Part shown: positions 1-64,000 of the stretch, piece after piece
How the letters are laid out: the number at the start of each line of letters is the position of its first letter
How positions within the stretch are numbered: the stretch's first letter is position 1
Origin: Haloferax elongans ATCC BAA-1513
Lineage (GTDB): Archaea; Halobacteriota; Halobacteria; Halobacteriales; Haloferacaceae
Length of the DNA stretch: 64,000 nt
NCBI RefSeq assembly: GCF_000336755.1
Contig: NZ_AOLK01000019.1
Location: forward strand, 266,301-330,300
Reading direction: 5' to 3'
Notes under the pieces: model-generated
Told to the model about the DNA's origin: nothing
Databases searched by the model: none
The model's input: the letters and a program-made list of their open reading frames with translations, nothing else
Made by a program: the position numbers and the translations under genes

Positions 1-309
1 CTTGATGGCGACCCGGTTCTTGTCGCCGTTTTCGACGTGTCGGTCGAGACAGTTGTAGGAGGCGTTCAGTTTCCCACCTGTGAACCACTCGTAAAACGGT
101 GGGTTCGAATCGTCCAGCACCTCCTCGTAGTCGTCGTCCCAGTCGATGAGGTCGGCTGCTCGCTCCCAACACTCCGGCCAGTTCTCCTCGAACTCGTCGT
201 ATATCTCCGGGTCCGATACGTTCGCCTGCTCGACAAACTCCGCCGACGGTTCGAACTCTGCTTGTTCTGCGAGTCGTGCTTCGAGTTCTACCTGGGCTTC
301 TTCCGACAT
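1..309 (-). CDS. acs: Acetyl-CoA synthetase, N-terminal part (truncated by window edge)
   Basis: The first 103 codons of an AMP-forming acetyl-CoA synthetase start at an ATG at 309-307 and run off the window still open. The visible protein begins MSEEAQVELEARL and contains FVEQANV, then KLNASYNCLDRH and NRVAIK, the N-terminal signature of the ACS family. It is a paralog of the complete gene at 2463-4436, with the same motifs at the same spacing. The enzyme activates acetate to acetyl-CoA using ATP in the cytoplasm. A CTTATAC box on the minus strand (about 339-344) lies 30-35 bases before the ATG, suggesting a short or absent leader. The catalytic half lies outside the window. Confidence 0.93.
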   Translation of the reverse strand, partial: MSEEAQVELEARLAEQAEFEPSAEFVEQANVSDPEIYDEFEENWPECWERAADLIDWDDDYEEVLDDSNPPFYEWFTGGKLNASYNCLDRHVENGDKNRVAIK

Positions 310-503
310 GCTCTGTGATAGCGAGGAACAGACAAGGGTATAAGTCAGCCATCTAACTATCACGAACAATAAGATATTTTCTCAAATACTCTGTTACAGG
401 ACCCCTCAACCGATTACAGTCCTTCAGCCAACTGTCTGGAATATTTAGTAATTCACCATACAGAATCGGGGAGAACCCAAACCACGTTTCCGAACCTAAC
501 GAT

Positions 504-2342
504 TTAGTGGTCCATCGACGCGTCGAGGTCGTCGAAGAACGAGTGGAGCAACTTCTGTTGGGCGGTCCGAAGGTGTTGATGGAGCGTCGGCGACGACACG
601 TCGAGGGAGTCTGCGAGGTCCTCAGCAGTGCTCTCACGGGGCCACTCGAAGTACCCAGCTAAGAATGCAGCGCGGAGTGCAGAGTGCTGCTTGTCGGTCA
701 GTCGCCCCTCGACAGACTCGCGGAAATCGGTCGCGTGCTGTGGGTCGCGCTCGACCTCCCGTTTCGACCGGAGTTCGGTGTCCGGGTAGGCGTCGGTCAA
801 CTCTGCGATGACGGTTCGGAGCGGGATTTCGTTCGAAAGCGATACGACGAAACTGGCAGTGCCGTCCTCGGCGACGAACTCCGAGACGGTCCCGTCGCGT
901 GCTGTGACCGCCGAGAGAAGCGACTCACCGGAGAGCACGATTTCGAGCACCGACTCCTCGCCGCGGTCGCGAACGAGACGAACGTTCGAGATTTCGGGTG
1001 CGGCGTCCAGTTCGTCGAACGCTCGGTCGGTTTTCACACCGCTCACGGCGAGGAAACAGAGCAAGGACCGGTCGGCGATAGGGGCGACGCCACGGAGTGC
1101 AACCGTACACCCGAGTGCATCGGAGACTCGGACGAGGACCGAACCGTCGTCGGTACACTGGAATCGGAGTCGAGTAACCGTATCCGCGAGCAAGAGTTTC
1201 TTCCGCTCGACCGCTGTGAGCGCAGCACCGGCCTGCTGTCCGAGCGTCGCCAACACGCTCTGTTCGCCCGTCGAGACAGTTCCCGGCGATGTGCCGAGGT
1301 GTAATCGCCCGAACGTCGTCTCGCCGTGCACGAGCGACACAGTGGTGATAGCCACCGGTCCACCGTCGCTATCAACCACACCACTCTCGCTCGAAACAGA
1401 CACGTTCGACGTTCGAACGAGGGCTTCGTTGCCATCCGAATCGGCCGGTTCACCACTGTCGGGAACGACGCGACGGACGTCCGACAACCCAGCTTCGTCG
1501 ATGCCGACTGCGGTCTGTGAGGCTCCAGACGCAGTATTAGCCGCGGAAATCCACGCGAAGCGATACGCGTTCGACCGACCGAGTCGTTCACAGAGCGTCT
1601 GTTCCAGCTCGTCACGGGTCGTCGCATCCGAGAGTGCAGCGCTGGTTTCGCGGACGAGTTCGACGACAGACGACAGTCGCGACGAGGTGGCCGTTCCGAC
1701 ACCAGTCGTCGAGCGTTCGACGTCCGGGCGACGGCCAGAACTGGTGTGAGCGACGCCACCGCCCGAATCGTAGCCGCCGGTATCAGACGAGAGCGCCTCG
1801 ATAACTGCCGTCTCTGCGGGGGCGTCGACGAACGGAGAGAGACTCTCCAGTCGGTTCCAGCCCCCGACTCGGAGTACCACACTCGGGTGGACGCCCTCGG
1901 CGAGCAGTTGCTTCGCGTAGTAGTTCCGAAGGTCACGCGAGGAGACGTCAGCCAACTCGTCCTGGTCGAATCGCTCGGCAGCGCGTTCGCCAACCGTCGA
2001 AACGAGCATCTGGAGTCGCCGCGCCGTGACCGGAAAGACGCGGTCGGAGTCGCCCACGTCGTTCGCGGCGACGAACTTCCGCAGGTCGTGTTCGACGTCG
2101 GCCGGGAGATACGCGGTTCGGTCGTCATCAGGGACCGAAAGTGCGGTGAGGTCGGTGCCACGAGGCCGCCCGGTTGCGACGTGTGCAGGCGTGAGACGGC
2201 TCATCTCGGTCGGTTGTAAGCCCACTTCCGCGCCCAATCTGACGACGAGGTCCTCGCGGTACGTCTCGGTCGCCCGGCGCAGTCGGTCGTACGCGACCGC
2301 CCACTCTTGGGCCGTTCCGAACGTGTCTCTTGGCCAACCCAT
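504..2342 (-). CDS. Bat-like transcriptional regulator (GAF domain plus C-terminal HTH)
   Basis: A 612-aa protein in the style of the bacterio-opsin activator. The N-terminal ~190 residues resemble a phage-integrase/XerC-like fold (LTPAHVATGRP, DVSSRDLRNYYAKQLLAEGV). A GAF-like sensor segment follows (LEQTLCERLGRSNAYRFAWI through AALTAVERKKLLL). The last ~60 residues form the Bat-type helix-turn-helix (LTDKQHSALRAAFLAGYFEWPR, then SAEDLADSLDVS-like). I chose the ATG at 2342 (MGWPRDTFG) over an upstream in-frame ATG at 2408, because the extra 22 residues are basic and atypical and because a TTTAGT box sits 31 bases before 2342. It lies between two acs paralogs on the same strand, so control of acetate activation is a reasonable inference. 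Confidence 0.85.
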   Translation of the reverse strand: MGWPRDTFGTAQEWAVAYDRLRRATETYREDLVVRLGAEVGLQPTEMSRLTPAHVATGRPRGTDLTALSVPDDDRTAYLPADVEHDLRKFVAANDVGDSDRVFPVTARRLQMLVSTVGERAAERFDQDELADVSSRDLRNYYAKQLLAEGVHPSVVLRVGGWNRLESLSPFVDAPAETAVIEALSSDTGGYDSGGGVAHTSSGRRPDVERSTTGVGTATSSRLSSVVELVRETSAALSDATTRDELEQTLCERLGRSNAYRFAWISAANTASGASQTAVGIDEAGLSDVRRVVPDSGEPADSDGNEALVRTSNVSVSSESGVVDSDGGPVAITTVSLVHGETTFGRLHLGTSPGTVSTGEQSVLATLGQQAGAALTAVERKKLLLADTVTRLRFQCTDDGSVLVRVSDALGCTVALRGVAPIADRSLLCFLAVSGVKTDRAFDELDAAPEISNVRLVRDRGEESVLEIVLSGESLLSAVTARDGTVSEFVAEDGTASFVVSLSNEIPLRTVIAELTDAYPDTELRSKREVERDPQHATDFRESVEGRLTDKQHSALRAAFLAGYFEWPRESTAEDLADSLDVSSPTLHQHLRTAQQKLLHSFFDDLDASMDH

Positions 2343-2462
2343 CTTTCGTAATAATCGAAGAATTCGAACTAAATTGTTCCGGTGACAGCTGTCTTTCTGG
2401 AGTGACACTCGTCTAGCTCCAGAATTACATCTGAGAAGTCGAATAGCATAGTTTCGGTTTCG

Positions 2463-4436
2463 CTATTCTTCCGAAACACCAGTCTGGTTTCTGACGATAG
2501 ATTCCAGTTCTCCGACAACTTCAGGGTTGCGGAGCGTCGACGTATCGCCGAAGTCCTCACCGTTGGTGATGTTTTCGAGGAATCGGCGCATTATCTTTCC
2601 AGACCGGGTCTTCGGCAGGTCCGGGGTGAAGACGATTTCCTCTGGTATCGCTATGGGACCGATACGCTCGCGGACGCGGCCCTCGATTCGTTTTCGGGTA
2701 GCGTCGTCGCCGGTGGCGTCCGCCTCCACGGTGACGTAGGCGTAGATTCCCTCGGCTTGCGGGTCGTCGATGCTCACGACTGCCGCCTCGACGACGTGGT
2801 CGACGTCGACGATTGCCGACTCGACTTCCATGGTTCCGAGGCGATGCCCGGAGACGTTGATAACGTCGTCCACCCGTCCGAGAACCGTGATGTAGCCATC
2901 GTCGTCTCTTCGTGCGCCATCGCCCGTGAAGTAAAACCACCCGTCGATATCGGCGGGCACAGACTGGTCATCCGCCCACCGGGTCCCATCGAGGAGCGCG
3001 TGCGGCATCCCCGGCCACGGCCGCCGGACGACGAGATATCCGGGTTCGTTCGAGTCACACACAGACCCGGTCGCATCCACGACCTGTGCGTCGATGCCCG
3101 GAAGCGGCCGCCCGACAGAACCGGGTTTCATTTCGTCGACTCCCGGAAGCGTCGTGACCATCATGCCGCCGGTCTCGGTCTGCCACCACGTGTCCACGAT
3201 GGGACAGCGGCCGCCGCCGACGTGTTCGTAATACCACTCCCACGCGCGAGGGTTAATTGGCTCGCCGACCGTGCCGAGGAGGCGAAGACTCGACAGGTCG
3301 TGTGCGGCCGGGTACTCGGGCCCCCATTTCATGAACGAGCGAATCACCGTCGGCGCGGTGTAGAACACGTCTACCGCGTTCGACTCGACGAGGTTCCAGA
3401 GGCGGTCTTTCTCGGGGTAGTCTGGCGCGCCTTCGTACATTACGACGGTGGAACCCACTGCGAGCGGGCCGTAAACGACGTACGAGTGGCCGCTAATCCA
3501 CCCGATGTTGGCCGTACTCAGGTAGGTGTCGGCGGGGCCGAGGTCGAGTACTGTCTCGGTCGTCCACGCGACGTGTGCGAGGTAGCCGCCGGTCGTGTGT
3601 TTGACCTTCTTCGGTTCCCCGGTCGTCCCCGAAGTGTGGATGAGAAACAGACAGTCGTTGGCCTCGCGTTCGACTGGGTCGACCGCAGCGCCAGCGTGCT
3701 CTTCGACGAGTTCGTGGTAGTCGTGTTGGGTCTCCCCGAGGTGGGTGTCGCCGTCGAGGCGGTCGACGACCACTGTCTCCCGGATGTCGTGGTCGACGCT
3801 CAGTCGCGCGTCGTCGGCCTTTCGCTTGAGGAGAACTGGATTCCCTCGGCGATAGTAGCCGTCGCACGTGACCAAATAGTTGGATTCGGCGCTTTCGAGT
3901 CGGGTCGCGAGCGCGTCGGCAGAGAGGCCAGCGAACACGACGTTGTGAGGTGCGCCGATGCGGGCGCACGCCAACATCGCGATGGGTAACTCGGGGATGT
4001 TCGGCATGTAGAGCGTCACCACGTCGTCTTCGTCGACGCCGAGTTCGCGGAGTCCGGCCGCGAACTCGTTGACCTCACGGGAGAGGTCTTGGTACGTGTA
4101 GACGCGCGTGTCGCCGGTTCGACTCTCCCACTTGATGGCGACGCGGTTCTTCCCACCGGCTTCGAGGTGGCGGTCGAGGCAGTTGTACGACGCGTTGAGC
4201 GTCCCGCCCGCGAACCACTCGAATGGCGGTCCATCGCCGGACAGCACAGTATCGTAGGACTCGTCCCACGCGAGCCGCGCTGCTGCTGTCTCCCAGCAGT
4301 CGGGCCACGTCGTTTCGAACGTCTCGTAGATGGACTCGTCGGCCGCGTTCGCCTGCTCGACAAACGGCGTCGGCGGTCGGCGGCCGCTCGATTCGGCCGC
4401 CTGCTCTGGAGTGTCCGACTCCCGACCGTTCGACAT
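2463..4436 (-). CDS. acs: Acetyl-CoA synthetase (AMP-forming)
   Basis: A full-length 657-aa enzyme converting acetate, ATP and CoA to acetyl-CoA. The adenylate-forming signature TSGTTGEPK is at residues 268-276. The C-terminal catalytic lysine motif PKTRSGKIMRR is at 608-618 (Lys614 is the expected acetylation-regulated residue), followed by the ACS-type ending TSTLRNPEVV. The start is set at the ATG at 4436 (MSNGRESD) because a TTTTAT box lies exactly 31 bases upstream; the longer ORF start at 4481 would place the TATA inside the gene. It is paralogous to the truncated gene at the window start and divergent from the TBP gene, 125 bases away. Confidence 0.95.
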   Translation of the reverse strand: MSNGRESDTPEQAAESSGRRPPTPFVEQANAADESIYETFETTWPDCWETAAARLAWDESYDTVLSGDGPPFEWFAGGTLNASYNCLDRHLEAGGKNRVAIKWESRTGDTRVYTYQDLSREVNEFAAGLRELGVDEDDVVTLYMPNIPELPIAMLACARIGAPHNVVFAGLSADALATRLESAESNYLVTCDGYYRRGNPVLLKRKADDARLSVDHDIRETVVVDRLDGDTHLGETQHDYHELVEEHAGAAVDPVEREANDCLFLIHTSGTTGEPKKVKHTTGGYLAHVAWTTETVLDLGPADTYLSTANIGWISGHSYVVYGPLAVGSTVVMYEGAPDYPEKDRLWNLVESNAVDVFYTAPTVIRSFMKWGPEYPAAHDLSSLRLLGTVGEPINPRAWEWYYEHVGGGRCPIVDTWWQTETGGMMVTTLPGVDEMKPGSVGRPLPGIDAQVVDATGSVCDSNEPGYLVVRRPWPGMPHALLDGTRWADDQSVPADIDGWFYFTGDGARRDDDGYITVLGRVDDVINVSGHRLGTMEVESAIVDVDHVVEAAVVSIDDPQAEGIYAYVTVEADATGDDATRKRIEGRVRERIGPIAIPEEIVFTPDLPKTRSGKIMRRFLENITNGEDFGDTSTLRNPEVVGELESIVRNQTGVSEE

Positions 4437-4461
4437 GGACCAACACAGCCGACCTCGGACC

Positions 4462-4533
4462 ATAAAAGATTCGTACAACACGCTCCCGATTCGACGGCGG
4501 CGAGTGGGTGCGTCGAGAGACCCCCACTTTAAA
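4462..4533. promoter_or_regulatory. Divergent promoter region, acs and tbp
   Basis: Minus strand: TTTTAT at 4467-4462, 31 bases before the acs ATG. Plus strand: TTTAAA at 4528-4533, 34 bases before the tbp ATG. Both fit the haloarchaeal TATA element. The acs transcript is probably leaderless and tbp has at most a few leader bases. Confidence 0.6.
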
Positions 4534-4561
4534 CACCTCGCGGTGCAATCTTGTTCACGAA

Positions 4562-5128
4562 ATGTCAGGGACGGACGTCGTCGAGTCGATAGAGATACAG
4601 AATGTCGTCGCCTCGACCGGCATCGAGCAAGAACTCGACCTCAAGAGCCTGTCACTCGATATGGCGGGCACGGAGTACAACCCGGACAACTTCCCGGGAT
4701 TGGTGTATCGAACGAGCGACCCGAAGTCTGCCTGTTTGGTCTTCCGGTCCGGGAAAATCGTCTGTACCGGTGCTGACAGCGTCGAGGGCGTCCACGCGGC
4801 GCTCGATATCCTCTTCGAGGAACTCAGCGACCTCGGCATCCCGCTTCCGGACGAACCCGAGATTACGGTCCAGAACATCGTGTCGAGCGCGGACCTGCGG
4901 AGTAACCTCAATCTGAACGCGCTCGCAATCGGTCTCGGCCTCGAAGACGTCGAGTACGAGCCCGAACAGTTCCCCGGCCTCGTCTACCGCCTCGAAGAGC
5001 CGAGTGTGGTCGTGCTGATGTTCGGCAGCGGAAAGGTCGTCATCACCGGCGCGAAGGAGGTCGCACAAGCCGAGGAAGCCATCAAAGTGGTCAGAGACGA
5101 AGTGCAGAAACTCGGACTGCTGGGCTGA
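4562..5128 (+). CDS. tbp: TATA-box-binding protein (TBP paralog)
   Basis: A 188-aa archaeal TBP made of two direct repeats. Repeat 1 covers about residues 10-88 (QNVVASTGIEQELDL, FPGLVYR, FRSGKIVCTGA); repeat 2 covers about 100-180 (VQNIVSSADLRSNLNLNA, FPGLVYR, FGSGKVVITGA). It binds the TATA element and recruits TFB and RNA polymerase. The start is the ATG at 4562 (MSGTDVVESIEIQNVV); the ORF extends upstream but residues 1-18 do not match the family. Haloarchaea usually carry several TBPs, and I cannot tell whether this is the housekeeping copy. Its divergent position next to acs and a Bat regulator could mean a specialised role (inference). Confidence 0.96.
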   Translation: MSGTDVVESIEIQNVVASTGIEQELDLKSLSLDMAGTEYNPDNFPGLVYRTSDPKSACLVFRSGKIVCTGADSVEGVHAALDILFEELSDLGIPLPDEPEITVQNIVSSADLRSNLNLNALAIGLGLEDVEYEPEQFPGLVYRLEEPSVVVLMFGSGKVVITGAKEVAQAEEAIKVVRDEVQKLGLLG

Positions 5129-5294
5129 AGACGACGCACTCTCCACATTCGAGTGCGACGACACGAGGAGGCGCGGTCGATAGCTGAGCAGACAGTCGTG
5201 TGTGACGGGTGCGCCGTCCGACACCGACGCAGTTCGCCCACCGCCCGGTGACGCGAAAACCGATTCTAGTGTGAATACGATTTCGAGACAGGAA

Positions 5295-5588
5295 TCACGC
5301 TGTTCCCGTCTCGAACTGCGAGAGGAAGACGCCCAGCGCCACGAGCAGCGCGAACGCCTTGACGACAGCTCGCACGAGGTTCAACAGGTCGTCCCATACG
5401 ACAACAAATACGTGTCCAAGAATGTCCTCGGCGAGACCAGTGAACAAATCTAGAACGAAAAACACGATATCTGCACCGAGAAACCCCAGTGCAACCAGTA
5501 TGAGGGAATAGCACGCATATCGGACGATTCGACGGAGCGGGACGAATTCGTCCGGGAGGAGCTTCGCAAGCGAGGGAGTGAGGGACAT
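5295..5588 (-). CDS. Small membrane protein, unknown function
   Basis: A 97-aa protein with two hydrophobic segments, about residues 22-50 (YACYSLILVALGFLGADIVF) and 70-90 (VVKAFALLVALGVFL), and a charged amphipathic N-terminus. A TTTTAG box lies 29 bases before the ATG at 5588, consistent with a leaderless mRNA and supporting a real gene. I recognise no family. Confidence 0.6.
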   Translation of the reverse strand: MSLTPSLAKLLPDEFVPLRRIVRYACYSLILVALGFLGADIVFFVLDLFTGLAEDILGHVFVVVWDDLLNLVRAVVKAFALLVALGVFLSQFETGTA

Positions 5589-5703
5589 AGCTCAATAGAG
5601 TCACCAAGTGTCTAAAATCCTACTGGTTCGGTGAGAGAGACATCGAATCCACGACCCGCTCGTCGGCTCCGTGCGTCGAAAAATCCGAAAGAACGAAACT
5701 GAA

Positions 5704-6201
5704 TTATCTAACAGTCGGTTCGCTGACCGGCTCTGCGAACGCAACCGTCTTCTTCACGTCGGTAATCTCCACGTCGACTTCGTCGCCCGGTTGGGTTCCG
5801 GGGATGATGATGATGAAGCCACGTTCGACCTTGGCGATGCCGTCGCCTTGGTCGCCGAGCGTGTCGATAGTGACAGAGCGAACTTCGCCCTCCTCGACCG
5901 GCGGCGTGCGCGACCGGCGGGTGTACTGGTCCGACTGGTACTGTTCGGTCGACGATTGCGAGCGAGTCGTGTCTTCGGACGTCTGCCGAGTCGACTCGGT
6001 CGACGACTCAGTCGACGATTCGTTCTGCTCCGGCGTCAGCTCGGCATCCGGCGCGGAAAGCAGTGCGATGCGGTAGAGTTCGTCGGTCGAGAGCGACCCA
6101 CCCTCGACGAGTTCTTTCGGAATCGGGACGACGTACCGGCCATTCTGACGCTCGATAGATGTCTCGAACAGGAGTCGGAGAGAATCTGAAATATCTGGCA
6201 T
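5704..6201 (-). CDS. TRAM-domain protein with Ser/Thr-rich linker
   Basis: A 165-aa protein. The N-terminal ~50 residues (SDSLRLLFETSIERQNGRYV) form a small domain also seen in haloarchaeal TRAM proteins. A linker rich in Ser, Thr, Glu and Gln follows (about 55-95). The C-terminal TRAM domain, about 100-160 (VEEGEVRSVTIDTLGDQGDGIAKV, IIPGTQPGDEVDVEI), is a predicted RNA-binding beta-barrel. The role is probably RNA binding, possibly as an RNA chaperone-like factor (family knowledge). TTTTAA lies 31 bases before the ATG at 6201. Confidence 0.85.
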   Translation of the reverse strand: MPDISDSLRLLFETSIERQNGRYVVPIPKELVEGGSLSTDELYRIALLSAPDAELTPEQNESSTESSTESTRQTSEDTTRSQSSTEQYQSDQYTRRSRTPPVEEGEVRSVTIDTLGDQGDGIAKVERGFIIIIPGTQPGDEVDVEITDVKKTVAFAEPVSEPTVR

Positions 6202-6336
6202 TGGGTGGTTTATGTGGTAGAGGATGTTAAAATATGGTGAATCGTCATCGCTTGGCTCGACTCGGTGGACAGGTCGCAGCGAAACGACGAATTGGTCGAC
6301 ACCTACCGAGAAATAGTTCGGGTGTTGCCTGGTTTA

Positions 6337-7278
6337 CTACTGAGCGACCCGCAAACCGACGGCAACGGCGACAAACCCGCCGATAGCGACGAGGACGATA
6401 GAGCCGCCTGCGGCCAGTCCGAACTGGTAGGCGAGCGTCACACCCGCAATTCCGGCGAACTCACCGGCGACGATTCCGTACCAAATCGACTGTTTGAAAC
6501 TTCGTCCGAGTCGGGACGCGGTGACGACGGGGATGACGAGGAGGGCCGCGACGAGGATGACCCCCATGATTCGCATCGCGCTGACGACGACGAAGGCGGT
6601 GAGAATCGACAGCAGCGTGTTCACCACGCGGACGTGGACGCGAGACGCGCGAGCAGCCGTCTCGTCGAACGTCACGAACACGAGCGGGCGGTACGCGACC
6701 GTGACCGCGACTGCGACGACGAGCGCCATCGAGACGAGAAGACCGATATCGGCGCGCGAGACGGTTGCCAGCGACCCGAAGAGGTACTGATTGATACCCA
6801 CCGAGATGCCACCGCCGGTGAGCGAGATGAGGACACTCCCGAGGGCGAACCCACCGGTCAACACCATCGCGAGGGCGGCGTCGCTCCGGGCGTCGGTGTA
6901 CTCGACGAGCGCCTGCACCAGCAACGCCGCGATGACGGCGACGACGAGCGCACCGAGAAGTGGCGGGACGGCAATCGAAAGTGTAGCGTCGAGGAAGAGC
7001 GCGACTGCGACACCGGCGAACGCCGTATGAGCGAGCGTGTCGCCGACCATCGAGAGGTTCCGGTAGACGAGGAAGGAGCCGACGAGCGGACCGACGACCC
7101 CGATACAGAGGACCGCCAGATACGCTCGCTGCATGTACGGATAGCCGAGGAACTGGAGACCGGTCGTTTCCGCGACCCACGAGAACCCGCCGTCGACAGC
7201 GACGAGGAACCAATCGAGAAGCCCGGTGAGCGTGTTGACGACGAGAAGTGGAGTGAGGAAGTCGAGCGCGGCCGTCAC
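6337..7278 (-). CDS. znuB: Zinc-type metal ABC transporter permease (ZnuB family)
   Basis: A 313-aa polytopic permease of the ABC-3 (ZnuB/MntB) family, with about eight hydrophobic helices and typical motifs (GSFLVYRNLSMVGDTLAHTAFAGVA; SALRIMGVILVAALLVIP-like). The start is a GTG at 7278 whose last two bases overlap the TGA of the ATPase gene (GTGA junction). The longer ORF in this frame reaching 7437 is just the out-of-frame overlap with that gene. Last gene of the uptake operon; it forms the membrane channel for Zn2+ (or Mn2+). Confidence 0.9.
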   Translation of the reverse strand: MTAALDFLTPLLVVNTLTGLLDWFLVAVDGGFSWVAETTGLQFLGYPYMQRAYLAVLCIGVVGPLVGSFLVYRNLSMVGDTLAHTAFAGVAVALFLDATLSIAVPPLLGALVVAVIAALLVQALVEYTDARSDAALAMVLTGGFALGSVLISLTGGGISVGINQYLFGSLATVSRADIGLLVSMALVVAVAVTVAYRPLVFVTFDETAARASRVHVRVVNTLLSILTAFVVVSAMRIMGVILVAALLVIPVVTASRLGRSFKQSIWYGIVAGEFAGIAGVTLAYQFGLAAGGSIVLVAIGGFVAVAVGLRVAQ

Positions 7279-8063
7279 GACTCTGCCTCCGAATCCGGAT
7301 TCACGTGCGCTTCGGCATCGTGGTGGTCGTGCGAGTGGTCCAATACCCGCTGGTTGGCCCCGTAAGCTGCGGCGAGAGCGTCGCTCTCGGCGAAGTCTTC
7401 CGAGTCGCCGTGGAAGTAGAGTTCCCTGTTCAGACACGCGATACGGGAGGCTCGCGCCGTGACGACCCCGATGTCGTGTTCGACCAAGACGATAGTCAGC
7501 CCGCGGTCGTTGAGGTCTGCGAGCAGGTCGTAAAACGAATCACGGGATTCTGCGTCCAACGCGACAGTCGGTTCGTCGAGTGCGAGCAGGTCGGATTCTG
7601 CGGCGAGCGCGCGGGCGACGAAGACGCGCTGGCGCTGCCCACCAGAGAGTGCACCGACGCGCCGGTCTGCGAGGTCGGCGATGTCGACTCTGTCGAGTGC
7701 GCCATCGACTGCGGCGCGGTCGGCGTCCGAAAACCGACCGAAGAGGTTGCGCGGGTATCGACCCATCCTGACGACTTCGCGGACGGTAATCGGCATGTCA
7801 CGGGCTGCATCGGTGACATCCTGTGCGACGTAGGCGATGCGCTCTCCGTCTCCGAATTCGTGTGCTGGCTCACCGAAGAGGTGGGCCTCGCCACGGTCCG
7901 GTCGTTCGAGGCCGAGGAGCAACCGGAGGAGCGTGCTCTTTCCCGAGCCGTTTGGGCCGACGAGTCCGAGGAATTCGCCGGGTTCGATGTCGAGCGAGAC
8001 GCCGTCGACGACTGGAACGTCGCCGTAGGAGAATGCGACGTCGTTGAGTGAGACGACCGTCAT
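7275..8063 (-). CDS. znuC: Zinc-type metal ABC transporter ATP-binding protein (ZnuC family)
   Basis: A 262-aa ABC ATPase: Walker A GPNGSGKS near residue 37, signature LSGGQRQRV, Walker B LLALDEPT, and switch histidine EHDIG. The start is the ATG at 8063 (MTVVSLNDVAFSYGD), which overlaps the TGA of the binding-protein gene (ATGA). Its own stop overlaps the permease start. The tail is His/Asp-rich (HSHDHHDAEAH, about residues 243-256), an unusual addition that may bind the transported metal. Confidence 0.93.
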   Translation of the reverse strand: MTVVSLNDVAFSYGDVPVVDGVSLDIEPGEFLGLVGPNGSGKSTLLRLLLGLERPDRGEAHLFGEPAHEFGDGERIAYVAQDVTDAARDMPITVREVVRMGRYPRNLFGRFSDADRAAVDGALDRVDIADLADRRVGALSGGQRQRVFVARALAAESDLLALDEPTVALDAESRDSFYDLLADLNDRGLTIVLVEHDIGVVTARASRIACLNRELYFHGDSEDFAESDALAAAYGANQRVLDHSHDHHDAEAHVNPDSEAES

Positions 8064-9271
8064 TCCGCTCCGAGTGCCGTCCGGAGCGACGGCAGGTTCA
8101 CCTCGCGCATGATATCGACGTAGCCCCAGTTCTGTTCGGTCCACTCTGTGGTCATCCCCGGAATCGACGTGAACGGGAGGGTATCCGTCGCGTCTGTTTC
8201 CGCGACGAGTTGGGTTGCGGCGCGGTCGGATTCGAGCGGGTCGGCGAGAATGTACTGAATATCGTGTTCGTCGATTGTGGCCTGCGCACGTTCGATGTCT
8301 CGCGGCGTTGGGTCGTCGTCGGGAGACAGGCCCGAGAGCGTGACCACGGTGAGGTCGTATCGGTCTTCCAAGTAGCCGTAGGCGTTGTGTCCGGCGACGA
8401 AAACGACGTCTCGCGTTCGGGATTCGAGGCCGGATTCGAACGCCGCGTCGAGGTCCGAAAGCGTCTCCTCGTAGGCAGCGGCGTTCGCTTCGTACGCGTC
8501 TGCGTTGGCATCGTCGATAGATTGGAACGCGTCACGGAGCGTTTGCGTCGCGGTTGCGACGCGGGTCGGGTCTAACCAGAAGTGCGGGTCGACGTTGCCG
8601 TGGTCGTGGTTGTGCTCTTCTTCGGAGTCGTGGTTGTCGGACTCGTCGTGGTCGTCAGACTCGCCGTGGTCGTGTTCCGCTGTGGTGTCGTGATGGTCTG
8701 TCTCCGACGAGTTGTGCTCGTCGTGTCCGTCGGGAGACTCCTTGTGTGCGTGCGTTTCGGTGTGGTCGTCGTCGTGATTCTTCTCGTGGTCGTCGTGACC
8801 TTCCTCGTGGTCTTCGGTGTGAGTCGATTCATGCTCGTCGTGGTCTTCCTCGTGGTCTCCGTGGGCGTGACCACCATCTGGGCCGAGTTCGTGCAGGTCG
8901 ATGTCGGCCGTGATATCGACGCTCATCACGTCTGCACCGTCTGCGTCGAGCGACGTTCGGATGTCGTCGGCCCACGGTTGGAACTCGGGCATGCCGTGGA
9001 CGAACAGGTCCGACTGCAGGACGCGACCCTGAACGTCCGGTCCGGGCTCCCAGCCGTGTCCGTGCTGTCCCGTCGGGACGAGCGTCTCGGCGGTCGCCAC
9101 ATCGCCTGCCACGTGCCGGGCGATGTCGCCGAAAACGAAGAACGAAGCCGCTGCGCGTGTGCCGTCTGCCGATTCGTCTCCGCCAGTCGCGGAGCCGAGA
9201 CATCCCGCGAGGCTAGCGGCGACAGTTCCAGCGCACGTCGTAACGAAACCGCGGCGAGTCTGCTGTCTCAT
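8060..9271 (-). CDS. znuA: Zinc-binding lipoprotein of ABC transporter (ZnuA family)
   Basis: A 403-aa solute-binding protein. The twin-arginine start MRQQTRRGFV and lipobox LAGC (Cys24) indicate Tat export and lipid anchoring. A very long His/Asp/Glu-rich loop spans about residues 135-230 with roughly 35 histidines, followed by DPHFWLDP, a conserved motif of the zinc cluster A-I family. The loop length is at the high end for ZnuA proteins and indicates zinc capture. First gene of the znuA-znuC-znuB operon. Its promoter carries the palindrome described separately. Confidence 0.93.
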   Translation of the reverse strand: MRQQTRRGFVTTCAGTVAASLAGCLGSATGGDESADGTRAAASFFVFGDIARHVAGDVATAETLVPTGQHGHGWEPGPDVQGRVLQSDLFVHGMPEFQPWADDIRTSLDADGADVMSVDITADIDLHELGPDGGHAHGDHEEDHDEHESTHTEDHEEGHDDHEKNHDDDHTETHAHKESPDGHDEHNSSETDHHDTTAEHDHGESDDHDESDNHDSEEEHNHDHGNVDPHFWLDPTRVATATQTLRDAFQSIDDANADAYEANAAAYEETLSDLDAAFESGLESRTRDVVFVAGHNAYGYLEDRYDLTVVTLSGLSPDDDPTPRDIERAQATIDEHDIQYILADPLESDRAATQLVAETDATDTLPFTSIPGMTTEWTEQNWGYVDIMREVNLPSLRTALGAE

Positions 9272-9292
9272 ATTAATAGAATTCCAGTTGGA

Positions 9293-9311
9293 GATAATAA
9301 GTGCTATTATC
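9293..9311. promoter_or_regulatory. Palindromic operator over the znuA promoter
   Basis: GATAATA - 5 bases - TATTATC, a perfect 7-bp inverted repeat. Read on the minus strand it contains TTATTA about 29 bases before the znuA ATG, so the palindrome covers the TATA box. A bound protein would block TBP. A DtxR/Fur-type zinc repressor is the obvious candidate (inference). Confidence 0.6.
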
Positions 9312-9442
9312 CAAATTATGTGTATTGTTATTGGTTAGAGACTGCCATGGTTGGCGAGAAACACTGACCAATTCGTGAACGAGAAACAATGAGCGAGGCG
9401 CAGTCGGAAAACACGCGTCCAGACAGCAGTAGCAGAGGGAGG

Positions 9443-10117
9443 TCAGTCTGCCGTCGGCGACGCGTTCGACCGAGTCTGCCGCTTGTATCTCCTGATGGTG
9501 AAGTAGATGAGTGGCGTCCCGAGGAACGTCGGCCACAGCCACGCCGCGACGACCGGGAAGAAGTCGAAATTGACCGCCGAGAAGGCGGTCACGGTCGCGA
9601 TGTAGGCAGTTCCCATCCGAGAGATGTGTTCGTAGAACCACTCCCGCGGCGTCGACTCGTCGCTTCGGAACTTCCGAATATCCTGGACACCGGCCCCGAC
9701 TCCGAGCGCACCGAAGACCAGCATTATCGTGCCGAATTCACTACCGTGAGTCAGGAAGTACCACCCCAACCCGAGGAGACCGACACCCGAGAGCGTGAGC
9801 AGGCCGACTGCAATCCAGTCGAGGGTTTCGGGACTATCGGCGGGTCGTTTCCGCGAGAGCACGCGGTCGCCCGAGAAGACGAAATAGTAACTGAAGACGG
9901 CCAGGAGCGCGAGGAACGTCCGACCGAGGTCCGGTTCGATGACATAGAGCACGAGTGACGTGACCGCGACGACAGCCATGCCGAGGACGTAAATTCGGCC
10001 CGCCCGACGGTGCCGACGGCCGCCTTTCTTCGTGGCGATAGCACCGAGTCCAGCGAAGAGCGCCGTGAACCCAGCGAGGATGTGTATTCCGAGTGTCGCG
10101 TCTTCGACGAGGGTCAT
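9443..10117 (-). CDS. DUF2306-like integral membrane protein
   Basis: A 224-aa protein with about six hydrophobic helices. It starts IHILAGFTALFAGLGAIATKKGGRRHRRAGRIYV, the pattern of predicted membrane proteins of the DUF2306 family (His in helix 1, G-x-x-H-R-x-x-G-R). The function of the family is unknown. The ATG at 10117 overlaps the TGA of a 32-codon upstream ORF (10114-10212), so translation may be coupled to it. The TetR gene lies upstream on the same strand. Confidence 0.8.
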   Translation of the reverse strand: MTLVEDATLGIHILAGFTALFAGLGAIATKKGGRRHRRAGRIYVLGMAVVAVTSLVLYVIEPDLGRTFLALLAVFSYYFVFSGDRVLSRKRPADSPETLDWIAVGLLTLSGVGLLGLGWYFLTHGSEFGTIMLVFGALGVGAGVQDIRKFRSDESTPREWFYEHISRMGTAYIATVTAFSAVNFDFFPVVAAWLWPTFLGTPLIYFTIRRYKRQTRSNASPTAD

Positions 10118-10212
10118 CGGCGGTCACCACCGCAACGAGTGACTGATGCCGAAGCAATCGTCCGCCAGCAGGGGGTGGACACTGGTCGGGTGTGGTTCGT
10201 GGTGGTCAACAT
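10114..10212 (-). CDS. Possible leaderless 32-codon upstream ORF
   Basis: The ATG at 10212 lies exactly 31 bases downstream of a TTTTAT box (10243-10238), the spacing of the leaderless genes in this window. The ORF reads MLTTTNHTRPVST... and stops in a TGA overlapping the ATG of the DUF2306 gene. The peptide has no recognisable domain and a basic, Arg/Thr/Cys-containing composition that is not typical of haloarchaeal proteins. It may be only a translated leader that couples initiation to the downstream gene. Confidence 0.35.
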   Translation of the reverse strand: MLTTTNHTRPVSTPCWRTIASASVTRCGGDRR

Positions 10213-10237
10213 AGCACCAAGTGGTACGAGCAACGGC

Positions 10238-10263
10238 ATAAAACTACTGAGTAAGTACTTACT
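10238..10263 (-). promoter_or_regulatory. Promoter with 14-bp palindrome upstream of DUF2306 gene
   Basis: The perfect palindrome AGTAAGTACTTACT at 10250-10263 sits directly upstream of the TTTTAT box at 10243-10238 on the minus strand, where the BRE and TFB contact. Half-site length and symmetry fit a dimeric TetR-type operator. The TetR gene at 10414 is the obvious candidate (inference). Confidence 0.5.
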
Positions 10264-10371
10264 TTGTGTTTCGACAATTCGTCAAATTGGTCCGTCGTTC
10301 GCCAGAGCAGTGTCTCGTGGACTCGTCAGCCCCTCAGGAAGCGATGTCGTCGAGAACGGGGTTGGAGAGCA

Positions 10372-10401
10372 CTGGAGAACGCTGGAGAACGCTGGAGAAC
10401 G
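10372..10401. repeat. Three tandem copies of CTGGAGAACG
   Basis: A 10-bp unit is repeated three times without interruption, just downstream of the TetR stop codon. No function is evident. Confidence 0.8.
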
Positions 10402-10413
10402 CAGCGAAGGAAG

Positions 10414-11007
10414 CTATTCCACCAGAAGCGAGTCGATGTACGCCGAGATGGCGTCCCTGAGGCCGTCACCGACGCCCTCCATCCCGAGTGCGAGTGCGAA
10501 TCCGGTGTAGCCGTCGGTAGCCGAGAGGAGGAACGCAGCAGTTCCCTCGGGGTCGACGTCGCGGAAGACGCCCTCCTCGATGCCGTCCTGAAGGATATCC
10601 ACAATCACGTCGAGGGTGTGGCGCTCCATCTCCAGCAGGGGTTCGCGAAGCGTCTCGTTGTGCGGCGCGTGCGACAAGAGTTCCATCACAGCGATGTTGA
10701 CGCCGCGGGCGGCCTCGTCGCCTTCGTCGACCAAGAGCAAGTCGCAGACTGCTCGGAGGCGCTCTTCGGGTCCGTCGGCGGCAATCTCGTCCAGTTCGCG
10801 GGCGAGGTAGTCCACCGAGGTTTCGAGGAACGCGACAATCATCTCGTCTTTCGAGTCGTAGTAGTAGTACAATCCAGCCTCGCTCTTGTCGCTCTCGGCG
10901 GCGACTTTCTTCGTCGTCAACCGTGCATAGCCGTGTTTGGCGAGTGCCTGACGAACCGCGTGAGCAATCTGGGCTTTCTGTTCTGGAGGGACGGCGTCGG
11001 CGGGCAT
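10414..11007 (-). CDS. TetR/AcrR family transcriptional regulator
   Basis: A 197-aa regulator. The N-terminal TetR helix-turn-helix spans about residues 8-55 (AIRQALAKHGYARLTTKKVAAESDKSEAGLYYYYDSKDEMI pattern). The rest is an alpha-helical ligand-binding domain. It sits between an EamA transporter (upstream) and the DUF2306 membrane protein (downstream), all on one strand, and may regulate either. The 14-bp palindrome at 10250-10263 is the best candidate operator. Confidence 0.92.
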   Translation of the reverse strand: MPADAVPPEQKAQIAHAVRQALAKHGYARLTTKKVAAESDKSEAGLYYYYDSKDEMIVAFLETSVDYLARELDEIAADGPEERLRAVCDLLLVDEGDEAARGVNIAVMELLSHAPHNETLREPLLEMERHTLDVIVDILQDGIEEGVFRDVDPEGTAAFLLSATDGYTGFALALGMEGVGDGLRDAISAYIDSLLVE

Positions 11008-11106
11008 CTGACTAGGTGAGTATTCGCTCGGCTGGGTACTTGTGTACGTTGCTTCGGTGAGTGACCAGGGAATCGGAGAAGGCGCATCAGGCCACCCGGT
11101 TCGGAG

Positions 11107-12024
11107 CTACGAACTCGACTGGTGGCGGACGGAGACGACCAATTCGGAGAGCGCCCGGCGCTTGATGAGCGCGAAGCCGACGAAGATAGAGACGAACCCG
11201 ACTGCCGTCAGTGGGTCGATGAGGTGGCCGAGGAACGCCCAACTCAGGAGCGTCGCCGAGACGGGTTCGAGATAGCCGATGAGGTTTATCTGGGTCGGTC
11301 CGAACCGCGAGAGGAGTTCGAAGTAGATGAGGAACGCCGCAGCGCCGCTGATGGTCGCGAGATATGCGAGCGACCCGATAGCGGTCGGCGTCCACTCGAT
11401 AGCCGCGACCGATTCGTTGGTGGCGACGCCGCCGACATGGAGAAGCGCCGCGCCGAAGAGCATCGCCCACGCTTGCAGGGTTCGCGCGGGGATGTCAGAC
11501 GAGTACGGGCGAGTCAAGACAGCACCGAGTGCGAAACAGACGGCAGCGACGAAGACGATTCCCACGCCGACGACGTCGCTGGAGAGGAGTGCGTTCGGGT
11601 CGGGCTGGGCGACGAGTCCGACACCGAGGAAACCGAAGGCGAACCCGGCAGCCCCGAGTGGGGAGAGTCGGTCGCCGAGGATGCCAGTCGCGAAGAGGGC
11701 AGTCAGAACCGGCCCGAGGCTGATGACGATTGCAGCGACGGCACCCGGAACGTACTGCTGGCCGACATAGAGAAACGCGTGGTGCCCACCAATCATCAAC
11801 CCGCCAGCGATGGCGACGAGCAGCAGGTCGGTCCGGTTTCGGGGTCGCCAGTAGTCAGTCGAGACGAGGGCGTACCCGAGGACGATGACGCCCGCGAGGT
11901 AGTACCGAAACGCCGCGAAGTGAAGCGGCGGGAAGAATTCGAGGCCGATTTCGATAGCGACGAACGAACTCCCCCAGAGGCCACCAAGGAGGGCAAATAG
12001 CCCGACTGCGACGCGCCTGTTCAC
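11107..12024 (-). CDS. EamA/DMT-family transporter
   Basis: A 305-aa protein with ten predicted helices arranged as two EamA repeats (ALLGGLWGSSFVAIEIGL at the start; second repeat from about residue 155, VGIVFVAAVCFALGAVLTRPY). The family exports amino acids, purines or other small metabolites; the substrate cannot be read from sequence. Start codon is GTG at 12024. Confidence 0.9.
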   Translation of the reverse strand: MNRRVAVGLFALLGGLWGSSFVAIEIGLEFFPPLHFAAFRYYLAGVIVLGYALVSTDYWRPRNRTDLLLVAIAGGLMIGGHHAFLYVGQQYVPGAVAAIVISLGPVLTALFATGILGDRLSPLGAAGFAFGFLGVGLVAQPDPNALLSSDVVGVGIVFVAAVCFALGAVLTRPYSSDIPARTLQAWAMLFGAALLHVGGVATNESVAAIEWTPTAIGSLAYLATISGAAAFLIYFELLSRFGPTQINLIGYLEPVSATLLSWAFLGHLIDPLTAVGFVSIFVGFALIKRRALSELVVSVRHQSSS

Positions 12025-12294
12025 CAGAACCGCCCCGTCACCGAAGAGAGTCGCAGGTCGTGGTCGGTCCTGAATCGAGACTTCCGCGTGTGAGTTGGAG
12101 TTTCATCTAGCACGTGAGCGATTCGTTACCATACAATCGATATTAGTCGTTTTGTTCGAACTGTGCTGAACTGTTCGACGAAGCTGTAAGTGAAGTACGC
12201 ACACAGGTGTCGCCCAGACGCCGCCGAAACTCAGAGGTCGTCGGTCCGTAATCGCGGGACCTAAACACGCCGACGCTGTCTGTTCGGCCGACAG

Positions 12295-12879
12295 ATGCGT
12301 GAAGACGAGTTGGCGACTCGTATCGTCGAGCACTTTCGAGCGGCCTTCGACGACGTGGAAATCCACCTCGAAGAGCCGTACGACCACTACGGGAACCGCG
12401 GCGTCGCCGACGTGTACGTCCGCGTTCGGACGCCCGAGCCGGTCGATTACCTCATCGAACTCAAAGCCGATGCGGCCGTCCGTCACGCGACTGGCGCGAA
12501 CGAGGTGCTTCGCCAATACCGCCGCATGGAGCGCTATTTCTACAAAGACGACGAGCATCACGTTCGTCCGCGACTCGCCCGTGACGGCCCGGGAGTCAAC
12601 GTCCTCCTGCTGTTCGCGCCGACGAGTCGGTGCGTTCGCCACGTCCACGAGCATCGCGCGCTCTACGAATCCGTAGACCCCGATGCAGTCGTCGAAGGCG
12701 TCACGGCCACGCGAAAAGTGGCGTTTCTCACGAAGCTCGACGAGGCCGCCGACGGCAACCTCGGCTTTCTCTCGATGAACGGCGACGTGGGGTTCGGGTC
12801 CGACGAGTTCGCCGCCGCCGTCCCGGACGGGTCGCGACTGGCGAGTGCGCTCTCTGACTTCGAGGCGACCTCCGAGTAA
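12295..12879 (+). CDS. Putative PD-(D/E)XK nuclease-like protein
   Basis: A 194-aa protein of no recognised named family. Residues 36-58 read GVADVYVRVRTPEPVDYLIELKA, matching a PD-(D/E)XK core with Asp39, Glu55 and Lys57 as candidate catalytic residues. An amphipathic helix with RQYRRMERYFY follows. The fold assignment is an inference from this short motif. It may be a nuclease or a degenerate regulatory relative. No methylase or other partner is adjacent. Confidence 0.65.
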   Translation: MREDELATRIVEHFRAAFDDVEIHLEEPYDHYGNRGVADVYVRVRTPEPVDYLIELKADAAVRHATGANEVLRQYRRMERYFYKDDEHHVRPRLARDGPGVNVLLLFAPTSRCVRHVHEHRALYESVDPDAVVEGVTATRKVAFLTKLDEAADGNLGFLSMNGDVGFGSDEFAAAVPDGSRLASALSDFEATSE

Positions 12880-12937
12880 TTCGAGGTGGCTGACGCCCCC
12901 GATTTTGTGCCCAACTAGCGGACACTCTCATACATCC

Positions 12938-12951
12938 CCCCCTCATACGAG
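12938..12951. other. Small hairpin before the 12957 gene
   Basis: CCCTC - 4 bases - GAGGG forms a 5-bp stem ending six bases before the ATG at 12957. It could limit access to the start or simply lie in the promoter region. Confidence 0.35.
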
Positions 12952-12956
12952 GGTGT

Positions 12957-13406
12957 ATGGGAACGATTCGGAAGTCGGTTCGAATCCCGATGGGTGACCT
13001 CCGCCAGCAGGTCGCAGACTCGGTCGGCGTGGCGGCGTCGCTGGTGGACATCCACGACATTCGAATCGAGGACGGTGCGCTCGCGGTCGACGCGAGCTAC
13101 CCAGACGGCGAGGACATCCCCGCAGTCGAGTTGTTCGTCACCGACCCCAATGGGAACACGGAATCGTACGCGATGGAGTTGGACGGGGCGAAGAACCTGC
13201 TCATCGCGGGCGAAGACGTGCTGATAGAACTCGTCGACCACGACCCCGAGCGCAACGAGGTGTTCGTCTCCGTGAAACACCGGCAGGGAGACGAGATGGT
13301 GACGGTCCTCGGCTGTGGCGAGCAGTGGGTGATTCCCGTCGAGCGCGACGGTGAAGAACAGGCAGTGAACTGCCGCATCCAGAGTGCGGTGTCGAGAGAC
13401 GACTGA
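12957..13406 (+). CDS. Conserved-looking hypothetical protein
   Basis: A 149-aa acidic soluble protein, mainly beta-strand in character (IEDGALAVDASYPDGEDIPAVELFV, EVFVSVKHRQGDEMVTVLG). The start is the ATG at 12957; a second in-frame ATG at 12990 (MGDLRQQV) is also possible. Codon usage and composition match neighbouring genes. I recognise no family, signal peptide or membrane segment. Confidence 0.7.
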   Translation: MGTIRKSVRIPMGDLRQQVADSVGVAASLVDIHDIRIEDGALAVDASYPDGEDIPAVELFVTDPNGNTESYAMELDGAKNLLIAGEDVLIELVDHDPERNEVFVSVKHRQGDEMVTVLGCGEQWVIPVERDGEEQAVNCRIQSAVSRDD

Positions 13407-13454
13407 TGGAGCCACTCGCTCGGTTCGGGCCGTATAGCCACTGCTAGCGCTCAA

Positions 13455-13865
13455 CTACGCTTCGTGCTCGACGTACGAGACACAGTAGGCCTCGGGTGCA
13501 ATCGTTCCTTTGACAATCGAACACGCACCGAGCCCATCGCCGTTCTTGTCTTCGATGTAGAACCGGCAGTTCGAACACTGCTGGCCCTCCTTCGGTTCTT
13601 CTTGATACGAGACGGCCTCTTTCGAGGAGAGACGCTCCGGGTTTCGCTCGTTGCCGCCGATTGACGTTGCCGTGACGTACTCCTCCGGAAGACCGTCGCC
13701 GGAGTCGGTCGCCGTAGGTGCCTGCGTTTCGGTGTCACCAGCATCTCCACCGCCGTTTGAACCCCCATCGTCACCACCGTTTCCGCTACAGCCTGCGAGT
13801 CCGGCCATCGCTGCCGTGCCGGTGAGCCATACGAATCGGCGTCGCGTACGAGGGTTGTCAACCAT
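13455..13865 (-). CDS. High-potential iron-sulfur protein (HiPIP), Tat lipoprotein
   Basis: A 136-aa protein. Twin-arginine signal TRRRFVWLTG and lipobox LAGC (Cys26) give Tat export and membrane anchoring. A Gly/Asp-rich linker follows. The C-terminal domain has four cysteines at 97, 100, 115 and 128 (QCSNCRFYIED, LGACSIVKG, PEAYCVSYVE), the spacing of a HiPIP [4Fe-4S] site. Expected role is extracytoplasmic electron transfer. The start is the ATG at 13865; the ORF opens earlier but the eight extra residues precede the Tat signal without adding anything. Confidence 0.9.
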   Translation of the reverse strand: MVDNPRTRRRFVWLTGTAAMAGLAGCSGNGGDDGGSNGGGDAGDTETQAPTATDSGDGLPEEYVTATSIGGNERNPERLSSKEAVSYQEEPKEGQQCSNCRFYIEDKNGDGLGACSIVKGTIAPEAYCVSYVEHEA

Positions 13866-14003
13866 ATGTCGAATTCGGAGTGGGACCACTATGTGGAGGT
13901 GGCCGTTTCTCGTGGCTCAAGAATTGCACCCCGTTTGATACTGTTTCGGACCGTAGATACACAATTCACTGATACCGCGAGTCGCGACACCGACCGCCAC
14001 AAC

Positions 14004-14681
14004 TCACCGCTTCGACGGAAGTCGGACTCCCACGTTCGGAGATATTTCCTCCGAGAGTCGGCGTAACCATTCGACGTAGCCGAGCGACTGGTCCCCCCCG
14101 AGTTCGACCGGGAACGACTCGTCGAACAGGACGTCTCCGACAGCGTCGAGAACGTCTTCGAGGTCGGCTGGCTCTCCAGCGGCCTCCACACCGCAGGTCC
14201 ATCCCGTGGTCGAAAGCGCCGTCACCTCCGTCACCTCGACGTGTGCCGTCGCGTCAGTGTCGGAGAGCCGGGAGTCGAGCGACCGAAGGACCGACTGCTC
14301 GAAGGGATACAGAAGCCGCGTCTTTTCCACCGGGAGCCACAGCCCGGTTCGGTCTGTCGACCAGAGGTTCGGGGTGTAATCCAGTGGAAAGCTCCACTTG
14401 TACCATTGCTCGACGGTTCCCGTCACGTCGGGGGCGAAAGTGTGTCGTGTTCCCGACCCAAGTCGATACTTGACTTCGACGGCATCGGCGTCGCCACCGC
14501 GCAGTTTGAGGTTAAACGTCGGGTCGAACGGCGGGAAGTACAGGTCGACACGCCGTGCGGCATCGTTCGGCTCGGTGTCCACCGGGCCAAGTTCTGAAAT
14601 CCAGGTACTGAGGTCTGTTGGCGGCGGTCCGGTTCCGAACCATCGAACCTCCAGCGAGTTCGTCTCGACTGTCTCACCCAT
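14004..14681 (-). CDS. Hypothetical protein
   Basis: A 225-aa soluble acidic protein starting at the ATG at 14681 (MGETVETNSLEVRWFGTG); in-frame ATGs at 14696 and 14735 are alternatives. It contains LEVRWFGTG near the N-terminus and VEVKYRLGSG in the middle. These faintly resemble the strand motifs of CYTH-type triphosphate tunnel enzymes, but the ExExK signature is not intact, so no function is assigned. It stands alone between the HiPIP and metal ATPase genes, on the same strand. Confidence 0.6.
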   Translation of the reverse strand: MGETVETNSLEVRWFGTGPPPTDLSTWISELGPVDTEPNDAARRVDLYFPPFDPTFNLKLRGGDADAVEVKYRLGSGTRHTFAPDVTGTVEQWYKWSFPLDYTPNLWSTDRTGLWLPVEKTRLLYPFEQSVLRSLDSRLSDTDATAHVEVTEVTALSTTGWTCGVEAAGEPADLEDVLDAVGDVLFDESFPVELGGDQSLGYVEWLRRLSEEISPNVGVRLPSKR

Positions 14682-14765
14682 GCCATAAGGTAGCATGGAT
14701 TGTGCATGTATCTTGGGCTGCGAACTGGCACCCACAAAAGCGGACAGTAAGTGGTGTACCCGAGG

Positions 14766-17486
14766 TTACACCGGCGAGTCGTCAGCCTCGTCGGGGCGAA
14801 TTCGGGCGAGGCGCATCGCGTTTCCGGTCACGCCGAGTGTCATCCCCGCGTCGCCCGCGAGGACGGCCAGCGCGACGCTGACGTACCCGAACGGGACGCC
14901 GACGGCGAGGATGGCCTTGATAGCCAGCGACGCCCAGATGTTCTGCTTGATGACCGAATTCGCCTGATTGGAGAGTTCGTAGAGGTACGGAAGCTTGGAG
15001 ATGTCGTCGGCCATGAGTGCGATATCGGCGGTCTCCAGTGCCGTGTCGGTTCCGGCGGCACCCATAGCGATGCCGACAGTTGCGGTCGCGAGCGCGGGCG
15101 CATCGTTGATGCCGTCACCGACCATCGCAACCGACCCGTACTCGTCGAGCAGCCCTTCGACGGACTCGACTTTGTCCTCGGGAAGCAGTCCGGCGCGGAA
15201 GTCGTCGACGCCGATTTCGTCGGCGATGGCGCGAGCGGTCCCCTCGTTGTCGCCGGTGAGCATGACGACCGAGAGCCCGAACGACTGGAGTTTCTCGACC
15301 GTCTCGCGAGCGTCCGGACGAACCTCGTCGGCGACCGCGACCATGCCTTCCAGTTCGTCTTCGGTGCCGACGAGGACGACGGTCTTCCCCTCGGATTGGA
15401 GACGCGGGATGGTGTCTTCGACGAGGTTGAGACAGCCCTGTCTGTCGCATAGCTGGCGAATCTCAGCGGTGAGTTCGCCGTCTCGGTGGGCGACGTGAGC
15501 GTGTCTCAGGTCGAAGCCGAGTTCTTCGAAGAAGCCGGGCTTCCCGGCGAAGTGTGTAATGCCGTCAAGGTTGGCACGAACCCCTTTTCCGGTGATGCTC
15601 GTGAAGTCGGTGACGTCGCGGTCGGCGACGTTCGCGCCGTCTGCGTGCGAGACGATGGCCTCACCGATTGGGTGTTCGCTGCGGCGTTCGAGGCCGCGAG
15701 CACACCGGAGTACGTCGTCTTCGGAGTTCCCGTTGAGCGGGACGACGTCGGTCACGGCGAGTTCGCCCTTCGTCATGGTGCCCGTCTTGTCCAGGGCAAT
15801 CGCTTCGACCGACCCCATCGCTTCGAGGTGCGTCCCACCCTTGATGAGGACGCCATTTCGGGCCGCCGAGGTGATACCCGAGACGACCGAGACGGGCGTC
15901 GAGATGACGAACGCACACGGACACGCGAGGACGAGCAACGTGATGCCGTAGACGAACCACGTTACCCAGTCGAGACCGAATGCGATGGGCGGGACCGCCG
16001 CGACGGTGACGGCGATGACGACCATAAGCGGCGTGTAGTAGGACGAAAATCGCTCGACGAACTGCTCGCGCTCGGTCTTGTTCGCCTGTGCGTCCTCGAC
16101 CATCGAGATGATGCGCGAGAGTGTGTCGTCGCCCGCGACGGACTCGACGCGAACGTCCAGCGACCCGGCCTCGTTGACCGTCCCGGCGTACACCTCGTCA
16201 CCGGGCGTCTTGTCGACCGGCACCGACTCACCCGTGATGGGCGCTTGGTTAACCGCGCTCTCGCCCGTGACGACGGTGCCATCGACCGGTATCTTCTCGC
16301 CGGGGGCGACGACGACGACGTCGTCGAGTTGGAGGTCCTCGACCGGCACGACCGTCTCGACGCCGTCGCGTCTGACCGTCGCCTCGTCGGGCGAGAGGTC
16401 CATCAGTTCGCGGAGCGAGTCGCGGGTGCGACCCATCGAGAAGCGTTCGAGGAGTTCGGAGACGCTAAAGAGGAACGCGAGCGTCGCGGCCTCGAAATAG
16501 AGGCTCGTCGGTGCCGAGATGAGACTCGCGGTGACGGCGCTGAGAATCGCCGTCGACATGAGGAAGTCGATGTCGAGGCTGCGGTTTCGCGCCGAGTAGT
16601 AGCCGTTTCGGAGGATTGCCTGCCCACCGGTACCAGCGCCGACGGTGTAGAGCACTTCGGCGAGCGTGAACGAGACGCCAAAGAGCGACGCGACGACGAG
16701 TTCCAACCCGAGGAAGAACTCCGCGGTGATACCGGCCGCGAGGAAGCCACCGCTGACCCACGTCTTGAGTGCACGGGTGCTTCGCCAGATACTCTCGGCG
16801 GTGGTGTCGGTATCGCCGTCAGCGGCCGAACCAGCGAGTTCCTCGGCGTCGGTGCCGGTGACTTCGTAGCCCGCACGCTCGACGGCCGCGACGACCGAAG
16901 CGGGGTCAGCGTCGGCGGCGAGGGTGACGATGGCTTTCCCCGAGGTGGGTCGGGTGTCGTAATCGACCACGCCTGAAGCGTCGTCCAGCGCGTTTCCGAC
17001 CTTTCCAGCACACGAGGGACAGTCCATGTCAGGAACCGAGAGCGTGAGCGTCCGCGTCGTCGGTTCGTCGGTGACCTCGTAGCCTGCGCGCTCGATACTG
17101 GTCCGAATGTCATCGACGCTGGTCCGTTTGGGGTCGTACTCGACGGCGAGAGTCCCCGTGGTGATTCGAGGGTCGATATCGCCGACGCCATCGAGACTGC
17201 GAACGCTCGATTCGACCTTTCCGGCGCACGAGGGACAGTCCATGTCCGGAACGCCGAATTCGGCGCGTTGGAACGCGCCAGTCCCACCTGTGTCCGCGTC
17301 GTCTACCGGTGCGTCTTCGGGCGTGTCTTCCGGCGTGTCTTCCGGCGAGTTTGCCGGCGTGTCTCCCGGCGACCCTGTTTCTGTCTCGGCAGTGACGTCA
17401 CAGGAATCGCCACATCCGCAATCGTCTGGAGGGACGTCGGACGCGTCCGCATCGGCTCCCGGGACGCGACCGTTTTTTTCGCTCAT
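14766..17486 (-). CDS. zntA: Zn2+/Cd2+/Pb2+-type P1B ATPase
   Basis: A 906-aa heavy-metal efflux pump. The N-terminus has a Cys motif (CGCGDSC, 23-29), a Glu/Asp/Pro-repeat linker (TPEDTPEDAP, about 45-65) and two heavy-metal-associated domains with MDCPSCAGKV (CPSC at 84-87 and 156-159). The pump core follows: TGES at 418-421, CPC at 522-524, phosphorylation site DKTGT at 566-570, SEHPIGEA near 603, and GDGINDAP. The membrane Asp in LAGDAGMTLGVTGNAMRL fits the Zn/Cd subgroup rather than Cu. It counterbalances the Znu uptake operon 5 kb away. TTATTAA lies about 30 bases before the start. Confidence 0.95.
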   Translation of the reverse strand: MSEKNGRVPGADADASDVPPDDCGCGDSCDVTAETETGSPGDTPANSPEDTPEDTPEDAPVDDADTGGTGAFQRAEFGVPDMDCPSCAGKVESSVRSLDGVGDIDPRITTGTLAVEYDPKRTSVDDIRTSIERAGYEVTDEPTTRTLTLSVPDMDCPSCAGKVGNALDDASGVVDYDTRPTSGKAIVTLAADADPASVVAAVERAGYEVTGTDAEELAGSAADGDTDTTAESIWRSTRALKTWVSGGFLAAGITAEFFLGLELVVASLFGVSFTLAEVLYTVGAGTGGQAILRNGYYSARNRSLDIDFLMSTAILSAVTASLISAPTSLYFEAATLAFLFSVSELLERFSMGRTRDSLRELMDLSPDEATVRRDGVETVVPVEDLQLDDVVVVAPGEKIPVDGTVVTGESAVNQAPITGESVPVDKTPGDEVYAGTVNEAGSLDVRVESVAGDDTLSRIISMVEDAQANKTEREQFVERFSSYYTPLMVVIAVTVAAVPPIAFGLDWVTWFVYGITLLVLACPCAFVISTPVSVVSGITSAARNGVLIKGGTHLEAMGSVEAIALDKTGTMTKGELAVTDVVPLNGNSEDDVLRCARGLERRSEHPIGEAIVSHADGANVADRDVTDFTSITGKGVRANLDGITHFAGKPGFFEELGFDLRHAHVAHRDGELTAEIRQLCDRQGCLNLVEDTIPRLQSEGKTVVLVGTEDELEGMVAVADEVRPDARETVEKLQSFGLSVVMLTGDNEGTARAIADEIGVDDFRAGLLPEDKVESVEGLLDEYGSVAMVGDGINDAPALATATVGIAMGAAGTDTALETADIALMADDISKLPYLYELSNQANSVIKQNIWASLAIKAILAVGVPFGYVSVALAVLAGDAGMTLGVTGNAMRLARIRPDEADDSPV

Positions 17487-17585
17487 GGTCGGCAGTAGTC
17501 ACCCACCAGTTAATAATTCACCTGTTAGTGCACGGCATACCAGTGTGAGATATTAATAAATTGTCTTCGCTGAGTTATTATAGTC

Positions 17586-18986
17586 TCAGAGGAACGGCGG
17601 CGACGCAGTCGGCAGCGAGACCAGCCACAGACTGACGATAGTGTAGAATATCATCACCACGACGAACGGCAGCTGACTCCGAATGGCCTGCATCCGACTC
17701 GGGAAGGTGTCGTACGCTTGCGAGTGCGCCACCCAAACCGCGAGGAGATGTCCGAGGAGGACGAACACGACGTTCAACGCGCCGAACCACGCCGGAAGCG
17801 TGAGGACGACAGGATTCGCAGGTGGCGAGAGCGGTGCGGTGAGCGCTCCGACCAGCATCGGTGACAGCGAGACGGAAAAGGCGAAGTAGTGGGCGAGGTG
17901 GTAGCCGACGGCGATAGCGAGAAGCGACGGGGCGAATCGGACCGCGAGTGCCCGGGGCGTCTCGAACGTCTCGATACGCCGGACGGTAAGGTGACTGGCG
18001 AGCACGTAGAGCCCGAGGAATGCGGCGAACCCGCCGAGATAGAGGACGCCGTAGACGACGAGTGCAGGGAGACCCGCCTCGACAACGGCCGTGATAGCGG
18101 CCGCACCCTGTTCGGTCGTCACGAAGCCACTGAAGGTGAGTTCCCAGACGAGGACGACCGCGACCGCGATGTCCGCGAGGTCGGTCACCTCGTCGTCGGT
18201 GACGAGTCGCATCCCCGGCAGCCGAACCGAGAGCCCGTCTTCGTCGTTCCAGCGAATCGGTGCCACACGCCCGTAGAATCGAAGGAACACCGAAACCGGG
18301 TCGGCGCAGTCGAACCAGTCGTCCGGCCCGACGAGGAGTGCGCCGAGGAGCGTCAGGACCGAATAGCCAGCGACAGCCATCGCGAGCAGGTTCGGTTGGC
18401 GCGTGACGCCAGCAGCGGTCTCGACCCACACGAGTGCGAGAATACCCGCGACAGCCGGCCATCGACCGAGTTTGTGTGGATACTCGACGAAGCCATTCGG
18501 GAGGAGTGTCGCCACCGTCCGCCACGGATTGACCGCTCGCCACGTGTCGCCGACGAGGTACGTGAACATCGTGTAGCCGGCGCGGAGTCCGGCGAAAGTG
18601 ACGATGATAGCGAAGTTGAGCGTCGGTGCCTGCGGCCCGGTGAATCCGAGGTACACGATGAACCCGAGCAGGGCGAGGCCGAGGACGCTTCCGACGATGC
18701 CGAGGCCCCGGCGGACCACGTCGTCGAGGGCGACGCTCGTTCGCCACGAGTGGACCCGTTCGATGAATCGTCTATCGGTCACGAAGCTCGCGAGCAGGGC
18801 CGACGCGCCGACTGTCGCCCCGCCCGTCGCGAGATAGAGCCACTGCGGGACGGCGAGGTTGTCTTGTGACGCCCCGGCGAGGCCGACAGCGCCGTTGCTG
18901 GCGGCGACCGGAGCCGCGAGGAGAGACACGAGACTCGCGAAGAGAAGCGAGACACCGAATCGTCGGAGTGTCGTCGTGCGGTTCAT
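17586..18986 (-). CDS. Polytopic membrane protein of putative iron-uptake operon
   Basis: A 466-aa protein with an N-terminal signal-like helix (SLLFASLVSLLAAPVAAS) and about ten further hydrophobic segments. Several histidines lie in or near helices (AVGYHLAHYFAF, LLGHLLAVWVAHSQAYD). No named family is recognised. The ATG at 18986 overlaps the TGA of the zinc-finger gene (ATGA), and a P19-like iron-binding lipoprotein gene precedes both. Ferrous or other metal transport is therefore inferred from context only. Confidence 0.75.
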   Translation of the reverse strand: MNRTTTLRRFGVSLLFASLVSLLAAPVAASNGAVGLAGASQDNLAVPQWLYLATGGATVGASALLASFVTDRRFIERVHSWRTSVALDDVVRRGLGIVGSVLGLALLGFIVYLGFTGPQAPTLNFAIIVTFAGLRAGYTMFTYLVGDTWRAVNPWRTVATLLPNGFVEYPHKLGRWPAVAGILALVWVETAAGVTRQPNLLAMAVAGYSVLTLLGALLVGPDDWFDCADPVSVFLRFYGRVAPIRWNDEDGLSVRLPGMRLVTDDEVTDLADIAVAVVLVWELTFSGFVTTEQGAAAITAVVEAGLPALVVYGVLYLGGFAAFLGLYVLASHLTVRRIETFETPRALAVRFAPSLLAIAVGYHLAHYFAFSVSLSPMLVGALTAPLSPPANPVVLTLPAWFGALNVVFVLLGHLLAVWVAHSQAYDTFPSRMQAIRSQLPFVVVMIFYTIVSLWLVSLPTASPPFL

Positions 18987-19246
18987 GAGGCAAAGAGGAT
19001 GAACAGGATGAGGAACCCGAAGTACATGAGGACGAGAACGCCCAGCGCCCGGATTCGGAACGATTTCAGTTCACGCTCTTCGGCGTAGTACGCCTCGCGG
19101 TACGCCTCGACCTCGTCGGCGGTGAGGTCGTCGGGGTGTCTCGCACCGCGATGGAGCGTGAGCAGTCGCGCCGAGGGGTAGGCGTCGCCGCACCGCTCAC
19201 AGACGTGGCGGTCGGGACCGTCGCCGTCGTTCCTGGTGTCGCTCAT
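18983..19246 (-). CDS. C2H2 zinc-finger protein with C-terminal membrane anchor
   Basis: An 87-aa protein with one C2H2 finger, Cys16/Cys19 and His32/His37 (HVCERCGDAYPSARLLTLHRGARH), then a charged helix and one transmembrane segment (ALGVLVLMYFGFLILFILF, about 67-85). The finger would face the cytoplasm. It is translationally coupled to the downstream polytopic protein by a four-base overlap. A membrane-tethered zinc finger in a metal operon suggests a small accessory or sensor subunit (inference). Confidence 0.85.
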   Translation of the reverse strand: MSDTRNDGDGPDRHVCERCGDAYPSARLLTLHRGARHPDDLTADEVEAYREAYYAEERELKSFRIRALGVLVLMYFGFLILFILFAS

Positions 19247-19306
19247 TCCGTGTTAGGTCGAAGTATCGGTCGGGTGGTTCTGAACGTTTCTGTTGTCTCT
19301 CGGGCG

Positions 19307-20368
19307 TCAGACCTCGAACGACAGGCGCTCGAAGTTCATGAACGCCGTCTCGTAGCCATCGTGGCGGGCGACCTGCGGCGGGAAATCGACGACGAGTCGG
19401 ACCACGTCGCCCGATTCGACCGCATCGACCGGAAGGCCGTAGTGGTAGCCAACGTCGGGGTCGAGCGTCGGGCGGGGTCGGTCTTCGGCGACTGTCTCCC
19501 CGTCGCGTTCGACCGTCGCGGTGATGCCCATCATCGGGAGGATGAACTCGTTGTGCGGGGTTCGAGCGGAGATGTAAATGTACGCGCCGTCGGAATCGAA
19601 GCGCGCCCCGTCGTCGACGACGAAGGCGACGAAGGACGCGTCGCCGCTCGTCTCTCGTCCGAGGTGCGTCCCCGGAAGCGACTCGACAGCGGGAGCTTTC
19701 CCCGTCGGGACGCCCATCATCTCCATCGCGGGGACTGTGGTTCGGGTACCCGCCTCGTCGCCGTGGCGGGTGAGTTCGACGTCGTGGAGTTCGTCAGTCG
19801 CGAAGGTGAATTGGAACGTCGCCGTCTCGGCCGTCTCGAATCGGCCAGCGAACGAGCCAGTTCGGTGGAGCGACGTGCCCCCGATTTGAACGCGGGCTTC
19901 GTAGTCACCATCGCCGTCGAGTCTGTAGTTCGCGCCGTAGTGCATCCCCATTCGCTGAGAGAGCATCGGATAGGCGAGTTCCTCGGTCACGAACGACCCG
20001 TCTTGGAGTACTTCGATGGTGACGCCAGCGTCGAGTGGGAGGACGGTTCCCGTCTCGCGGTCCCAGACGGAGGCCATGAGGTGGAGCGAATCGTCGGCCT
20101 CGACGACCGTCTTTTGGAGGTCGGTGCCAGCGACCGTCCAGAACCGGTGTGGGTACGAATACGTCAGTGCCACATCGTACGGGCCCGCAGACGTTCGTCC
20201 GTACATCTTCATTCCCTCCGTGATTGCAGGGAGATACACCGCGTCTGGGCGGTCCTCGACGAGTGGCGGGTCACGCCACGCGGACTGTTGCTCGAAGCCG
20301 CCGAGACAGCCGGCTGTTGCTGTGAGCGCACCGATTCCGAGGGTTTTGAGGGCGTCTCGTCGTCTCAT
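19307..20368 (-). CDS. P19/Tp34-like iron-transport lipoprotein (DUF7350 type)
   Basis: A 353-aa secreted protein: Tat-like MRRRDALKTLGIGALTATAGC (lipobox TAGC, Cys21). Residues about 50-170 carry YLPAITEGMKMYGRTSAGPYDVALTYSYPHRFW and MHYGANYRLDGDGDYEARVQIGG, resembling the P19 periplasmic iron-transport fold where Met, His and Glu bind the metal. A C-terminal beta domain of unknown role follows (FILPMMGITATVERDG). The start is the ATG at 20368, at the Tat signal. First gene of an apparent three-gene operon. Confidence 0.7.
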   Translation of the reverse strand: MRRRDALKTLGIGALTATAGCLGGFEQQSAWRDPPLVEDRPDAVYLPAITEGMKMYGRTSAGPYDVALTYSYPHRFWTVAGTDLQKTVVEADDSLHLMASVWDRETGTVLPLDAGVTIEVLQDGSFVTEELAYPMLSQRMGMHYGANYRLDGDGDYEARVQIGGTSLHRTGSFAGRFETAETATFQFTFATDELHDVELTRHGDEAGTRTTVPAMEMMGVPTGKAPAVESLPGTHLGRETSGDASFVAFVVDDGARFDSDGAYIYISARTPHNEFILPMMGITATVERDGETVAEDRPRPTLDPDVGYHYGLPVDAVESGDVVRLVVDFPPQVARHDGYETAFMNFERLSFEV

Positions 20369-20536
20369 AGCGAAGGTGATGCCCCGGTAGTGCACGTCGA
20401 GGCAACTCGTCTACGCTATCGGCCGCGCAAAGATGTGCATTGTGTTTCGGGGGCCGCTTTCGAGCGCCGCACGGACTTCTCACGGCGTAGGACTGCCCAC
20501 TATCTATTAATACCCTCTAAACACCCACTCACCACA

Positions 20537-22150
20537 ATGGACGACTCGCCGCTCGATACACTCGATGCGCGGGCCATCGCGCTCGCGTATCTAGCGTTCG
20601 GGTCGGTCGGTATTGTCGGTGGTGAACTCGCGCTTGCAGGTATCTTCGGGGCACCACTCGTGTCGTCGTCTGCGCTGGCGAAAGGGCTGTTCTTCGTCGT
20701 CGTTTCGAGTGTCTTCGTCGGGATACTCGTCGCCCGGAAGAACCAACGAATCGAGCGCCACCAGACATCAGTCGAAGCATCACTCGACCGCCTCCAGAGC
20801 GTTATTTCTGCATCTCCAGTACCGATTATCGCTATCGACGTCAGCGGGAGAGTGACCATCTGGAACGACGCGGCGACCGAGACGTTCGGATGGGAACGGG
20901 AGGAAGTTCTCGGGAGGCCGATTCCGACCGTCGCCGACGACCAGGAGTCTGAGTTTCAGCGCGCTGTCGAACGCTCAATCGAGGAGGACGGCCTCTCGAA
21001 CGTCGCGGTCAAACGACAACAGCGAGACGGGACGATGCGTGAATTCTCGCTGTCGACCGCGCCGATTTACGACCCGGACGGCAGTGTTCGCGAGATTATC
21101 GGCATCTTCGTCGATACGACAGAGCAGAAAGCCCGCGAGCGTCGGCTTCGGGAGTTCGAGATGGCCGTCGAACAGGCGGGTCACGCCATCTACCTGACCG
21201 ACCGCAACGGTGAAATCACCTACGTGAACCCGGCGTTCGAGCAGACGACCGGCTACGAGAGAGACGAAATCGTCGGCCAAACGCCGAACGTACTCAAGTC
21301 CGGGGAGATGGACGACCGGTATTACGCGAGACTGTGGCGGTCCATCGAAGCGGGCGAGACGTGGCAAGAACGAATCGTCGACAAGCGAAAGAACGGCGAG
21401 TTCTACACGGCTGCACAGACCATCGCACCAATCGAGCAGGACGACGAGTGCATCGGATACGTCGCTATCCAGTCGGACATCACCGAGCCTGAACTGACGC
21501 GACAGCGACTTGGCGTTCTCAACCGGATGCTCCGACACAATCTCCGAAACCGGATGAACGTCATTGAGGGATACGCCGAGATGGTGCAGACCAAAACGGA
21601 CGACCCAGAAATCGACGACCAGGCAGCGACTATCCTCGATGCGGCATCGAACCTCACGTCACTCGCCGAGAAGGCCCGGACCGTCACCGAACTCCTCGAA
21701 TCCGACGGCCACCCGATGGAAGTCGGGAGGCTCGTCGAGACTGTGGTGTCGGCATCGCGTTCGGAGTATCCGGACTCGACGGTGCGAGTCGCCGTCGACC
21801 CCGACTTGTCCGAACACGTGGACAACCGCGTCGGTGTCGCCGTCGAAGAACTCGTCACCAACGCGCTCCAACACGGTGGCGAGACGGTTCACATCGACAC
21901 GTACCGAAGTCCGACCGACGAGTCACGGTTCGTCATCCGCATCGAAGACGACGGGCCCGGAATCCCAGAAAGCGAGTGGGAAGTCATTCAACGCGGAGAG
22001 GAGACGCCGCTGGAACACGGGACCGGACTCGGACTGTGGCTCGTCCACTGGGTCGTCACGAAGGCCGGCGGCAGCGTGCGACTCGACACGACGTCACTCG
22101 GCGGGTCTGCGGTGACGTTGGAACTGCCGCGGGACACCCCGACCGACTAG
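20537..22150 (+). CDS. PAS-domain sensor histidine kinase
   Basis: A 537-aa membrane kinase. Two N-terminal helices (about 12-30 and 40-60) are followed by two PAS domains (ASPVPIIAIDVSGRVTIWNDAATETFGW from about 90; EQAGHAIYLTDRNGEITYVNPAFEQTTGY from about 215). The phospho-acceptor helix is MLRHNLRNRMNVIEGYAEMV. The ATPase domain has ELVTNALQHGG (N box), IEDDGPGIP (G1) and HGTGLGLWLVHW (G2). The ATG at 20537 has TATTAA about 32 bases upstream. No response regulator is adjacent, as is common in haloarchaea. The reading frame stays open upstream to 19136, but that part is antisense to the P19-like gene. Confidence 0.93.
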   Translation: MDDSPLDTLDARAIALAYLAFGSVGIVGGELALAGIFGAPLVSSSALAKGLFFVVVSSVFVGILVARKNQRIERHQTSVEASLDRLQSVISASPVPIIAIDVSGRVTIWNDAATETFGWEREEVLGRPIPTVADDQESEFQRAVERSIEEDGLSNVAVKRQQRDGTMREFSLSTAPIYDPDGSVREIIGIFVDTTEQKARERRLREFEMAVEQAGHAIYLTDRNGEITYVNPAFEQTTGYERDEIVGQTPNVLKSGEMDDRYYARLWRSIEAGETWQERIVDKRKNGEFYTAAQTIAPIEQDDECIGYVAIQSDITEPELTRQRLGVLNRMLRHNLRNRMNVIEGYAEMVQTKTDDPEIDDQAATILDAASNLTSLAEKARTVTELLESDGHPMEVGRLVETVVSASRSEYPDSTVRVAVDPDLSEHVDNRVGVAVEELVTNALQHGGETVHIDTYRSPTDESRFVIRIEDDGPGIPESEWEVIQRGEETPLEHGTGLGLWLVHWVVTKAGGSVRLDTTSLGGSAVTLELPRDTPTD

Positions 22151-23637
22151 GTTATCTTCGCCGCGATGTCGCGGACCAGCGAGCGCATTCCGTAGTCGAA
22201 CGTCACCTCGATAGCAGCCATGCACGCCGTGTAGACGACGACGCCAGTCACGACGAGCGCCGCGAATCCGAGTGCCGTTCCCGACACGGGGAGCATCGAT
22301 TCGGTCGCCAACACCGCTGCGCCCATGACCAGACTCGCCGTCAGCGGCGTCCCGACGGTGACGAAGAACTGGGTGAACGACCCCTTTATCTCCCGAATCA
22401 CGATGTAGTTGATGAGCGGTTCGGATGTGAGTGCGCCAGCGAGCACGACCGCAGCGGCGGTGCCGGCCAGTCCGTAAGCGTCGGTGAGGGGGTAGATGAG
22501 GATTGCGAGCGCAACCGTCTTGAGGACGTTCACCTTCGTGATGTAGTCCGGGCGGCCGATGGCTTTCAGGAGCGGCCCCGAAGTTGCACCGATAGAGAGC
22601 ATCAATCCCCAGAGCGCGAGAATTTGGAGCGCGGGAATCGCTGGAATCCACTCGTCGCCGAGGAAGGCGTGCACGAACGGTCCGGCGACGACGATAATCC
22701 CGACCGCCATCGGCATCGAGACGACTGCTGTGAGTTTCAGCACCGTGAAGTACGTCTGTCTGAGTGCGCGGAGGTTCCCCTGTAGCTTCGAGTACGCGGG
22801 AAACATCACAGACGAGATGACTTTCGTCACTTCGGACGAGGGCGTTCTCGCCAGTTGGTAGGCGAGTTGGTAGAACCCGAGCGCCGTCGCGCCGAGGAAC
22901 CACCCGAGGAAGGCGTCGTCACCGTTGGCGAAGAAGAACATGAAGATGCCCGACCCGGTAATCCAGCGCCCGTAGCGAATCATCTCGATGGCGCGGGCGC
23001 GCTCGATGACCAGTCGCGGCAGGCGTCTGTCGATGAGATACGACACGAGGGTTCGAACGACGTTCCCGGTTAACGTCCCGAAGACGAGCGCCCACACAGT
23101 CCCGAAAATGAACCCGAGCGCGAGCGCGACCCCCACGTGAAACAGCGTTCCCGACACGTCGTAGACGAACTGCTTGTGGAATTCGAGGTTCTTCTGGAGA
23201 TAGACGATACGGGGGTTTCGGAGGCCGACGAGAAGCGGCGAAAGGGCGATAACGCGAAACACGTCGGTCGCCCGCGGTTCGTTGAAGAACGCCGCCAGAT
23301 ACGGAGCGGCGACGTACGCGAGCGCGAAGAGTACGATTCCCCGAATCAGCTTGATGGTCCAGACGGTGTCGAGGTAGGCGTCGACGTCCTCTTCTTCGCG
23401 CTGGATGAGCGAGGCGTCGAGGCCGAGTTCGGTAAACTGGTTCATCGCCGTCACCGTCAGGAGGGCAAGCCCCATCAGACCGAACTCGGTCGGACCGAGG
23501 AGGCCGGCGAGAACGACCACCATGAGCATCAGGAGAATGCGATTCGAGACGTTGATGCCGGTCATCCAGAGGCCGCTTTTGACCGTTCGCTCGCCGACGG
23601 CACCTGACGGGATGAACCGACGAAGCAGAGAGCGCAT
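22147..23637 (-). CDS. Polysaccharide flippase (Wzx/MATE-like)
   Basis: A 496-aa protein with about 12-14 helices, of the polysaccharide biosynthesis flippase family (GLWMTGINVSNRILLMLMVVVLAGLLGPTEFG, TELGLDASLIQR are typical). It would move lipid-linked glycans across the membrane. Its stop codon TAG shares the palindrome CTAG at 22147-22150 with the convergent kinase stop. It is on the same strand as the glycosyltransferase, methyltransferase and phosphatase-like genes upstream. Confidence 0.9.
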   Translation of the reverse strand: MRSLLRRFIPSGAVGERTVKSGLWMTGINVSNRILLMLMVVVLAGLLGPTEFGLMGLALLTVTAMNQFTELGLDASLIQREEEDVDAYLDTVWTIKLIRGIVLFALAYVAAPYLAAFFNEPRATDVFRVIALSPLLVGLRNPRIVYLQKNLEFHKQFVYDVSGTLFHVGVALALGFIFGTVWALVFGTLTGNVVRTLVSYLIDRRLPRLVIERARAIEMIRYGRWITGSGIFMFFFANGDDAFLGWFLGATALGFYQLAYQLARTPSSEVTKVISSVMFPAYSKLQGNLRALRQTYFTVLKLTAVVSMPMAVGIIVVAGPFVHAFLGDEWIPAIPALQILALWGLMLSIGATSGPLLKAIGRPDYITKVNVLKTVALAILIYPLTDAYGLAGTAAAVVLAGALTSEPLINYIVIREIKGSFTQFFVTVGTPLTASLVMGAAVLATESMLPVSGTALGFAALVVTGVVVYTACMAAIEVTFDYGMRSLVRDIAAKIT

Positions 23638-23934
23638 TGTTCAGAAAGCGGTGGTCCGCCCCTCCATCATCGAGTGGTCAGTGTGAACACGATACGTATC
23701 GAGAGGAGCGAGACGAAGGAAGGGCGACTGCTCGTCTGTGAGGCCATCGACAGAATCGGCGCTGAACACCGAGCGAGCGAGCGGGGTGAAACACATAGAG
23801 TTACCTCGAAAGAGGGCTTCGTACGGGCATAACTATACCTCGTCTAACGGGTTTTGAACCCACTAACGAGCCCGAAATCGGGTCGACAAAATCGACTTCC
23901 CGCGAGGCGAGACGAGGAGAGACATGCACCTGTC
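23638..23934. other. Intergenic region with flippase promoter
   Basis: No convincing gene. The perfect palindrome CGATACGTATCG is at 23691-23702. Two short adjacent hairpins near 23850-23885 (GGGTT..AACCC and CCCGA..TCGGG) lie just after the phosphatase-like gene and may terminate its transcript. Confidence 0.4.
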
Positions 23935-25356
23935 TCAGAGATAGCCGAGACTCTCCAGACGCGATAGCGTCTCCGGGTCGTACGCAGCAGTTGCGTCTGC
24001 GTCTTCGACGGTCGGTGAGGAACTGACCCGCTCGTCGAGAATTTCGCTCAGTGTCTCGACGACGTCCGGGTACGACTTCGCGAGGTCGGTTCCCTCGTCT
24101 GGGAGTCGGTACAGATGGTGTTCGTCGCCGTTTCGGAGGAGCTTCCACGTATCGGTTCTGAGCATCGCGAGCGCGTCGGTCATGTACTCACCGCCGTACA
24201 ACGAATTCTTCGTGCGAATCGCTTCGAGGTTCGACGGTCTGGGACCGCGCTCGGCGATGGCGAATCCGGGCGACTGCTTCAGAAGGTTGACCCCTTCGAA
24301 CCCGGAGGCGTCGGCACCCACTGCTTCGAGAATCGTCTGCATCACGTCGATATGCTGGACGATGTCGTCGTCACGCGATTCCATGTCCGGAAGACCGGAG
24401 ACCACGAGCGGGACGTGGACGATGCCGTCCGAGAGCAGTAAGTTGTGTCCGACGACGCCCTGTTCGCCGAACAGTTCGCCGTGGTCGGCCGTGACGACGA
24501 CGATAACCGGCGTATCGAGCGACATCGCGTACTTGTAGAGTTCGGCGACGAGCGTGTCGTGGTACGCGATTTCGGCCTCGTAGACGGCCACGAGAGCGGT
24601 CTTCTCGCGTTCGGTGAGTGGTCGCTCTTCCGCCATGAATCCCCAGATGTCGTCGGTGATCGCGCGCGCCGTCCGTATCGCTTCCTTCGCGGAGAGGTCT
24701 GTGCCGGCGAGGTACCGCCGGAGCACCGTCACGGGCGGGTTGTACGGGTGGTGCGTACTGTTGATGTGGTTGTAGATGAAGAATGGCCCGTCGCGGGAGA
24801 GCTTCCGCATCCAGCCTTTGACGACTTCGGTCTGATAGCGCGGGTGGATAGGGTCGAAGTGGTCGCGCGGCGACAGCGAGAACCCACCGCCGAGTTTCCT
24901 GACGTTCAGGAGGTACTTCACGGCCGTCCGTATCCCGGCACCGGAGAGCATGTCGAGATGCGACGTCGACCAGTGGCCGATGTCGAACCCACGGTCTAAC
25001 CCAGTCACGGGGCCGAGGTACGGATTGGTGCTGAAGCAGGCGGTGTTGTACCCCGCTCGCGAGAACCGCTCTCCGGCGGTCGTGAGACTGTCCGGAAGGC
25101 GGGCGACCTGTGTCGTGTCGGCGAATCCGATGCCGTGCGACGAGACGCGGCGACCGGTGAGAATCGACGCCGACGACGACGGTGTCCAGTGGGCGTGGGC
25201 AAAGCACGAATCGAACGAGACCGCGTCGTCTCTGGCGGCGATTGCCTGAAGATTCGGCGTCGTCTCTCGGTCTGGCGTGCCGAGCGACGTGTAATCGTGC
25301 CGAACGCTGTCGAGTGTAATCCACAGCACGCTCGGGAGCGCTCCATGAGTCGTCAT
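23935..25356 (-). CDS. Sulfatase-like / alkaline phosphatase superfamily enzyme
   Basis: A 473-aa protein with the sulfatase-family fold: SVLWITLDSVRHDYTSLG (metal site), HAHWTPSSSASILTGRRVSSHG (nucleophile region) and VVVTADHGELFGEQGVVGH (metal site). The canonical sulfatase CxPxR is absent; the region reads TPSSSAS, so a phosphatase or phosphotransferase acting on glycans or glycolipids is as likely as a true sulfatase. It belongs to a glycan cluster with flippase, GT4 and methyltransferase genes on the same strand. Confidence 0.88.
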   Translation of the reverse strand: MTTHGALPSVLWITLDSVRHDYTSLGTPDRETTPNLQAIAARDDAVSFDSCFAHAHWTPSSSASILTGRRVSSHGIGFADTTQVARLPDSLTTAGERFSRAGYNTACFSTNPYLGPVTGLDRGFDIGHWSTSHLDMLSGAGIRTAVKYLLNVRKLGGGFSLSPRDHFDPIHPRYQTEVVKGWMRKLSRDGPFFIYNHINSTHHPYNPPVTVLRRYLAGTDLSAKEAIRTARAITDDIWGFMAEERPLTEREKTALVAVYEAEIAYHDTLVAELYKYAMSLDTPVIVVVTADHGELFGEQGVVGHNLLLSDGIVHVPLVVSGLPDMESRDDDIVQHIDVMQTILEAVGADASGFEGVNLLKQSPGFAIAERGPRPSNLEAIRTKNSLYGGEYMTDALAMLRTDTWKLLRNGDEHHLYRLPDEGTDLAKSYPDVVETLSEILDERVSSSPTVEDADATAAYDPETLSRLESLGYL

Positions 25357-25500
25357 TACCGAACGTACGCCAGCAGAGGTGTTGAGTATCGACTACTTAA
25401 CGAGAAGCAGAACGACCTAATGGCGTACTAATTGCTATGGATGGGCCGACCACATCGCGGTCAGTCCATTACGCAGGCGAACCCGTCCGAAGTGAGGGAA

Positions 25501-26319
25501 TCACGCAGTCGAATCGGCTGCGACGACGACGTACGAAGCCATCTCCGAGCGGCCGGTTCGAGTCAAAAGGGCAGTTGCGAGTTGGGCACCCCAGACGAAC
25601 GGATACTGGAGCGGAGCAGGGAGTCGGTTTACCGCGGAGTGGAGACGGCGCGGATATTGAAAGACGAAGTCGCGCGCGACGACCGTCCACCCATCGGAGA
25701 CGAGCGCGGTGGTCTCGTCCGGCGTGAGAAACCGGTTCTTGCCGTTGGCGAAGTACGGCGAGCGTGGGGTCGGCACGGAAAAGACGAACCGGCCGCCCGG
25801 AGCGACGACGCGACGAATCTCGGCGGTGAGTGCGTCGATATCGAGAAACGGCCAATCGTACGGGCCGATACAGACGACGGCGTCGAACGAGTCGTCGTCG
25901 AATGGCAGTTGCGGGTCGTCGTAGGATGCGAGGGTGTAGTCGGAGACGGTGTCGCCGAGGACATCCTGTGCGGTGTCGCTGGCAGCCGAGGCGAAGTCGA
26001 CACGCGCGACTTCGTTTGCGTCGATACCGGCGGTGACTCCTGACTCCGAAGCAACGTCAAGGACGCGGTCACGGTGACCGAGGAGGTCGAGCGCCCGAAC
26101 GCGTTCTTCGTCACGGAGATACTGGACGTTCGGCGTCGCAGGAGGCTGGTCGACGAACCTGACGAGCCGAGCTTCGACTGCCGAAGAGGCGGGCGAATTG
26201 CTGTCCGTCTGCGTGCGACCAGTCACATCTATCTGCGTGCGACCGGTCACATCTGTCTGTGTGCGACCGGCCACGTCCCGCTGGCTGCTGTCGTCGGCAC
26301 GGGAGTTCGATCGAGTCAC
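25501..26319 (-). CDS. SAM-dependent methyltransferase with repeat-rich N-terminus
   Basis: A 272-aa class I methyltransferase. The fold spans about residues 75-215 (RDRVLDVASESGVTAGID motif I, PFDDDSFDAVVCIGPYDW, RRVVAPGGRFVFSVPTPRSPY). The N-terminus carries tandem 9-residue repeats of the type DVTGRTQTD (about residues 15-39), unlike the rest. The GTG start at 26319 overlaps the TGA of the glycosyltransferase gene (GTGA). The domain is closely related to the N-terminal half of the fusion gene at 27873. Likely role is methylation of a glycan or its precursor. Confidence 0.87.
   Translation of the reverse strand: MTRSNSRADDSSQRDVAGRTQTDVTGRTQIDVTGRTQTDSNSPASSAVEARLVRFVDQPPATPNVQYLRDEERVRALDLLGHRDRVLDVASESGVTAGIDANEVARVDFASAASDTAQDVLGDTVSDYTLASYDDPQLPFDDDSFDAVVCIGPYDWPFLDIDALTAEIRRVVAPGGRFVFSVPTPRSPYFANGKNRFLTPDETTALVSDGWTVVARDFVFQYPRRLHSAVNRLPAPLQYPFVWGAQLATALLTRTGRSEMASYVVVAADSTA
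26201..26277. repeat. Tandem 27-bp repeat inside methyltransferase gene
   Basis: About three imperfect copies of a 27-bp unit encode DVTGRTQ(T/I)D in the N-terminus of the methyltransferase. Copies differ mainly at silent or single positions, implying recent expansion. Confidence 0.75.
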
Positions 26320-27587
26320 GGCGACGACGGAACCTCCTGGGCGCTCGGTGCCGTCTCGCGTTCGAGGTCGCGGTACATATCGAGGAGGTGCTCGGACTCG
26401 ACAGCCCAGTTGTACTTGGTTTCGACGGCTTCGCGGCCGTTCTCACCCAGTCGGTCGCAGAGCGCTGGGTCGTCGGAGAGTCGCTGGATTGCATCGGCCA
26501 TTGCGACAACGTCACCGGCGGGGACGACGAGTCCCGACTCCGTCTCGTCGACCACACGTCCGAGTGGCGCGACGTTGGTCACGATAACGGGTTTCCGAAC
26601 CGCCATATACTGGAAGAGTTTGTGCGGTATCGTGGTTGCCGTGTGCCCGTTGTCGCGGTGCGGGACGAGACAGGCGTCACTCGCGGCGACGTACTTCGGC
26701 ACGTCGTCGAAGGGAACCCGGCCGGTGAACTCGACGACGTTCTCCAATCCGAGGTCGGCAGTGAGACGCTCCAGTTCGCGTTTGTAGTCGGAGCCGTCGC
26801 CGACGATGACGATTCGAAGCGACGGGACGTCGTCGACGACGTGGGGGGCAGCTTTGATAACCGTATCCAGCCCGCGGTGCCCACCGCCGAGCGTGCCGAC
26901 GTAAGACACGACGAACTGGTCTTCGTAGCCGGGAACCGGGTCCGCCTCGCCATCGAAGGTGTCCAAATCGACGACGTTGGACACGACGGACACGTCCGCA
27001 GCGTCGGCACCGCAATCGTAGATGTAGTGGTCGCGACCCTCGGGGACGACGGCGATGACTCGGTCGGCCCGGCGAACCGCTTGGCGTTCGATGCGCTTGA
27101 GGCGGATAATCGGCGTCGTGAGCCGAGACGCGACGTACCGAGGGTTCAGGAAGTTCCGCGGACTGTGACCGGCGCGGTACTGCCGAACCGCTTCCGGCCA
27201 GTTCTCGTGGAGGTCCAGCACGACGGGAATATCGTACTCGTCGCCGATGGCGAGGCCGGTGTTCGCAAGCGGGAGGTCGTGGACGTGAATCACGTCGATG
27301 CCCTCCAGTTCGACGAGTGACCCGGCCTCGTCGACCCACACGCGGCGAACGTCGGTGACGAGGTCGACGAGGCCGCGGACCACACCACCGAGTCCGCGGT
27401 TTACCTCGCTGTTGGCGAGTTGCCGACGGACGACGACCGTCCCGTCGACCTCCTCGCGCTGTGGGCGGTCGCCGACAGCGCGCGAGAGAATAAACACCGT
27501 GTGCCCGTCGTCGACGAGCGCGCGAGCCTCCTTTGCGACGCGAATGTCGGTCGGGTACGCCGCGTCCAAGAGCATGCAGATGCGCAT
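26316..27587 (-). CDS. Glycosyltransferase family 4
   Basis: A 423-aa GT-B enzyme. The N-terminal domain starts MRICMLLDAAYPTDIRVAKEARAL. The C-terminal donor domain has SYVGTLGGGHRGLDTVIKAAP, ENVVEFTGRVPFDDVPKYVAASDACLVP and KLFQYMAVRKPVIVTNVAPLGRVV, the conserved nucleotide-sugar binding segment with the E/D-x7-E type loop. It adds a sugar to a membrane-bound acceptor at the cytoplasmic face. It heads a minus-strand operon and is divergent from the methyltransferase fusion gene. Confidence 0.92.
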   Translation of the reverse strand: MRICMLLDAAYPTDIRVAKEARALVDDGHTVFILSRAVGDRPQREEVDGTVVVRRQLANSEVNRGLGGVVRGLVDLVTDVRRVWVDEAGSLVELEGIDVIHVHDLPLANTGLAIGDEYDIPVVLDLHENWPEAVRQYRAGHSPRNFLNPRYVASRLTTPIIRLKRIERQAVRRADRVIAVVPEGRDHYIYDCGADAADVSVVSNVVDLDTFDGEADPVPGYEDQFVVSYVGTLGGGHRGLDTVIKAAPHVVDDVPSLRIVIVGDGSDYKRELERLTADLGLENVVEFTGRVPFDDVPKYVAASDACLVPHRDNGHTATTIPHKLFQYMAVRKPVIVTNVAPLGRVVDETESGLVVPAGDVVAMADAIQRLSDDPALCDRLGENGREAVETKYNWAVESEHLLDMYRDLERETAPSAQEVPSSP

Positions 27588-27872
27588 TAGTCTTCACGGA
27601 AAATGGGGCCGCGACGATGTAAGGTATAGACACCTTGTTCCAGACTTCACGGAGTTATACAGCGCCTACCAGACGGATGTGACCGTTCAGTGGCATCCCT
27701 GCTTTCCGACCCAAACAGTCGCCCGTCGCCTCATCGTCGGTGAATTAGCTTTCTGAGAGAGCGCACCGACACGCGAAACCAGTGGTTTCGAGGCGTCGAG
27801 CAGACGTATGCCGATTCATAATTATGCCTCTTTGCGGGCTTCATACAGGTCGAATACGTATCCTTGCAAATC

Positions 27873-29708
27873 ATGCGCCAACATCTTCTCTCACAACGTT
27901 CGACCGAGGCGCCTGCCGCCCGCGAGCAACTGCTCGCCCGGTGGGTGAAACAACCGCCGACGAGCCCGATAATACAGTATCTCCGCGACGAGGAGCGAAC
28001 GACCGCACTGAAGCGCCTCGGGCGGCGCGACCGCGTCCTCGACATCGCCTCCGAAGCGACCGTTACCGCCGGTATCGACGCCCGCGAGGTCGTCCGCGTC
28101 GACTTCTCGCATGACGCTTCCGCTCGCGCCCGCGAGATACTCGGTGAGTCAGTCACGGAGTACGTCGTGGTCCCGCCGGGGCGGCCGACGATACCCTTCG
28201 CCGCCGACGACTTCGACGGCGCGATATCAATCGGCCCGTACGATTGGCGCTTCCTCGACGTCGAGTCGCTGACTGACGAACTCCACCGGGTCGTCGCGGA
28301 GGACGGCCGCGTCGTCTTCTCGGTCCCCACACCGCGGTCGCCGTACGCGAAGACGCACCGAAACGTCCTCCAGTATTTCGACCCAGACGACGCGATGGAC
28401 CTGCTCGCGCCGGGGTATCACCGCACCGGCCGTGACCTGCTCTTCCAGTATCCGTACCCGATTCACCTCGCTATCTCGAAGCTTCCCGACGCGGCCCAAG
28501 AGCGGTTCGTCGTTCTCGCGCACCGGCTTTCCGACGTTCTCACTGACGCCGACGCCGACGACTTCGCATCGTATCTCGTCCTCTCGGGGGAGCCGATACC
28601 CTACGAACGCTATCTCGACGAGTCGCTAACCTGTCTCTTCCGCCCGATGAACGAAGCGGGGTTCTGGAATCACGAGCGCTCCCGAATCCTGCGCGCACAG
28701 AAGTACCGCTTCGAAAACGGCCTGCTCACGTGGCGACCAGACACCCGCATCCACTGGCGCTATGCACCCTTTGGCATCATGGGTGCGATGCGCTGGCGGG
28801 CATCGTCCCTCGCCGACGACCGCTACGACGAACAACTTCGCGCCGAGTTAGACGGATTCGCCCGCGACACGAGCGACGACGAGACACTGGCCGAGATGCC
28901 GAGTTACGGCCTCGGCCCGCTCATGGTCGCGTTCAGCGTCGCCGCCCGAGTGTTCGAAGACGACCACGACCGATACCTCGACGTCGCACGGCGACTCTTC
29001 CAGCACACCGTCGAACGCGTCTCGTTCGACCACTCGGAAGACACGCTCGTCCTGATGGGGTGGGCCCACCTCTACGAAGCAGCCCCGACGCCCGATGTGC
29101 GCGACGCAGTCACCGATGGACTGCACGCCGTCGTCGAGCGACAGGCACCCGAGGGACTGTTCCACTTCGAGAACCATACGACGCGACGCCATCAGAACCA
29201 GATGTACACGCTCTGGGGAATCGGCGCGGCAATCCGTGCGACTGGGCTAACCGGATATTTGGAGGTGATAGAGCGCGTCCTCGACTACACCATCGAAGAG
29301 CGGATGTTAGACAACGGGGCGTTCATCTGGGAGGACCTTCCAGTCTGGAAGCGCCTTCGCCACGACGTGACAAAACACCTGCTCGACCGCCGCCCGCCGC
29401 ACTGGGATTTCCTCTACGAGTGCCACCAGACGTTCTTCGTCAACGCCGTGATGTCCTACTACGCCGCCGGTGGAGAGAAGAACTACGACAGAGAGGTCGG
29501 CGACGCGTTCGCGTGGATATACGGCCGCAACGCACTCAACCTCGACCTCCACGACTACTCGGGTATCGGCGTGCCGATGCGCTTCCTGACGCTGGGCGAG
29601 CGCATGGACGTGGGCGACCAGATGTACAAAGGCTCCTACGAAATTGGCTCGTACATCATGGCCCTCTCGAACGTCCTCGACGGGGCGTTCGAGTACCGCG
29701 TCGAGTAG
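27873..29708 (+). CDS. Methyltransferase fused to C-terminal alpha-helical (6-hairpin-like) domain
   Basis: A 611-aa protein starting at the ATG at 27873 (MRQHLLSQRS); the ORF also opens at a TTG nine bases earlier. Residues about 10-240 are a class I methyltransferase matching the protein at 25501 segment by segment (PIIQYLRDEER, RDRVLDIASEATVTAGID, FDGAISIGPYDWRFLDVESL, VVFSVPTPRSPY). Residues about 260-611 are rich in helices and aromatic/His motifs (FENHTTRRHQNQMYTLWGIGAA, WDFLYECHQTFFVNAVMSYYAAGG), resembling alpha/alpha-barrel glycan-active enzymes. A bifunctional enzyme in surface-glycan modification is inferred. Confidence 0.8.
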   Translation: MRQHLLSQRSTEAPAAREQLLARWVKQPPTSPIIQYLRDEERTTALKRLGRRDRVLDIASEATVTAGIDAREVVRVDFSHDASARAREILGESVTEYVVVPPGRPTIPFAADDFDGAISIGPYDWRFLDVESLTDELHRVVAEDGRVVFSVPTPRSPYAKTHRNVLQYFDPDDAMDLLAPGYHRTGRDLLFQYPYPIHLAISKLPDAAQERFVVLAHRLSDVLTDADADDFASYLVLSGEPIPYERYLDESLTCLFRPMNEAGFWNHERSRILRAQKYRFENGLLTWRPDTRIHWRYAPFGIMGAMRWRASSLADDRYDEQLRAELDGFARDTSDDETLAEMPSYGLGPLMVAFSVAARVFEDDHDRYLDVARRLFQHTVERVSFDHSEDTLVLMGWAHLYEAAPTPDVRDAVTDGLHAVVERQAPEGLFHFENHTTRRHQNQMYTLWGIGAAIRATGLTGYLEVIERVLDYTIEERMLDNGAFIWEDLPVWKRLRHDVTKHLLDRRPPHWDFLYECHQTFFVNAVMSYYAAGGEKNYDREVGDAFAWIYGRNALNLDLHDYSGIGVPMRFLTLGERMDVGDQMYKGSYEIGSYIMALSNVLDGAFEYRVE

Positions 29709-29778
29709 GGTGAACCGCCTCGGGGTCACGCCCCGGAATCGCGTATCTACCCCGTCGAATCGCACTCTGCTCCCGGTC

Positions 29779-30381
29779 TCAGGTTCCCACCGCCGACAGT
29801 CGCGCCCGAACCTCGGCGAGTGCCTCGACCGGTTCTCGCGAGAGCGAGTAAGTGTCTTCGGACCCGTCGGTCAATGCGACCGTGAGTTCGTCATCGTCGT
29901 ACCCAATCGCAGAGACAGTGCTGTACTCGTAGCGGTGAGCGTCGTCACCGACCTCGAAGAACCGGTGAGCGAGGCTGACTGATGCGTCGTCGTGGACGAC
30001 GAACGCGTCGTCGCCGACGAGGAGTGTCGTCACCGTGTACGTCTTCGCGGGGGCGACGAACGCGAGACGCCGGTCAGCGGTCAGTACAGTGTAGACCGCA
30101 GTGTCCCCGTCTGCGTCGTCAACGGTGTCGAGAACCGCAGATTTGACGCGGTCGATTCCGGCGTCGAGCAACGGCTCGAACCGGCGGTCGACGTACCGGA
30201 TGCCGACGGCGGCGATGGCTCCGCCACCGAGAATCACCGCCGCCCCCTGGACCAGTTCACCGAACTCGACGATGAAGTACCCGCCGAGAAACACCGCCCC
30301 GACGACGAGCCACTGCCACTGCCACCCTGCCGCCCACAAGGGCTGGAAGACGTCGCCGTCAAGTGTGTCTTTACGAGCCAT
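29779..30381 (-). CDS. Membrane protein with two helices and soluble C-terminal domain
   Basis: A 200-aa protein. Two helices are at about 22-40 (WLVVGAVFLGGYFIVEFG) and 45-63 (AAVILGGGAIAAVGIRYV), followed by an acidic soluble domain with beta-strand pattern (YTVTTLLVGDDAFVVHDDASVSLAHRFFEVG, STVSAIGYDDDELTVAL) reminiscent of PH-like domains. No named family. It is followed at once by the VOC protein gene on the same strand upstream. Confidence 0.7.
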   Translation of the reverse strand: MARKDTLDGDVFQPLWAAGWQWQWLVVGAVFLGGYFIVEFGELVQGAAVILGGGAIAAVGIRYVDRRFEPLLDAGIDRVKSAVLDTVDDADGDTAVYTVLTADRRLAFVAPAKTYTVTTLLVGDDAFVVHDDASVSLAHRFFEVGDDAHRYEYSTVSAIGYDDDELTVALTDGSEDTYSLSREPVEALAEVRARLSAVGT

Positions 30382-30443
30382 ACCGTCGCCTCTGGCTCCG
30401 GTTCGTACGCTCTGTTCGGATTCGAGTCGGCGCGGCGTTGCAG

Positions 30444-30495
30444 TTCATGCCTCGAGCAGTTCGACGAGAGTTCATGCCTCAAGTAGTTCGACGAG
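30444..30495. repeat. Duplicated 3' end of the VOC gene
   Basis: Two 25-bp copies (30444-30468 and 30471-30495) differ at two positions. The inner copy encodes the last codons LVELLEA-stop of the VOC gene; the outer copy would encode the same ending just downstream, so it is a 27-bp tandem duplication outside the gene. Confidence 0.8.
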
Positions 30496-30891
30496 GTTCC
30501 CTTCCGGGTCGCGGACGAACGCGATTCGCGTCCCGCTTTCCGTGATCTGTGGCTCGCTAAGTGTCTCGACGTGCGGCGGGAACTGGTCGACGACGGCGTC
30601 GACGTCGTCGACGGAGAGGCCGAGGTGTGCAGCGCCCGGACGATTGAGAGATGCGTCCGGCAGCGACTCGCCTTCGGGGTCGTATTCGACGAGTTCGACT
30701 CGGACGTCGCCGCCATCGAGGTGGGCGAATCGGCCGGTCGCGTTCGGAACGTCGACGGCGGTCGAGAACGCGTCGCCCGACACGGAGAACGTGTCGAGGA
30801 CCGAGAGACCGAGAACGTCGCGATAGAATTCGAGTGTGCGGTCGAGGTCCTGAACCGTGATACCGACGTGATGGGCGCGAAGGCTGGTCAT
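30472..30891 (-). CDS. VOC (glyoxalase/bleomycin resistance) superfamily protein
   Basis: A 139-aa protein with two beta-alpha-beta-beta-beta modules: AHHVGITVQDLDRTLEFYRDVLGLSVLDTF and GAAHLGLSVDDVDAVVDQFPPHVE, ending GTRIAFVRDPEGNLVELLEA. Candidate metal ligands are His8, Glu66 of VRVELVEYD, His87 of AAHLGL and Glu in LVELLE. It may be a glyoxalase, methylmalonyl-CoA epimerase or dioxygenase; sequence alone does not decide. Confidence 0.9.
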   Translation of the reverse strand: MTSLRAHHVGITVQDLDRTLEFYRDVLGLSVLDTFSVSGDAFSTAVDVPNATGRFAHLDGGDVRVELVEYDPEGESLPDASLNRPGAAHLGLSVDDVDAVVDQFPPHVETLSEPQITESGTRIAFVRDPEGNLVELLEA

Positions 30892-31185
30892 ATTCGGGTT
30901 GCGTGCGACACCCGCAAAATCGCTTCGTTCGGGAGACGTACGCGAGGAGTTATTCGACCAAAACGTGAGCAGCGTTCGGCGATGGACACCGATTCGAAGT
31001 CGCCGAAGCAGTCAGGAAAAGACGTGACAGACTGGTCTCGATTCCTGACTGTCAGCATATGTATCGAATTAATGTATCACATTTTCTGAGCGGAACGGGA
31101 GTGCAGTCGTTCGATTTCGTCGAGCGAACCGGGTTCTGTCTCTTTAACTATACGAGACGAGCGACATTGTCGTCGTATTTACACC

Positions 31186-34100
31186 ATGTCCCCTCTCGGT
31201 GGTTCTGTCCGTCCGACACGAATTGCCCTCGCGGTTTTCATGGTTCTCGTGGTCATCTCAGGTGACGCAGCGCTCTTTGTCCAACCGGCGTCCGCGGCAT
31301 CCGGGTGGGCGATGGAAGACGATGAGTTCCGCGAAGAGACGGTGCTCTCGGGGCTCTCCCAACCGATGATGGTCGAGTTCCTTCCCGATGGTCGGATGCT
31401 CGTCCTCGAAAAGGCCGGAAAGATGTACATCGCCGACCCGCAGACGGGCGAAAAAGAGGTCTACATGGACCTCACATCGCAGACCGAGACCGGTGGTGAA
31501 CGCGGCCTCCTCGATATCGCGTTGGACCCGAACTTCGAGTCGAACGGCTACGTCTACGTCTTCTATAGCCCCACCGAAGGCGAGACGAAAGACCGCATCG
31601 CTCGGTTTACCCACCGCGAGAACGCCGGTGGGCTCTCCAGTCGCGGCGACAAATCGACCGAGAAGCTCATCTGGCAGCACAACCGCAAGTGGGGCTGGAA
31701 CGCCTACCACCACGGTGGCGGCCTCGACGTCGGCCCCGACGGCAAACTCTACCTGACTACCGGCGAGATGTTCAACGGCGACTTCTCCCAAGACCTCGGC
31801 GAGGCGGCGGGGAAGGTCATTCGCGTCAACCGCGACGGCTCGGTTCCGAGCGACAACCCGTATGCCGATTCGAGCAACCCCACAACCCGATACATCTGGG
31901 CGATTGGGCTTCGGAACCCCTACCGCTCGTTCTGGGACGACGGGACCCACTACATCGGCGAGGTCGGTGGCAACGACCGCGACGTCGCACAGGAAGACCT
32001 CCACATCGGCCGCAAGGGAGCGAACTACGGGTGGCCGAACTGCGAAGGCAACTGTGAGGACCCCGCCTACGACGACCCGCTCTACACGTACCCACACGAC
32101 CCTGAGGTCGGCGGGTCGATTACGGCTGGCTTCGTCTACCACGGAGACCAGTTCCCCGCGACGTACGACGACGACATCTTCATCGGTGACTACGCGCAGG
32201 GCTGGATTAAGGCGTTGAACGTCGGGTCGAATGGCGAAGTGACCGACGTGACCAACTTCCACCGAAACGCTGGCGCTGTGGTCGCGCTCCAAGAAGGACC
32301 CGATGGGTCGCTCTACTACGTCCAAATCGTCTCTCCACCGACGTACGAGACCGGGGCTGTCAAGCGCATCACCTACGAGGGTTCGACCGGGAACAGCGCA
32401 CCGCGTATCACGAGCGCGGCGGCCAACACGTCGTCCGGGGAAACCCCACTGACAGTCTCTTTCGACGGCAGCGCAACAGACGCCGACGGGGATGACCTCA
32501 CCTACACGTGGCGATTCGGCGATGGAACCTCGGCGACGGGCGCGTCGGTCACACATACCTACAACACGAGTGGGCAGTTCGACGCAGTCCTCGAAGTGTC
32601 CGACGGCACGGCGACAGTGACGTCGAACCCGATTCGAATTTCGGCCGGGAACGCACCGACGGCGACCATTGAGACACCAGCCGACGGTACGGTCTTCCAC
32701 GCCGGAGAGCACATCAACTTCAGCGGCAGCGCAACAGACGCCGAAGACGGCACGCTCGACCCGTCGATGCTCGAATGGACAGTCGTCTTCCTCCACGACG
32801 ACCACACCCATCCGGTGCTCGGGCCGGTAAACGGCTCCGGCGGCGAGATTCACGTCGAGGACAGCGGCCACGACTACAGCGGCGACACCGGCTACCGAAT
32901 CACGCTGAAAGCCACCGACTCGGATGGGACAACCGACACCGACGTGGTGACGCTCCAGCCCGACAAAGTCAATCTGACGCTCGACACGTCCCCCACCGGC
33001 TTGACGGTCGACCTCGACCAGATTCCACGCGAAACGACCTACGTCGCGGACACACTCGTCGGGTTCCAACACAGCGTCGAAGCGCCCGAAGCACAGTGTG
33101 TCGCCGGAACGCGATACGAATTCGACTCGTGGTCCGACGGGGGCGAGCGCCTGCACACGATGACCGCCCCTGAGAGCGACTCCACACTGACCGCGACGTA
33201 CACCGCCAATGGGTCCTGTGAGTCGCTTCCGATCGACGGTCTCGTCGCTCACTTCGAGACTGGAAGCGGAGTCGTGACCGACGGCGACGCCGTCACGGCG
33301 TGGACAGACCAGTCAGGCAGCGGCAACGACCTCGCTGCTGTCGGGTCCCCCACGCTCGTCTCGGGTGTCGCCAACGGCCGCGACGTGGTCCGATTCGACG
33401 GCACCGACGACGCCCTCGAACACGTGGGAGGACTGACTCTTCCGACCGGCGATTCGGACAGGACAGTCTTCTTCGTCGCCGACTACCGCGAGGGTGGTTT
33501 CGGCGGTGTCGCGTGGGGCGCACCGCAACGCAACCGTGCCTTCGGTCTCGTCGCCGACGCGAACGGCGACCTCGCAGTGCAAGGCTGGGGCAGTGGCAAC
33601 GACTTCAGCTCCGGCGTCGACGCGGTCGGCCCCGGGATGGTCGTCCAGTCTGCCACGGTCCAGTCGGGCGAACTGACTCACTACAAAGACGGCGTCGCCA
33701 TCGACTCGGCGACACACACCTTCGACACAGCCGGAGACAGGCTGGTCGTCGGTGCCGAGATGACACCGCCCCCGTATCTCGACATGGACGTGGCGGCAAT
33801 CGTGGTCTACGACCGCGCGCTCTCGACGAGCGAGCGCCAGCAGGTCGAAACCTACCTCGAAGACCGCTACCTCGGTGACGAACCCGAACCGGGGCCGAGT
33901 GTCGATATCACGAGTCCCGACGACGGCGCGACCATCACGGGACCAAACGTCACTGTCTCGTGGAACGCCACGAGCCACGTCGAAGGCGACCACGTCCACC
34001 TCACGCTGGACGACGCGAGCACCCACACGACGGTGATGGAACTCGATGGTTCGCACACGTTTACCGACCTCTCACCCGGAGTGCACACCGTCCGGGTCGC

Positions 34101-35136
34101 GGTCGCATCTGCGGGCCACGCGGTTTACCAGAACCCCGAAGCGAACGAGACGGTTTCGTTCGACGTAGTTACGGAGGACTCGTCCGGGGACGAGAGTGAC
34201 AACTCCACTGACACCGGGACTGACAACTCTACCGACACTGGCACTGATAATTCCACTGACACCGGAACCAGCAACTCCACCGATACCGGAACCGACGACG
34301 GGACTGACGATGGGACGACGACCGGCGGGTCGCCAGCGACCGACAGCACAGAGGGAGAGGACAGTACGTCAGACGAGAGTAACAGTGGGAGTAGCAACAG
34401 CGACTCCGTCGGGAGCAGTAGCGGGAGCACGTCGGGAGGCAGTAGTAGCGGCGGGTCGTCCAGCAGTGGCGGCAGTAGTAGCTCCTCCAGCGGTGGCGGC
34501 AGCAGTGGCGGTGGAAGTAGCGATAGCACGTCTTCAGCGTCTGAAACAACCGAATCCCAGTCCGAACCGACCCCGACCATCGAGGCAAACACGAGCGTCG
34601 GCGAAGTCGCGCTCGGGGAGAACATCTCCGTCGTCGCCACGGTCCGAAACACCGGCGACGCGCCCACCGAAGTCAGTCTCGACCTCCAATTGAACGGCAC
34701 GGTCGTCACGACCGAGACGATACAGGTCGCTGGCGGTGAGGAGACGACAGTCGAACTGTCCTACGCGCCCGACGAGCCCGGAGAATACGCCGTCTCAGTC
34801 GGCGGTTCCTTCGTCGGAACAGTCGTCGTGAACAGCCACAGCCCGGCGCTTCCCGACGACGGACGCAACGCTATCGGCGTCAGCGACGATACCGAACGTG
34901 GGAGCGACGAGGACAGTGTGAAGCGAGCCACGGGAGACGCGGAAGCGACCAGTATCGATAGCGACGAACCGGTGGCCGAAAACGGAGTCGCAGGTGGAAG
35001 CGACCGGGTCGGAGACACCGACGCGAGTGAGGAGCGCACCGAAACACAAACGCCCGGTTTCGGGGTTGCAGGGGCGATTCTGGCACTACTCGTGGTCGCG
35101 CTCGGTGGTGCAGCAGCGGTCCGAAAGCGGCACTGA
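31186..35136 (+). CDS. Secreted PQQ-type sugar dehydrogenase-like surface protein with PGF-CTERM
   Basis: A 1316-aa mosaic. Signal peptide about 1-38. A glucose/sorbosone dehydrogenase beta-propeller covers about 42-400 (LPDGRMLVLEKAGKMYIAD, HHGGGLDVGPDGKLYLTTGE, GLRNPYRSFWD, GEVGGNDRDVAQEDLHIGRKGANYGWP). A PKD domain lies near 405-490. Further beta domains follow, including a LamG-like one near 690-900. A low-complexity linker with DNSTDTGT repeats (N-glycosylation sequons) and Ser/Gly runs spans about 1005-1120, then a CARDB-like domain near 1130-1210. The end is TPGFGVAGAILALLVVALGGAAAVRKRH, a PGF-CTERM signal for archaeosortase processing and lipid attachment. It probably oxidises sugars at the cell surface if PQQ or a similar cofactor is available. 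Confidence 0.88.
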   Translation: MSPLGGSVRPTRIALAVFMVLVVISGDAALFVQPASAASGWAMEDDEFREETVLSGLSQPMMVEFLPDGRMLVLEKAGKMYIADPQTGEKEVYMDLTSQTETGGERGLLDIALDPNFESNGYVYVFYSPTEGETKDRIARFTHRENAGGLSSRGDKSTEKLIWQHNRKWGWNAYHHGGGLDVGPDGKLYLTTGEMFNGDFSQDLGEAAGKVIRVNRDGSVPSDNPYADSSNPTTRYIWAIGLRNPYRSFWDDGTHYIGEVGGNDRDVAQEDLHIGRKGANYGWPNCEGNCEDPAYDDPLYTYPHDPEVGGSITAGFVYHGDQFPATYDDDIFIGDYAQGWIKALNVGSNGEVTDVTNFHRNAGAVVALQEGPDGSLYYVQIVSPPTYETGAVKRITYEGSTGNSAPRITSAAANTSSGETPLTVSFDGSATDADGDDLTYTWRFGDGTSATGASVTHTYNTSGQFDAVLEVSDGTATVTSNPIRISAGNAPTATIETPADGTVFHAGEHINFSGSATDAEDGTLDPSMLEWTVVFLHDDHTHPVLGPVNGSGGEIHVEDSGHDYSGDTGYRITLKATDSDGTTDTDVVTLQPDKVNLTLDTSPTGLTVDLDQIPRETTYVADTLVGFQHSVEAPEAQCVAGTRYEFDSWSDGGERLHTMTAPESDSTLTATYTANGSCESLPIDGLVAHFETGSGVVTDGDAVTAWTDQSGSGNDLAAVGSPTLVSGVANGRDVVRFDGTDDALEHVGGLTLPTGDSDRTVFFVADYREGGFGGVAWGAPQRNRAFGLVADANGDLAVQGWGSGNDFSSGVDAVGPGMVVQSATVQSGELTHYKDGVAIDSATHTFDTAGDRLVVGAEMTPPPYLDMDVAAIVVYDRALSTSERQQVETYLEDRYLGDEPEPGPSVDITSPDDGATITGPNVTVSWNATSHVEGDHVHLTLDDASTHTTVMELDGSHTFTDLSPGVHTVRVAVASAGHAVYQNPEANETVSFDVVTEDSSGDESDNSTDTGTDNSTDTGTDNSTDTGTSNSTDTGTDDGTDDGTTTGGSPATDSTEGEDSTSDESNSGSSNSDSVGSSSGSTSGGSSSGGSSSSGGSSSSSSGGGSSGGGSSDSTSSASETTESQSEPTPTIEANTSVGEVALGENISVVATVRNTGDAPTEVSLDLQLNGTVVTTETIQVAGGEETTVELSYAPDEPGEYAVSVGGSFVGTVVVNSHSPALPDDGRNAIGVSDDTERGSDEDSVKRATGDAEATSIDSDEPVAENGVAGGSDRVGDTDASEERTETQTPGFGVAGAILALLVVALGGAAAVRKRH
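34190..34300 (+). repeat. Tandem repeats encoding DNSTDTGT
   Basis: Roughly four imperfect 24-bp units in the linker of the surface dehydrogenase encode (D/S)NSTDTGT, each with one Asn-Ser-Thr sequon. A second low-complexity Ser/Gly tract follows to about 34530. Confidence 0.8.
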
Positions 35137-35242
35137 GGTCCCCGGACGCTCACCCGCCGAACTTCGTACAGTCTTTACCTCCCGAGCACCCGTCTCCGGG
35201 TACGATGGACGCTCCGCACGCACGAACCGAGGAGGGAAGACG

Positions 35243-35611
35243 ATGAGCGAAGCAATCGTCGAATCGCTCCCGCCGACGGCAGTCCCCGCGTCGTTCGTAG
35301 ACGAACTCGAAGCGAACGAGGCAATCCAGCAGGCCGTCGCCGTACGCGGCTACAACCTCGAACGCGACGGGGAGACGGTGAAGCACGCCTACCAACTGGT
35401 GGTGAACGTCCGCGGGAAGTACATCCTCGGACTCCACCTCTCGAACGGCGAGTGGCGAATCGTCTTCGACACGCGCGACCACCCGGAACTGGCACAGGAA
35501 GGGCCGGAAGCCGCCTACAAAGAGGTTCACGACGCCCTCTACGAGCGTGCTCCTTCGGACGCCGAAATCGACTTCGAATCGACGCCGCGGTTCTGGCACG
35601 CGCCGCAGTAG
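35243..35611 (+). CDS. Small hypothetical haloarchaeal protein
   Basis: A 122-aa soluble acidic protein (MSEAIVESLPPTAVPASFVDELEANEAIQQAV... FWHAPQ). The ATG at 35243 is preceded by GGAGGG at 35231-35236, a clear Shine-Dalgarno at seven bases. This is notable because most genes here look leaderless, so the transcript probably has a leader. The frame is open upstream but overlaps the surface-protein gene. Function unknown. Confidence 0.75.
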   Translation: MSEAIVESLPPTAVPASFVDELEANEAIQQAVAVRGYNLERDGETVKHAYQLVVNVRGKYILGLHLSNGEWRIVFDTRDHPELAQEGPEAAYKEVHDALYERAPSDAEIDFESTPRFWHAPQ

Positions 35612-35775
35612 CTGTTTTCGACCGACATCGTCGGTTCGGCTTCGGGGAGCGAGGAGGGTTGCCACCCACCACCGTCCGACAGTAAGGTGGTGGTTTACGT
35701 CGAGCGGGCGTCGTTAGGCGCTCTATGCTTAATCTACTCTCTCACGTTCGTCTAGCCGATTGAACGGTGTCTTTC

Positions 35776-37491
35776 ATGTCTCCCCCAAAAGTACTCATCG
35801 TCGGCATCGACGCCGCGTGCTTCGAGCAACTCGACCCGCTCGTCGAGTCGGGGGCGGTCCCGACTATCGCCGAACTCCTCGACACCGGTGTCGTCGACGA
35901 ACTCGAAACGACGCATCCACCGTGGACGCCCTCCGCGTGGCCCTCCGTCGTAACCGGGGCGACGCCGTGGCAACACGGAGTCTACGACTTCTACGGCTAC
36001 GACCGCGACCCCGACGGTGAACTCGTCTCCGCCCGAGACGTACAGGTCCCCTATCTGTGGGAGATACTCTCCGCACACGGTCTCTCGTCGGTCGTCGTGA
36101 ACGTCCCAGTCACACATCCGGTCCACGAGTTCGACGGAAGTCTCGTCCCGGGCTATCTCGCCACCGAAGGCGTCGATATCCTCGTCGATGGCGAGAAGCG
36201 ACAACTCGACGAAGTGCTTCCAGACTACCGAGTCTACGCGGGCCAGACGGCGACCAGAGAAGACCGGCTCGCCGAATACGAGCGATTGGTGGACGCCCGA
36301 GTCGATGCCGCCGAGACGCTCGCCGACGCGACCGAGTGGGACCTCATGATGGTCCAGTTCCAGAGCACAGACGGCGTCTTCCACACCGACGGCGACGACC
36401 CGGATGCTGTCGAACGCGTCTACCGCCGGGTCGATGCGGGTATCGAGCGATTGGTCGAACTCGCTGGCCCCGACGCCCACGTCGTCCTCGTGTCCGACCA
36501 CGGAATCCACCAGTACGAGCGTGTCTTCTACCTCAATTCGTGGCTGAAAGACCGCGGTGACCTCGTCACGACAGACGAATCCGTCCGCCACGCGTGGAAC
36601 GAACAGACCAAACACACCGCGACGAGCGAGGGCGACGACGACACCCGGCCACCACTCGCGACGCGAACGCTCCGAGGCGGACTCGGCCTCCTCGGGCACG
36701 TCGGTGTCACCCCGACGCGGGTCGAGCGCGTGCTCGCCAGCCTCGGCCTCGACCGAACTGTCGCGCGGGTACTTCCCGACTCGGTGCTTCAGGAAGTCGT
36801 CGACGCGAGCGAATACGTCGATTTCGACCGCTCTGCGGCCTTCACTCGGTCGCTCTCTTCGCTTGGGATTCGATGCAATGTCGAGGGGCGCGACCCCGGC
36901 GGCGTCATTCCCGCCGACGAGTTCGATGCCTACCGGACCCAACTCGTTTCCGACCTCCGCGAGGTCACGGCACCCGATGGAACACGGGTCTTCGACGCCG
37001 TCGAGGACAGACACGCCCTCGCCGGACGCGACGTAGCTGGTGAGCAGAGCGCGCCGGACATCCTGCTGTTCCCGGCACGAATGACGTGGAAGATTTCGGA
37101 TATCGTCCGTGACGAGCAGTTCGGTGAGACCGACGAGTTCAGCCACACGTGGACCGGTCTGTTCGCCCTGAGCGGGCCAGCAACGTCGGTAGGAACGCTC
37201 AACGTGGCGGACGCGACGGTTATCGACGTGGTGCCGACGGTCCTCTCACTTTTCGGCATCGACCCTCCAGCCCACGTCGAAGGGACCTCGCTGCTCGACG
37301 ACTGGGACCCGGCTCTCGTCGGCCGTGACACCGAGGAACCAGCCGACACCGACGCGACCCACACCACCATGTCCGCAGAAAGACGGTTCTTCGACGACGA
37401 GAGAACCGACTCGAGCGAGGACGAATCGGCGGCCGACGAAGATTCGGAATACGTCGCCGACAGGCTCCGCGAATTGGGGTATCTGGAATGA
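35776..37491 (+). CDS. Type I phosphodiesterase / nucleotide pyrophosphatase family enzyme
   Basis: A 571-aa alkaline-phosphatase-superfamily protein. KVLIVGIDAACFEQLDPL carries the first metal-binding Asp, PPWTPSAWPSVVTGATPWQHGVYDF holds the nucleophile, MMVQFQSTDGVFHT and VVLVSDHGIHQ hold further metal ligands. It likely cleaves or transfers a phosphodiester on a nucleotide-sugar or glycolipid. The start is the ATG at 35776; a GTG at 35767 is also possible. Its TGA overlaps the ATG of the GT2 gene (ATGA), placing it first in a glycosyltransferase operon. Confidence 0.9.
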   Translation: MSPPKVLIVGIDAACFEQLDPLVESGAVPTIAELLDTGVVDELETTHPPWTPSAWPSVVTGATPWQHGVYDFYGYDRDPDGELVSARDVQVPYLWEILSAHGLSSVVVNVPVTHPVHEFDGSLVPGYLATEGVDILVDGEKRQLDEVLPDYRVYAGQTATREDRLAEYERLVDARVDAAETLADATEWDLMMVQFQSTDGVFHTDGDDPDAVERVYRRVDAGIERLVELAGPDAHVVLVSDHGIHQYERVFYLNSWLKDRGDLVTTDESVRHAWNEQTKHTATSEGDDDTRPPLATRTLRGGLGLLGHVGVTPTRVERVLASLGLDRTVARVLPDSVLQEVVDASEYVDFDRSAAFTRSLSSLGIRCNVEGRDPGGVIPADEFDAYRTQLVSDLREVTAPDGTRVFDAVEDRHALAGRDVAGEQSAPDILLFPARMTWKISDIVRDEQFGETDEFSHTWTGLFALSGPATSVGTLNVADATVIDVVPTVLSLFGIDPPAHVEGTSLLDDWDPALVGRDTEEPADTDATHTTMSAERRFFDDERTDSSEDESAADEDSEYVADRLRELGYLE

Positions 37492-38444
37492 GCGACTCGA
37501 ACCCCCTCGTCAGCGTCGTCCTCCCGACGTACAACCGTCCCGACGGGCTTCGCCAAGCGGTCGCGAGCGTGGCCGCACAGACGTACAGCCCGATAGAACT
37601 CGTCGTCGTCGACGACCACTCCGAAATCCCGGCGCGTGAGGTTCTCGACGAGCCGACCGTCGGTGTCGACGCCATCCATCGGGTTCGCATCATTCGCCAT
37701 CCGACGAACCGCGGTGGCAACGCCGCCCGAAACACCGGTATTCGAGCTGCAACCGGGCGCTTCATCGCGTTCCACGACGACGACGACGAGTGGTATCCCG
37801 AAAAGCTCGCTCGCCAAGTCGACGTGTTCGATGGCGTTTCCGAGAGCGTCGGCCTAGTCTACACCGGAACCGAGTACCGCGAAGCTGGCAAGACCGTGCA
37901 GAAACAGACCGGCGGCGTCCGAGGCGATGCGACGCGTGCCCTCCTCCTCGGAGGGTCGCTGTCAGAGTTTTCCGGTGTGATGGTCCGCCGGTCGGTCGTC
38001 GACGACGCTGGACTCCCGGACGAGCGGTTCCCGAGTTGGCAAGACCGCGAATGGTTCGTCCGACTCTCACAGCACTGCCGCTTCGCGTCGGTCGACGAGG
38101 CGCTGACGATTCGGTACGTCGAGGGAGGCGACCGCGTCACGAAACGCTTCGAGACGAAGCGTGACGAGAGTTTCCCGCTTTTCGTCGAGCAGTTCCGCCC
38201 GTTGGCGAGGCAACTCGGTATCGAACGACAGTTCGTCGCGGCGCATCGCGCGAAACTCGGGAAAGAAGCCCTTCGGACGGGCTACTATGGGGATGCGCGC
38301 CGTCTGCTGGCGCTCGCCTTGCTCGGTGGCCACGTCGATTCCGACACGCTCGTCCACCTGTCTGTCGCACTGGGCGGCCGCGTGACCTACCAGTCGGCGA
38401 AGCGACTTGCTCGTGCTGTCAGGTCGCGGGGGGTTCCGACGTGA
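37488..38444 (+). CDS. Glycosyltransferase family 2
   Basis: A 318-aa GT-A enzyme. VSVVLPTYNRPDGLRQAVASVAAQTYSPIELVVVDDHS is the nucleotide-binding start, NRGGNAARNTGIRAATGRFIAFHDDDDEW contains the DxD metal motif, and SWQDREWFVRLSQH is near the acceptor site. No membrane segments. It is coupled to the genes on both sides by four-base overlaps (ATGA before, GTGA after). Confidence 0.94.
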   Translation: MSDSNPLVSVVLPTYNRPDGLRQAVASVAAQTYSPIELVVVDDHSEIPAREVLDEPTVGVDAIHRVRIIRHPTNRGGNAARNTGIRAATGRFIAFHDDDDEWYPEKLARQVDVFDGVSESVGLVYTGTEYREAGKTVQKQTGGVRGDATRALLLGGSLSEFSGVMVRRSVVDDAGLPDERFPSWQDREWFVRLSQHCRFASVDEALTIRYVEGGDRVTKRFETKRDESFPLFVEQFRPLARQLGIERQFVAAHRAKLGKEALRTGYYGDARRLLALALLGGHVDSDTLVHLSVALGGRVTYQSAKRLARAVRSRGVPT

Positions 38445-39658
38445 GTCTCGACGTGCCGTCGGCTACGGGGGCTGAAGGGGCTGCGAAAGACGATACGCAG
38501 AGAGACAAGGTACCGAACGCGAACGCGAGATATCACGTCGCCTTCTACATCCCGTCGATGGGGGTCGGCGGCGCGCAGAAAGTGACCGCGACGATTGCGA
38601 ACGGCCTCGTCGAGGCCGGCCACCGAGTAGACATCGTCGTCTCCTACGGCGGCGGTGAGTTCACCGATGCACTCGACGATTCGGTTCGCGTGGTCGAACT
38701 CGGAACACCGCGACTCCCGTTTGTCGGCGTGCTGGCCAGCGTCCCCGCGCTCCGTCGATATCTCAACGAAGAGCGGCCAGACGTTCTCATCGGGGCGATG
38801 ATGCACGCGAACGTCGTCTCGGTCCTCGCGGACGCAGTCTCCGGAACTGAGACGACCGTCGCACTTACCGAACACAACACCGTCGGCGTCAGACACGGTC
38901 GAAAAGAGGCGCTGACGACGAGAATCGCCGCGCGGCTCTACGGAAGCGCCGACAGCGTCATCGCGGTCTCGGAGGGCGTCGCCGACAGCATCGCCACCGA
39001 GTTGGGAACGGACCCCGAGTCGATTGCAGTCCTGTACAACCCAATCGAGGTGGACGACATCGCCACGGCAGCGACCCAACCCATCGCTGAGCAGACGCCA
39101 GCACGGGAATGGCTATCGGACCCATCGCTACAGGTGCTGTTCACGGTCGGCCGATTAGAGGCGGCGAAAGACCTCCCCACGCTGCTTCGGGCGTTCGCGC
39201 GCGTCCACGACGAGCGACCGGAGACGCGGCTGGTCGTCGCCGGGACAGGGTCGAAGCGCGACGAACTGGAGTCGCTGGCCAGTTCACTCGGCATCCGCGA
39301 GCGCGTGTGTTTCCCTGGATACGTCGAGAACGCCTACGCGTACATGGGGCGAGCCGACGCGTTCGTCCTCTCCTCGCGACACGAGGGGCTGCCGACAGTT
39401 CTCCTCGAAGCGCTCGCGTGTGGACTTCCAATCGTGTCGACCGACTGTCCGAGCGGGCCCCACGAGATTCTCGACGGCGGGGAGTTGGGGCCGCTCGTTC
39501 CCGTCGGCGACGACGAGGCGCTCTCGGAAGCGATAGCGCGCGTCTTGGACGACCCCGTCGAAGACACCCGACTCCGCTCTCGGGCTGAGGACTTCTCGGT
39601 GCAGGCCGTCACGACGGCCTACGAATCGTTCGTCGCATCGCTGGTGGACGACCGATAG
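38441..39658 (+). CDS. Glycosyltransferase family 4
   Basis: A 405-aa GT-B enzyme. N-terminal YIPSMGVGGAQKVTATIANGLVEAGHRVDIVVSYGG is the acceptor-side glycine loop. The donor side has LFTVGRLEAAKDLPTLLRAFARV, RVCFPGYVENAYAYMGRADAFVLSSRHEGLPTVLLEALACGLPIVSTDCPSGPHEIL (EGLPTVLLEA is the family E-x7-E motif). The GTG start at 38441 overlaps the previous stop. Last gene of the phosphodiesterase-GT2-GT4 operon. Confidence 0.95.
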   Translation: MSLDVPSATGAEGAAKDDTQRDKVPNANARYHVAFYIPSMGVGGAQKVTATIANGLVEAGHRVDIVVSYGGGEFTDALDDSVRVVELGTPRLPFVGVLASVPALRRYLNEERPDVLIGAMMHANVVSVLADAVSGTETTVALTEHNTVGVRHGRKEALTTRIAARLYGSADSVIAVSEGVADSIATELGTDPESIAVLYNPIEVDDIATAATQPIAEQTPAREWLSDPSLQVLFTVGRLEAAKDLPTLLRAFARVHDERPETRLVVAGTGSKRDELESLASSLGIRERVCFPGYVENAYAYMGRADAFVLSSRHEGLPTVLLEALACGLPIVSTDCPSGPHEILDGGELGPLVPVGDDEALSEAIARVLDDPVEDTRLRSRAEDFSVQAVTTAYESFVASLVDDR

Positions 39659-39984
39659 AGCCCATTCGACGCGAACTCGACTGATTTTCTGGCGCACGTC
39701 TCTGTCCCTCCGTGGACGACAAGTGCAGACTGCGAGAGCCACGGCTTCGAAGACTGAGTGCGACGACCGGGGGGTTTCGTTGTGTGGTATCCAACTGGAA
39801 CGTTCACATTAATTGGCCAAATCAGGCGTTAGGAATCATATAACCCCTCGAATTCGACAAGTAAGCCATTGCGAAATTAAGTACATCCAGAACATACGCA
39901 TTGTTAACAGGAACCGGTGCGAGAACCGCTCGAAGCCTCACAGACGGGCGCGATGTGGAAAGATACCGGTCCTGGTGAAGAACA
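39659..39984 (+). other. Intergenic region upstream of first pilin gene
   Basis: No gene seen. GAAATTAAG near 39870 could be the TATA element, which would give the pilin mRNA a leader of roughly 80-90 bases. GGTGAAG a few bases before the ATG at 39985 could act as a ribosome-binding site. Confidence 0.4.
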
Positions 39985-40413
39985 ATGGATATCAAAGAAT
40001 TCCTCAGCGAATCACGCGCAGTCTCGCCAGTCATCGGCGTCATCCTCATGGTCGCCATTACAGTCATCCTCGCGGCCGTCATCGGGACGTTCGTCCTCGG
40101 ACTCGGAGACCAGGTGGGAGACACCGCACCGCAGGCGAGCTTCAGCTTCGACTACAACAGCACGGCGGGGAACGTGACTGTCACGCACGAAAGTGGTGAC
40201 GCAATCACCGCCTCCAACCTGAACGTCTCTGTCTCGTCCAACGCGGGCGCGACCGTGACGACCTACGACGGCGGTGACGGACAGATGAACGCAGGCGACT
40301 ACTTCGAAGTCGACTCGGGTGCACTCAGCTCCGGTGACACGGTCCGTGTCATCTGGACCTCCGAATCCGGTGCTAACTCTGCAACCCTGCAGAAGTACAC
40401 CTACAACAACTGA
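39985..40413 (+). CDS. pilA: Type IV pilin (PilA family)
   Basis: A 142-aa archaeal pilin. The class III signal peptide [11 protein letters not shown] is cleaved before [19 protein letters not shown], the helix that assembles the filament core, which continues [14 protein letters not shown]. The rest is a beta-rich head with N-x-S/T sequons ([17 protein letters not shown]). Expected to be processed by prepilin peptidase PibD and used in adhesion. The next gene encodes a second pilin with an almost identical core. Confidence 0.95.
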
Positions 40414-40673
40414 GCGGCTTTCGAGCGACACTCGCCCGATCCACATTTTCCGTTTTTCAGCCATCGAGCGGCAGCACCGACCACGCAGCGGTTGGCTGTC
40501 TACTATGAGAACAGATATACAAGGACATACCAAAGACGATATTCCTGGTAACATGAACTTAAATATCTCCAAAACGTTCAATTTACTGTAGGTTTCCCCG
40601 GCAAGTGTGTTGCCACCGACTCGATTTTTCCCGCGAGTCACACACTCGTTGTCCGGTTACCATGGAGAACACA

Positions 40674-41093
40674 ATGAACATCAAACAGCTATTCACAGAC
40701 TCTCGTGCCGTTTCGCCAGTCATCGGCGTCATCCTCATGGTCGCTATCACAGTCATCCTCGCGGCCGTTATCGGGACGTTCGTCCTCGGGCTTGGCAACC
40801 AAGTGAGCACCGCACCGCAAGCGAGTTTCACGTTCGACTACAATGGAAGCAACCTGACGATTACCCACGAAAGCGGAGAAGCCCTCGTCGCGTCCCAAAT
40901 CAACGTGACGGGTGACAGCATCTCCAACGAGCAGTGGACCACCCACGGAACGACCACCGGCGACAAAATCAAGGCCGGAAACTACTACGACGTAGGAGCG
41001 ACGTTCACGTCCGGTGACGTCGTCCGCGTCGTCTGGACCGCAGAGTCGGGAGCCAGTTCGTCGACGCTCCAGAAGTGGACGTACAACGGCTAG
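40674..41093 (+). CDS. pilA: Type IV pilin (PilA family), second copy
   Basis: A 139-aa pilin starting at the ATG at 40674 ([11 protein letters not shown]); an in-frame ATG at 40662 is possible, but the GGAG at 40664-40667 is well placed as a Shine-Dalgarno for 40674. The core [19 protein letters not shown] and [14 protein letters not shown] is identical to the first pilin apart from flanks; the heads diverge after about residue 50 while both end [19 protein letters not shown]. An AT-rich ACTTAAATATC near 40556 may be the promoter, again implying a long leader. Confidence 0.95.
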
Positions 41094-41262
41094 CGGGACT
41101 GTCCCACGCCAAACGGCTCTCTTACCGACCAATTACACGTCTCTTCTGTCGGTTTCAACTATACGTCCCTTCTGCCACCCCTTTTGACGAACAGGCGAGA
41201 GGAACACTGCCGAGCCCCACCCCCGGCGAACGTTCATAGTGCAAGCCGCAGAATCCGTTGGC

Positions 41263-41739
41263 ATGCACCCGACGGCCAAGCGGTTCGCCGACGAGGTCCG
41301 GGCAGAACACGGCATCGAAATCGACGTTCGCGAGTTTCCAGAGGGAACGAAGACGGCGGCCGATGCCGCCGACGCAATCGACTGCGACGTCTCCCAAATC
41401 GTCAAGAGCATCGTGATGCGCGTGGGCGACGAGACAGTCGTCGTCCTCACGAGTGGCGCGAACCGCGTCGACGAGGCGGCGCTCGCAACCGAATTCGACG
41501 CCGACCCTGCCGAGGTTCGGAGTGCGAACGCCTCCGAAGTAAAGGAAGCGACGGGGTGGAGTATCGGCGGCGTTCCGCCGACGTGCCATGCCAACGGTTG
41601 TCCGATACTCGCCGACCCGGTGTTCGACGACTTCGACGAAATCTGGGCCGCCGCCGGGACGCCCGAAGCGGTGTTTCGACTGACGCCCGACCAGCTACGC
41701 GAGCTGTCGAACCCGCGGTTCGTCGATGTGTTCGAATGA
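41263..41739 (+). CDS. YbaK/EbsC-type aminoacyl-tRNA deacylase
   Basis: A 158-aa member of the YbaK/ProX superfamily, which removes wrongly attached amino acids from tRNA. Typical segments are HGIEIDVREFPEGTKTAADAADAIDCDVSQIVKSIVMRVGDETVVVLTSG (the catalytic lysine lies in IVKSIV) and GWSIGGVPPTCHANGCPILAD. The start is the ATG at 41263 (MHPTAKRFA); the ORF opens with a GTG at 41239, but a weak TATA 30 bases before 41263 favours the later start. Confidence 0.9.
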   Translation: MHPTAKRFADEVRAEHGIEIDVREFPEGTKTAADAADAIDCDVSQIVKSIVMRVGDETVVVLTSGANRVDEAALATEFDADPAEVRSANASEVKEATGWSIGGVPPTCHANGCPILADPVFDDFDEIWAAAGTPEAVFRLTPDQLRELSNPRFVDVFE

Positions 41740-41817
41740 GTCGTGGCTGCCGTGTTCGAGTGAGTCGCCGCCGCTCCGGAAGCAGTTGCTGGTAGCAAGT
41801 GGTGGTAGCAGGCCGAA

Positions 41818-42663
41818 TCAGACCGCCGACTCCCAGAACCGAATCGTCTGGAGAACGATGACGATAGCTAACGCCGCGTAGGACAACGCGAGCGGCGTGA
41901 GTTGCTGGATTGGAATGAGAAGCCCGCCCGCGACTGCGAGCGCCGCGAACGTCACGACGAGCGCGCCCATGGTCCGCACGGCGGGCGGGAACACCGACTT
42001 CACCCACCTATCGAACGGTGAGACGTCGAGGAACATGGTCAGCCCGACGAGTTCGAGAAGCGCACCGAGTCCGACGAGGAGACCGATGTACTGCGGCCGG
42101 GAGAACAACAGCGATTGCAACCCCACGCCAGCAAGGAGCGCAGTGAATGCGGCGGCCCGCTTGGCAGACCGGCCGAAGACAGACCTATCGAGCCACGACC
42201 GCTCGACGGGAGCCATATCGACACCGCCGCCGGTTGCGACTGGCCACGAATCTGCGCCCGGCCGTGAGTCTGCACCCGGCGACGAGTTTGCACCCGCTGG
42301 TGAGTACCAACCATCGCGGGTACCGGTCTCGACACGGCCACGAACTGCAGCCATCCGTATCTCCGAGAGGACTGTGGCGACGAAGAAGAATCCGAGGAAC
42401 AGTGCAGCGATTTCTTTCGAATCGGTGACGTCGAACGCGTCGAGCGCGCCGTGGCCCCAAAAGAGGTCCGCTGCGGCAGAATCGTGGATAAGCCGAACGA
42501 ACGACCCGCCGACGGGTGAGACGTGATAGAAGTCGGGAATCATCGCCCACAGTCCACCGAAGACCACCACGGTCCGGTGGAACCGAAATCTTGGGACGAA
42601 GAGCGCGGCCGTGAGCGCGGTCAGCGCCGCTCCGAACGCGAAGTGACCGATTGCGATAGACAT
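41818..42663 (-). CDS. Membrane protein, YdjM-like metal-dependent hydrolase type
   Basis: A 281-aa protein with about six helices. The N-terminus SIAIGHFAFGAALTAL, with GGLWAMIPDFYHVSP after it, resembles the His/Asp pattern of the YdjM membrane-bound hydrolase family. A loop near 120-140 carries short repeats (GANSSPGADSRPGADSWP). Function unproven. It stands alone, with a stray copy of the origin-type repeat downstream of its start region at 42775. Confidence 0.65.
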   Translation of the reverse strand: MSIAIGHFAFGAALTALTAALFVPRFRFHRTVVVFGGLWAMIPDFYHVSPVGGSFVRLIHDSAAADLFWGHGALDAFDVTDSKEIAALFLGFFFVATVLSEIRMAAVRGRVETGTRDGWYSPAGANSSPGADSRPGADSWPVATGGGVDMAPVERSWLDRSVFGRSAKRAAAFTALLAGVGLQSLLFSRPQYIGLLVGLGALLELVGLTMFLDVSPFDRWVKSVFPPAVRTMGALVVTFAALAVAGGLLIPIQQLTPLALSYAALAIVIVLQTIRFWESAV

Positions 42664-42774
42664 GTCGTACCGAACAGATGTACATGTCCGAAGATTACTA
42701 GGCGGCTCCTAACGGCTGAGAGCCACGCTACGGCGAGTATCCGCACGTTTCAGAAGTGAAATTCCGGTTACACC

Positions 42775-42797
42775 AACACCACTATGTCCGCTGTTCT
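42775..42797 (+). repeat. Isolated copy of the origin-type repeat
   Basis: AACACCAC-TA-TGTCCGC-TGTTCT matches the repeat family of the 56-61 kb origin with no mismatch, about 15 kb from orc1/cdc6. It lies between the YdjM-like gene and the end of threonine synthase. A small hairpin CCGAC..GTCGG (42798-42811) follows immediately. Confidence 0.85.
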
Positions 42798-42827
42798 CCG
42801 ACGGGAGTCGGTGGATTACACGCCAGT

Positions 42828-44030
42828 CTATCCACCGAGAAACCGACCGAGAGCCGCGTCGATGTCGTCGATACCGACCGTGCCGACGGGGTCGTGACTT
42901 CCTTCGGCTGGCGGCTCTTTGAGGCCGGTCCCGGTCGCGATGACTGCAACGTCGTCGCCCGAGTCGACGAATCCACGTTCGACTACCTGTTTGGTTCCGG
43001 CGAGCGCCGTCGTGGACGCAGTTTCGACGGACAGACCCGCCTGTGTCGCGAGGACACGTTGGGCGTCTCGAATCTCGTCGTCAGTGACTGAAACGACCGC
43101 ACCACCGGTTTCGCTGGCGGCACGGAGCGCTCGCGTCCCACTCGGTGGGTCGGCGTTGGCGATAGAGTACGCGATGGTGTCGCCGCCCTCGACGCGAGAG
43201 ACGGTTGAGTCGCCTCGTTCGAACGCATCGGCGATGGGAGCGCAGGCTGCGGCCTGCGTCAAGTAGAGTTCTGGAATACGGCCAATCGTCCCGGCTTCGT
43301 GGAGTTCCCGCACGGCTTTCCACACACCGCTCGCGTGTCCACCACTGCTGACGGGGAGGACGATCGCGTCAGGCACGTCGGGGGCGAAGGCCTCACAGAG
43401 TTCCACAACGGTCGTCTTCTGGCCTTCGACCCTGAGCGGGACGTCGGAGTTAAGAAAGACGACGTCGTTGTCGGGCCCGAGTTCGAGCGTTCGGTCGTAG
43501 AGACGGCTGTACTCGCCCGCCACGGTCAGTATCGCCGGGTCGAACTGGCCGATAACGTCGAGTCGTGCTTGCGGGACGTCGTCGGGGACGAACACCACAC
43601 AGGGCACGTCCGCGGCCGTCGCGAACGCGGCGGTACTCATCGCCATGTTTCCGTGCGAAACGGTGCCGACAGCGGCAGCGTCACCGACGAGACCGGATTC
43701 GATGGCAGCCAACCCCACGGCACTCCCGCGGTCTTTGAAGCTCCCTGTCGGGTGGCTCCCCTCTACTTTGACGTGGACGGTCGTACCAGCGTACTCGTCG
43801 AGTGCATCGTCGCGGAGGAGTGGCGTTCCACCTGCTGCCGCGGCGAGTCCGCCCGGGAAGCCGACCGGGAGCAACGCCTCGTATCGCCACATCCCCGGGG
43901 AGTCGGAGACGTCGTCCCACGAAAACGACCCCGGGTCGGTGGCAAGCCAGAGCGGCTCGCCACAGTCACATCTCGCGGCCGGAGCGGTCGTTCGTGCACC
44001 ACAGTCGTCACAGACGCGTTCGAGCGTCAT
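42828..44030 (-). CDS. thrC: Threonine synthase
   Basis: A 400-aa PLP enzyme making threonine from O-phosphohomoserine. A small zinc-ribbon-like start (CDDC and CDC, residues 7-23) is followed by the PLP lysine in HPTGSFKDRG (Lys99), the loop AVGTVSHGNMAMSTAAFA, PVSSGGHASGVWKAV, the phosphate-binding glycine loop, and IATGTGLKEP near the end. This matches archaeal threonine synthases. Other fold-type II enzymes are less likely given the ribbon and the TGTGLK motif. Confidence 0.92.
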   Translation of the reverse strand: MTLERVCDDCGARTTAPAARCDCGEPLWLATDPGSFSWDDVSDSPGMWRYEALLPVGFPGGLAAAAGGTPLLRDDALDEYAGTTVHVKVEGSHPTGSFKDRGSAVGLAAIESGLVGDAAAVGTVSHGNMAMSTAAFATAADVPCVVFVPDDVPQARLDVIGQFDPAILTVAGEYSRLYDRTLELGPDNDVVFLNSDVPLRVEGQKTTVVELCEAFAPDVPDAIVLPVSSGGHASGVWKAVRELHEAGTIGRIPELYLTQAAACAPIADAFERGDSTVSRVEGGDTIAYSIANADPPSGTRALRAASETGGAVVSVTDDEIRDAQRVLATQAGLSVETASTTALAGTKQVVERGFVDSGDDVAVIATGTGLKEPPAEGSHDPVGTVGIDDIDAALGRFLGG

Positions 44031-44049
44031 TGGAAATCGCCCACCATGC

Positions 44050-45084
44050 TCACTCGGACCCGACGGCGACCATCCCCTTTACGACGTCTGGTTCTTGGGC
44101 GCGTTCGAAGGCTGCGGTCAGGTCGGCCATCGGCATCTCGAAGTCGATGATATCCTCCACGTCGATGACACCGCGTTCGAGGAGCGAAATCGCGTCCGGG
44201 TACGTATTTCGGAAGCGGAACGACCCACGGAAATCGAGTTCCTTGTCGACCAGTTCGTTGGTTGCGATAGGAATCTCGTCGTCGCCGGAGAGGCCGATAC
44301 AGACGACGGTCCCGCCACGACGGACGACAGTTGTCGTTGCGGCGATTGCCGGAGTCGCACCAGACGCCTCGACGACGACATCGACACCATCGCCGCCGGT
44401 GATGTCGTCGATGGCGGCTTCGAGAGAGCGCTCAGAGACGTTTATCGTCTCTGTCGCTCCCATCTCGCGCGCCCGGTCGAGTTTCGACGGAACCACGTCG
44501 GAAACGAGGATGTCGCCTGCACCGGCCGCACGGGCGGTTTTCACGACCATCGCGCCGATTGGTCCAGCGCCCGTTACGAGGACGGTCTCACCGAGGTCGA
44601 TTGCTGCACGGCGTGTCGCGTGCAGTGCGACACTGAGTGGTTCACAGAGGGCACCCGAACGGGTCGAAACACCGTCCGGAAGCCGGTAGGCAAAGTCGGC
44701 GTCCCACGCGACGTACTCCGCGAACGCGCCATCGTCCGGGGGTGTCGCCATGAACTCGACGTCGGGACAGAGGTTGTACGTTCCCGATCGGCACTGGGCG
44801 CACTCGCCACATGGAACGCCGGGTTCGAGGGCGACCCGGTCGCCCGAGTCGAGGTGGTCGACATCGCGTCCGACCTCAGCGACGACGCCAGCACTCTCGT
44901 GGCCCAAGACGAGCGGGTCGGTGACGACGTAGTCGCCGATTCGGCCGAGTTCGTAGTAGTGAACGTCGGACCCGCAGATTCCGACGTGCCGTATCTCGAC
45001 CAGCACCTCGTTGGGTCCGGGGGCTGGACGCGGGCGCTCTCTGTGCTCGAAGATTCCTGGTTCTGTGAGTTCGACGACGTGCAT
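44050..45084 (-). CDS. Zinc-dependent alcohol/polyol dehydrogenase
   Basis: A 344-aa medium-chain dehydrogenase. Catalytic zinc ligands are Cys37 and His62-Glu63 (GICGSDVHYYELG, GHESAG). Structural zinc ligands are Cys92, 95, 98 and 106 (CGECAQCRSGTYNLC). The NAD-binding loop is TGAGPIGAMVVKTARAAG. It is closest in motif to sorbitol/threonine dehydrogenases. The start is the ATG at 45084 (MHVVELTEPGIFEHRE); the frame is open further upstream only as antisense of the kinase. It is near the threonine synthase gene, but no shared pathway is proven. Confidence 0.9.
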   Translation of the reverse strand: MHVVELTEPGIFEHRERPRPAPGPNEVLVEIRHVGICGSDVHYYELGRIGDYVVTDPLVLGHESAGVVAEVGRDVDHLDSGDRVALEPGVPCGECAQCRSGTYNLCPDVEFMATPPDDGAFAEYVAWDADFAYRLPDGVSTRSGALCEPLSVALHATRRAAIDLGETVLVTGAGPIGAMVVKTARAAGAGDILVSDVVPSKLDRAREMGATETINVSERSLEAAIDDITGGDGVDVVVEASGATPAIAATTTVVRRGGTVVCIGLSGDDEIPIATNELVDKELDFRGSFRFRNTYPDAISLLERGVIDVEDIIDFEMPMADLTAAFERAQEPDVVKGMVAVGSE

Positions 45085-45179
45085 GGGCAGTATCGAGACG
45101 ACGCTCGGTGTTCGAAACACAGGTCGCCCGGCAGTAAGTAAGCCTCGGCGGACAGCGGGTTTCAGGTCGCGTGGGCGCC

Positions 45180-47666
45180 TCAGACGTCGTACAGTGGGAG
45201 TCGCATCGTAACGACCGTCCCTCTCGGGTCGTTGTCGTCGATGCGAACCTCTCCACCGAGTTCGGTGAGTATCCAATTGACGAGCCAGAGGCCGAGGCCG
45301 CTCCCGTGAAGCAGCGGCGTCTCTTCGCCCTCTCTGAGGACACGACGTTCGTGAACCGGGATTCCCGGTCCATTGTCGCGAACAGAGACGACGGCCTGCG
45401 TGACTGTCGCGCCCGTGTTCTCGACCGACGCCTCGCAGATAACGGTCGGGGCCGCGCTGTCGTTGTGTCTGAGCGCGTTCGTGAGTATCTCGTTGAGTGC
45501 AGTCCCGAACTCGGCATCCACGGCAGCGCCGCACTCTGGGACCGACCACTCGACTGTCGCCTCCGAGAACCGAGTCCGAACCAAGTCACAGTGGGCACGA
45601 ACAACCGACGAAAACGACTGCTTCGCTGGCGACTCGGACGCGTCGTCCGACCTGACGAACGTCTGTTCGATGCGTCTGGCCTGTCGGCTCGTCCGAAGGA
45701 GTTCCTCGGTCGACGACCGAATCTTAGACATCGCACTCTCGGCGGTCCCCTCTGGCGTCTCCTCATCGACGATGTCGAGGTAGCCCCGAATGACGTTCAA
45801 TTCGTTTCGAATGTTGTGCCGCAGGACTCGATGGAGGGTTTGCAACTGCTGTTGTCGGCGTCTCTCGTCGGTGATGTCCATGCGGACCGCGACGATGTAG
45901 TTTTCTTCGTTACCAATGGTCGATATCGGTGCGACCGTCTGGTCGATGTGTTGCCGCCGCCCGTCTTTTCGCCGCCCAGTCGTCTCGTCTTGCCACGTGT
46001 CGCCCGTCGAGACCGACTCCCACAACTCCGTGTGGAACGACGGGTTGTCTTCACCAGTTCGAAGAACTGAGTGGTGACAGCCGACGACTTCTTCGCGGGT
46101 GTATCCGGTACTCTCCTCGAACGCGGAGTTGACGTACTCGATAGTGCCGTCTCCGCTGGCGATGTAAATCGCGTGGCCCGCGTGTTCGACCGCCTCTTCG
46201 AACCGTTTCGCGTCTCTGTGCGCCTGGAGTGCATTGATAGCGTGCCCGACGGTTACGCCGAGGTCTGCAAGCACGTTGCGTTCTTTCTCGCCGAACGCGT
46301 TGGGTTCGTTTGCGTAGATGGTCAAGACACCATACGTCTCGTCGTCGTGCCGAATCGGAACGCCGGCGACGGCGTCGACTCCGTATCGCGTTGCGAGGTG
46401 TCGCCACGGTTCGTACGCGGGGTCGGTCTGGGTCTCTTGGACGATGCTCACGACGCCTTTTCGCAAGGCCGTCCCTGCCGGTCCCCGACCGGTCGGTGTG
46501 TCGTCGGCGCGGATGGTGACCGACTCTAGATACTCCGGCGCGTCGCCTGCGACAGTCTGCGGGACGATTTCTCCGGTTTCCTCGTCTGCAGTCCCAATCC
46601 AGGCGAACTCGTAGCGGTCAGAATTCGCCAACTGTTCGCACACCTTCTGTTCGAGTTCGCTTCGGCACGACGCCCTCGCCACCGCCTGCGTCGTCTTTCT
46701 GAGCGTTCGATTGATGCTGTGGAGTTCGTCGAGTTCGTCTCGCCGTCTCTCGAGTTCGAGTTTCTGTGAGTGGCGTTCGGTGACGTTTCGGATACTCGCT
46801 ACGAGTCGCGGTGAGTCGTCGAACTCGATGACGCTCACGGACACCTCAGTCACGATTTCGGTTCCGTCCCGTCTGGTAACGACGAGGTCGTCTGTCCACC
46901 CTCTTCCGGTGTCGAGCGTGGCCTCGACGAACGCATGGTATCTGTCCGTATCGGTAGAAAACAAAGACGCTGGCGAGAGCTGTCTAAGCTCGGCTCGAGA
47001 GTAACCGAGCAGTTCAGTCGCACGCTTGTTCGACTCCTGGATAACGTCACGGACTGGGTCGAAGACGACGATTGCGTCGTTACTCGCTTCGAAGAGCGCC
47101 CGGTACTGATGTTCGGCTGTGCGAAACTCACGTGCGTGGGCGACTGAGAGTCGCCGTCGCTCCAAGAGGTTGTTCAGCCGTCGCTCGAACACCGGAATCC
47201 GTATCGGTGCTGCAATCGCCTCGTCGACGAGCGACCAGATCCACTGTTTCAGCCGTCGTTCGTCGTCTGAGTGGACGAGCAACACCGGATAGAACTCGCG
47301 GTTCGCCGCCCGTTTCTGAGCCGACACCCACTCCCGATGTTGTGCGACCATCCGTTGGTCGACGATACAGATGTCGCCCCGTGGGATGTCCCTGTCACCA
47401 TCCGAGTCGTATGGATTGGTGTCTCTGTCGGCCGAAGCAAACGGACTGGTGTCGCTATCGGCCGAAGTGAACGAGATATCGCCGTCTTCTGCGACCGGCG
47501 AGGCCGCTCCATCGTCGGGCACGAGCGGGACGTGAGGTGTCTCCTCTCGAATCCACTCCGCGAGCAACTCTCTATTTTCGCGGTGGCCGAGAAGCAGCGT
47601 CACTCGATGGCTCCGAACGTCTTGGGTCTCCGGCCAGTCGAAATCCACGGGGTTAGAATTCACCAC
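45180..47666 (-). CDS. Sensor histidine kinase with two PAS domains and a GAF domain
   Basis: An 828-aa soluble kinase. Order: an N-terminal receiver-like segment (about 20-175), PAS (EFRTAEHQYRALFEASNDAIVVFD), GAF (about 335-500, SDRYEFAWIGTADEETGEIVPQ), PAS (FEEAVEHAGHAIYIASGDGTIEYVNSAFEESTGY), H-box LHRVLRHNIRNELNVIRGY, then HATPase with EILTNALRHND, VRDNGPGIP and HGSGLGLWLVNW. The start is a GTG at 47666 (or the adjacent GTG at 47663) inside the last codons of the upstream kinase gene, so the two are translationally coupled. Confidence 0.92.
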   Translation of the reverse strand: MVNSNPVDFDWPETQDVRSHRVTLLLGHRENRELLAEWIREETPHVPLVPDDGAASPVAEDGDISFTSADSDTSPFASADRDTNPYDSDGDRDIPRGDICIVDQRMVAQHREWVSAQKRAANREFYPVLLVHSDDERRLKQWIWSLVDEAIAAPIRIPVFERRLNNLLERRRLSVAHAREFRTAEHQYRALFEASNDAIVVFDPVRDVIQESNKRATELLGYSRAELRQLSPASLFSTDTDRYHAFVEATLDTGRGWTDDLVVTRRDGTEIVTEVSVSVIEFDDSPRLVASIRNVTERHSQKLELERRRDELDELHSINRTLRKTTQAVARASCRSELEQKVCEQLANSDRYEFAWIGTADEETGEIVPQTVAGDAPEYLESVTIRADDTPTGRGPAGTALRKGVVSIVQETQTDPAYEPWRHLATRYGVDAVAGVPIRHDDETYGVLTIYANEPNAFGEKERNVLADLGVTVGHAINALQAHRDAKRFEEAVEHAGHAIYIASGDGTIEYVNSAFEESTGYTREEVVGCHHSVLRTGEDNPSFHTELWESVSTGDTWQDETTGRRKDGRRQHIDQTVAPISTIGNEENYIVAVRMDITDERRRQQQLQTLHRVLRHNIRNELNVIRGYLDIVDEETPEGTAESAMSKIRSSTEELLRTSRQARRIEQTFVRSDDASESPAKQSFSSVVRAHCDLVRTRFSEATVEWSVPECGAAVDAEFGTALNEILTNALRHNDSAAPTVICEASVENTGATVTQAVVSVRDNGPGIPVHERRVLREGEETPLLHGSGLGLWLVNWILTELGGEVRIDDNDPRGTVVTMRLPLYDV

Positions 47667-48726
47667 CGACCGTCGCTGACCCGTCGTCGAGGAACTGAAC
47701 GCCCGTCACCTCGAACCGTGCTCCGCCTCCCGGACACTCGGTCTGCACGACGTCCCACGAGTGCGAGTCGGCGATTCGCTTCACGATTGCAAGCCCGAAT
47801 CCAGTTCCGTCGACGTTCGTCGAGTATCCCGTCTCGAAGATGTCTCGGGACGTCTCGGTGATACCGTCGCCGTCGTCTTCGACGAAGAACCCTGTCTGAA
47901 GCGGGCCGACGGTGATAGTGACGGCTTCGTCGTTGTGTTCGCACGCGTTTCGAAACAGATTCGAGAACAGCTCCTGCAAACGACTCGCGTCCGCGAGGAC
48001 GGCGGTGTCTTCGGAAAGGTCCATCTTCAAGTCGGACGACTGGGTCTCGACTTGGTTCCAAGAGCGGACCGCGACATCGGAGAGAGACACGGGACCGATG
48101 TCGGGCTGTGAGTACTCCTGTTTCGCAAACGAGAGGAGGTCTTCGACTAGTGTGTTCATCCGGTCCAACGCGTCTGATGCTTTTTCGAGGTGTTCGTCAG
48201 AGCCGCTTTCCCGCCCGAGTTCGAGATTCCCACGCGCGACGCTCAAGGGGTTTCGAAGGTCGTGTGAGATGATTGCAGCCATCTGCTCGACCTGGTCTCG
48301 TTGGCTTAGGTCCTGTGAAAGCCGGCGGTTCCGAAGCAGCGATTCGATTCGCGGTCCGAGTTCTTCGAGAACCAGTGGAACCGTGATGACCTCGTCGACG
48401 ATATCGAAGACTGACGGGTCGATTTGGTTCCACTCTGGACTCACGACGAGCAGAATCGGAAGGAAGACGGGCTCTTCGGATTGCTTGACGGACACGAGTT
48501 GGGTTCGGAACTGTTCCAGAGAGTATGCATCCAAGATACACAGGTCAAAGTCACCAGTTTCGAGTGCCGAGTTGTCGGTCGAGATGTCGTACTCCGGGCG
48601 GAGTTTTTCGGAGAGAACTCGTCCGCTTTTCCCGTTCGAGAGCAACAGAAGCAACCGCATATTGTCGGCTGACCCCCGGCCTTCGTCGCCCCCCCACGAC
48701 TCCTTCCGGGATTGGTTCGGTGTCAT
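47653..48726 (-). CDS. Histidine kinase with N-terminal receiver-like domain
   Basis: A 357-aa kinase. Residues about 20-130 form a receiver-like domain (MRLLLLLSNGKSGRVLSEKLRPEY, DFDLCILDAYSLEQFR, EPVFLPILLVVSPE, IVDEVITVPLVLEELGPRIESLL). The H-box is MAAIISHDLRNPLSVARGNLEL. The ATPase has LFSNLFRNACEHND, VEDDGDGI and GTGFGLAIVKRIAD. The ATG at 48726 is used; an in-frame ATG at 48660 (MRLLLLLSN) would also give a complete protein. It follows the KaiC-like gene by 27 bases and overlaps the next kinase, forming a three-gene signalling unit. Confidence 0.9.
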   Translation of the reverse strand: MTPNQSRKESWGGDEGRGSADNMRLLLLLSNGKSGRVLSEKLRPEYDISTDNSALETGDFDLCILDAYSLEQFRTQLVSVKQSEEPVFLPILLVVSPEWNQIDPSVFDIVDEVITVPLVLEELGPRIESLLRNRRLSQDLSQRDQVEQMAAIISHDLRNPLSVARGNLELGRESGSDEHLEKASDALDRMNTLVEDLLSFAKQEYSQPDIGPVSLSDVAVRSWNQVETQSSDLKMDLSEDTAVLADASRLQELFSNLFRNACEHNDEAVTITVGPLQTGFFVEDDGDGITETSRDIFETGYSTNVDGTGFGLAIVKRIADSHSWDVVQTECPGGGARFEVTGVQFLDDGSATVGGEF

Positions 48727-48753
48727 CAAATAATCAAACCTAGTAGTGGAGTG

Positions 48754-50229
48754 TTACCGCTCGTTCGAGTTCCGGTTCGAGTCAGCGCTCTCCGGCGCTC
48801 CCGACAGGATGCCTTTCGTACCCGTCATCGGGGCACCGACCTTCAGCCCGTGTTCCGTAATCTCGAACTGCCGGAGTTGGTGTTCGAACTGCGTCGTTCG
48901 CTTCTTCAACACGCCGATGACTTTCTGTAGCTTTCCATTCATCTCGACGTGTTGAAGGAAGACGATGTTGTCAGCGAGGTAACTGACACCGGAGTTCGTC
49001 GCGGTGAACTCACCAGTGACGTTCCTGTGCTCGTCGATGAAGACGACGGTTACCCCCATGTTCTTGAGGTACCGTCCCAGTGCGTGGAGTTTTCGGATGA
49101 GTACGTCCGTTCCGCCCTGCACGGCCAGTTGGTAGCCGTTGATACCGTCTATCATCACGATTTTCGTATCGTGTCCTTCCACCTCGTCTCGGACCTGCTG
49201 GGCGAACTCCTGCGGCGAGAGGTTCAGCGGTTCCATCTCTCGGACGTGGAGTGAGCCCTGTTCTTCCATCTGAGAGATGGGGATGCCAATCGATTCGTTG
49301 CGCTCGCGGAACGTCGAGTAGCTCTCTTCAAAGAGGTACAACACAGACCGCTCACCGCGACCTGCTGCCTCTTTGATGAACTGCGTTCCGAGCGTCGTCT
49401 TTCCGACACCGGTCGGTCCGCTGATGATGCTGACTGTTCCCCGTTCGAGACCACCGTGCAGAAGTTTGTCTATTTTCGGGACACCTGATGGAATCGACTC
49501 GTTCGGAAACTCCCGAGAGTGTGTCAGGGGTTGTAGCTCTGGGAAGACGACGAGACCGGTGTCAGTGATACGAATCGAGTGAGTTCCATCGACAGTGTCT
49601 GACCCTCGGAACTTCGGAACGTCGATGACAGCGCCCATTTCTTGGGTGTCCAGCTCGATGGAGCCATCGCTCATGAACTGCAGGTCATCGTCCGGGTTGT
49701 CGGGGGTGTCCTGCGACGTGAACATCACAGTCGCACCGTTGGCAGTGAGATATTCCATGAACCCGATTGCCTGCTTTCTGAAGTGGTGCGTGTCGGGCGT
49801 CAGATATCGCAGTTGCGTGATTGGGTCGACAAAAACGCGGTCAGGTTCGTACTCCGAGACGGCATCGGTAATCGACTCGATGAACGGTTCTTTCTCCACG
49901 TCGCTCGCAGCGAGGATGTCGTACGATTGGTCCTCGACGAAGACGCTTGCATTCGGACTCATGTCGAGGAACTCGACACCCGAGAGGTCGATACCGAGTG
50001 AGGCGGCGTTGCTTCGGACGTCCGACTCGGACTCTTCGAGATTGACGAAGAGTGCGGACTCACCGTTGTCGATTCCTTCCTCCAAGAAGTGCATGCCGAG
50101 AATCGTCTTTCCCGTCCCCGGTGCACCACGAACGAGGTAACTTCGTCCGGTAATGAGACCACCGTTGAGAATCGAATCGAGTCCGTCGACACCAGTCGAA
50201 ATTCGAGGCGGTTCCGCTGGTGGAGTCAT
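48754..50229 (-). CDS. KaiC-like dual-domain RecA-family ATPase
   Basis: A 491-aa protein with two KaiC domains. The first P-loop GAPGTGKT is at 35-42 and the paired catalytic glutamates in NLEESES near 65. The second P-loop GPTGVGKTT is at 271-279 with LFEESYS. DRVFVDPITQL and KIVMIDGINGY are the Walker B strands. Unlike cyanobacterial KaiC, no KaiA/KaiB gene is nearby; the downstream genes are two histidine kinases. The likely role is ATP-dependent signal integration, not necessarily a clock. Confidence 0.92.
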   Translation of the reverse strand: MTPPAEPPRISTGVDGLDSILNGGLITGRSYLVRGAPGTGKTILGMHFLEEGIDNGESALFVNLEESESDVRSNAASLGIDLSGVEFLDMSPNASVFVEDQSYDILAASDVEKEPFIESITDAVSEYEPDRVFVDPITQLRYLTPDTHHFRKQAIGFMEYLTANGATVMFTSQDTPDNPDDDLQFMSDGSIELDTQEMGAVIDVPKFRGSDTVDGTHSIRITDTGLVVFPELQPLTHSREFPNESIPSGVPKIDKLLHGGLERGTVSIISGPTGVGKTTLGTQFIKEAAGRGERSVLYLFEESYSTFRERNESIGIPISQMEEQGSLHVREMEPLNLSPQEFAQQVRDEVEGHDTKIVMIDGINGYQLAVQGGTDVLIRKLHALGRYLKNMGVTVVFIDEHRNVTGEFTATNSGVSYLADNIVFLQHVEMNGKLQKVIGVLKKRTTQFEHQLRQFEITEHGLKVGAPMTGTKGILSGAPESADSNRNSNER

Positions 50230-50614
50230 CTAGTTGAACCCAGTCCCTGCGATGCAGACACCAGCGTAGACGAAGGAATATGTCGCTGAGAATTACTGAT
50301 TGGGTGCGCAGCAGGTGCGGCGCAACCGCGGAAAGAGGTCGAAACGGCAATTCCAGTCATTCTTTTCTAAAAGACACTCAACATAGACCATAAACATACC
50401 GCCGGTAGAGTATATAAACTACAAAGCGAAAACGAGGCGTTTAGACGGTTATCAGTCTATTTTTTTGACATGGTGGGAACGGTCCTCTGTCAATTTTTAG
50501 GACTGTTCACCGGAGCAGTCGCTGGGTGACGGAAGTCAGAGTAGACTGACTAGAGTCAGAGCTAGCTGGCGGAAAGAGACTCAGAACGTTCAGTAGAACC
50601 CTCTCGGGAGTTAT
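50230..50614. other. AT-rich intergenic region, KaiC to eIF1A
   Basis: No gene. Minus-strand TTTATATA (about 50418-50411) may be a KaiC-operon promoter with a long leader. The same site reads TATATAAA on the plus strand and is followed by two small hairpins, each near a T-run (TAGAC..GTCTA with seven Ts at 50460-50466; GTCCT..AGGAC around five Ts near 50490). A short plus-strand RNA from about 50438 to 50510 is possible. Confidence 0.35.
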
Positions 50615-50899
50615 CTATTGGATGTGACCTTCGCGACGGAGCTGGTCGGCATCGTCGTCGGTGTAGCGCCACTCGATGTTTGCCTTACTGTCTTGCCAGT
50701 CCCACGGTTCGACGAGAACGACGTCGCCCTCGTTGATCCAGGTTCGGTACTTCATCCGGCCGGGAATCCGGCCCATCCGATTCTCGCCGTCCTCGCAGCG
50801 GACTCGCACGTGGTTCCCACCGTTGTGCTCGGTTACGACTGCAAACAGCTCACTGCCATTGGGCATTCGAAGGTTTCGACGCCCTGTTTCTTCACTCAC
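50615..50899 (-). CDS. eif1a: Translation initiation factor eIF-1A
   Basis: A 94-aa OB-fold factor that promotes scanning/assembly of the initiation complex on the small ribosomal subunit. Core motifs: [63 protein letters not shown] chose the GTG at 50899 ([14 protein letters not shown]), which gives the normal length; the ATG at 50962 would add 21 residues absent from the family. It is probably one of two eIF1A copies, given the unusual KYRTW where KRIWI-type is common in haloarchaea (family recollection). Confidence 0.92.
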
Positions 50900-50983
50900 A
50901 CTCTTACTGAGAGTTCCAGACGGATAACTTATCGGATGTACGTGGTAACACAACACAGACATCGGCTGGAATTGCCGTGTTCG

Positions 50984-51004
50984 AACACCAGGATGTCCGC
51001 TGTT
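50984..51004 (+). repeat. Isolated copy of the origin-type repeat upstream of eIF1A
   Basis: AACACCAG-GA-TGTCCGC-TGTT has one mismatch in the left arm of the AACACCAC-NN-TGTCCGC family, 85 bases upstream of the eIF1A start and 5.6 kb from orc1/cdc6. Confidence 0.75.
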
Positions 51005-51164
51005 ATTCGCGGTTCATTCGTGGTGGTATGAACTGTATGTCGCGATATTATCTCTGAATTATCTCCGAATTATCTACCACAAGACGAAGAAGGCCCGCGA
51101 CAAAACCTACTGGAATGACGGGTTGAGCGGGTGCCCGAAGATGAGTGACGAGGCGCACTCGCTC

Positions 51165-52028
51165 TCAGTCGGGTTTCGAGACGACAAGGACCGGAACGTC
51201 TGAACGCCGAACCACGCGTTCGGTGACACTTCCCAAGAAGTAGCGGTCCAGACCGGTTCGACCGTGGGTTCCCATCACCACGAGGCCGACATCGTTCTCC
51301 TCGGCGTATTTGACGATGGCTCGATACGGCGATCCACTCATCACGGAGGCTTCGACCGTTGGCACGTCTGCCTCGGTGGCGCGGTCGATAACGTCGTTCA
51401 GCGCCCGCTCGCCTGCCTCCTCCAGTGCATCGAGGACGGAGGTAGGGTCGGCGCTACCTGGTAACGCGCCGATATCGACGACGTGAAGGATGTCGAGTCC
51501 AGCACCGGTCGCGGCCGCTAGGTCGACCGCGTGGTCTGCGGCGGCGAGTGCGTGGTCGCTCCCATCGGTCGGGACCAGTATCGACTCGAACTCGGTGTCG
51601 AACGTGATATCCTCGTGGACGGTGACGACCGGCACCGGCGACGCCCGCACTGTCTGTTCGGCGACGCTTCCGAGGACGTACCGACCGAGTCCCGTCCGGC
51701 CGGTCGTCCCCATGACGATGCAGTCAACGTCGTGGGTGGCGGCGTATGCGAGGATAGTCTCTGGTATCGAGCCCTCGTGTTCGAGAACATCACCTGTAGC
51801 TTCGAGGCCCGCGTGCGTCGCCATCTCGACGACCTCGTCAACGACTTCGTTTCCCCACTGGGTGACTTCTTCAGGGTCCTCAGCATCGTCAGGTGGGTGT
51901 TCGTTGGGGTCGAGGACATGAACGACGGACAACTCGGCGTCGAACCGGCGAGCAAGAGCAAGTGCTGCCTCGACACCCGCCGCTGCTGCATCACTGCCGT
52001 CTGTTGGAACGAGAATTCGGTCGTACAT
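51165..52028 (-). CDS. Tandem-domain universal stress protein (UspA family)
   Basis: A 287-aa protein with two Usp domains. Domain 1 (1-~140) starts MYDRILVPTDGSDAAAAGVEAAL and has VMGTTGRTGLGRYVLGSVAEQTVRASPVPVVTV, domain 2 (~150-287) starts FESILVPTDGSDHALAAADHAV and ends MGTHGRTGLDRYFLGSVTERVVRRSDVPVLVV. Both have the G-2x-G-9x-G(S/T) ATP-binding motif. Likely cytoplasmic stress protein. Confidence 0.95.
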   Translation of the reverse strand: MYDRILVPTDGSDAAAAGVEAALALARRFDAELSVVHVLDPNEHPPDDAEDPEEVTQWGNEVVDEVVEMATHAGLEATGDVLEHEGSIPETILAYAATHDVDCIVMGTTGRTGLGRYVLGSVAEQTVRASPVPVVTVHEDITFDTEFESILVPTDGSDHALAAADHAVDLAAATGAGLDILHVVDIGALPGSADPTSVLDALEEAGERALNDVIDRATEADVPTVEASVMSGSPYRAIVKYAEENDVGLVVMGTHGRTGLDRYFLGSVTERVVRRSDVPVLVVSKPD

Positions 52029-52036
52029 CAGCTCTC

Positions 52037-52065
52037 ACACGTCAGTAGTCTCTTTCCAGACGTGT
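52037..52065. promoter_or_regulatory. Inverted repeat before the Usp gene
   Basis: ACACGTC - 15 bases - GACGTGT, a perfect 7-bp inverted repeat ending nine bases before the ATG at 52028. It could be a regulator site or a leader hairpin. Confidence 0.4.
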
Positions 52066-52129
52066 CAAACGGGGTGTCTATTCCCGGTGCGTGGGAACTA
52101 TTTACAATCAGACAGTCGGAGCAGGATTG

Positions 52130-53590
52130 ACATCCTCCCCGCCCTAAAGGGCGAGGATTCCCGAGCGTTGGGATATTAGGGTTCGCAACTCACCTGTTTG
52201 CTCGGTGCGAAACGCCCCGAGGTTTGGTTGAACAGGTGGACTGCTGGCCGTGCCAAACGACCGTTACTCATATCCTCCGTAGGGGGATTCTGAGTTATCT
52301 TTCTGCGAATGTTCACCGCACCATTTACGTCCGCATTCATCGTCGTTCCGCACGACTCACAGACGTACAAACCACGCTCCACACGATTCGCATCACGCTT
52401 TCGACCACAGCACGAACACGTCTTGCTCGTGGCGCGTTCTGAAACACGGTCAACGAGGATACCGTGTTCTTCGGCCTTGTATTCGAGTAACGTGGTGAAG
52501 CGGTCGAACTCCCAGCCGTGGATTTTCTTGTTTCCACGCTTCCCCCAGTTCCGAGACTCCCCGTTCTCATCCTCACGAATATCGCTCAAATCACCGATGG
52601 CGATGCGACCGACCTCGTGGTCGATACACTGCTCTACGATGTGCTTGGCGAGGGCGTGCAGGAAGTGGTCTTTCCGACGCGAGAGTTTCTGTCGGGCACG
52701 AAGGGCACGACGGGAGGGGCCGTTCTTGCCCTCGGTGTCGTACTCGTCACGGGTGAAGTAGTGCTTGTCCTGTTTGAGAACGTTCCCCGGATACAACTCG
52801 GCGTCTCCATCGTCGTAGGCGATGGCGAGATAGTTGCTGATGCCGAGGTCAATTCCAGCGGTGTTGTCGCCGGGTGCGTCCTCGACAGGAATCTCAACCT
52901 TGCAAACGAGGTGAAGCTCCCAACGGTCACCGTTCCACACGGCTCGCACTTGCTGGATGTTCTCCACGGTCACGTCCGGTCGGGTTTCGTACTCTGCGAG
53001 GATGAAGTCCGAGCGGTGGTTCTTCAGGTTGAAGCCTTTGCTCAGACGGAGTTGGTTGTGCTTGGAATCGTGCTTGATGCCGTTCTGCTTCCACGTCACG
53101 GTGGAGCGTGGATGGTTGCCGCCTCGCTTTCTGTATCCGGGTGGATTCGCGTCTGTGTCGCCGTTCTTGCGCTTTTTGAACCAACCGTTGAACGACTCAG
53201 CGAGTTCTTCGAGAACGCGCTGACTTGACTGAGAATGGAGGTCACTATATCGTTCGTGGTCTTTTAATTCGCACTTGAGGTCGGCCTCGGACGGAATCTC
53301 GCCAGTGTCATCCCATTCATTTTGGGCGTGGTATCGGGCGACGTTCCACAGTTTGGATGCGGAGTGCCCACAATCATCGAGGTCGTCACTCACTTGAGAG
53401 TGGTTGACGATTTTTGCTCGATAGGTGCGGGTTGTTTCCAGCATCCGACTGTGTTCATAAGAATTTATGGAGAATTGTATATTAAAAGTAACGACCGAGA
53501 CGTGGAATATCCGGTCTGAAATCGAACGTGGTTAGTGGAGGAGTTGTCGGCTGTATCCCCGCCCTGAAGGGAGGGGTTTTAGCCTTGAAA
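52130..53590 (-). mobile_element. IS1341-type (IS200/IS605 family) element carrying only tnpB
   Basis: Bounded by two hairpin ends typical of this family: GCCC-TAAA-GGGC at 52141-52152 on the right and CCCCGCCC-TGAA-GGGAGGGG at 53557-53576 on the left (ends approximate). It contains one tnpB gene and no tnpA, so it would need a TnpA in trans. The right end, just past the tnpB stop, is where the guide (reRNA) of TnpB normally ends, so the guide would be read from bases below about 52130. Confidence 0.8.
52176..53444 (-). CDS. tnpB: TnpB-family protein (RNA-guided nuclease relative)
   Basis: A 422-aa TnpB. RuvC-I is TAGIDLGISNYLAIAYDD (Asp199). The RuvC-II strand is RIAIGDLSDIRED (281-286 IAIGDL), where the usual catalytic Glu position holds Gly284. 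The zinc ribbon is CSCCG and CESCG (Cys343, 346, 362, 365). RuvC-III is ADVNGAVNIRRK (Asp372). The ORF is otherwise full length and uninterrupted. If the Glu is really absent, DNA cleavage may be lost or another acid may substitute; an alignment is needed before claiming either. Confidence 0.92.
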   Translation of the reverse strand: MLETTRTYRAKIVNHSQVSDDLDDCGHSASKLWNVARYHAQNEWDDTGEIPSEADLKCELKDHERYSDLHSQSSQRVLEELAESFNGWFKKRKNGDTDANPPGYRKRGGNHPRSTVTWKQNGIKHDSKHNQLRLSKGFNLKNHRSDFILAEYETRPDVTVENIQQVRAVWNGDRWELHLVCKVEIPVEDAPGDNTAGIDLGISNYLAIAYDDGDAELYPGNVLKQDKHYFTRDEYDTEGKNGPSRRALRARQKLSRRKDHFLHALAKHIVEQCIDHEVGRIAIGDLSDIREDENGESRNWGKRGNKKIHGWEFDRFTTLLEYKAEEHGILVDRVSERATSKTCSCCGRKRDANRVERGLYVCESCGTTMNADVNGAVNIRRKITQNPPTEDMSNGRLARPAVHLFNQTSGRFAPSKQVSCEP

Positions 53591-53801
53591 CTTCCATAAC
53601 TGAACGCGCTCCCCACGAAAACCGACACCCAGCCAGTACGGAAATGGGTCGAGTGAGTCGACGACTGGCTCGCCGGGCTCCTCGAACAGTACGGTCACCG
53701 TCTACACAGACGCTCTCTTTTCGCCGCGATGGTGATTAGCGGCACGATTCGGCACGAGTATTCGTGATAGAGTAGTGGAAAAAACGGGGGATGGGGGTGG
53801 T

Positions 53802-54584
53802 TCACTCGACGATGAACTGACCGGCGATTTCCAGAATTTCGTCCATCGACTTCGCCTCGTCGAAGGCAGCGGGGAACGGGTCGTCGCCGTTGAGGAGGTT
53901 GAGGTACGAGGCGTGGCGGGCTTCGACCGTAGCAACGGTCGCACCAGCCGTCTGTAAGTCGGGACTCTCGATGAGGTCGAGTGCGCCGGTGTAGGCCATC
54001 ACGCCGGTGTTTTCGAGTGCCTGTGCGGTGGCGAAGAACTTCGTCGGGTCGTCTTGAACCATCGTTCCGAAGTCGTACTCTGCGGGAGAGACAGGCTCGC
54101 CACCCAACGTCGTGATGACGGTTTCGAGTACGTCGACGTGCGTTGCTTCGTGCTCGCCGACGTGCGTGAGGTGGTCGTAGGCTGTACTACGCACTTCGTC
54201 GCCGAACCCCGACAGCACGTCACTGTTTTCGATGGTCTCTCGGCTGAAGAATCCGCCGAGAGATTCGAGGCTCTGTTTGTAGAACTGGTCTTCGAGGTGT
54301 TCGAGTGTGAGCGCGTAGTTCAGGACGTCGACGTCCGTTCCGGGGACGTCCTGGTCGCCGTTCGCCTTGTTCATCCCGTTGCCGTTTCCATTGGGTCCGT
54401 TGCCGTTGCCGTTTCCTTCGTGTTCGTCTGCCGCGGCCAGTCCCGAGAGTCCGAATGCTCCGAGGCCAGCGGCTGCAGTGCTGACGAGGAACGCCCGGCG
54501 AGGGGTGGCTTGTTCACGGAGCGGTTCGAGTGTCCGGCCGAGCTCAGGGGCGGAGTCTGTTTTTTCGTCGTCCATAGGGTTCAT
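53802..54584 (-). CDS. Ferritin-like domain protein, Tat-secreted
   Basis: A 260-aa protein. The Tat signal ATPRRAFLVSTAAAGLGAFGLSGLAAA is at about 27-53, followed by an Asn/Gly-rich linker. A four-helix ferritin-like domain covers about 80-260 (VDVLNYALTLEHLEDQFYKQSLE, HLTHVGEHEATHVDVLETVI, GATVATVEARHASYLNLLNG). The Glu/His residues in EHLE, HVGEHE and EARH fit a di-iron site. It is related to desiccation/ferritin-2 type proteins. The start is the ATG at 54584, with an in-frame ATG at 54575. Function outside the cell is unknown. Confidence 0.88.
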   Translation of the reverse strand: MNPMDDEKTDSAPELGRTLEPLREQATPRRAFLVSTAAAGLGAFGLSGLAAADEHEGNGNGNGPNGNGNGMNKANGDQDVPGTDVDVLNYALTLEHLEDQFYKQSLESLGGFFSRETIENSDVLSGFGDEVRSTAYDHLTHVGEHEATHVDVLETVITTLGGEPVSPAEYDFGTMVQDDPTKFFATAQALENTGVMAYTGALDLIESPDLQTAGATVATVEARHASYLNLLNGDDPFPAAFDEAKSMDEILEIAGQFIVE

Positions 54585-54746
54585 GCGCCGAAGCGCGTCT
54601 GAATGTGGTTGCGACTCCGGGATTATGATTTTCCGAACTTTTTCCCAAATTCAACCAAAGTCAATATTTATGAAATTTTTGTTGGAGTGAGTGTCTTCTG
54701 AATACCACCGTGGTGGGCACAGGCTCAACTACGGTAGAACAGAACC

Positions 54747-54752
54747 TATAAA
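54747..54752 (+). promoter_or_regulatory. TATA box of the trpS leader transcript
   Basis: TATAAA lies 30 bases before the ATG of the Trp-rich upstream ORF at 54777, the spacing seen for leaderless genes throughout this window. Transcription should begin at or next to that ATG. Confidence 0.65.
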
Positions 54753-54776
54753 TGATTCAACTATATTGGTGACAGT

Positions 54777-54848
54777 ATGGTGTCCACTTCCCGCGCCACG
54801 TGCTGGCGTTGGCAAGCGTTTTGGGAAGTGGATAGTATCGCGGTCTAG
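54777..54848 (+). CDS. Trp-rich leader peptide upstream of trpS
   Basis: A 23-codon ORF too short for routine gene finding. It begins MVSTSRATCWRW and continues QAFWEVDSIAV, with Trp codons (TGG) at positions 10, 12 and 16 - three in seven codons, against about one per hundred in ordinary proteins. It starts at a leaderless-type position under its own TATA box. Codons 3-19 overlap a strong hairpin (54784-54831), and the TAG stop lies within the 5' arm of a second hairpin (54839-54883). trpS begins 91 bases after the stop. This is the composition and placement of an attenuation leader peptide. Expression is inferred, not shown. Confidence 0.6.
   Translation: MVSTSRATCWRWQAFWEVDSIAV
54784..54831 (+). 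promoter_or_regulatory. Leader hairpin I (covers the Trp codons)
   Basis: CCACTTCCC (54784-54792) pairs perfectly with GGGAAGTGG (54823-54831), nine base pairs. A nested stem (G)CGCC/GGCG(T) with a seven-base loop sits inside. The Trp codons are in the distal half, so a stalled ribosome would open the stem. Confidence 0.65.
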
Positions 54849-54900
54849 AATCAGACGGGCTTCACCCGCCAGATTCGGCCGCGGTGCTCACTCCGTTTTT
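54839..54900 (+). promoter_or_regulatory. Leader hairpin II followed by T-tract (candidate attenuator)
   Basis: CGCGGTC (54839-54845) pairs with GGCCGCG (54877-54883, one G-T), then GAATC with GATTC, then CGGG with CCCG: about 16 pairs in one long stem-loop. Five Ts at 54896-54900 (within CCGTTTTTCGG) follow after 12 bases. A ribosome at the leader stop codon (54846-54848) would cover the 5' arm. Whether it is a terminator or an antiterminator cannot be told from sequence. Confidence 0.55.
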
Positions 54901-54939
54901 CGGTTGTCTCGCTTTCAGAGTGACCACCAATAGACATAG

Positions 54940-56115
54940 ATGCCAGCAACAGACGACTTCACCGTAACCCCGTACGCCGTCGAAGGAGACATCGACTACG
55001 ACCGACTGCTCGACGAGTTCGGGGCCGAGTCCCTCACAACCGAACAGAAAGCACAGTTCCCCCAACCCGTACACCAACTCATCCGTCGCGACGTCTTTTA
55101 TGCGGGACGAGACGTGGATGCCTTCCTCGCTGCCGCAAACGAAGGTAAAACGCATTCTATCGTGACGGGTCGTGGTCCGTCGGGGCCGATACACATCGGG
55201 CACATCATTCCGTTTTACTTCGCCAAGTATCTGCAAGACCAGACAGGGTGTCTGGTGTATATTCCGCTCTCCGACGACGAGAAGTACCTGTTAAAGGACA
55301 AATCGCTCGACGAGATTCACGGGCACACGCGGGAGAACCTATTGGATATCCTCGCCGTCGGGTTCGACCCCGAGCGAACTCGAATCGTCGTCGACACGGC
55401 CGACGCCGACGTGGTGTATCCGCTCGCAGCCGCCTTTGCGAAGGAAGTGACGCAGTCGACCGTGGACGCGACGTACGGAGACCCCGAGAACATCGGACTC
55501 TCGTTCTACCCGGCTGTTCAGGCCGCCCACCTCCTCTTGCCGCAACTCGTCGAGGGGCGGCATCCGACGCTCGTTCCGATTGCTGTAGACCAAGACCCTC
55601 ACGTCCGGGTCTGTCGCGATATCGCAGCCAAGCAGCGATACGACGTCTCCAAGCCCGGTGCCTTGCTCTCGAAATTCCTCCCGGCCCTCGAAGGACCAGG
55701 GAAGATGAGTTCGTCGGGCGATGCAGCTAGTATTCGCCTGTCTGACGACCGGGAGACGGTCTTCGAAAAGATTCGAAACCACGCGTATTCCGGTGGACGA
55801 CGCAGTGTAGAGTCCCACCGAGAGCACGGTGGGGACCCCGAGGTTGACGTTCCGTACCAGTTCCTGTATTACTTTTTCGAGAAGAGTGACGAGCGCGTAG
55901 AGCGATTGGCACGTGAGTATCGCGACGGGTCACTCCTGAGCGGAGAGCTCAAAGAAATCGCCGCGGCGAGTATCGCGGACTTCCTCGAAGCACACCAAAA
56001 CCGGCGCGAAGAGCTCGGGCCGGTAGCTGACGAACTCAAACAGTATCGACTGAGGGAATCCGAACGACAGGCGGCACGGAAGCAGGCCGGGTACCCTAGT
56101 ACACGTGTATTCTAA
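54940..56115 (+). CDS. trpS: Tryptophanyl-tRNA synthetase
   Basis: A 391-aa class I synthetase of archaeal/eukaryotic type. The HIGH motif is PIHIGHII (85-88) and the KMSSS motif is PGKMSSSGDA (255-259). SFYPAVQAAHLLLPQL and PIAVDQDPHVRVCRDIA are typical TrpRS segments. It charges tRNA-Trp. No Shine-Dalgarno or clear TATA lies close before the ATG at 54940, so it is probably translated from the longer transcript that starts at the Trp-rich leader. The length and motifs look complete and functional. Confidence 0.95.
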   Translation: MPATDDFTVTPYAVEGDIDYDRLLDEFGAESLTTEQKAQFPQPVHQLIRRDVFYAGRDVDAFLAAANEGKTHSIVTGRGPSGPIHIGHIIPFYFAKYLQDQTGCLVYIPLSDDEKYLLKDKSLDEIHGHTRENLLDILAVGFDPERTRIVVDTADADVVYPLAAAFAKEVTQSTVDATYGDPENIGLSFYPAVQAAHLLLPQLVEGRHPTLVPIAVDQDPHVRVCRDIAAKQRYDVSKPGALLSKFLPALEGPGKMSSSGDAASIRLSDDRETVFEKIRNHAYSGGRRSVESHREHGGDPEVDVPYQFLYYFFEKSDERVERLAREYRDGSLLSGELKEIAAASIADFLEAHQNRREELGPVADELKQYRLRESERQAARKQAGYPSTRVF

Positions 56116-56180
56116 CACACGTGTATTCGGGGAGAGAGCCACGCGCGACTACTGAAGTCTATCTGCAACCCCGGCGTAGG

Positions 56181-56463
56181 ACACCCACCATACCGACGCG
56201 GAACACCACTATTCGGACGTGGAACACCACCATGTCCGGAGCTCTTTGTCGAGCCGGTTCCAGGACACTACCAACGCACACTACTCCAACCCACACCACT
56301 CCGACCCACACCACTGTGTCCGCTGTTCGAGTGACAAACCTAGCGAGTTACTCCGGACACGGTGGTGTCGGCCACCGGCTACTCCTTGCGAGCGACATAG
56401 AACAGGGAGAATCTACCTTACCAACTACCGAGCGAGGAATTCGAACACCACATTGTCCGCAGT
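56181..56463. repeat. Left cluster of origin-type repeats (downstream of orc1/cdc6)
   Basis: In the 472-base gap between trpS and orc1: good copies at 56223-56241 (+), 56308-56328 (+), 56349-56368 (-) and 56444-56463 (+), plus two degenerate copies at 56181-56200 and 56202-56220 (+). All good copies keep the two-base spacer between ACCAC and TGTCCG. The rest of the gap holds no gene that I can support. Confidence 0.85.
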
Positions 56464-56587
56464 AATCGGCCGGAGCTAGTCTTCAGTCGCTGCTTCCAGT
56501 CGCAGCTCCCAGTCGCAGCTTTCAGGCGTCGCTTCTAGGCGTCGTTTTCAATATCAGATATGCTCGAAGAGAGGACCAACAAGACAC

Positions 56588-57838
56588 CTAGTTCCCGACG
56601 AAATCGTCGAGCGTGCTGGACGAGTTCTCGTTGAGGAATGGCTCGACTGTCTCGTGGACACCGACGAGGTCGATGGTGTCGCGCATCGCCGAGACGATGA
56701 GTTCCACGTCCATATCCAGCGCATACTCTCGGTACGTTCCGCCGCGACGGCCTTCGTTGCGCTCGGTGACCGAAACGATACCGAGCATCGCGAGTTCGCT
56801 CAGGTGGTCGCGCATTCTGCGTGGAACGAGCGGGTCTCGGTTAGCGAGTTCGGCAAAGCGCGTATACCGCGGTCGAACATCGCGAGAGCGAATCGGGGTC
56901 TCCCCCTCGAGGTCCAGTGTGAGAAGTGAGTACAGAACGAGATGGCCGTGCTCGGTCAAGCCGTTGATTCCTTCTTTGATACGACCGCGTTCGAGGTCTC
57001 TCCGACCGCGTTTGACGTGCTCTTCCGTGACGCAATCTGTCTCTTCGTCTCGGGCAAGGTCGCCTGCTTTCATCAACAGGTCAATAGACTGGCGGGCGTC
57101 ACCAGCGTCTTTCGCGCCGTAGGCTGCACAGAGTGGGATGACCTCGTCTGCGAGGACGCCGTCCCGAAATGCGACAGTTGCCCGTTGCTCGAGGATGGCT
57201 CGGAGGTTCTTCGCGTTGTACGCGGGGAAGTGAATCTCCTGTTCACACAGCGAACTCTTTACTTTCGGAGACAGGTCGTCTCTAAACGAGAAGTCGTTCG
57301 AGATACCGATGAGACCGACCTTGGCGTTGTCTAAGTTTCCATTCGCGCGTGCGCGTGGGAGTTGATAGAGGATACTATCGTCGTTGACGTGGTCGATTTC
57401 GTCGAGGACGACAGTGATTGTCCCGCCACACTCATCGAGTTCCTGCCAGAGCATCTCGTACACCGAGCCGAGCGGATACCCGGTCGTACTGATTTGGTTA
57501 GATTCCGAGCGGAACTCGTTGACGAGGCGGGTCGCGATTTGATAGGAACTCGTCAGCCCGTCACAGTTCAAAAAGACGACTGTGAGGTCGATGTCGTCGT
57601 ACCGACTCGCATCTTCCCGAAGGTGAGCGAGGAGGTACTTCGTCGCTGCTGTCTTCCCGACACCAGTCTTGCCGTACAAGAAAATGTTGTTCGGCTGTTC
57701 ACCGTTGATGACTGGTTGAAGTGCTGCTTGGTAGGTTCGAAGTTCCTCGTCGCGCCCCACGAGTTCATCGGGCTGGTAGTCCTCACGGAGGGCATCCCGG
57801 TCCCGATAGATTTCGGTGTCTCGTTCAAACAGGGGCAT
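56588..57838 (-). CDS. orc1/cdc6: Orc1/Cdc6 replication initiator
   Basis: A 416-aa AAA+ initiator. Walker A GKTGVGKTAATKY (56-63), Walker B VVLDEIDHV (146-149), sensor 1 LIGISNDFSF, sensor 2 DARQSIDLLMKAGDLA, and a C-terminal winged helix (PIRSRDVRPRYTRFAELANRDPLVPRRMRDHLSELAMLGIVSV). It binds origin repeats and loads MCM. The start is the ATG at 57838 (MPLFERDTEIY): TTTTAT lies 32 bases upstream, and the longer frame runs into the repeat region. One origin repeat abuts that TATA box, suggesting autoregulation. Confidence 0.95.
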   Translation of the reverse strand: MPLFERDTEIYRDRDALREDYQPDELVGRDEELRTYQAALQPVINGEQPNNIFLYGKTGVGKTAATKYLLAHLREDASRYDDIDLTVVFLNCDGLTSSYQIATRLVNEFRSESNQISTTGYPLGSVYEMLWQELDECGGTITVVLDEIDHVNDDSILYQLPRARANGNLDNAKVGLIGISNDFSFRDDLSPKVKSSLCEQEIHFPAYNAKNLRAILEQRATVAFRDGVLADEVIPLCAAYGAKDAGDARQSIDLLMKAGDLARDEETDCVTEEHVKRGRRDLERGRIKEGINGLTEHGHLVLYSLLTLDLEGETPIRSRDVRPRYTRFAELANRDPLVPRRMRDHLSELAMLGIVSVTERNEGRRGGTYREYALDMDVELIVSAMRDTIDLVGVHETVEPFLNENSSSTLDDFVGN

Positions 57839-58756
57839 GAGAACACGGTTCGTCCACATCACTGATAAAACCACCGCGTCCGCAGTGTCCGCTGTTCTGA
57901 GAGTATATAAATAAACAGCAAACACACCCCCTCCACTTTGTCCGCTGTTCTCGTCTTCGAAGGAAGGAAGCCAACAAAATACCACTATTGAGTAAGGCAA
58001 GCTTTATCATAAAGTAGGTTAAACCATATCCGTAGGCCAATAATAACAACAGCATTAGTTGGTTGTCACTAGTAGACTGTGTGAGGTTGCTAGTTTGTTC
58101 TGTCGGTTCCGGGTGTGATTATGCTTCGATTATTGTCAGGTTCTCTCCATCTCAGCTCGTTACCTGCAATACCTTCCGACAGTTTGGACCACCCCTTCAC
58201 CTTCTCACCGAGAACAGCGGACATAGTGGTGTGAGTGTTACATCGTCTCGGGAGCAATACCCTCGTGTCCAGGACTCCAGCCAACTTCCTCACAGTCAGA
58301 ACAGCGGACATGGTGGTGTCTGTGTGGGGGGGATTCGAAACCACGGACTCCCGAGTTGGTCTCTCTCAAATTTTTGTCTACTACTCAGTCGCCTCGCCTT
58401 GTCTCGTCTTTCTACGCTATCGCTGACCCCGTCTAATCTCCGACTCCAACGGTATGTTGGCTACAATTACTGCGGACTTGGTGGTGTTACAGGTTGCCGA
58501 GACACGTCTGTACGACGTCTACTCACTCAGTCGACTCGAAAATACATCGTTCTACAGACCCGCCACGGATTACTGCGGACATTGTGGTGTTCCTTCCGTC
58601 CGATTTGGCAGCTGGGCTTCGATAGTAACACCACTGTGTCCGCTGTTCTATCTGCGCTGTGTTGTCTACGCTGTGCTATCTATTTTGTCTCCCCATCTGT
58701 TGTCGGCAAAGAGAAACACACCCAATACACCACGAAGCGACTTTTTGACCGCCTGT
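57839..58756. other. ori: Putative replication origin
   Basis: A 918-base gene-free interval upstream of orc1/cdc6. An AT-rich core (about 57900-57925 and 57975-58075) is flanked by origin-type repeats pointing at each other: + strand at 57868-57886 and 57932-57951 (and a half copy at 57885-57898); - strand at 58211-58232, 58298-58319, 58469-58488 and 58572-58591; then + at 58627-58649. Inverted initiator sites around an AT-rich unwinding element beside orc1/cdc6 is the archaeal origin plan. A long ORF reading through this interval (58063-58824, plus strand) has non-haloarchaeal composition and is rejected. Confidence 0.8.
57865..57886 (-). promoter_or_regulatory. orc1/cdc6 promoter overlapped by an origin repeat
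   Basis: On the minus strand TTTTAT (57870-57865) is 32 bases before the orc1 ATG and is directly joined to the repeat GCGGACG-CG-GTGGTTT (57886-57868). Initiator bound at the repeat would contact the BRE/TATA. Confidence 0.6.
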
Positions 58757-59302
58757 TTAGCTGTCTCGGGTATCGAGAACTACGTCGACGATCTCCTCGG
58801 GATACTCGGCTGCCACACGAATGAGCGCATCGTGGAACTCGCGTCCCGTCAGGTCGCGGATGTCGTGTTCTCGACGAAGGAGCGATTCGACTTCGAACTC
58901 GGCGTCGTCCATCACATCCAGCGTCTCTTGGCGGACGTAGACGCTCTTTGCGGTCGTCGCTTCAAATTCGAACGCTGGACCGTCGGGTTCGTCGTCGTCA
59001 TGTTGACTCGACTCGGCGGATGGTTCGGGTTCTGAATCTGCGGATTGGTCTGCACCGTCGGTGCTCTGATTCTCGTCGACGGCGTTCGCTTCGGGCGTCT
59101 CTTCCTCAGGCGTCTCTGGCGAAGATTCTCCCTCTGGTTCCTCCGGCGTTTCTGTGGAGTCTTTCTCCGTTTCGTCGACTGGCTCTGCGTCCTGATTGGC
59201 AGTCTGGTCTGCTTTCTGCTCACTTTCGGCTTCGTCTTCGTCCTCGTCTTCGTTCCCGTCGATTGCTTCGCCGAGCCCGGCGAAACGGTTCTCTTTAGGC
59301 AT
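58757..59302 (-). CDS. Partner protein of ParA (putative ParB-like adaptor)
   Basis: A 181-aa protein. Residues about 15-115 are a disordered acidic region (Glu/Asp/Ser/Pro/Gln). The C-terminal ~65 residues are folded (SVYVRQETLDVMDDAEFEVESLLRREHDIRDLTGREFHDALIRVAAEYPEEIVDVVL), similar in length to a small DNA-binding or ParA-interacting domain. Its ATG lies inside the last three codons of parA (8-base overlap), so the pair is translated together. ParB-type function is inferred from this position. Confidence 0.8.
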   Translation of the reverse strand: MPKENRFAGLGEAIDGNEDEDEDEAESEQKADQTANQDAEPVDETEKDSTETPEEPEGESSPETPEEETPEANAVDENQSTDGADQSADSEPEPSAESSQHDDDEPDGPAFEFEATTAKSVYVRQETLDVMDDAEFEVESLLRREHDIRDLTGREFHDALIRVAAEYPEEIVDVVLDTRDS

Positions 59303-60119
59303 CGGTCACTCCTCCACGCTCGACGATACCGGCCAGTTCGTCGAGTCTGTTCAGCATGTCGTTCGTCGGGTCGTATTCTCGAAGCGTCTTTCCGTCACGC
59401 CACGCCCGACTGAATGCGATTCGATGTCGAATTCCCGGTCCTTTCGACTCGGCGTCGTCGAAGAGGCTCGACCGAGCGAACTGCGGGATGTACTTATCGA
59501 ACGGCGAGTCTTCGAGGTTCTGGATGATTCGACGCTCTTCGTTGTTTCCGGTGAGGTCGTTCGGCACGATTGCGAGGATATCGAGGTCGACCTCTCGGCG
59601 AATCGGACCGATTTGTTGTTCGAACATTCGCTCGAAGCCACTCACGCTGGGTTCGCTCATCAGAAGCGGGACCACGACGTTCCCGGAACCGATGAGGGCA
59701 GCGTCGGAGAGCGGACCGAGACTCGGCGGCGAGTCGATGACGATGTAGTCGTACTCGTCATCCAGCAGTGGGTCGATGATTCGTCGCCGGACCCACAGCA
59801 CACCGAACGTCGAGTTTCGAACTCGGTCTTCGATGTCGTCGAGGTCGACGTGTGCTGGAAGGACGTCGAACACTTCCCGGTCGCGAATAATCTCCCGAAC
59901 GTCCACTGGGTCGTCGTCGGTCAACACGTCGCCGATATTCGGGTTTGCAGACTCGTAGGCATCTTTCATTCCTACTCCTTCGGTCGCGTTCCCTTGCTGG
60001 TCGAGGTCGACCAGAAGGACGTCGTTGTCTCGTGCTGCGAGTGCGTCGGCTAAGTTGATTGCAATCGTCGTCTTACCGACGCCACCTTTCTGCAGGGAGA
60101 CACTCACTGCTCGCGACAT
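59295..60119 (-). CDS. parA: ParA/Soj-type partition ATPase
   Basis: A 274-aa deviant Walker ATPase: SLQKGGVGKTTIAINLADALAARD (10-ish to 35), VLLVDLDQQGNAT, YDYIVIDSPPSLGPLSDAALI, and a ParA-type C-terminus. It moves plasmid or origin DNA by nucleoid-bound ATP cycling. It is next to orc1/cdc6 and the origin, with a 9-bp iteron array immediately upstream (60166-60192) that could be its operator or centromere. Confidence 0.95.
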   Translation of the reverse strand: MSRAVSVSLQKGGVGKTTIAINLADALAARDNDVLLVDLDQQGNATEGVGMKDAYESANPNIGDVLTDDDPVDVREIIRDREVFDVLPAHVDLDDIEDRVRNSTFGVLWVRRRIIDPLLDDEYDYIVIDSPPSLGPLSDAALIGSGNVVVPLLMSEPSVSGFERMFEQQIGPIRREVDLDILAIVPNDLTGNNEERRIIQNLEDSPFDKYIPQFARSSLFDDAESKGPGIRHRIAFSRAWRDGKTLREYDPTNDMLNRLDELAGIVERGGVTDA

Positions 60120-61183
60120 CTACTGTCCCCCCGGCTGTCGAGACTGCTTACAATTCACACAGGTTGTACAATTTGCACAATTTGTACAGTTTGTGGGCTG
60201 TGTGGGCCTTGGAGCCGATACAAATTGGCCGTGGTGGGTGAATTGGATGCGCATGACGTCGTTCAAAATCTGGTTCTTCGCACTGGTACATAATCCTATC
60301 CACAACTTTTGAACTGTCGTAACTGTTGGCCATTCTCAAACATTTTAGAATTTCTAAAAATTGTATAGTTTCTACAGAAGAAACAAGGCGAGTACCTCGG
60401 TGCTTGACTCCCCATGGCGGTTCACACTTCCCAACCCACCTTGTCTGTCGAGCTGGATGCTCGAATTTCAGCTTCTATCTCTCTCGAGGGCATCGGGTAC
60501 TTCCTGCGAAAATGAATTGTTCGGGCCTTCACCCCACGAAACGCGAATACTATTCGCTTTCGGAATTGGGTTGGTCGTTTGGCTCGGCTATCCGCCCGAA
60601 CTGTCCAGGTGCTTCCCGCTTCGAGGTAGAGTCCTCGTGGACCAGCGGTGAAACACTGTACAAATTGTAGACTTTGCCAACTGTGTGAACTTGGCACAGC
60701 GTGAATACTGTGTGAGATATCTACAAAATTCACACTGTATGAAACAGGTCTATACAGGTCTCAACCGCTGGTTTACTGCGGACATGGTGGTGTTGGGTTC
60801 GAAACCGAATTGCTGTGTCCTCTATCCATTCAGCCACGATTCGGACCGACTGTGTCACTATGCACTCGTGACTGTGTACAAATTCTAAAATTTGTAGAAT
60901 TCGAAAGATGTTGGTGGATTCTATGATGTTTGGGATTCTCGCGATTTCCCAAACGTGCTGACTGTCTGTGGTGTGTGAACTGTCTGTGATGTATGAACTG
61001 CCTTGGATGTTGACGTTGTTCGAACAGTATTGACTCTCCTAGCAGTCTATGATGTGAGCACATCTGACGGTGTGTTCAGTGTCCAAAAATTCCACACATT
61101 CCAGACTGTGTTCACCGCGTCGATGGTCAGCCCTGGCAACCGAGAGCCTTCCGCGAGGACGAGACGTTGCCGACGACCAGTCG
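60120..61183. other. AT-rich non-coding region with iterons upstream of parA
   Basis: About 1060 bases with no gene I can support and much lower GC than the rest. It contains the 9-bp array described separately, a 17-bp palindrome TTTTAGAATTTCTAAAA (60343-60359), an inverted repeat TACAAATT-CTAA-AATTTGTA (60877-60896), scattered GTACAAATT and TGTGTGAACTG-like words, and one origin-type repeat at 60775-60794 (-). Likely centromere and/or accessory origin sequences. Confidence 0.6.
60166..60192. repeat. Three tandem 9-bp iterons before parA
   Basis: GTACAATTT, GCACAATTT, GTACAGTTT follow each other without gaps, with a related TACAATT copy at 60150-60156. They lie 47-73 bases upstream of the parA ATG, where an operator/parS for the partition proteins would be expected. 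Confidence 0.65.
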
Positions 61184-61723
61184 TCAGTTAGCGAGCTTAT
61201 CGGCGAACTTCTCGCGGACTTTCTTCACCTTGGGGGCGACGTTCACCGCACAGTACGGCTGGTTCGGGTTCTTCTCGAAGTAATCTTGGTGATACGCTTC
61301 TGCCTCGTAGAACGTATCGAGCGGTTCGATTTCGGTCACGATTGGGTCGTCGAATGCTTCTGCCGATTCGAGTTCGTCGACGAACTGCTCGGCCAGACGT
61401 TGCTGTTCGTCTGATTCGGTGTAGATAGCCGACCGATACTGACTTCCAACGTCTGGGCCTTGTCTGTCGACCGTCGTCGGGTCGTGGACAGTAAAGAACA
61501 CTTCGAGGAGGTCCTCGTAGTCGAGAACAGCCGTCTCGAAGGTGACCCGAACGACTTCTGCGTGGCCGGTCGTCCCGTTACAGACTTCTTCGTAACTCGG
61601 GTTCGGAACGTCGCCACCCGCGTATCCCGAGGTTACGGCTGTAATCCCGTCGAGTTCTTTGAACGCCGCCTCGATGCACCAGAAACACCCGCCGCCGAAC
61701 GTCGCCGTCTCCGTGTTGGTCAT
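61184..61723 (-). CDS. msrA: Peptide methionine sulfoxide reductase MsrA
   Basis: A 179-aa MsrA that reduces methionine-S-sulfoxide in proteins. The catalytic Cys13 is in GGGCFWCIEAAF. GYAGGDVPNPSYEEVCNGTTGHAEVVRV, FFTVHDPTTVDRQGPDVGSQYRSAIY and AEAYHQDYFEKNP are all family signatures. CTTAATT lies about 30 bases before the ATG at 61723, indicating a leaderless mRNA. Confidence 0.96.
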   Translation of the reverse strand: MTNTETATFGGGCFWCIEAAFKELDGITAVTSGYAGGDVPNPSYEEVCNGTTGHAEVVRVTFETAVLDYEDLLEVFFTVHDPTTVDRQGPDVGSQYRSAIYTESDEQQRLAEQFVDELESAEAFDDPIVTEIEPLDTFYEAEAYHQDYFEKNPNQPYCAVNVAPKVKKVREKFADKLAN

Positions 61724-61927
61724 ACTCCCCCTTACGTCGCTGGTGAATTAAGCCCCGCGGCGGGGCGCAGCGAAAACGAGATACGAATGCCCGTCTCCGA
61801 AATTCAGGGCCTTCGGACGCGACCAAACTGACTCCAAATCCAACGACTAAACCGACCCGGTCGGCACGATACCCGTCGTTTTCTCTGGGACACTAACATT
61901 TAACTCCTGTCTCTGTTAGCAATTATC

Positions 61928-62332
61928 ATGGAAGATATATTCGTAGCTCGTCTCATGTCGTCGTCTCTTCACACGGTGACGACCGACACCCTCGTCGAAG
62001 ATGCAGCACAGTTGATACTTGACAACAACATCAGTTCGGTCCTCGTCGTCGACGAGGACAATCAACTCGACGGAATCTTGACCACTACTGACTTCGTGCG
62101 CATCGTCGCGAAGAGTCAGCCAAAGGCACAGACGACCGTCCAGAAGTACATGACGACCGACGTTATCACTGCGAATGCACAGGACAGTATCATCGACGTC
62201 GCCGAGCAGATGACCGAACACGGGTTCCACCACATGCCGGTCGTCGACGAGGACGAGGGAGTCATCGGAATTATCGCTACCTCCGACCTCACGGCGTACC
62301 TCTCGCGTGCGGACCAACCGACGGTAGCGTAA
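61928..62332 (+). CDS. Two-CBS-domain protein
   Basis: A 134-aa protein made of a CBS pair: MSSSLHTVTTDTLVEDAAQLILDNNISSVLVVDEDNQLDGILTTTDFVR and YMTTDVITANAQDSIIDVAEQMTEHGFHHMPVVDEDEGVIGIIATSDLTAYL. CBS pairs sense adenosyl ligands such as AMP, ATP or SAM. It stands alone; TTTAAC is about 29 bases before the ATG. Confidence 0.93.
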   Translation: MEDIFVARLMSSSLHTVTTDTLVEDAAQLILDNNISSVLVVDEDNQLDGILTTTDFVRIVAKSQPKAQTTVQKYMTTDVITANAQDSIIDVAEQMTEHGFHHMPVVDEDEGVIGIIATSDLTAYLSRADQPTVA

Positions 62333-62389
62333 CGCGTCTACTGTACGGTAGCGTGACGCGCTCATTCCGGTCCTAACGGTACCGGAATG
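62318..62389 (+). terminator. Repeat and hairpin after the CBS gene
   Basis: The last codons of the gene (ACGGTAGCGTAACGCG) are repeated about 24 bases on as ACGGTAGCGTGACGCG. Then CATTCCGGT (62363-62371) pairs with ACCGGAATG (62381-62389), a perfect nine-base stem that may end the transcript between convergent genes. Confidence 0.5.
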
Positions 62390-62421
62390 CACCACGAATT
62401 GCGCTCATTCTTCGCTTCATC

Positions 62422-63609
62422 TCACTTCACGCGGAGTGCTTCGACCGGCCGTTGATTCGCCGCTCGCCACGCGGGATAGAGGCCGCTCGCCAAACTGACG
62501 GTGATTCCGAATGCGACCGCGAAGACGAGATACCCGGCAGTACGGACATTTGCAACGACAGGGAGCGTGACTTCCGGGACGACAACGTACAGTCCGAGCG
62601 CGACGAGGCCGCTGATTGCCGCCCCGCCGACACCGCCGACGACGCCGAGGAGACCTGCCTCGACGAGAATCGTTCGCAGTACGTCGATGCGCTGGACGCC
62701 AACTGCGCGGAGGACGCCGATTTCGCCGCGTCGCTCTGAGACGCTCATCAGCATCACGTTCAGAATACTGACGCCCGCGACGACCAAGGAGACAGCCCCG
62801 ATTGCGACGAGAAACGCGTTCAAGAGGCCGAAGAACTGGTCGATTCGGTCGACGATTTGAGAGAGTTCGAGAACCGTCACGCGCTCGCCGCGAGTGTTGA
62901 GTGCATCTCGAACCGAATCCGCTGCCGCAGCGGCTTCGCCCCCTGAGTCGGCCCGGACGATGACTTGCGTGAACGATTCGTCTGCGAAGGCGCTCCGCGG
63001 AATCAACACCGCCCCATCCGGTTGCAAGAGGTTCACCCCGTCAGACTCCGCGAGCACCGCAATCACGCGGTACTCTCGGCCTTCGATAGTCACGGTCCGT
63101 CCGACGTCGACACCGAGACTTGACGCGACGTCGCTGCCGACGATTGCGCCCCGGCGGTGGCGCTCGGGCAATTCACCAGTGCGTGCGGAAAACAGGTTTC
63201 CCGGTCGCTCGACGGCATACAGTGCCGCAAACGTCTGCGACTCACCACGTTGGACCAATGCTCCGCCGGTGACGATTGGGATGACGGTCGCATCGCCGAC
63301 TGCCCGAGAGATTAGCGCGACGTCTCTATCCGTCAGTCGGTCCACACCGGCGTCGGCGTTCGGCGAGACGATAACTTGGTCACCCAACCCACCGAGTGCG
63401 TCGGTTGCGGTAAGCTGAACTACGCTTCCGAGGATACCGAGCGTAGCGATAGCGAAGACGCCGATGACGATTCCGAGTGTTGCGAGCGTCGACCGAAGCG
63501 GGTTGCGGGCGAGGCTCGTACGGGCGAGATACACCGAAGCCAAGAACTGCTCTGCAATATCCGACGCAGCTTCCGAATGTTTCTCAGACTCCGGTTCCGG
63601 GGCGCTCAT
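62422..63609 (-). CDS. ABC transporter permease, MacB/FtsX type
   Basis: A 395-aa permease. One N-terminal helix ([24 protein letters not shown]), a large extracellular MacB-like domain (about 65-265, including [37 protein letters not shown]-type segment), then three FtsX helices ([40 protein letters not shown] and [14 protein letters not shown] onward), ending [15 protein letters not shown]. Family role is lipoprotein or peptide export/mechanotransmission. Its ATG overlaps the stop of the upstream gene (ATGA). The ATPase subunit is presumably beyond the window. Confidence 0.92.
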   Translation of the reverse strand: [395 protein letters not shown]

Positions 63610-64000
63610 CCCGTCTCCCGACGGATTCGAAGTGCGGCCGCCACTGGAAGGGCGAGCAACGTCACGAAGACGGCGAGAGCGACACCTCTCGTCGCTGGGT
63701 CGATACGAGAGACAGCAGCGTGCTGCTCAGACCCCGCGACTGTCCCAACGTTCCCGAGGCTGCCGACGGCGAATCCACCATCCTGTTCGTCTTCAGGAAG
63801 GTCCACGACGTGGTCGTGGACGACTTCGACGCCGCCGATAGTGTATCGGGTTCTGACCGTCACGTCAGTCGCCTCTTCGGAGACCAGTCCGGTGAGTTCG
63901 AACGGTGCGAAGTCGCTTGGTGTGACTCGACCGACGAAGTAGTCTCGTTGCGGGTATTGTGGGGCGACAGACTCGCCTTCGACGAGTTCGACGACGACGC
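63606..64000 (-). CDS. Membrane-anchored extracellular protein, C-terminal part (COG1361/S-layer-like)
   Basis: The open frame enters from beyond the window and ends at 63606; about 131 residues are visible. The extracellular part reads VVELVEGESVAPQYPQRDYFVGRVTPSDFAPFELTGLVSE and is like the repeated Ig-type domains of COG1361 proteins. A single C-terminal helix (RGVALAVFVTLLALPVAAALRIRR) anchors it. It is coupled to the FtsX-type permease (ATGA overlap), so it is probably part of the same export or envelope complex. Confidence 0.8.
   Translation of the reverse strand, partial: VVVELVEGESVAPQYPQRDYFVGRVTPSDFAPFELTGLVSEEATDVTVRTRYTIGGVEVVHDHVVDLPEDEQDGGFAVGSLGNVGTVAGSEQHAAVSRIDPATRGVALAVFVTLLALPVAAALRIRRETG

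Follow-up and report, generated by a model that had tools for sequence, protein, structure and literature searches.

A candidate ribosome-read tryptophan attenuator upstream of tryptophanyl-tRNA synthetase genes in haloarchaea

Leader-peptide attenuation is a textbook bacterial mechanism. In Escherichia coli trpL and other ribosome-mediated attenuators, a short ORF with tandem Trp codons precedes mutually exclusive helices, and a stalled ribosome decides between them. The haloarchaeal element described in this study shares this layout and the expected response to low Trp-tRNA with the trpL type, but it is archaeal, has a predicted leaderless start, and would control tryptophanyl-tRNA synthetase (TrpRS) instead of biosynthesis. 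The helices also differ: trpL uses 1:2, 2:3, and 3:4, whereas in the haloarchaeal element 1:2 would compete with 2:4, with the T tract itself captured. Unlike trpL, most haloarchaeal members lack a canonical hairpin-plus-U terminator.

By its arrangement, the element appears to resemble most the inducible second TrpRS of Streptomyces. Vecchione and Sello reportedly described in 2010 the auxiliary TrpRS1 gene of Streptomyces coelicolor with a Trp-codon leader, and the induced TrpRS1 enzyme of this species is said to have been reported by Kitabatake in 2002. In both cases, a second TrpRS lies behind a Trp-codon leader, inducible in Streptomyces and putatively so in Haloferax elongans, which likewise has a separate TrpRS. 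However, the Streptomyces leader is bacterial and has an intrinsic terminator, there is no evidence of its common descent with the haloarchaeal element, and in some haloarchaea the leader would control the other TrpRS. T-box leaders of bacterial trpS and trp genes also sense tRNA-Trp charging and control trpS, but they bind the tRNA directly and need no ORF. The leader had no match in Rfam, which includes the T-box and bacterial trp leader families, at the gathering threshold or at E ≤ 1. A synthetic theophylline riboswitch indicates that RNA-level control works in haloarchaea, but this device is engineered and ligand-bound and is not a natural leader-peptide system (PMC8241225). No archaeal leader-peptide attenuator was found in our literature search, which covered only a minority of subscription papers.

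We analyzed a 64 kb stretch of DNA from H. elongans ATCC BAA-1513 (hereafter the window); all features of the element lie on its plus strand. A promoter consisting of an AC-rich BRE-like stretch and a TATA box (54739–54752, with TATAAA at 54747–54752) stands 30 nt upstream of the ATG at 54777, which opens a leader ORF of 23 codons (54777–54848) with a predicted leaderless start. The leader peptide is MVSTSRATCWRWQAFWEVDSIAV, followed by the stop codon, and has Trp at codons 10 (54804–54806), 12 (54810–54812), and 16 (54822–54824). The TATA box, the ORF, and the Trp codons had been recognized at these places in a first-pass annotation. Hairpin I pairs its 5′ arm, r1 (TCCACTTCCC, 54783–54792), with its 3′ arm, r2 (GGGAAGTGGA, 54823–54832), over 10 pairs, one more than the nine annotated originally (54784–54831). 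Hairpin II (54834–54888) has an outer stem of 12 pairs (54834–54845 with 54877–54888) and an inner stem with a small apical hairpin (GGGCTTCACCC); it had also been annotated, with the ORF ending inside its 5′ arm, but the stop codon falls just behind the outer 5′ arm. The region r4 (TCCGTTTTTC, 54892–54901) follows and contains the previously noted T tract (TTTTT, 54896–54900) within a TTTTTC (T5C) motif at 54896–54901. The window leader folds at −70.3 kcal/mol, compared with −54.1 ± 4.1 for shuffled sequences (z −3.9). The second TrpRS gene of the genome, trpS2 (54940–56115, 391 aa), begins 91 nt downstream of the leader stop codon, as had been annotated, and its product is a tryptophan--tRNA ligase (NCBIfam NF008927, 560 bits vs. 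a cut-off of 478). It has no Shine-Dalgarno-like site, and the sole conserved promoter is that before the leader, in keeping with the annotated lack of initiation signals of its own.

The other TrpRS of H. elongans is encoded on a separate contig, shows 34% identity to trpS2, and sits behind an endA-like gene, an arrangement like the endA-trpS1 operon of H. volcanii (PMC7714728). Inspection upstream of this gene found no leader, and the trpC and trpD-trpF genes of the same genome, checked for Trp-rich leaders, gave none that was convincing.

For comparison, we took the regions upstream of genes for this TrpRS type in Halobacteriales genomes, which gave 165 unique sequences. Of these, 158 have a leader with one or more Trp codons in frame, usually as W-x-W, and 149 of the 158 leaders have at least two of the cognate codons. 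The short ORF thus lies upstream of trpS behind a single conserved promoter in 158 of the 165 loci, and a shared transcript is predicted. Examples are MQSAPCGWRWRVRGADSFAAAA in Halobacterium salinarum (L091) and MSALGWQWRWHAPSRADSVVAAGDAA in Natrinema. Five loci (L045, L072, L122, L126, and L133) have no recognizable Trp leader; L049 and L151, also counted among the 165, are cut off or have a leader that is not resolved. The Trp codons, on whose conservation the first-pass annotation had staked its reading, are missing in about five real exceptions in 165, and the alignment of trpS upstream regions across haloarchaea that it had proposed shows them conserved, with compensatory changes in both hairpins. 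When a covariance model of the element was searched at E ≤ 0.01, the H. elongans genome gave one hit, located where predicted, and 174 of the 391 Halobacteriales genomes gave hits. The element was detected in 19 genomes of a phylum-wide sample, and every one of these belongs to the Halobacteriales. A chance ORF and hairpins in GC-rich DNA would not recur as a homologous element in this way, and we found no evidence in favor of such an origin, which we regard as already refuted.

The trpS protein tree has two parts, and in both almost all genes carry the leader. The second part largely tracks families. The part that contains the window gene is scattered over families and includes plasmid copies, and therefore looks horizontally moved. 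In the window, the neighboring ORFs were judged by reading only: one at 52176–53444 (minus strand) resembles an IS605-type TnpB with a zinc-ribbon C-terminus, the divergent neighbor at 53802–54584 (minus strand) has a Tat-type signal and a ferritin-like sequence, and an Orc1/Cdc6-like ATPase ORF (56588–58000, minus strand) lies 3′ of trpS. The last of these and the scatter in the trpS tree together point to surroundings of a mobile or plasmid-like kind.

Within the leader ORFs, TGG occurs at 0.090, 0.020, and 0.003 per codon in the three frames, counts that are biased because the ORFs were picked partly by their Trp content. The interval between the motif TCCRCT in the 5′ arm and TGGnnnTGG offers a test that does not depend on how the ORFs were picked. 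This distance takes seven lengths (3, 6, 9, 12, 15, 18, and 45) and is a multiple of three in 81 of 81 cases; with a looser definition of the r1 arm, 142 of 148 distances to the Trp pair are multiples of three. On the 3′ side of the Trp codons, the frame is looser (130/148), and several lineages stop or shift frame straight after these codons. Thus, the start-to-Trp frame is kept, and not the entire peptide. The similarity of the peptides across families (e.g., xSALxWRWxxxSRADSVVAAxDAA) might point to a functional micropeptide, but the part after the Trp codons is shifted or missing in Halorussus (GERTVS, then stop), in the plasmid clade (WR, then stop), and in L012, L220, and L225, all of which retain the Trp codons and the RNA arms. 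The likeness of the peptides is attributable to the conserved RNA arms, and we consider a micropeptide function highly improbable. The codon separating the two Trp codons is variable (CGN, CAG, CAC, TGC, or CCG). In the 158 loci, the BRE/TATA profile stands at a fixed distance from the leader start codon, with an A-rich BRE at −36 to −34 and the TATA box at −30 to −25, and this spacing (−36 to −25) matches the expectation for transcripts predicted to be leaderless.

Covariation of the stems was scored on a 52-sequence alignment. In stems I and II, 88.9% of the cells are paired, and changes on both sides occur in 121 cells, compared with 46 in shuffles; the covariation exceeds that of all 500 shuffles and of every slid register. 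In a mutual-information ranking over the whole leader, the top three column pairs belong to stem I, and the ranking is noisy elsewhere. The junction between hairpins I and II, GGACAGT (GGATAGT at 54831–54836 in the window; alignment columns 65–70), and the apical hairpin of hairpin II (GGCCTAACCC type) are conserved beyond the needs of pairing.

A key feature, absent from the first-pass annotation, is that r2 is also complementary to r4, the pyrimidine tract just 3′ of hairpin II, and that this tract effectively duplicates r1. In the window, GGGAAGUGGA and UCCGUUUUUC pair at 10 of 10 positions, with G-U allowed. The r2:r4 test across loci was anchored on one r4 purine. Over eight positions, 94.7% of the cells are paired, compared with 54–66% on shifts of 1–4; the anchor leaves some freedom at three of the eight positions, and the five outside this freedom give the same picture. 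Own partners score 523, compared with 502 ± 3.3 for permuted partners, for which the maximum of 2000 permutations was 514. One pair changes from C:G to T:G or T:A, with A in r4 opposite T in six cases and opposite C in one (p = 4e-4, not corrected for relatedness), and at another pair, A stands opposite T in 33 of 34. A class-by-class energy matrix favors the own partners in five of six classes. An unanchored swap of r4 among all sequences makes little difference (−11.8 vs. −11.7 kcal/mol), since the tracts are largely interchangeable through G-U pairs. As both r1:r2 and r2:r4 are conserved, r2 has two mutually exclusive partners. Two further pairings were considered and dropped. Hairpin III (GGTGCTCACTC with GAGTGACCACC, the 54884–54893 region with 54919–54929) can form in some members of the mobile clade, but the other TrpRS clades do not conserve its 3′ arm, and their changes there are, by eye, uncompensated; a helix between the 3′ arm of hairpin II and a GTATCGC further downstream already breaks down in the window itself.

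The exclusive partners of r2 also bear on the possibility that the element is a structured RNA bound by a protein, such as TrpRS or a Trp-binding regulator, in which the ORF would be incidental and TGG a binding site in the loop of hairpin I. The strong conservation of the hairpins and the GGACAGT junction, and the existence of one element copy without Trp codons (L235), would suit a bound RNA. Nevertheless, such an RNA would account poorly for the frame-keeping spacing between r1 and the Trp pair at seven lengths (81/81), the fixed distance of the start codon from the promoter, the in-frame TGG repeats (WQWRW and WRWRW) with a variable codon between them, and the two mutually exclusive partners of r2. 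We consider this explanation improbable. The Trp-rich leader, set in an RNA with two competing folds, is very probably a tryptophan sensor read by the ribosome.

In minimum-energy folds of the full leaders, hairpin I formed in 62 of 69 and r2:r4 in 2 of 69. Removal of the RNA 5′ of r2, which mimics a ribosome on the Trp codons, yielded r2:r4 in 53 of 69. Ensemble folding is less clean: the mean r2:r4 probability is 0.16 unmasked (0.76 in L005) and ranges from 0.16 to 0.42. Since r2:r4 is partly present at equilibrium without masking, the switch must depend on folding order. The first base of the last Trp codon lies 13 nt before r2 in 79 of 151 loci and 10–16 nt before it in 139 of 151. For bacterial ribosomes, it is established how far the front edge lies from the A site, and if this value is assumed here, the 10–16 nt spacing is close to it. 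Two exclusive structures, r1:r2 and r2:r4, are conserved and covary, and we infer that the ribosome chooses between them. The first-pass annotation had likewise proposed a switch set by ribosome position, but with hairpin II left free by a stalled ribosome and blocked by one at the stop codon. The stop position drifts among relatives, in several of them lying before hairpin II, which speaks against that version; the competitors are instead 1:2 (hairpin I) and 2:4 (the 3′ arm of hairpin I with the T tract). That annotation had also pointed out that a simply terminating hairpin II would lower trpS expression on starvation. This problem of sign is resolved if starvation lengthens hairpin II and hides the T tract.

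Transcripts of H. volcanii that end between genes do so at a run of T followed by C, and insertion of T5C stopped 95% of transcripts in vivo (PMC7237163). The r4 copy of TTTTTC is one of 13 on both strands of the window. In Methanococcus maripaludis, the terminator factor aCPSF1 binds U-tract RNA (PMC8716108), which makes burial of the tract in a helix a plausible way to prevent termination. Only 38 of 151 r4 tracts have at least four consecutive T, suggesting that a classical U-tract terminator is not general, and hairpin II/r4 went undetected in a simple search for terminators of the hairpin-T kind. The same Trp-codon sensor and switch could alternatively act on the translation or stability of trpS mRNA, with r2:r4 exposing the start region or protecting the RNA. 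The scarcity of consecutive T in many r4 tracts agrees with this output, as do the single promoter before the leader, the lack of a Shine-Dalgarno-like site at trpS, and an increase, on masking of the upstream RNA, in how accessible the trpS start is predicted to be (0.53 to 0.59, p = 0.006). However, the start codon gains little accessibility, about 40 nt separate r4 from the trpS start, that start has no conserved pairing partner, and r4 of the window has T5C, a terminator in Haloferax (PMC7237163). We consider a translational or stability output conceivable but unlikely and prefer termination at r4.

The element is not tied to one gene. Among genomes that lack this kind of trpS, at least 14 carry it before the non-orthologous TrpRS with 34% identity (L210–L220, L222, L225, and L228; in L210, L218, and L219, the TrpRS was recognized from upstream and start sequence only). 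The element therefore tracks enzyme function and not one gene lineage, which strongly supports Trp sensing.

Copies at genes of other kinds were also observed but are rare. L235 (G049:C2:2009723–2009828, minus strand) is a second copy in its genome, with a leader without Trp codon (MSALSTFAVTSRERTVRSAA), directly 5′ of a GNAT-like acetyltransferase ORF; here, the switch has perhaps been re-used for another signal, e.g., an antibiotic. L221 (G223:C72:66836–66946, minus strand) has a leader with one Trp codon (MVALSGWRRRVPGRATSVVSSR), and a GNAT acetyltransferase (PF13302) comes next. L223 and L224 (around 500–720) are two near-identical copies in one genome, in which the leader (MVSVSYLMRWLTFWEADSASNAVFRASLG) is followed by a 20-codon ORF that runs into the beginning of a SAM methyltransferase (PF13649).

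We propose that the element is a ribosome-read Trp attenuator with a 1:2 versus 2:4 switch and termination at r4, a reading to which we assign a probability of roughly 0.68. The core of the first-pass annotation, a ribosome-mediated Trp attenuator with leaderless translation, is supported by the fact that relatives keep the reading frame, its Trp codons, both hairpins, and the spacing of the promoter. Transcription would start at or next to the leader ATG, so that a ribosome could load at once. With ample Trp-tRNA, the ribosome would clear the Trp codons and depart, r1 would pair with r2 in hairpin I, and r4 would remain single-stranded; most transcripts would then stop at the T-containing r4 (T5C here) before trpS, which would be off. 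When Trp-tRNA is scarce, the ribosome would stall on W10 or W12 and mask r1, with its front edge at the start of r2, and r2 would pair with r4. This pairing would lengthen hairpin II into one long helix that buries the T tract, RNA polymerase or the cleaving factor aCPSF1 would fail to end the transcript, and trpS would be made. Comparison across relatives shows the frame of the leader, its Trp codons, both hairpins, r2:r4, the geometry, and the promoter, and from these we infer the translation of the leader, the stalling, the sign of the response, and termination as the output of r4.

The element is probably the first natural leader-peptide attenuator described in Archaea, and an order-wide haloarchaeal switch of its own design. 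In it, a leaderless Trp-codon ORF would free a hairpin arm to capture a T-containing terminator tract, and the switch would serve the one of two non-orthologous TrpRS genes that requires control, with occasional transfer to other genes. If this is true, transcription and translation in haloarchaea are coupled tightly enough for a ribosome to steer the polymerase, leaderless mRNAs can act as sensors, and archaeal termination can be regulated through RNA folding. The question is directly testable, and the genetically tractable haloarchaea would gain a natural Trp-tunable switch.

Follow-up and report, generated by a model that had tools for sequence, protein, structure and literature searches.

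A dyad-symmetric 9-bp repeat lattice upstream of parA as a candidate centromere of a Haloferax megaplasmid

In Haloferax elongans, the gap of 1,064 bp preceding parA contains approximately 55–56 degenerate 9-bp units, which decoding places in four blocks. On the basis of sequence comparison, this gap probably serves as both centromere and operator for a ParA-driven partition system on a Haloferax megaplasmid, because arrays of the same type accompany this gene pair in other haloarchaea and most satellite arrays share its contig or replicon. A sequence-only reading had described the region as iterons forming a possible archaeal centromere. The repeats are real and the centromere role remains the best-supported reading, but the array goes far beyond the three 9-mers named there, which greatly understate its extent.

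The window, that is, the whole stretch of DNA analysed here, is 64 kb long (C19:266301–330300) and belongs to contig C19 (341,465 bp) in a genome of 3.95 Mb. Within the gap (60120–61183), self-match has a z value of 6.3 at lag 9, 5.1 at lag 18 and 4.2 at lag 27, relative to 300 dinucleotide shuffles. A cyclic model with nine states yields a gain of 144 nats versus 26–32 nats in 15 dinucleotide shuffles, and when periods 5–14 are compared, only 9 is prominent, the other periods gaining 7–51 nats. Read in the sense of parA, the unit is A-M-W-K-T-S-Y-R-S, which after rotation is its own reverse complement, with a symmetry correlation of 0.82. The same 300 shuffles reveal no lag-3 signal in the gap, so the pattern is not coding; this result, together with the absence of a plausible gene from the ORF list of the gap, led us to reject a decayed coding sequence. 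A three-unit pattern allowing up to three mismatches has 19 matches in the window, all of them at 60157–61118 (0.09 expected), a count that demonstrates confinement, not discovery, since the pattern was taken from the array itself. Furthermore, a tile score S, defined as the self-match at 9, 18 and 27 minus the self-match at other multiples of 3, reaches 0.07 in 29 of 46 tiles in the region versus 5 of 2,490 in the rest of the window.

The elements picked out by the sequence-only reading can each be located in the gap. Specifically, the three gapless 9-mers are TGTACAATT-TGCACAATT-TGTACAGTT at 60165–60191, the 17-bp palindrome is perfect (TTTTAGAATTTCTAAAA, 60343–60359), and the 20-bp inverted repeat is TACAAATT-CTAA-AATTTGTA at 60877–60896, the 20-nt pair I5 being an alternative candidate for what was meant. 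The palindromes are adjacent units of the dyad-symmetric repeat. The tract is also AT-rich, as had been stated, with a GC content of 0.484 versus approximately 0.55–0.61 in most flanking tiles. Beside the ORB-like word in the array gap, there is a tRNA-like stretch on the minus strand (GGTCCGAATCGTGGCTGAATGGATAGAGGAC...GGTTTCGAACC, approximately 60800–60850). ARAGORN, Rfam and a search for a second copy in the same genome were all empty for this stretch, and an RNA gene or tRNA remnant was rejected. The features of the region are collected in Table 1.

Table 1. Features of the parA region, in window coordinates
Feature	Position	Strand	Description
orc1/cdc6 initiator gene	56588..57838	-	TIGR02928, E 2.7e-132
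AT-rich gap between orc and partner gene	57840..58756		ORB-like words near 58219, 58306, 58471, 58574 (+) and 58641 (-)
Partner gene	58757..59302	-	181 aa; overlaps the end of parA; MPKENRFAGL N-terminal motif, acidic arm, C-terminal domain ~104-181
parA	59295..60119	-	274 aa; deviant Walker A KGGVGKTT; without N-terminal DNA-binding extension; Pfam AAA_31, E 5.7e-36 (translation)
Block IV, 9-bp array	60135..60211	-	~9 units; between promoter-like element and parA; includes the three 9-mers
Promoter-like element GTGGATARRATTATGTR	60285..60303	-	Lies between blocks III and IV; its start is 184 bp ahead of the parA ATG
Block III, 9-bp array	60299..60376	-	~9 units; just upstream of promoter-like element; includes the 17-bp palindrome
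Block II, 9-bp array	60651..60744	-	~10 units; decoding
ORB-like word TGCGGACATGGTGGTGT	60777..60795	+	In the array gap between blocks I and II
Block I, 9-bp array	60859..61115	-	~28 consecutive units; Viterbi decoding; posterior decoding gives 9-bp steps from 61118 to 60866

The nearest named relative of the ParA is from Haloferax larsenii, with 98% identity. H. larsenii NCIM 5678 has the same order of msrA, gap, parA, partner, gap and orc on a complete circular plasmid of 327,798 bp, and the plasmids that bear the cassette in H. gibbonsii, H. lucentense, H. alexandrinus and H. mediterranei measure 285–505 kb. Because the relatives carry the cassette on megaplasmids, we read C19 as a megaplasmid, very probably the counterpart of that of H. 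larsenii. ORB-like words (GGACA-N-GTGGTGT) flank orc1/cdc6 on both sides, at 56237–58641. The AT-rich gap between orc and the partner gene is likely a replication origin, and this cluster of words, together with the word at 60777, probably marks the origin of the replicon. Further single ORB-like words occur near 37377 and 42789.

Comparison with other haloarchaeal parA loci, which the sequence-only reading had proposed for the 9-mer, shows that the 9-bp period recurs, with letters that are not always the same. Relative to shuffles, an upstream tile reaches z ≥ 5 in 53 of 74 haloarchaeal parA–partner loci (27 of 35 close loci and 26 of 39 diverged loci). The highest-scoring tile anywhere in the locus is upstream of parA in 58 of the 74, with approximately 14 expected by area. 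Among 32 bacterial ParA controls, z ≥ 5 is reached in none, and the best tile is upstream in 5, with 5.1 expected. Left out of this comparison are L066, which is archaeal and not suited to a bacterial control, and L134, which has no ParA; the 74 loci include at least two pairs that are probably the same contig taken twice (L044/L120, both above z 5, and L042/L128, both below). The score S was devised after the window and early relatives had been seen, and the later-fetched loci are the only test with a preset criterion; with that criterion unchanged, z ≥ 5 is reached in 10 of the 14 later loci with ParA, and the best tile is upstream of parA in 13 of the 14. This later set comprises 17 loci from newly found genomes, 14 of them with ParA, with G418:C30, located where a contig begins, and a further weak place in G334 excluded.

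In Haloferax, Halorussus and Natrialbales-type loci, the periodic signal is limited to approximately 1.1 kb upstream of parA. Between a quarter and a third of loci lack a clear array; the 21 of 74 loci below z 5 include chromosomal Halolamina loci and L098–L100, in which a partner relative is present. In the genome of the window, three other ParA loci have no periodic array. One locus of this genome (L160, C20, 2045–3237) has another ParA, a different small partner (a 131-aa frame) and no upstream array, and its partner gene, which lies downstream of parA, contains an internal 9-bp nucleotide repeat, visible as a periodic tile, in its coding sequence.

Decoding of Haloferax loci gives 48–61 units each in 12 of 12, always with the same layout: one block beside parA, a second block past the promoter-like element and, further out, blocks of greater length. 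A promoter-like element of the same kind is present in all seven Haloferax loci inspected, the window included, and the Halolamina locus L045 has a TATA-like analogue; we tentatively assign the element as a putative TATA/BRE. Beyond the closest relative, arrays of different species align only in short pieces, the promoter-proximal part excepted, yet keep the unit, and therefore the unit is conserved while positions drift.

The unit A-M-W-K-T-S-Y-R-S is found in Haloferax, Halorussus and Halogeometricum-type loci, Natrialbales-type loci have a unit with an A-C-N-G-T core, and some diverged subfamilies have ASCTWAGST-like units. Dyad symmetry holds for most unit subfamilies, with correlations of up to 0.97, and is missing from a few fits that rest on one or two loci. 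At two loci, second arrays with a 9-bp period lie downstream of the operon (L050, approximately +1200 to +1700 from parA, and L060, beyond +3700). At four others (L061, L062, L106 and L107), the ParA is approximately 61% identical to that of the window, the partner only approximately 40%, and the array unit is different; these loci are possible natural cassette recombinants.

Arrays of the same type also occur away from parA. In the genome of the window, a four-unit pattern allowing up to three mismatches matches only on C19, in the main array and in one satellite, and the reversed control has 0 matches. The satellite, of approximately 16 units, is located at C19:340674–340815, between convergent genes for a NorB-like oxidase and a halocyanin, whose names are taken by analogy from the H. 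larsenii annotation, and the equivalent convergent-gene gap of H. larsenii also contains a satellite. Since it lies between convergent genes, the satellite gap is a non-promoter region. Across the genus, the four-unit pattern matches in 15 of 15 genomes and its reversed control in none. Besides the parA-side array, satellites are found at 18 places, 12 on the parA contig and 6 on other contigs, with hits merged into places by eye and replicon assignment blurred by draft contigs. Several of the off-contig satellites resemble parA-contig satellites of other species and may reflect split assemblies; one is on a contig of nearly 3 Mb. Among complete records, the pattern is present in six of six parA-bearing megaplasmids, with satellites in four, versus none of three sister plasmids. 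The satellites are shorter than the main array and distant from the replication origin.

The ParA has an AAA_31 fold with the deviant Walker A motif KGGVGKT of ParA-type partition ATPases. Its partner has the long acidic arm and small C-terminal domain that had been described, as judged from the translation and from comparison of loci. In particular, an N-terminal NRF motif (NRFAGL or close to it), the acidic arm and the C-terminal domain follow one another in 33 of 35 close loci, and diverged partners have, by eye, a start of the F-x-[GD]-[LVI] type. The view that the partner is unlike classical ParB is upheld by Pfam, which returns no ParB family for the full partner or for 51 C-terminal domains. 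No Pfam, NCBIfam or PHROG family is above chance for these 51 domain sequences, and no sequence-related chain was found in a PDB copy assumed to contain SegB. The partner is present in 73 of 148 genomes of the window's family, and its domain is present in 23 of 294 phylum genomes sampled, all in the window's own order.

The structural model of the 78-aa C-terminal domain has a pLDDT of 93 and is composed of an extended segment followed by three helices (residues 22–43, 50–62 and 65–77); a model built without an alignment is poorer (pLDDT 73.9). Foldseek returns no match at E ≤ 0.001 in PDB or BFVD for this monomer model, which may mask an intertwined dimer fold, and the domain has a weak structural likeness to histone-fold chains (VIA Z at most 3.6). 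A ribbon-helix-helix (RHH) fold, guessed from the strand-helix-helix pattern, may still apply to the domain but draws no support from the PDB sequence search, the fold search or profile comparison with eight RHH_1 proteins of the same genome (probability 0.3%).

We compared array units with both proteins across 40 of the 51 aligned partners, the remainder having no tile with S ≥ 0.07 or no ParA anchor. Unit similarity correlates with partner similarity (r 0.67) and with ParA similarity (r 0.73). In partial Mantel tests, the partner given ParA retains a significant correlation of 0.18 and ParA given the partner a stronger one of 0.41; therefore these tests do not identify the partner specifically as the protein that reads the array, and the data fit co-evolution within the cassette. 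The idea that the array follows the partner even without ParA seemed to be supported by L134 and was dropped when three further orphans proved to have no array. In L134, a partner relative (2300–3100, partner sense) has no ParA hit in the fetched locus and a short 9-bp array with another unit just upstream.

These results bear on a reading in which the array is bound by a host or chromatin protein, or by ParA itself, instead of the partner. Unit similarity follows ParA at least as well as the partner, and an array accompanies only one of four orphan partner relatives with no ParA hit nearby. However, the 274-aa ParA has no DNA-binding domain beyond the Walker fold, and unit letters vary between subfamilies within one order. 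Moreover, the seven partner positions most linked to unit type all fall in C-terminal domain residues 13–20 or 48–53, an association that is exploratory, post hoc and confounded by ancestry. We consider another reader very unlikely. Much the same small probability attaches to the array being replication iterons, that is, 9-mers serving as sites for Orc1/Cdc6 or another initiator within the origin. The orc gene and an ORB-rich gap do adjoin the operon, and one ORB-like word is in the array gap, but the ORB-like words differ in sequence from the 9-mers and cluster on both sides of orc, an orc relative occurs in the flanks (approximately 2–5 kb) of only 16 of 35 close and 4 of 39 diverged loci, many array loci being without one, and the satellites are far from the origin.

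An array acting as operator only, a large autoregulatory element repressing parA–partner transcription with the partition site elsewhere, is unlikely. The position of blocks III and IV on either side of the promoter-like element suits such a role, as do several diverged loci with just short arrays near parA, but the array of the window extends to about −1000 relative to parA, far past any normal promoter. Two further points against it are the presence of satellites in four of the six megaplasmids and the position of one satellite, shared by the window's genome and H. larsenii, between convergent genes, a setting in which a promoter would not be expected. Neutral tandem-repeat DNA, or a structural signal such as curvature or histone phasing that requires no specific protein, would account for AT-rich, degenerate units and is highly improbable: the period is 9 instead of 10–10.5, neighbouring units as decoded are too diverged for recent slippage, the unit is dyad-symmetric in most subfamilies, its consensus is kept where arrays align poorly, and four-unit matches are bound to one contig of the genome.

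For a partition system with the gap as centromere and operator, we propose the following mechanism. Dimers of the partner C-terminal domain would bind adjacent units cooperatively and coat the DNA, and the acidic arm would project the conserved N-terminal F-x-G/D-L motif (NRFAGL here) onto ParA, triggering its ATPase. ParA on nucleoid or chromosomal DNA would then pull or space plasmid copies. Coated promoter-side blocks would repress parA–partner transcription, and satellite arrays could serve as extra handles elsewhere on the same replicon. Cooperative coating, N-terminal stimulation of ParA and a combined operator and centromere role are modelled on established ParA biology, as for the pSM19035 heptads.

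More broadly, the loci could define a haloarchaea-wide segregation class, composed of a ParA, an adaptor with a DNA-binding domain of no described family, and a strictly phased, dyad-symmetric 9-bp lattice of approximately 50–60 units that the adaptor coats, with satellites mostly on the same megaplasmid, forming a regional or distributed centromere where random partitioning was assumed, with letters diverging to avoid cross-reaction of co-resident replicons; we regard the case for this class as evenly balanced. A literature search of limited reach found no titles or abstracts describing these repeats or this partner. Haloarchaeal megaplasmid segregation and the nature of archaeal centromeres are named as outstanding questions in a review (PMC5120986). 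Haloferax now has a candidate centromere, a defined adaptor and conserved satellite sites, including those of H. mediterranei pHME505, and the question of megaplasmid segregation is therefore directly testable. In addition, a 9-bp lattice with shifting letters offers a natural system for the evolution of DNA-binding specificity and plasmid compatibility.

Among known partition systems, ParABS with a CTPase ParB shares with the window a ParA ATPase and a cis site near the origin, but the partner here, in its full length and in the 51 C-terminal domains, has no ParB/Srx or ParB HTH domain by Pfam. In the SegAB system of Sulfolobales, SegB recognises a 13-bp palindrome, TCTAGASTCTAGA, the sites of which are scattered, according to PMC12284271 and PMC5120986. 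As in SegAB, a ParA homologue is followed by an overlapping downstream partner gene, and sites occur both ahead of the operon and at other places on the replicon. The partner domain has no sequence relation to any chain of the PDB copy assumed to include SegB, though a SegB-like fold may still apply, and the window contains 0 SegB-type 13-bp sites at up to two mismatches. Because a ParB domain and such 13-bp sites are absent, the system is not classed as SegAB or ParABS. The AspA-ParB-ParA system of pNOB8, described in PMC5120986 as three proteins with a 23-bp palindrome, is likewise an archaeal plasmid partition cassette with a site upstream of the operon, whereas the system here has two proteins and a 9-bp lattice.

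The ParA/RHH-ParB system delta/omega of pSM19035 has, as reported in PMC9499535, a parS of contiguous heptads (the 7-bp non-palindromic WATCACW, 7–10 repeats per site) that act as both operator and centromere; at least four contiguous repeats are required for full ParA activation, and the partner N-terminus contacts ParA. The 64-kb window contains no heptad signal of this type, its units are 9-bp and dyad-symmetric with 48–61 per main array in Haloferax, and its partner has no RHH sequence signature. Like pSM19035, it combines a ParA and a small partner with contiguous short repeats overlapping par promoters and several sites per plasmid. As in iteron-type plasmid centromeres, tandem short repeats adjoin the par operon, and by analogy the system appears to work like the iteron-centromere type.
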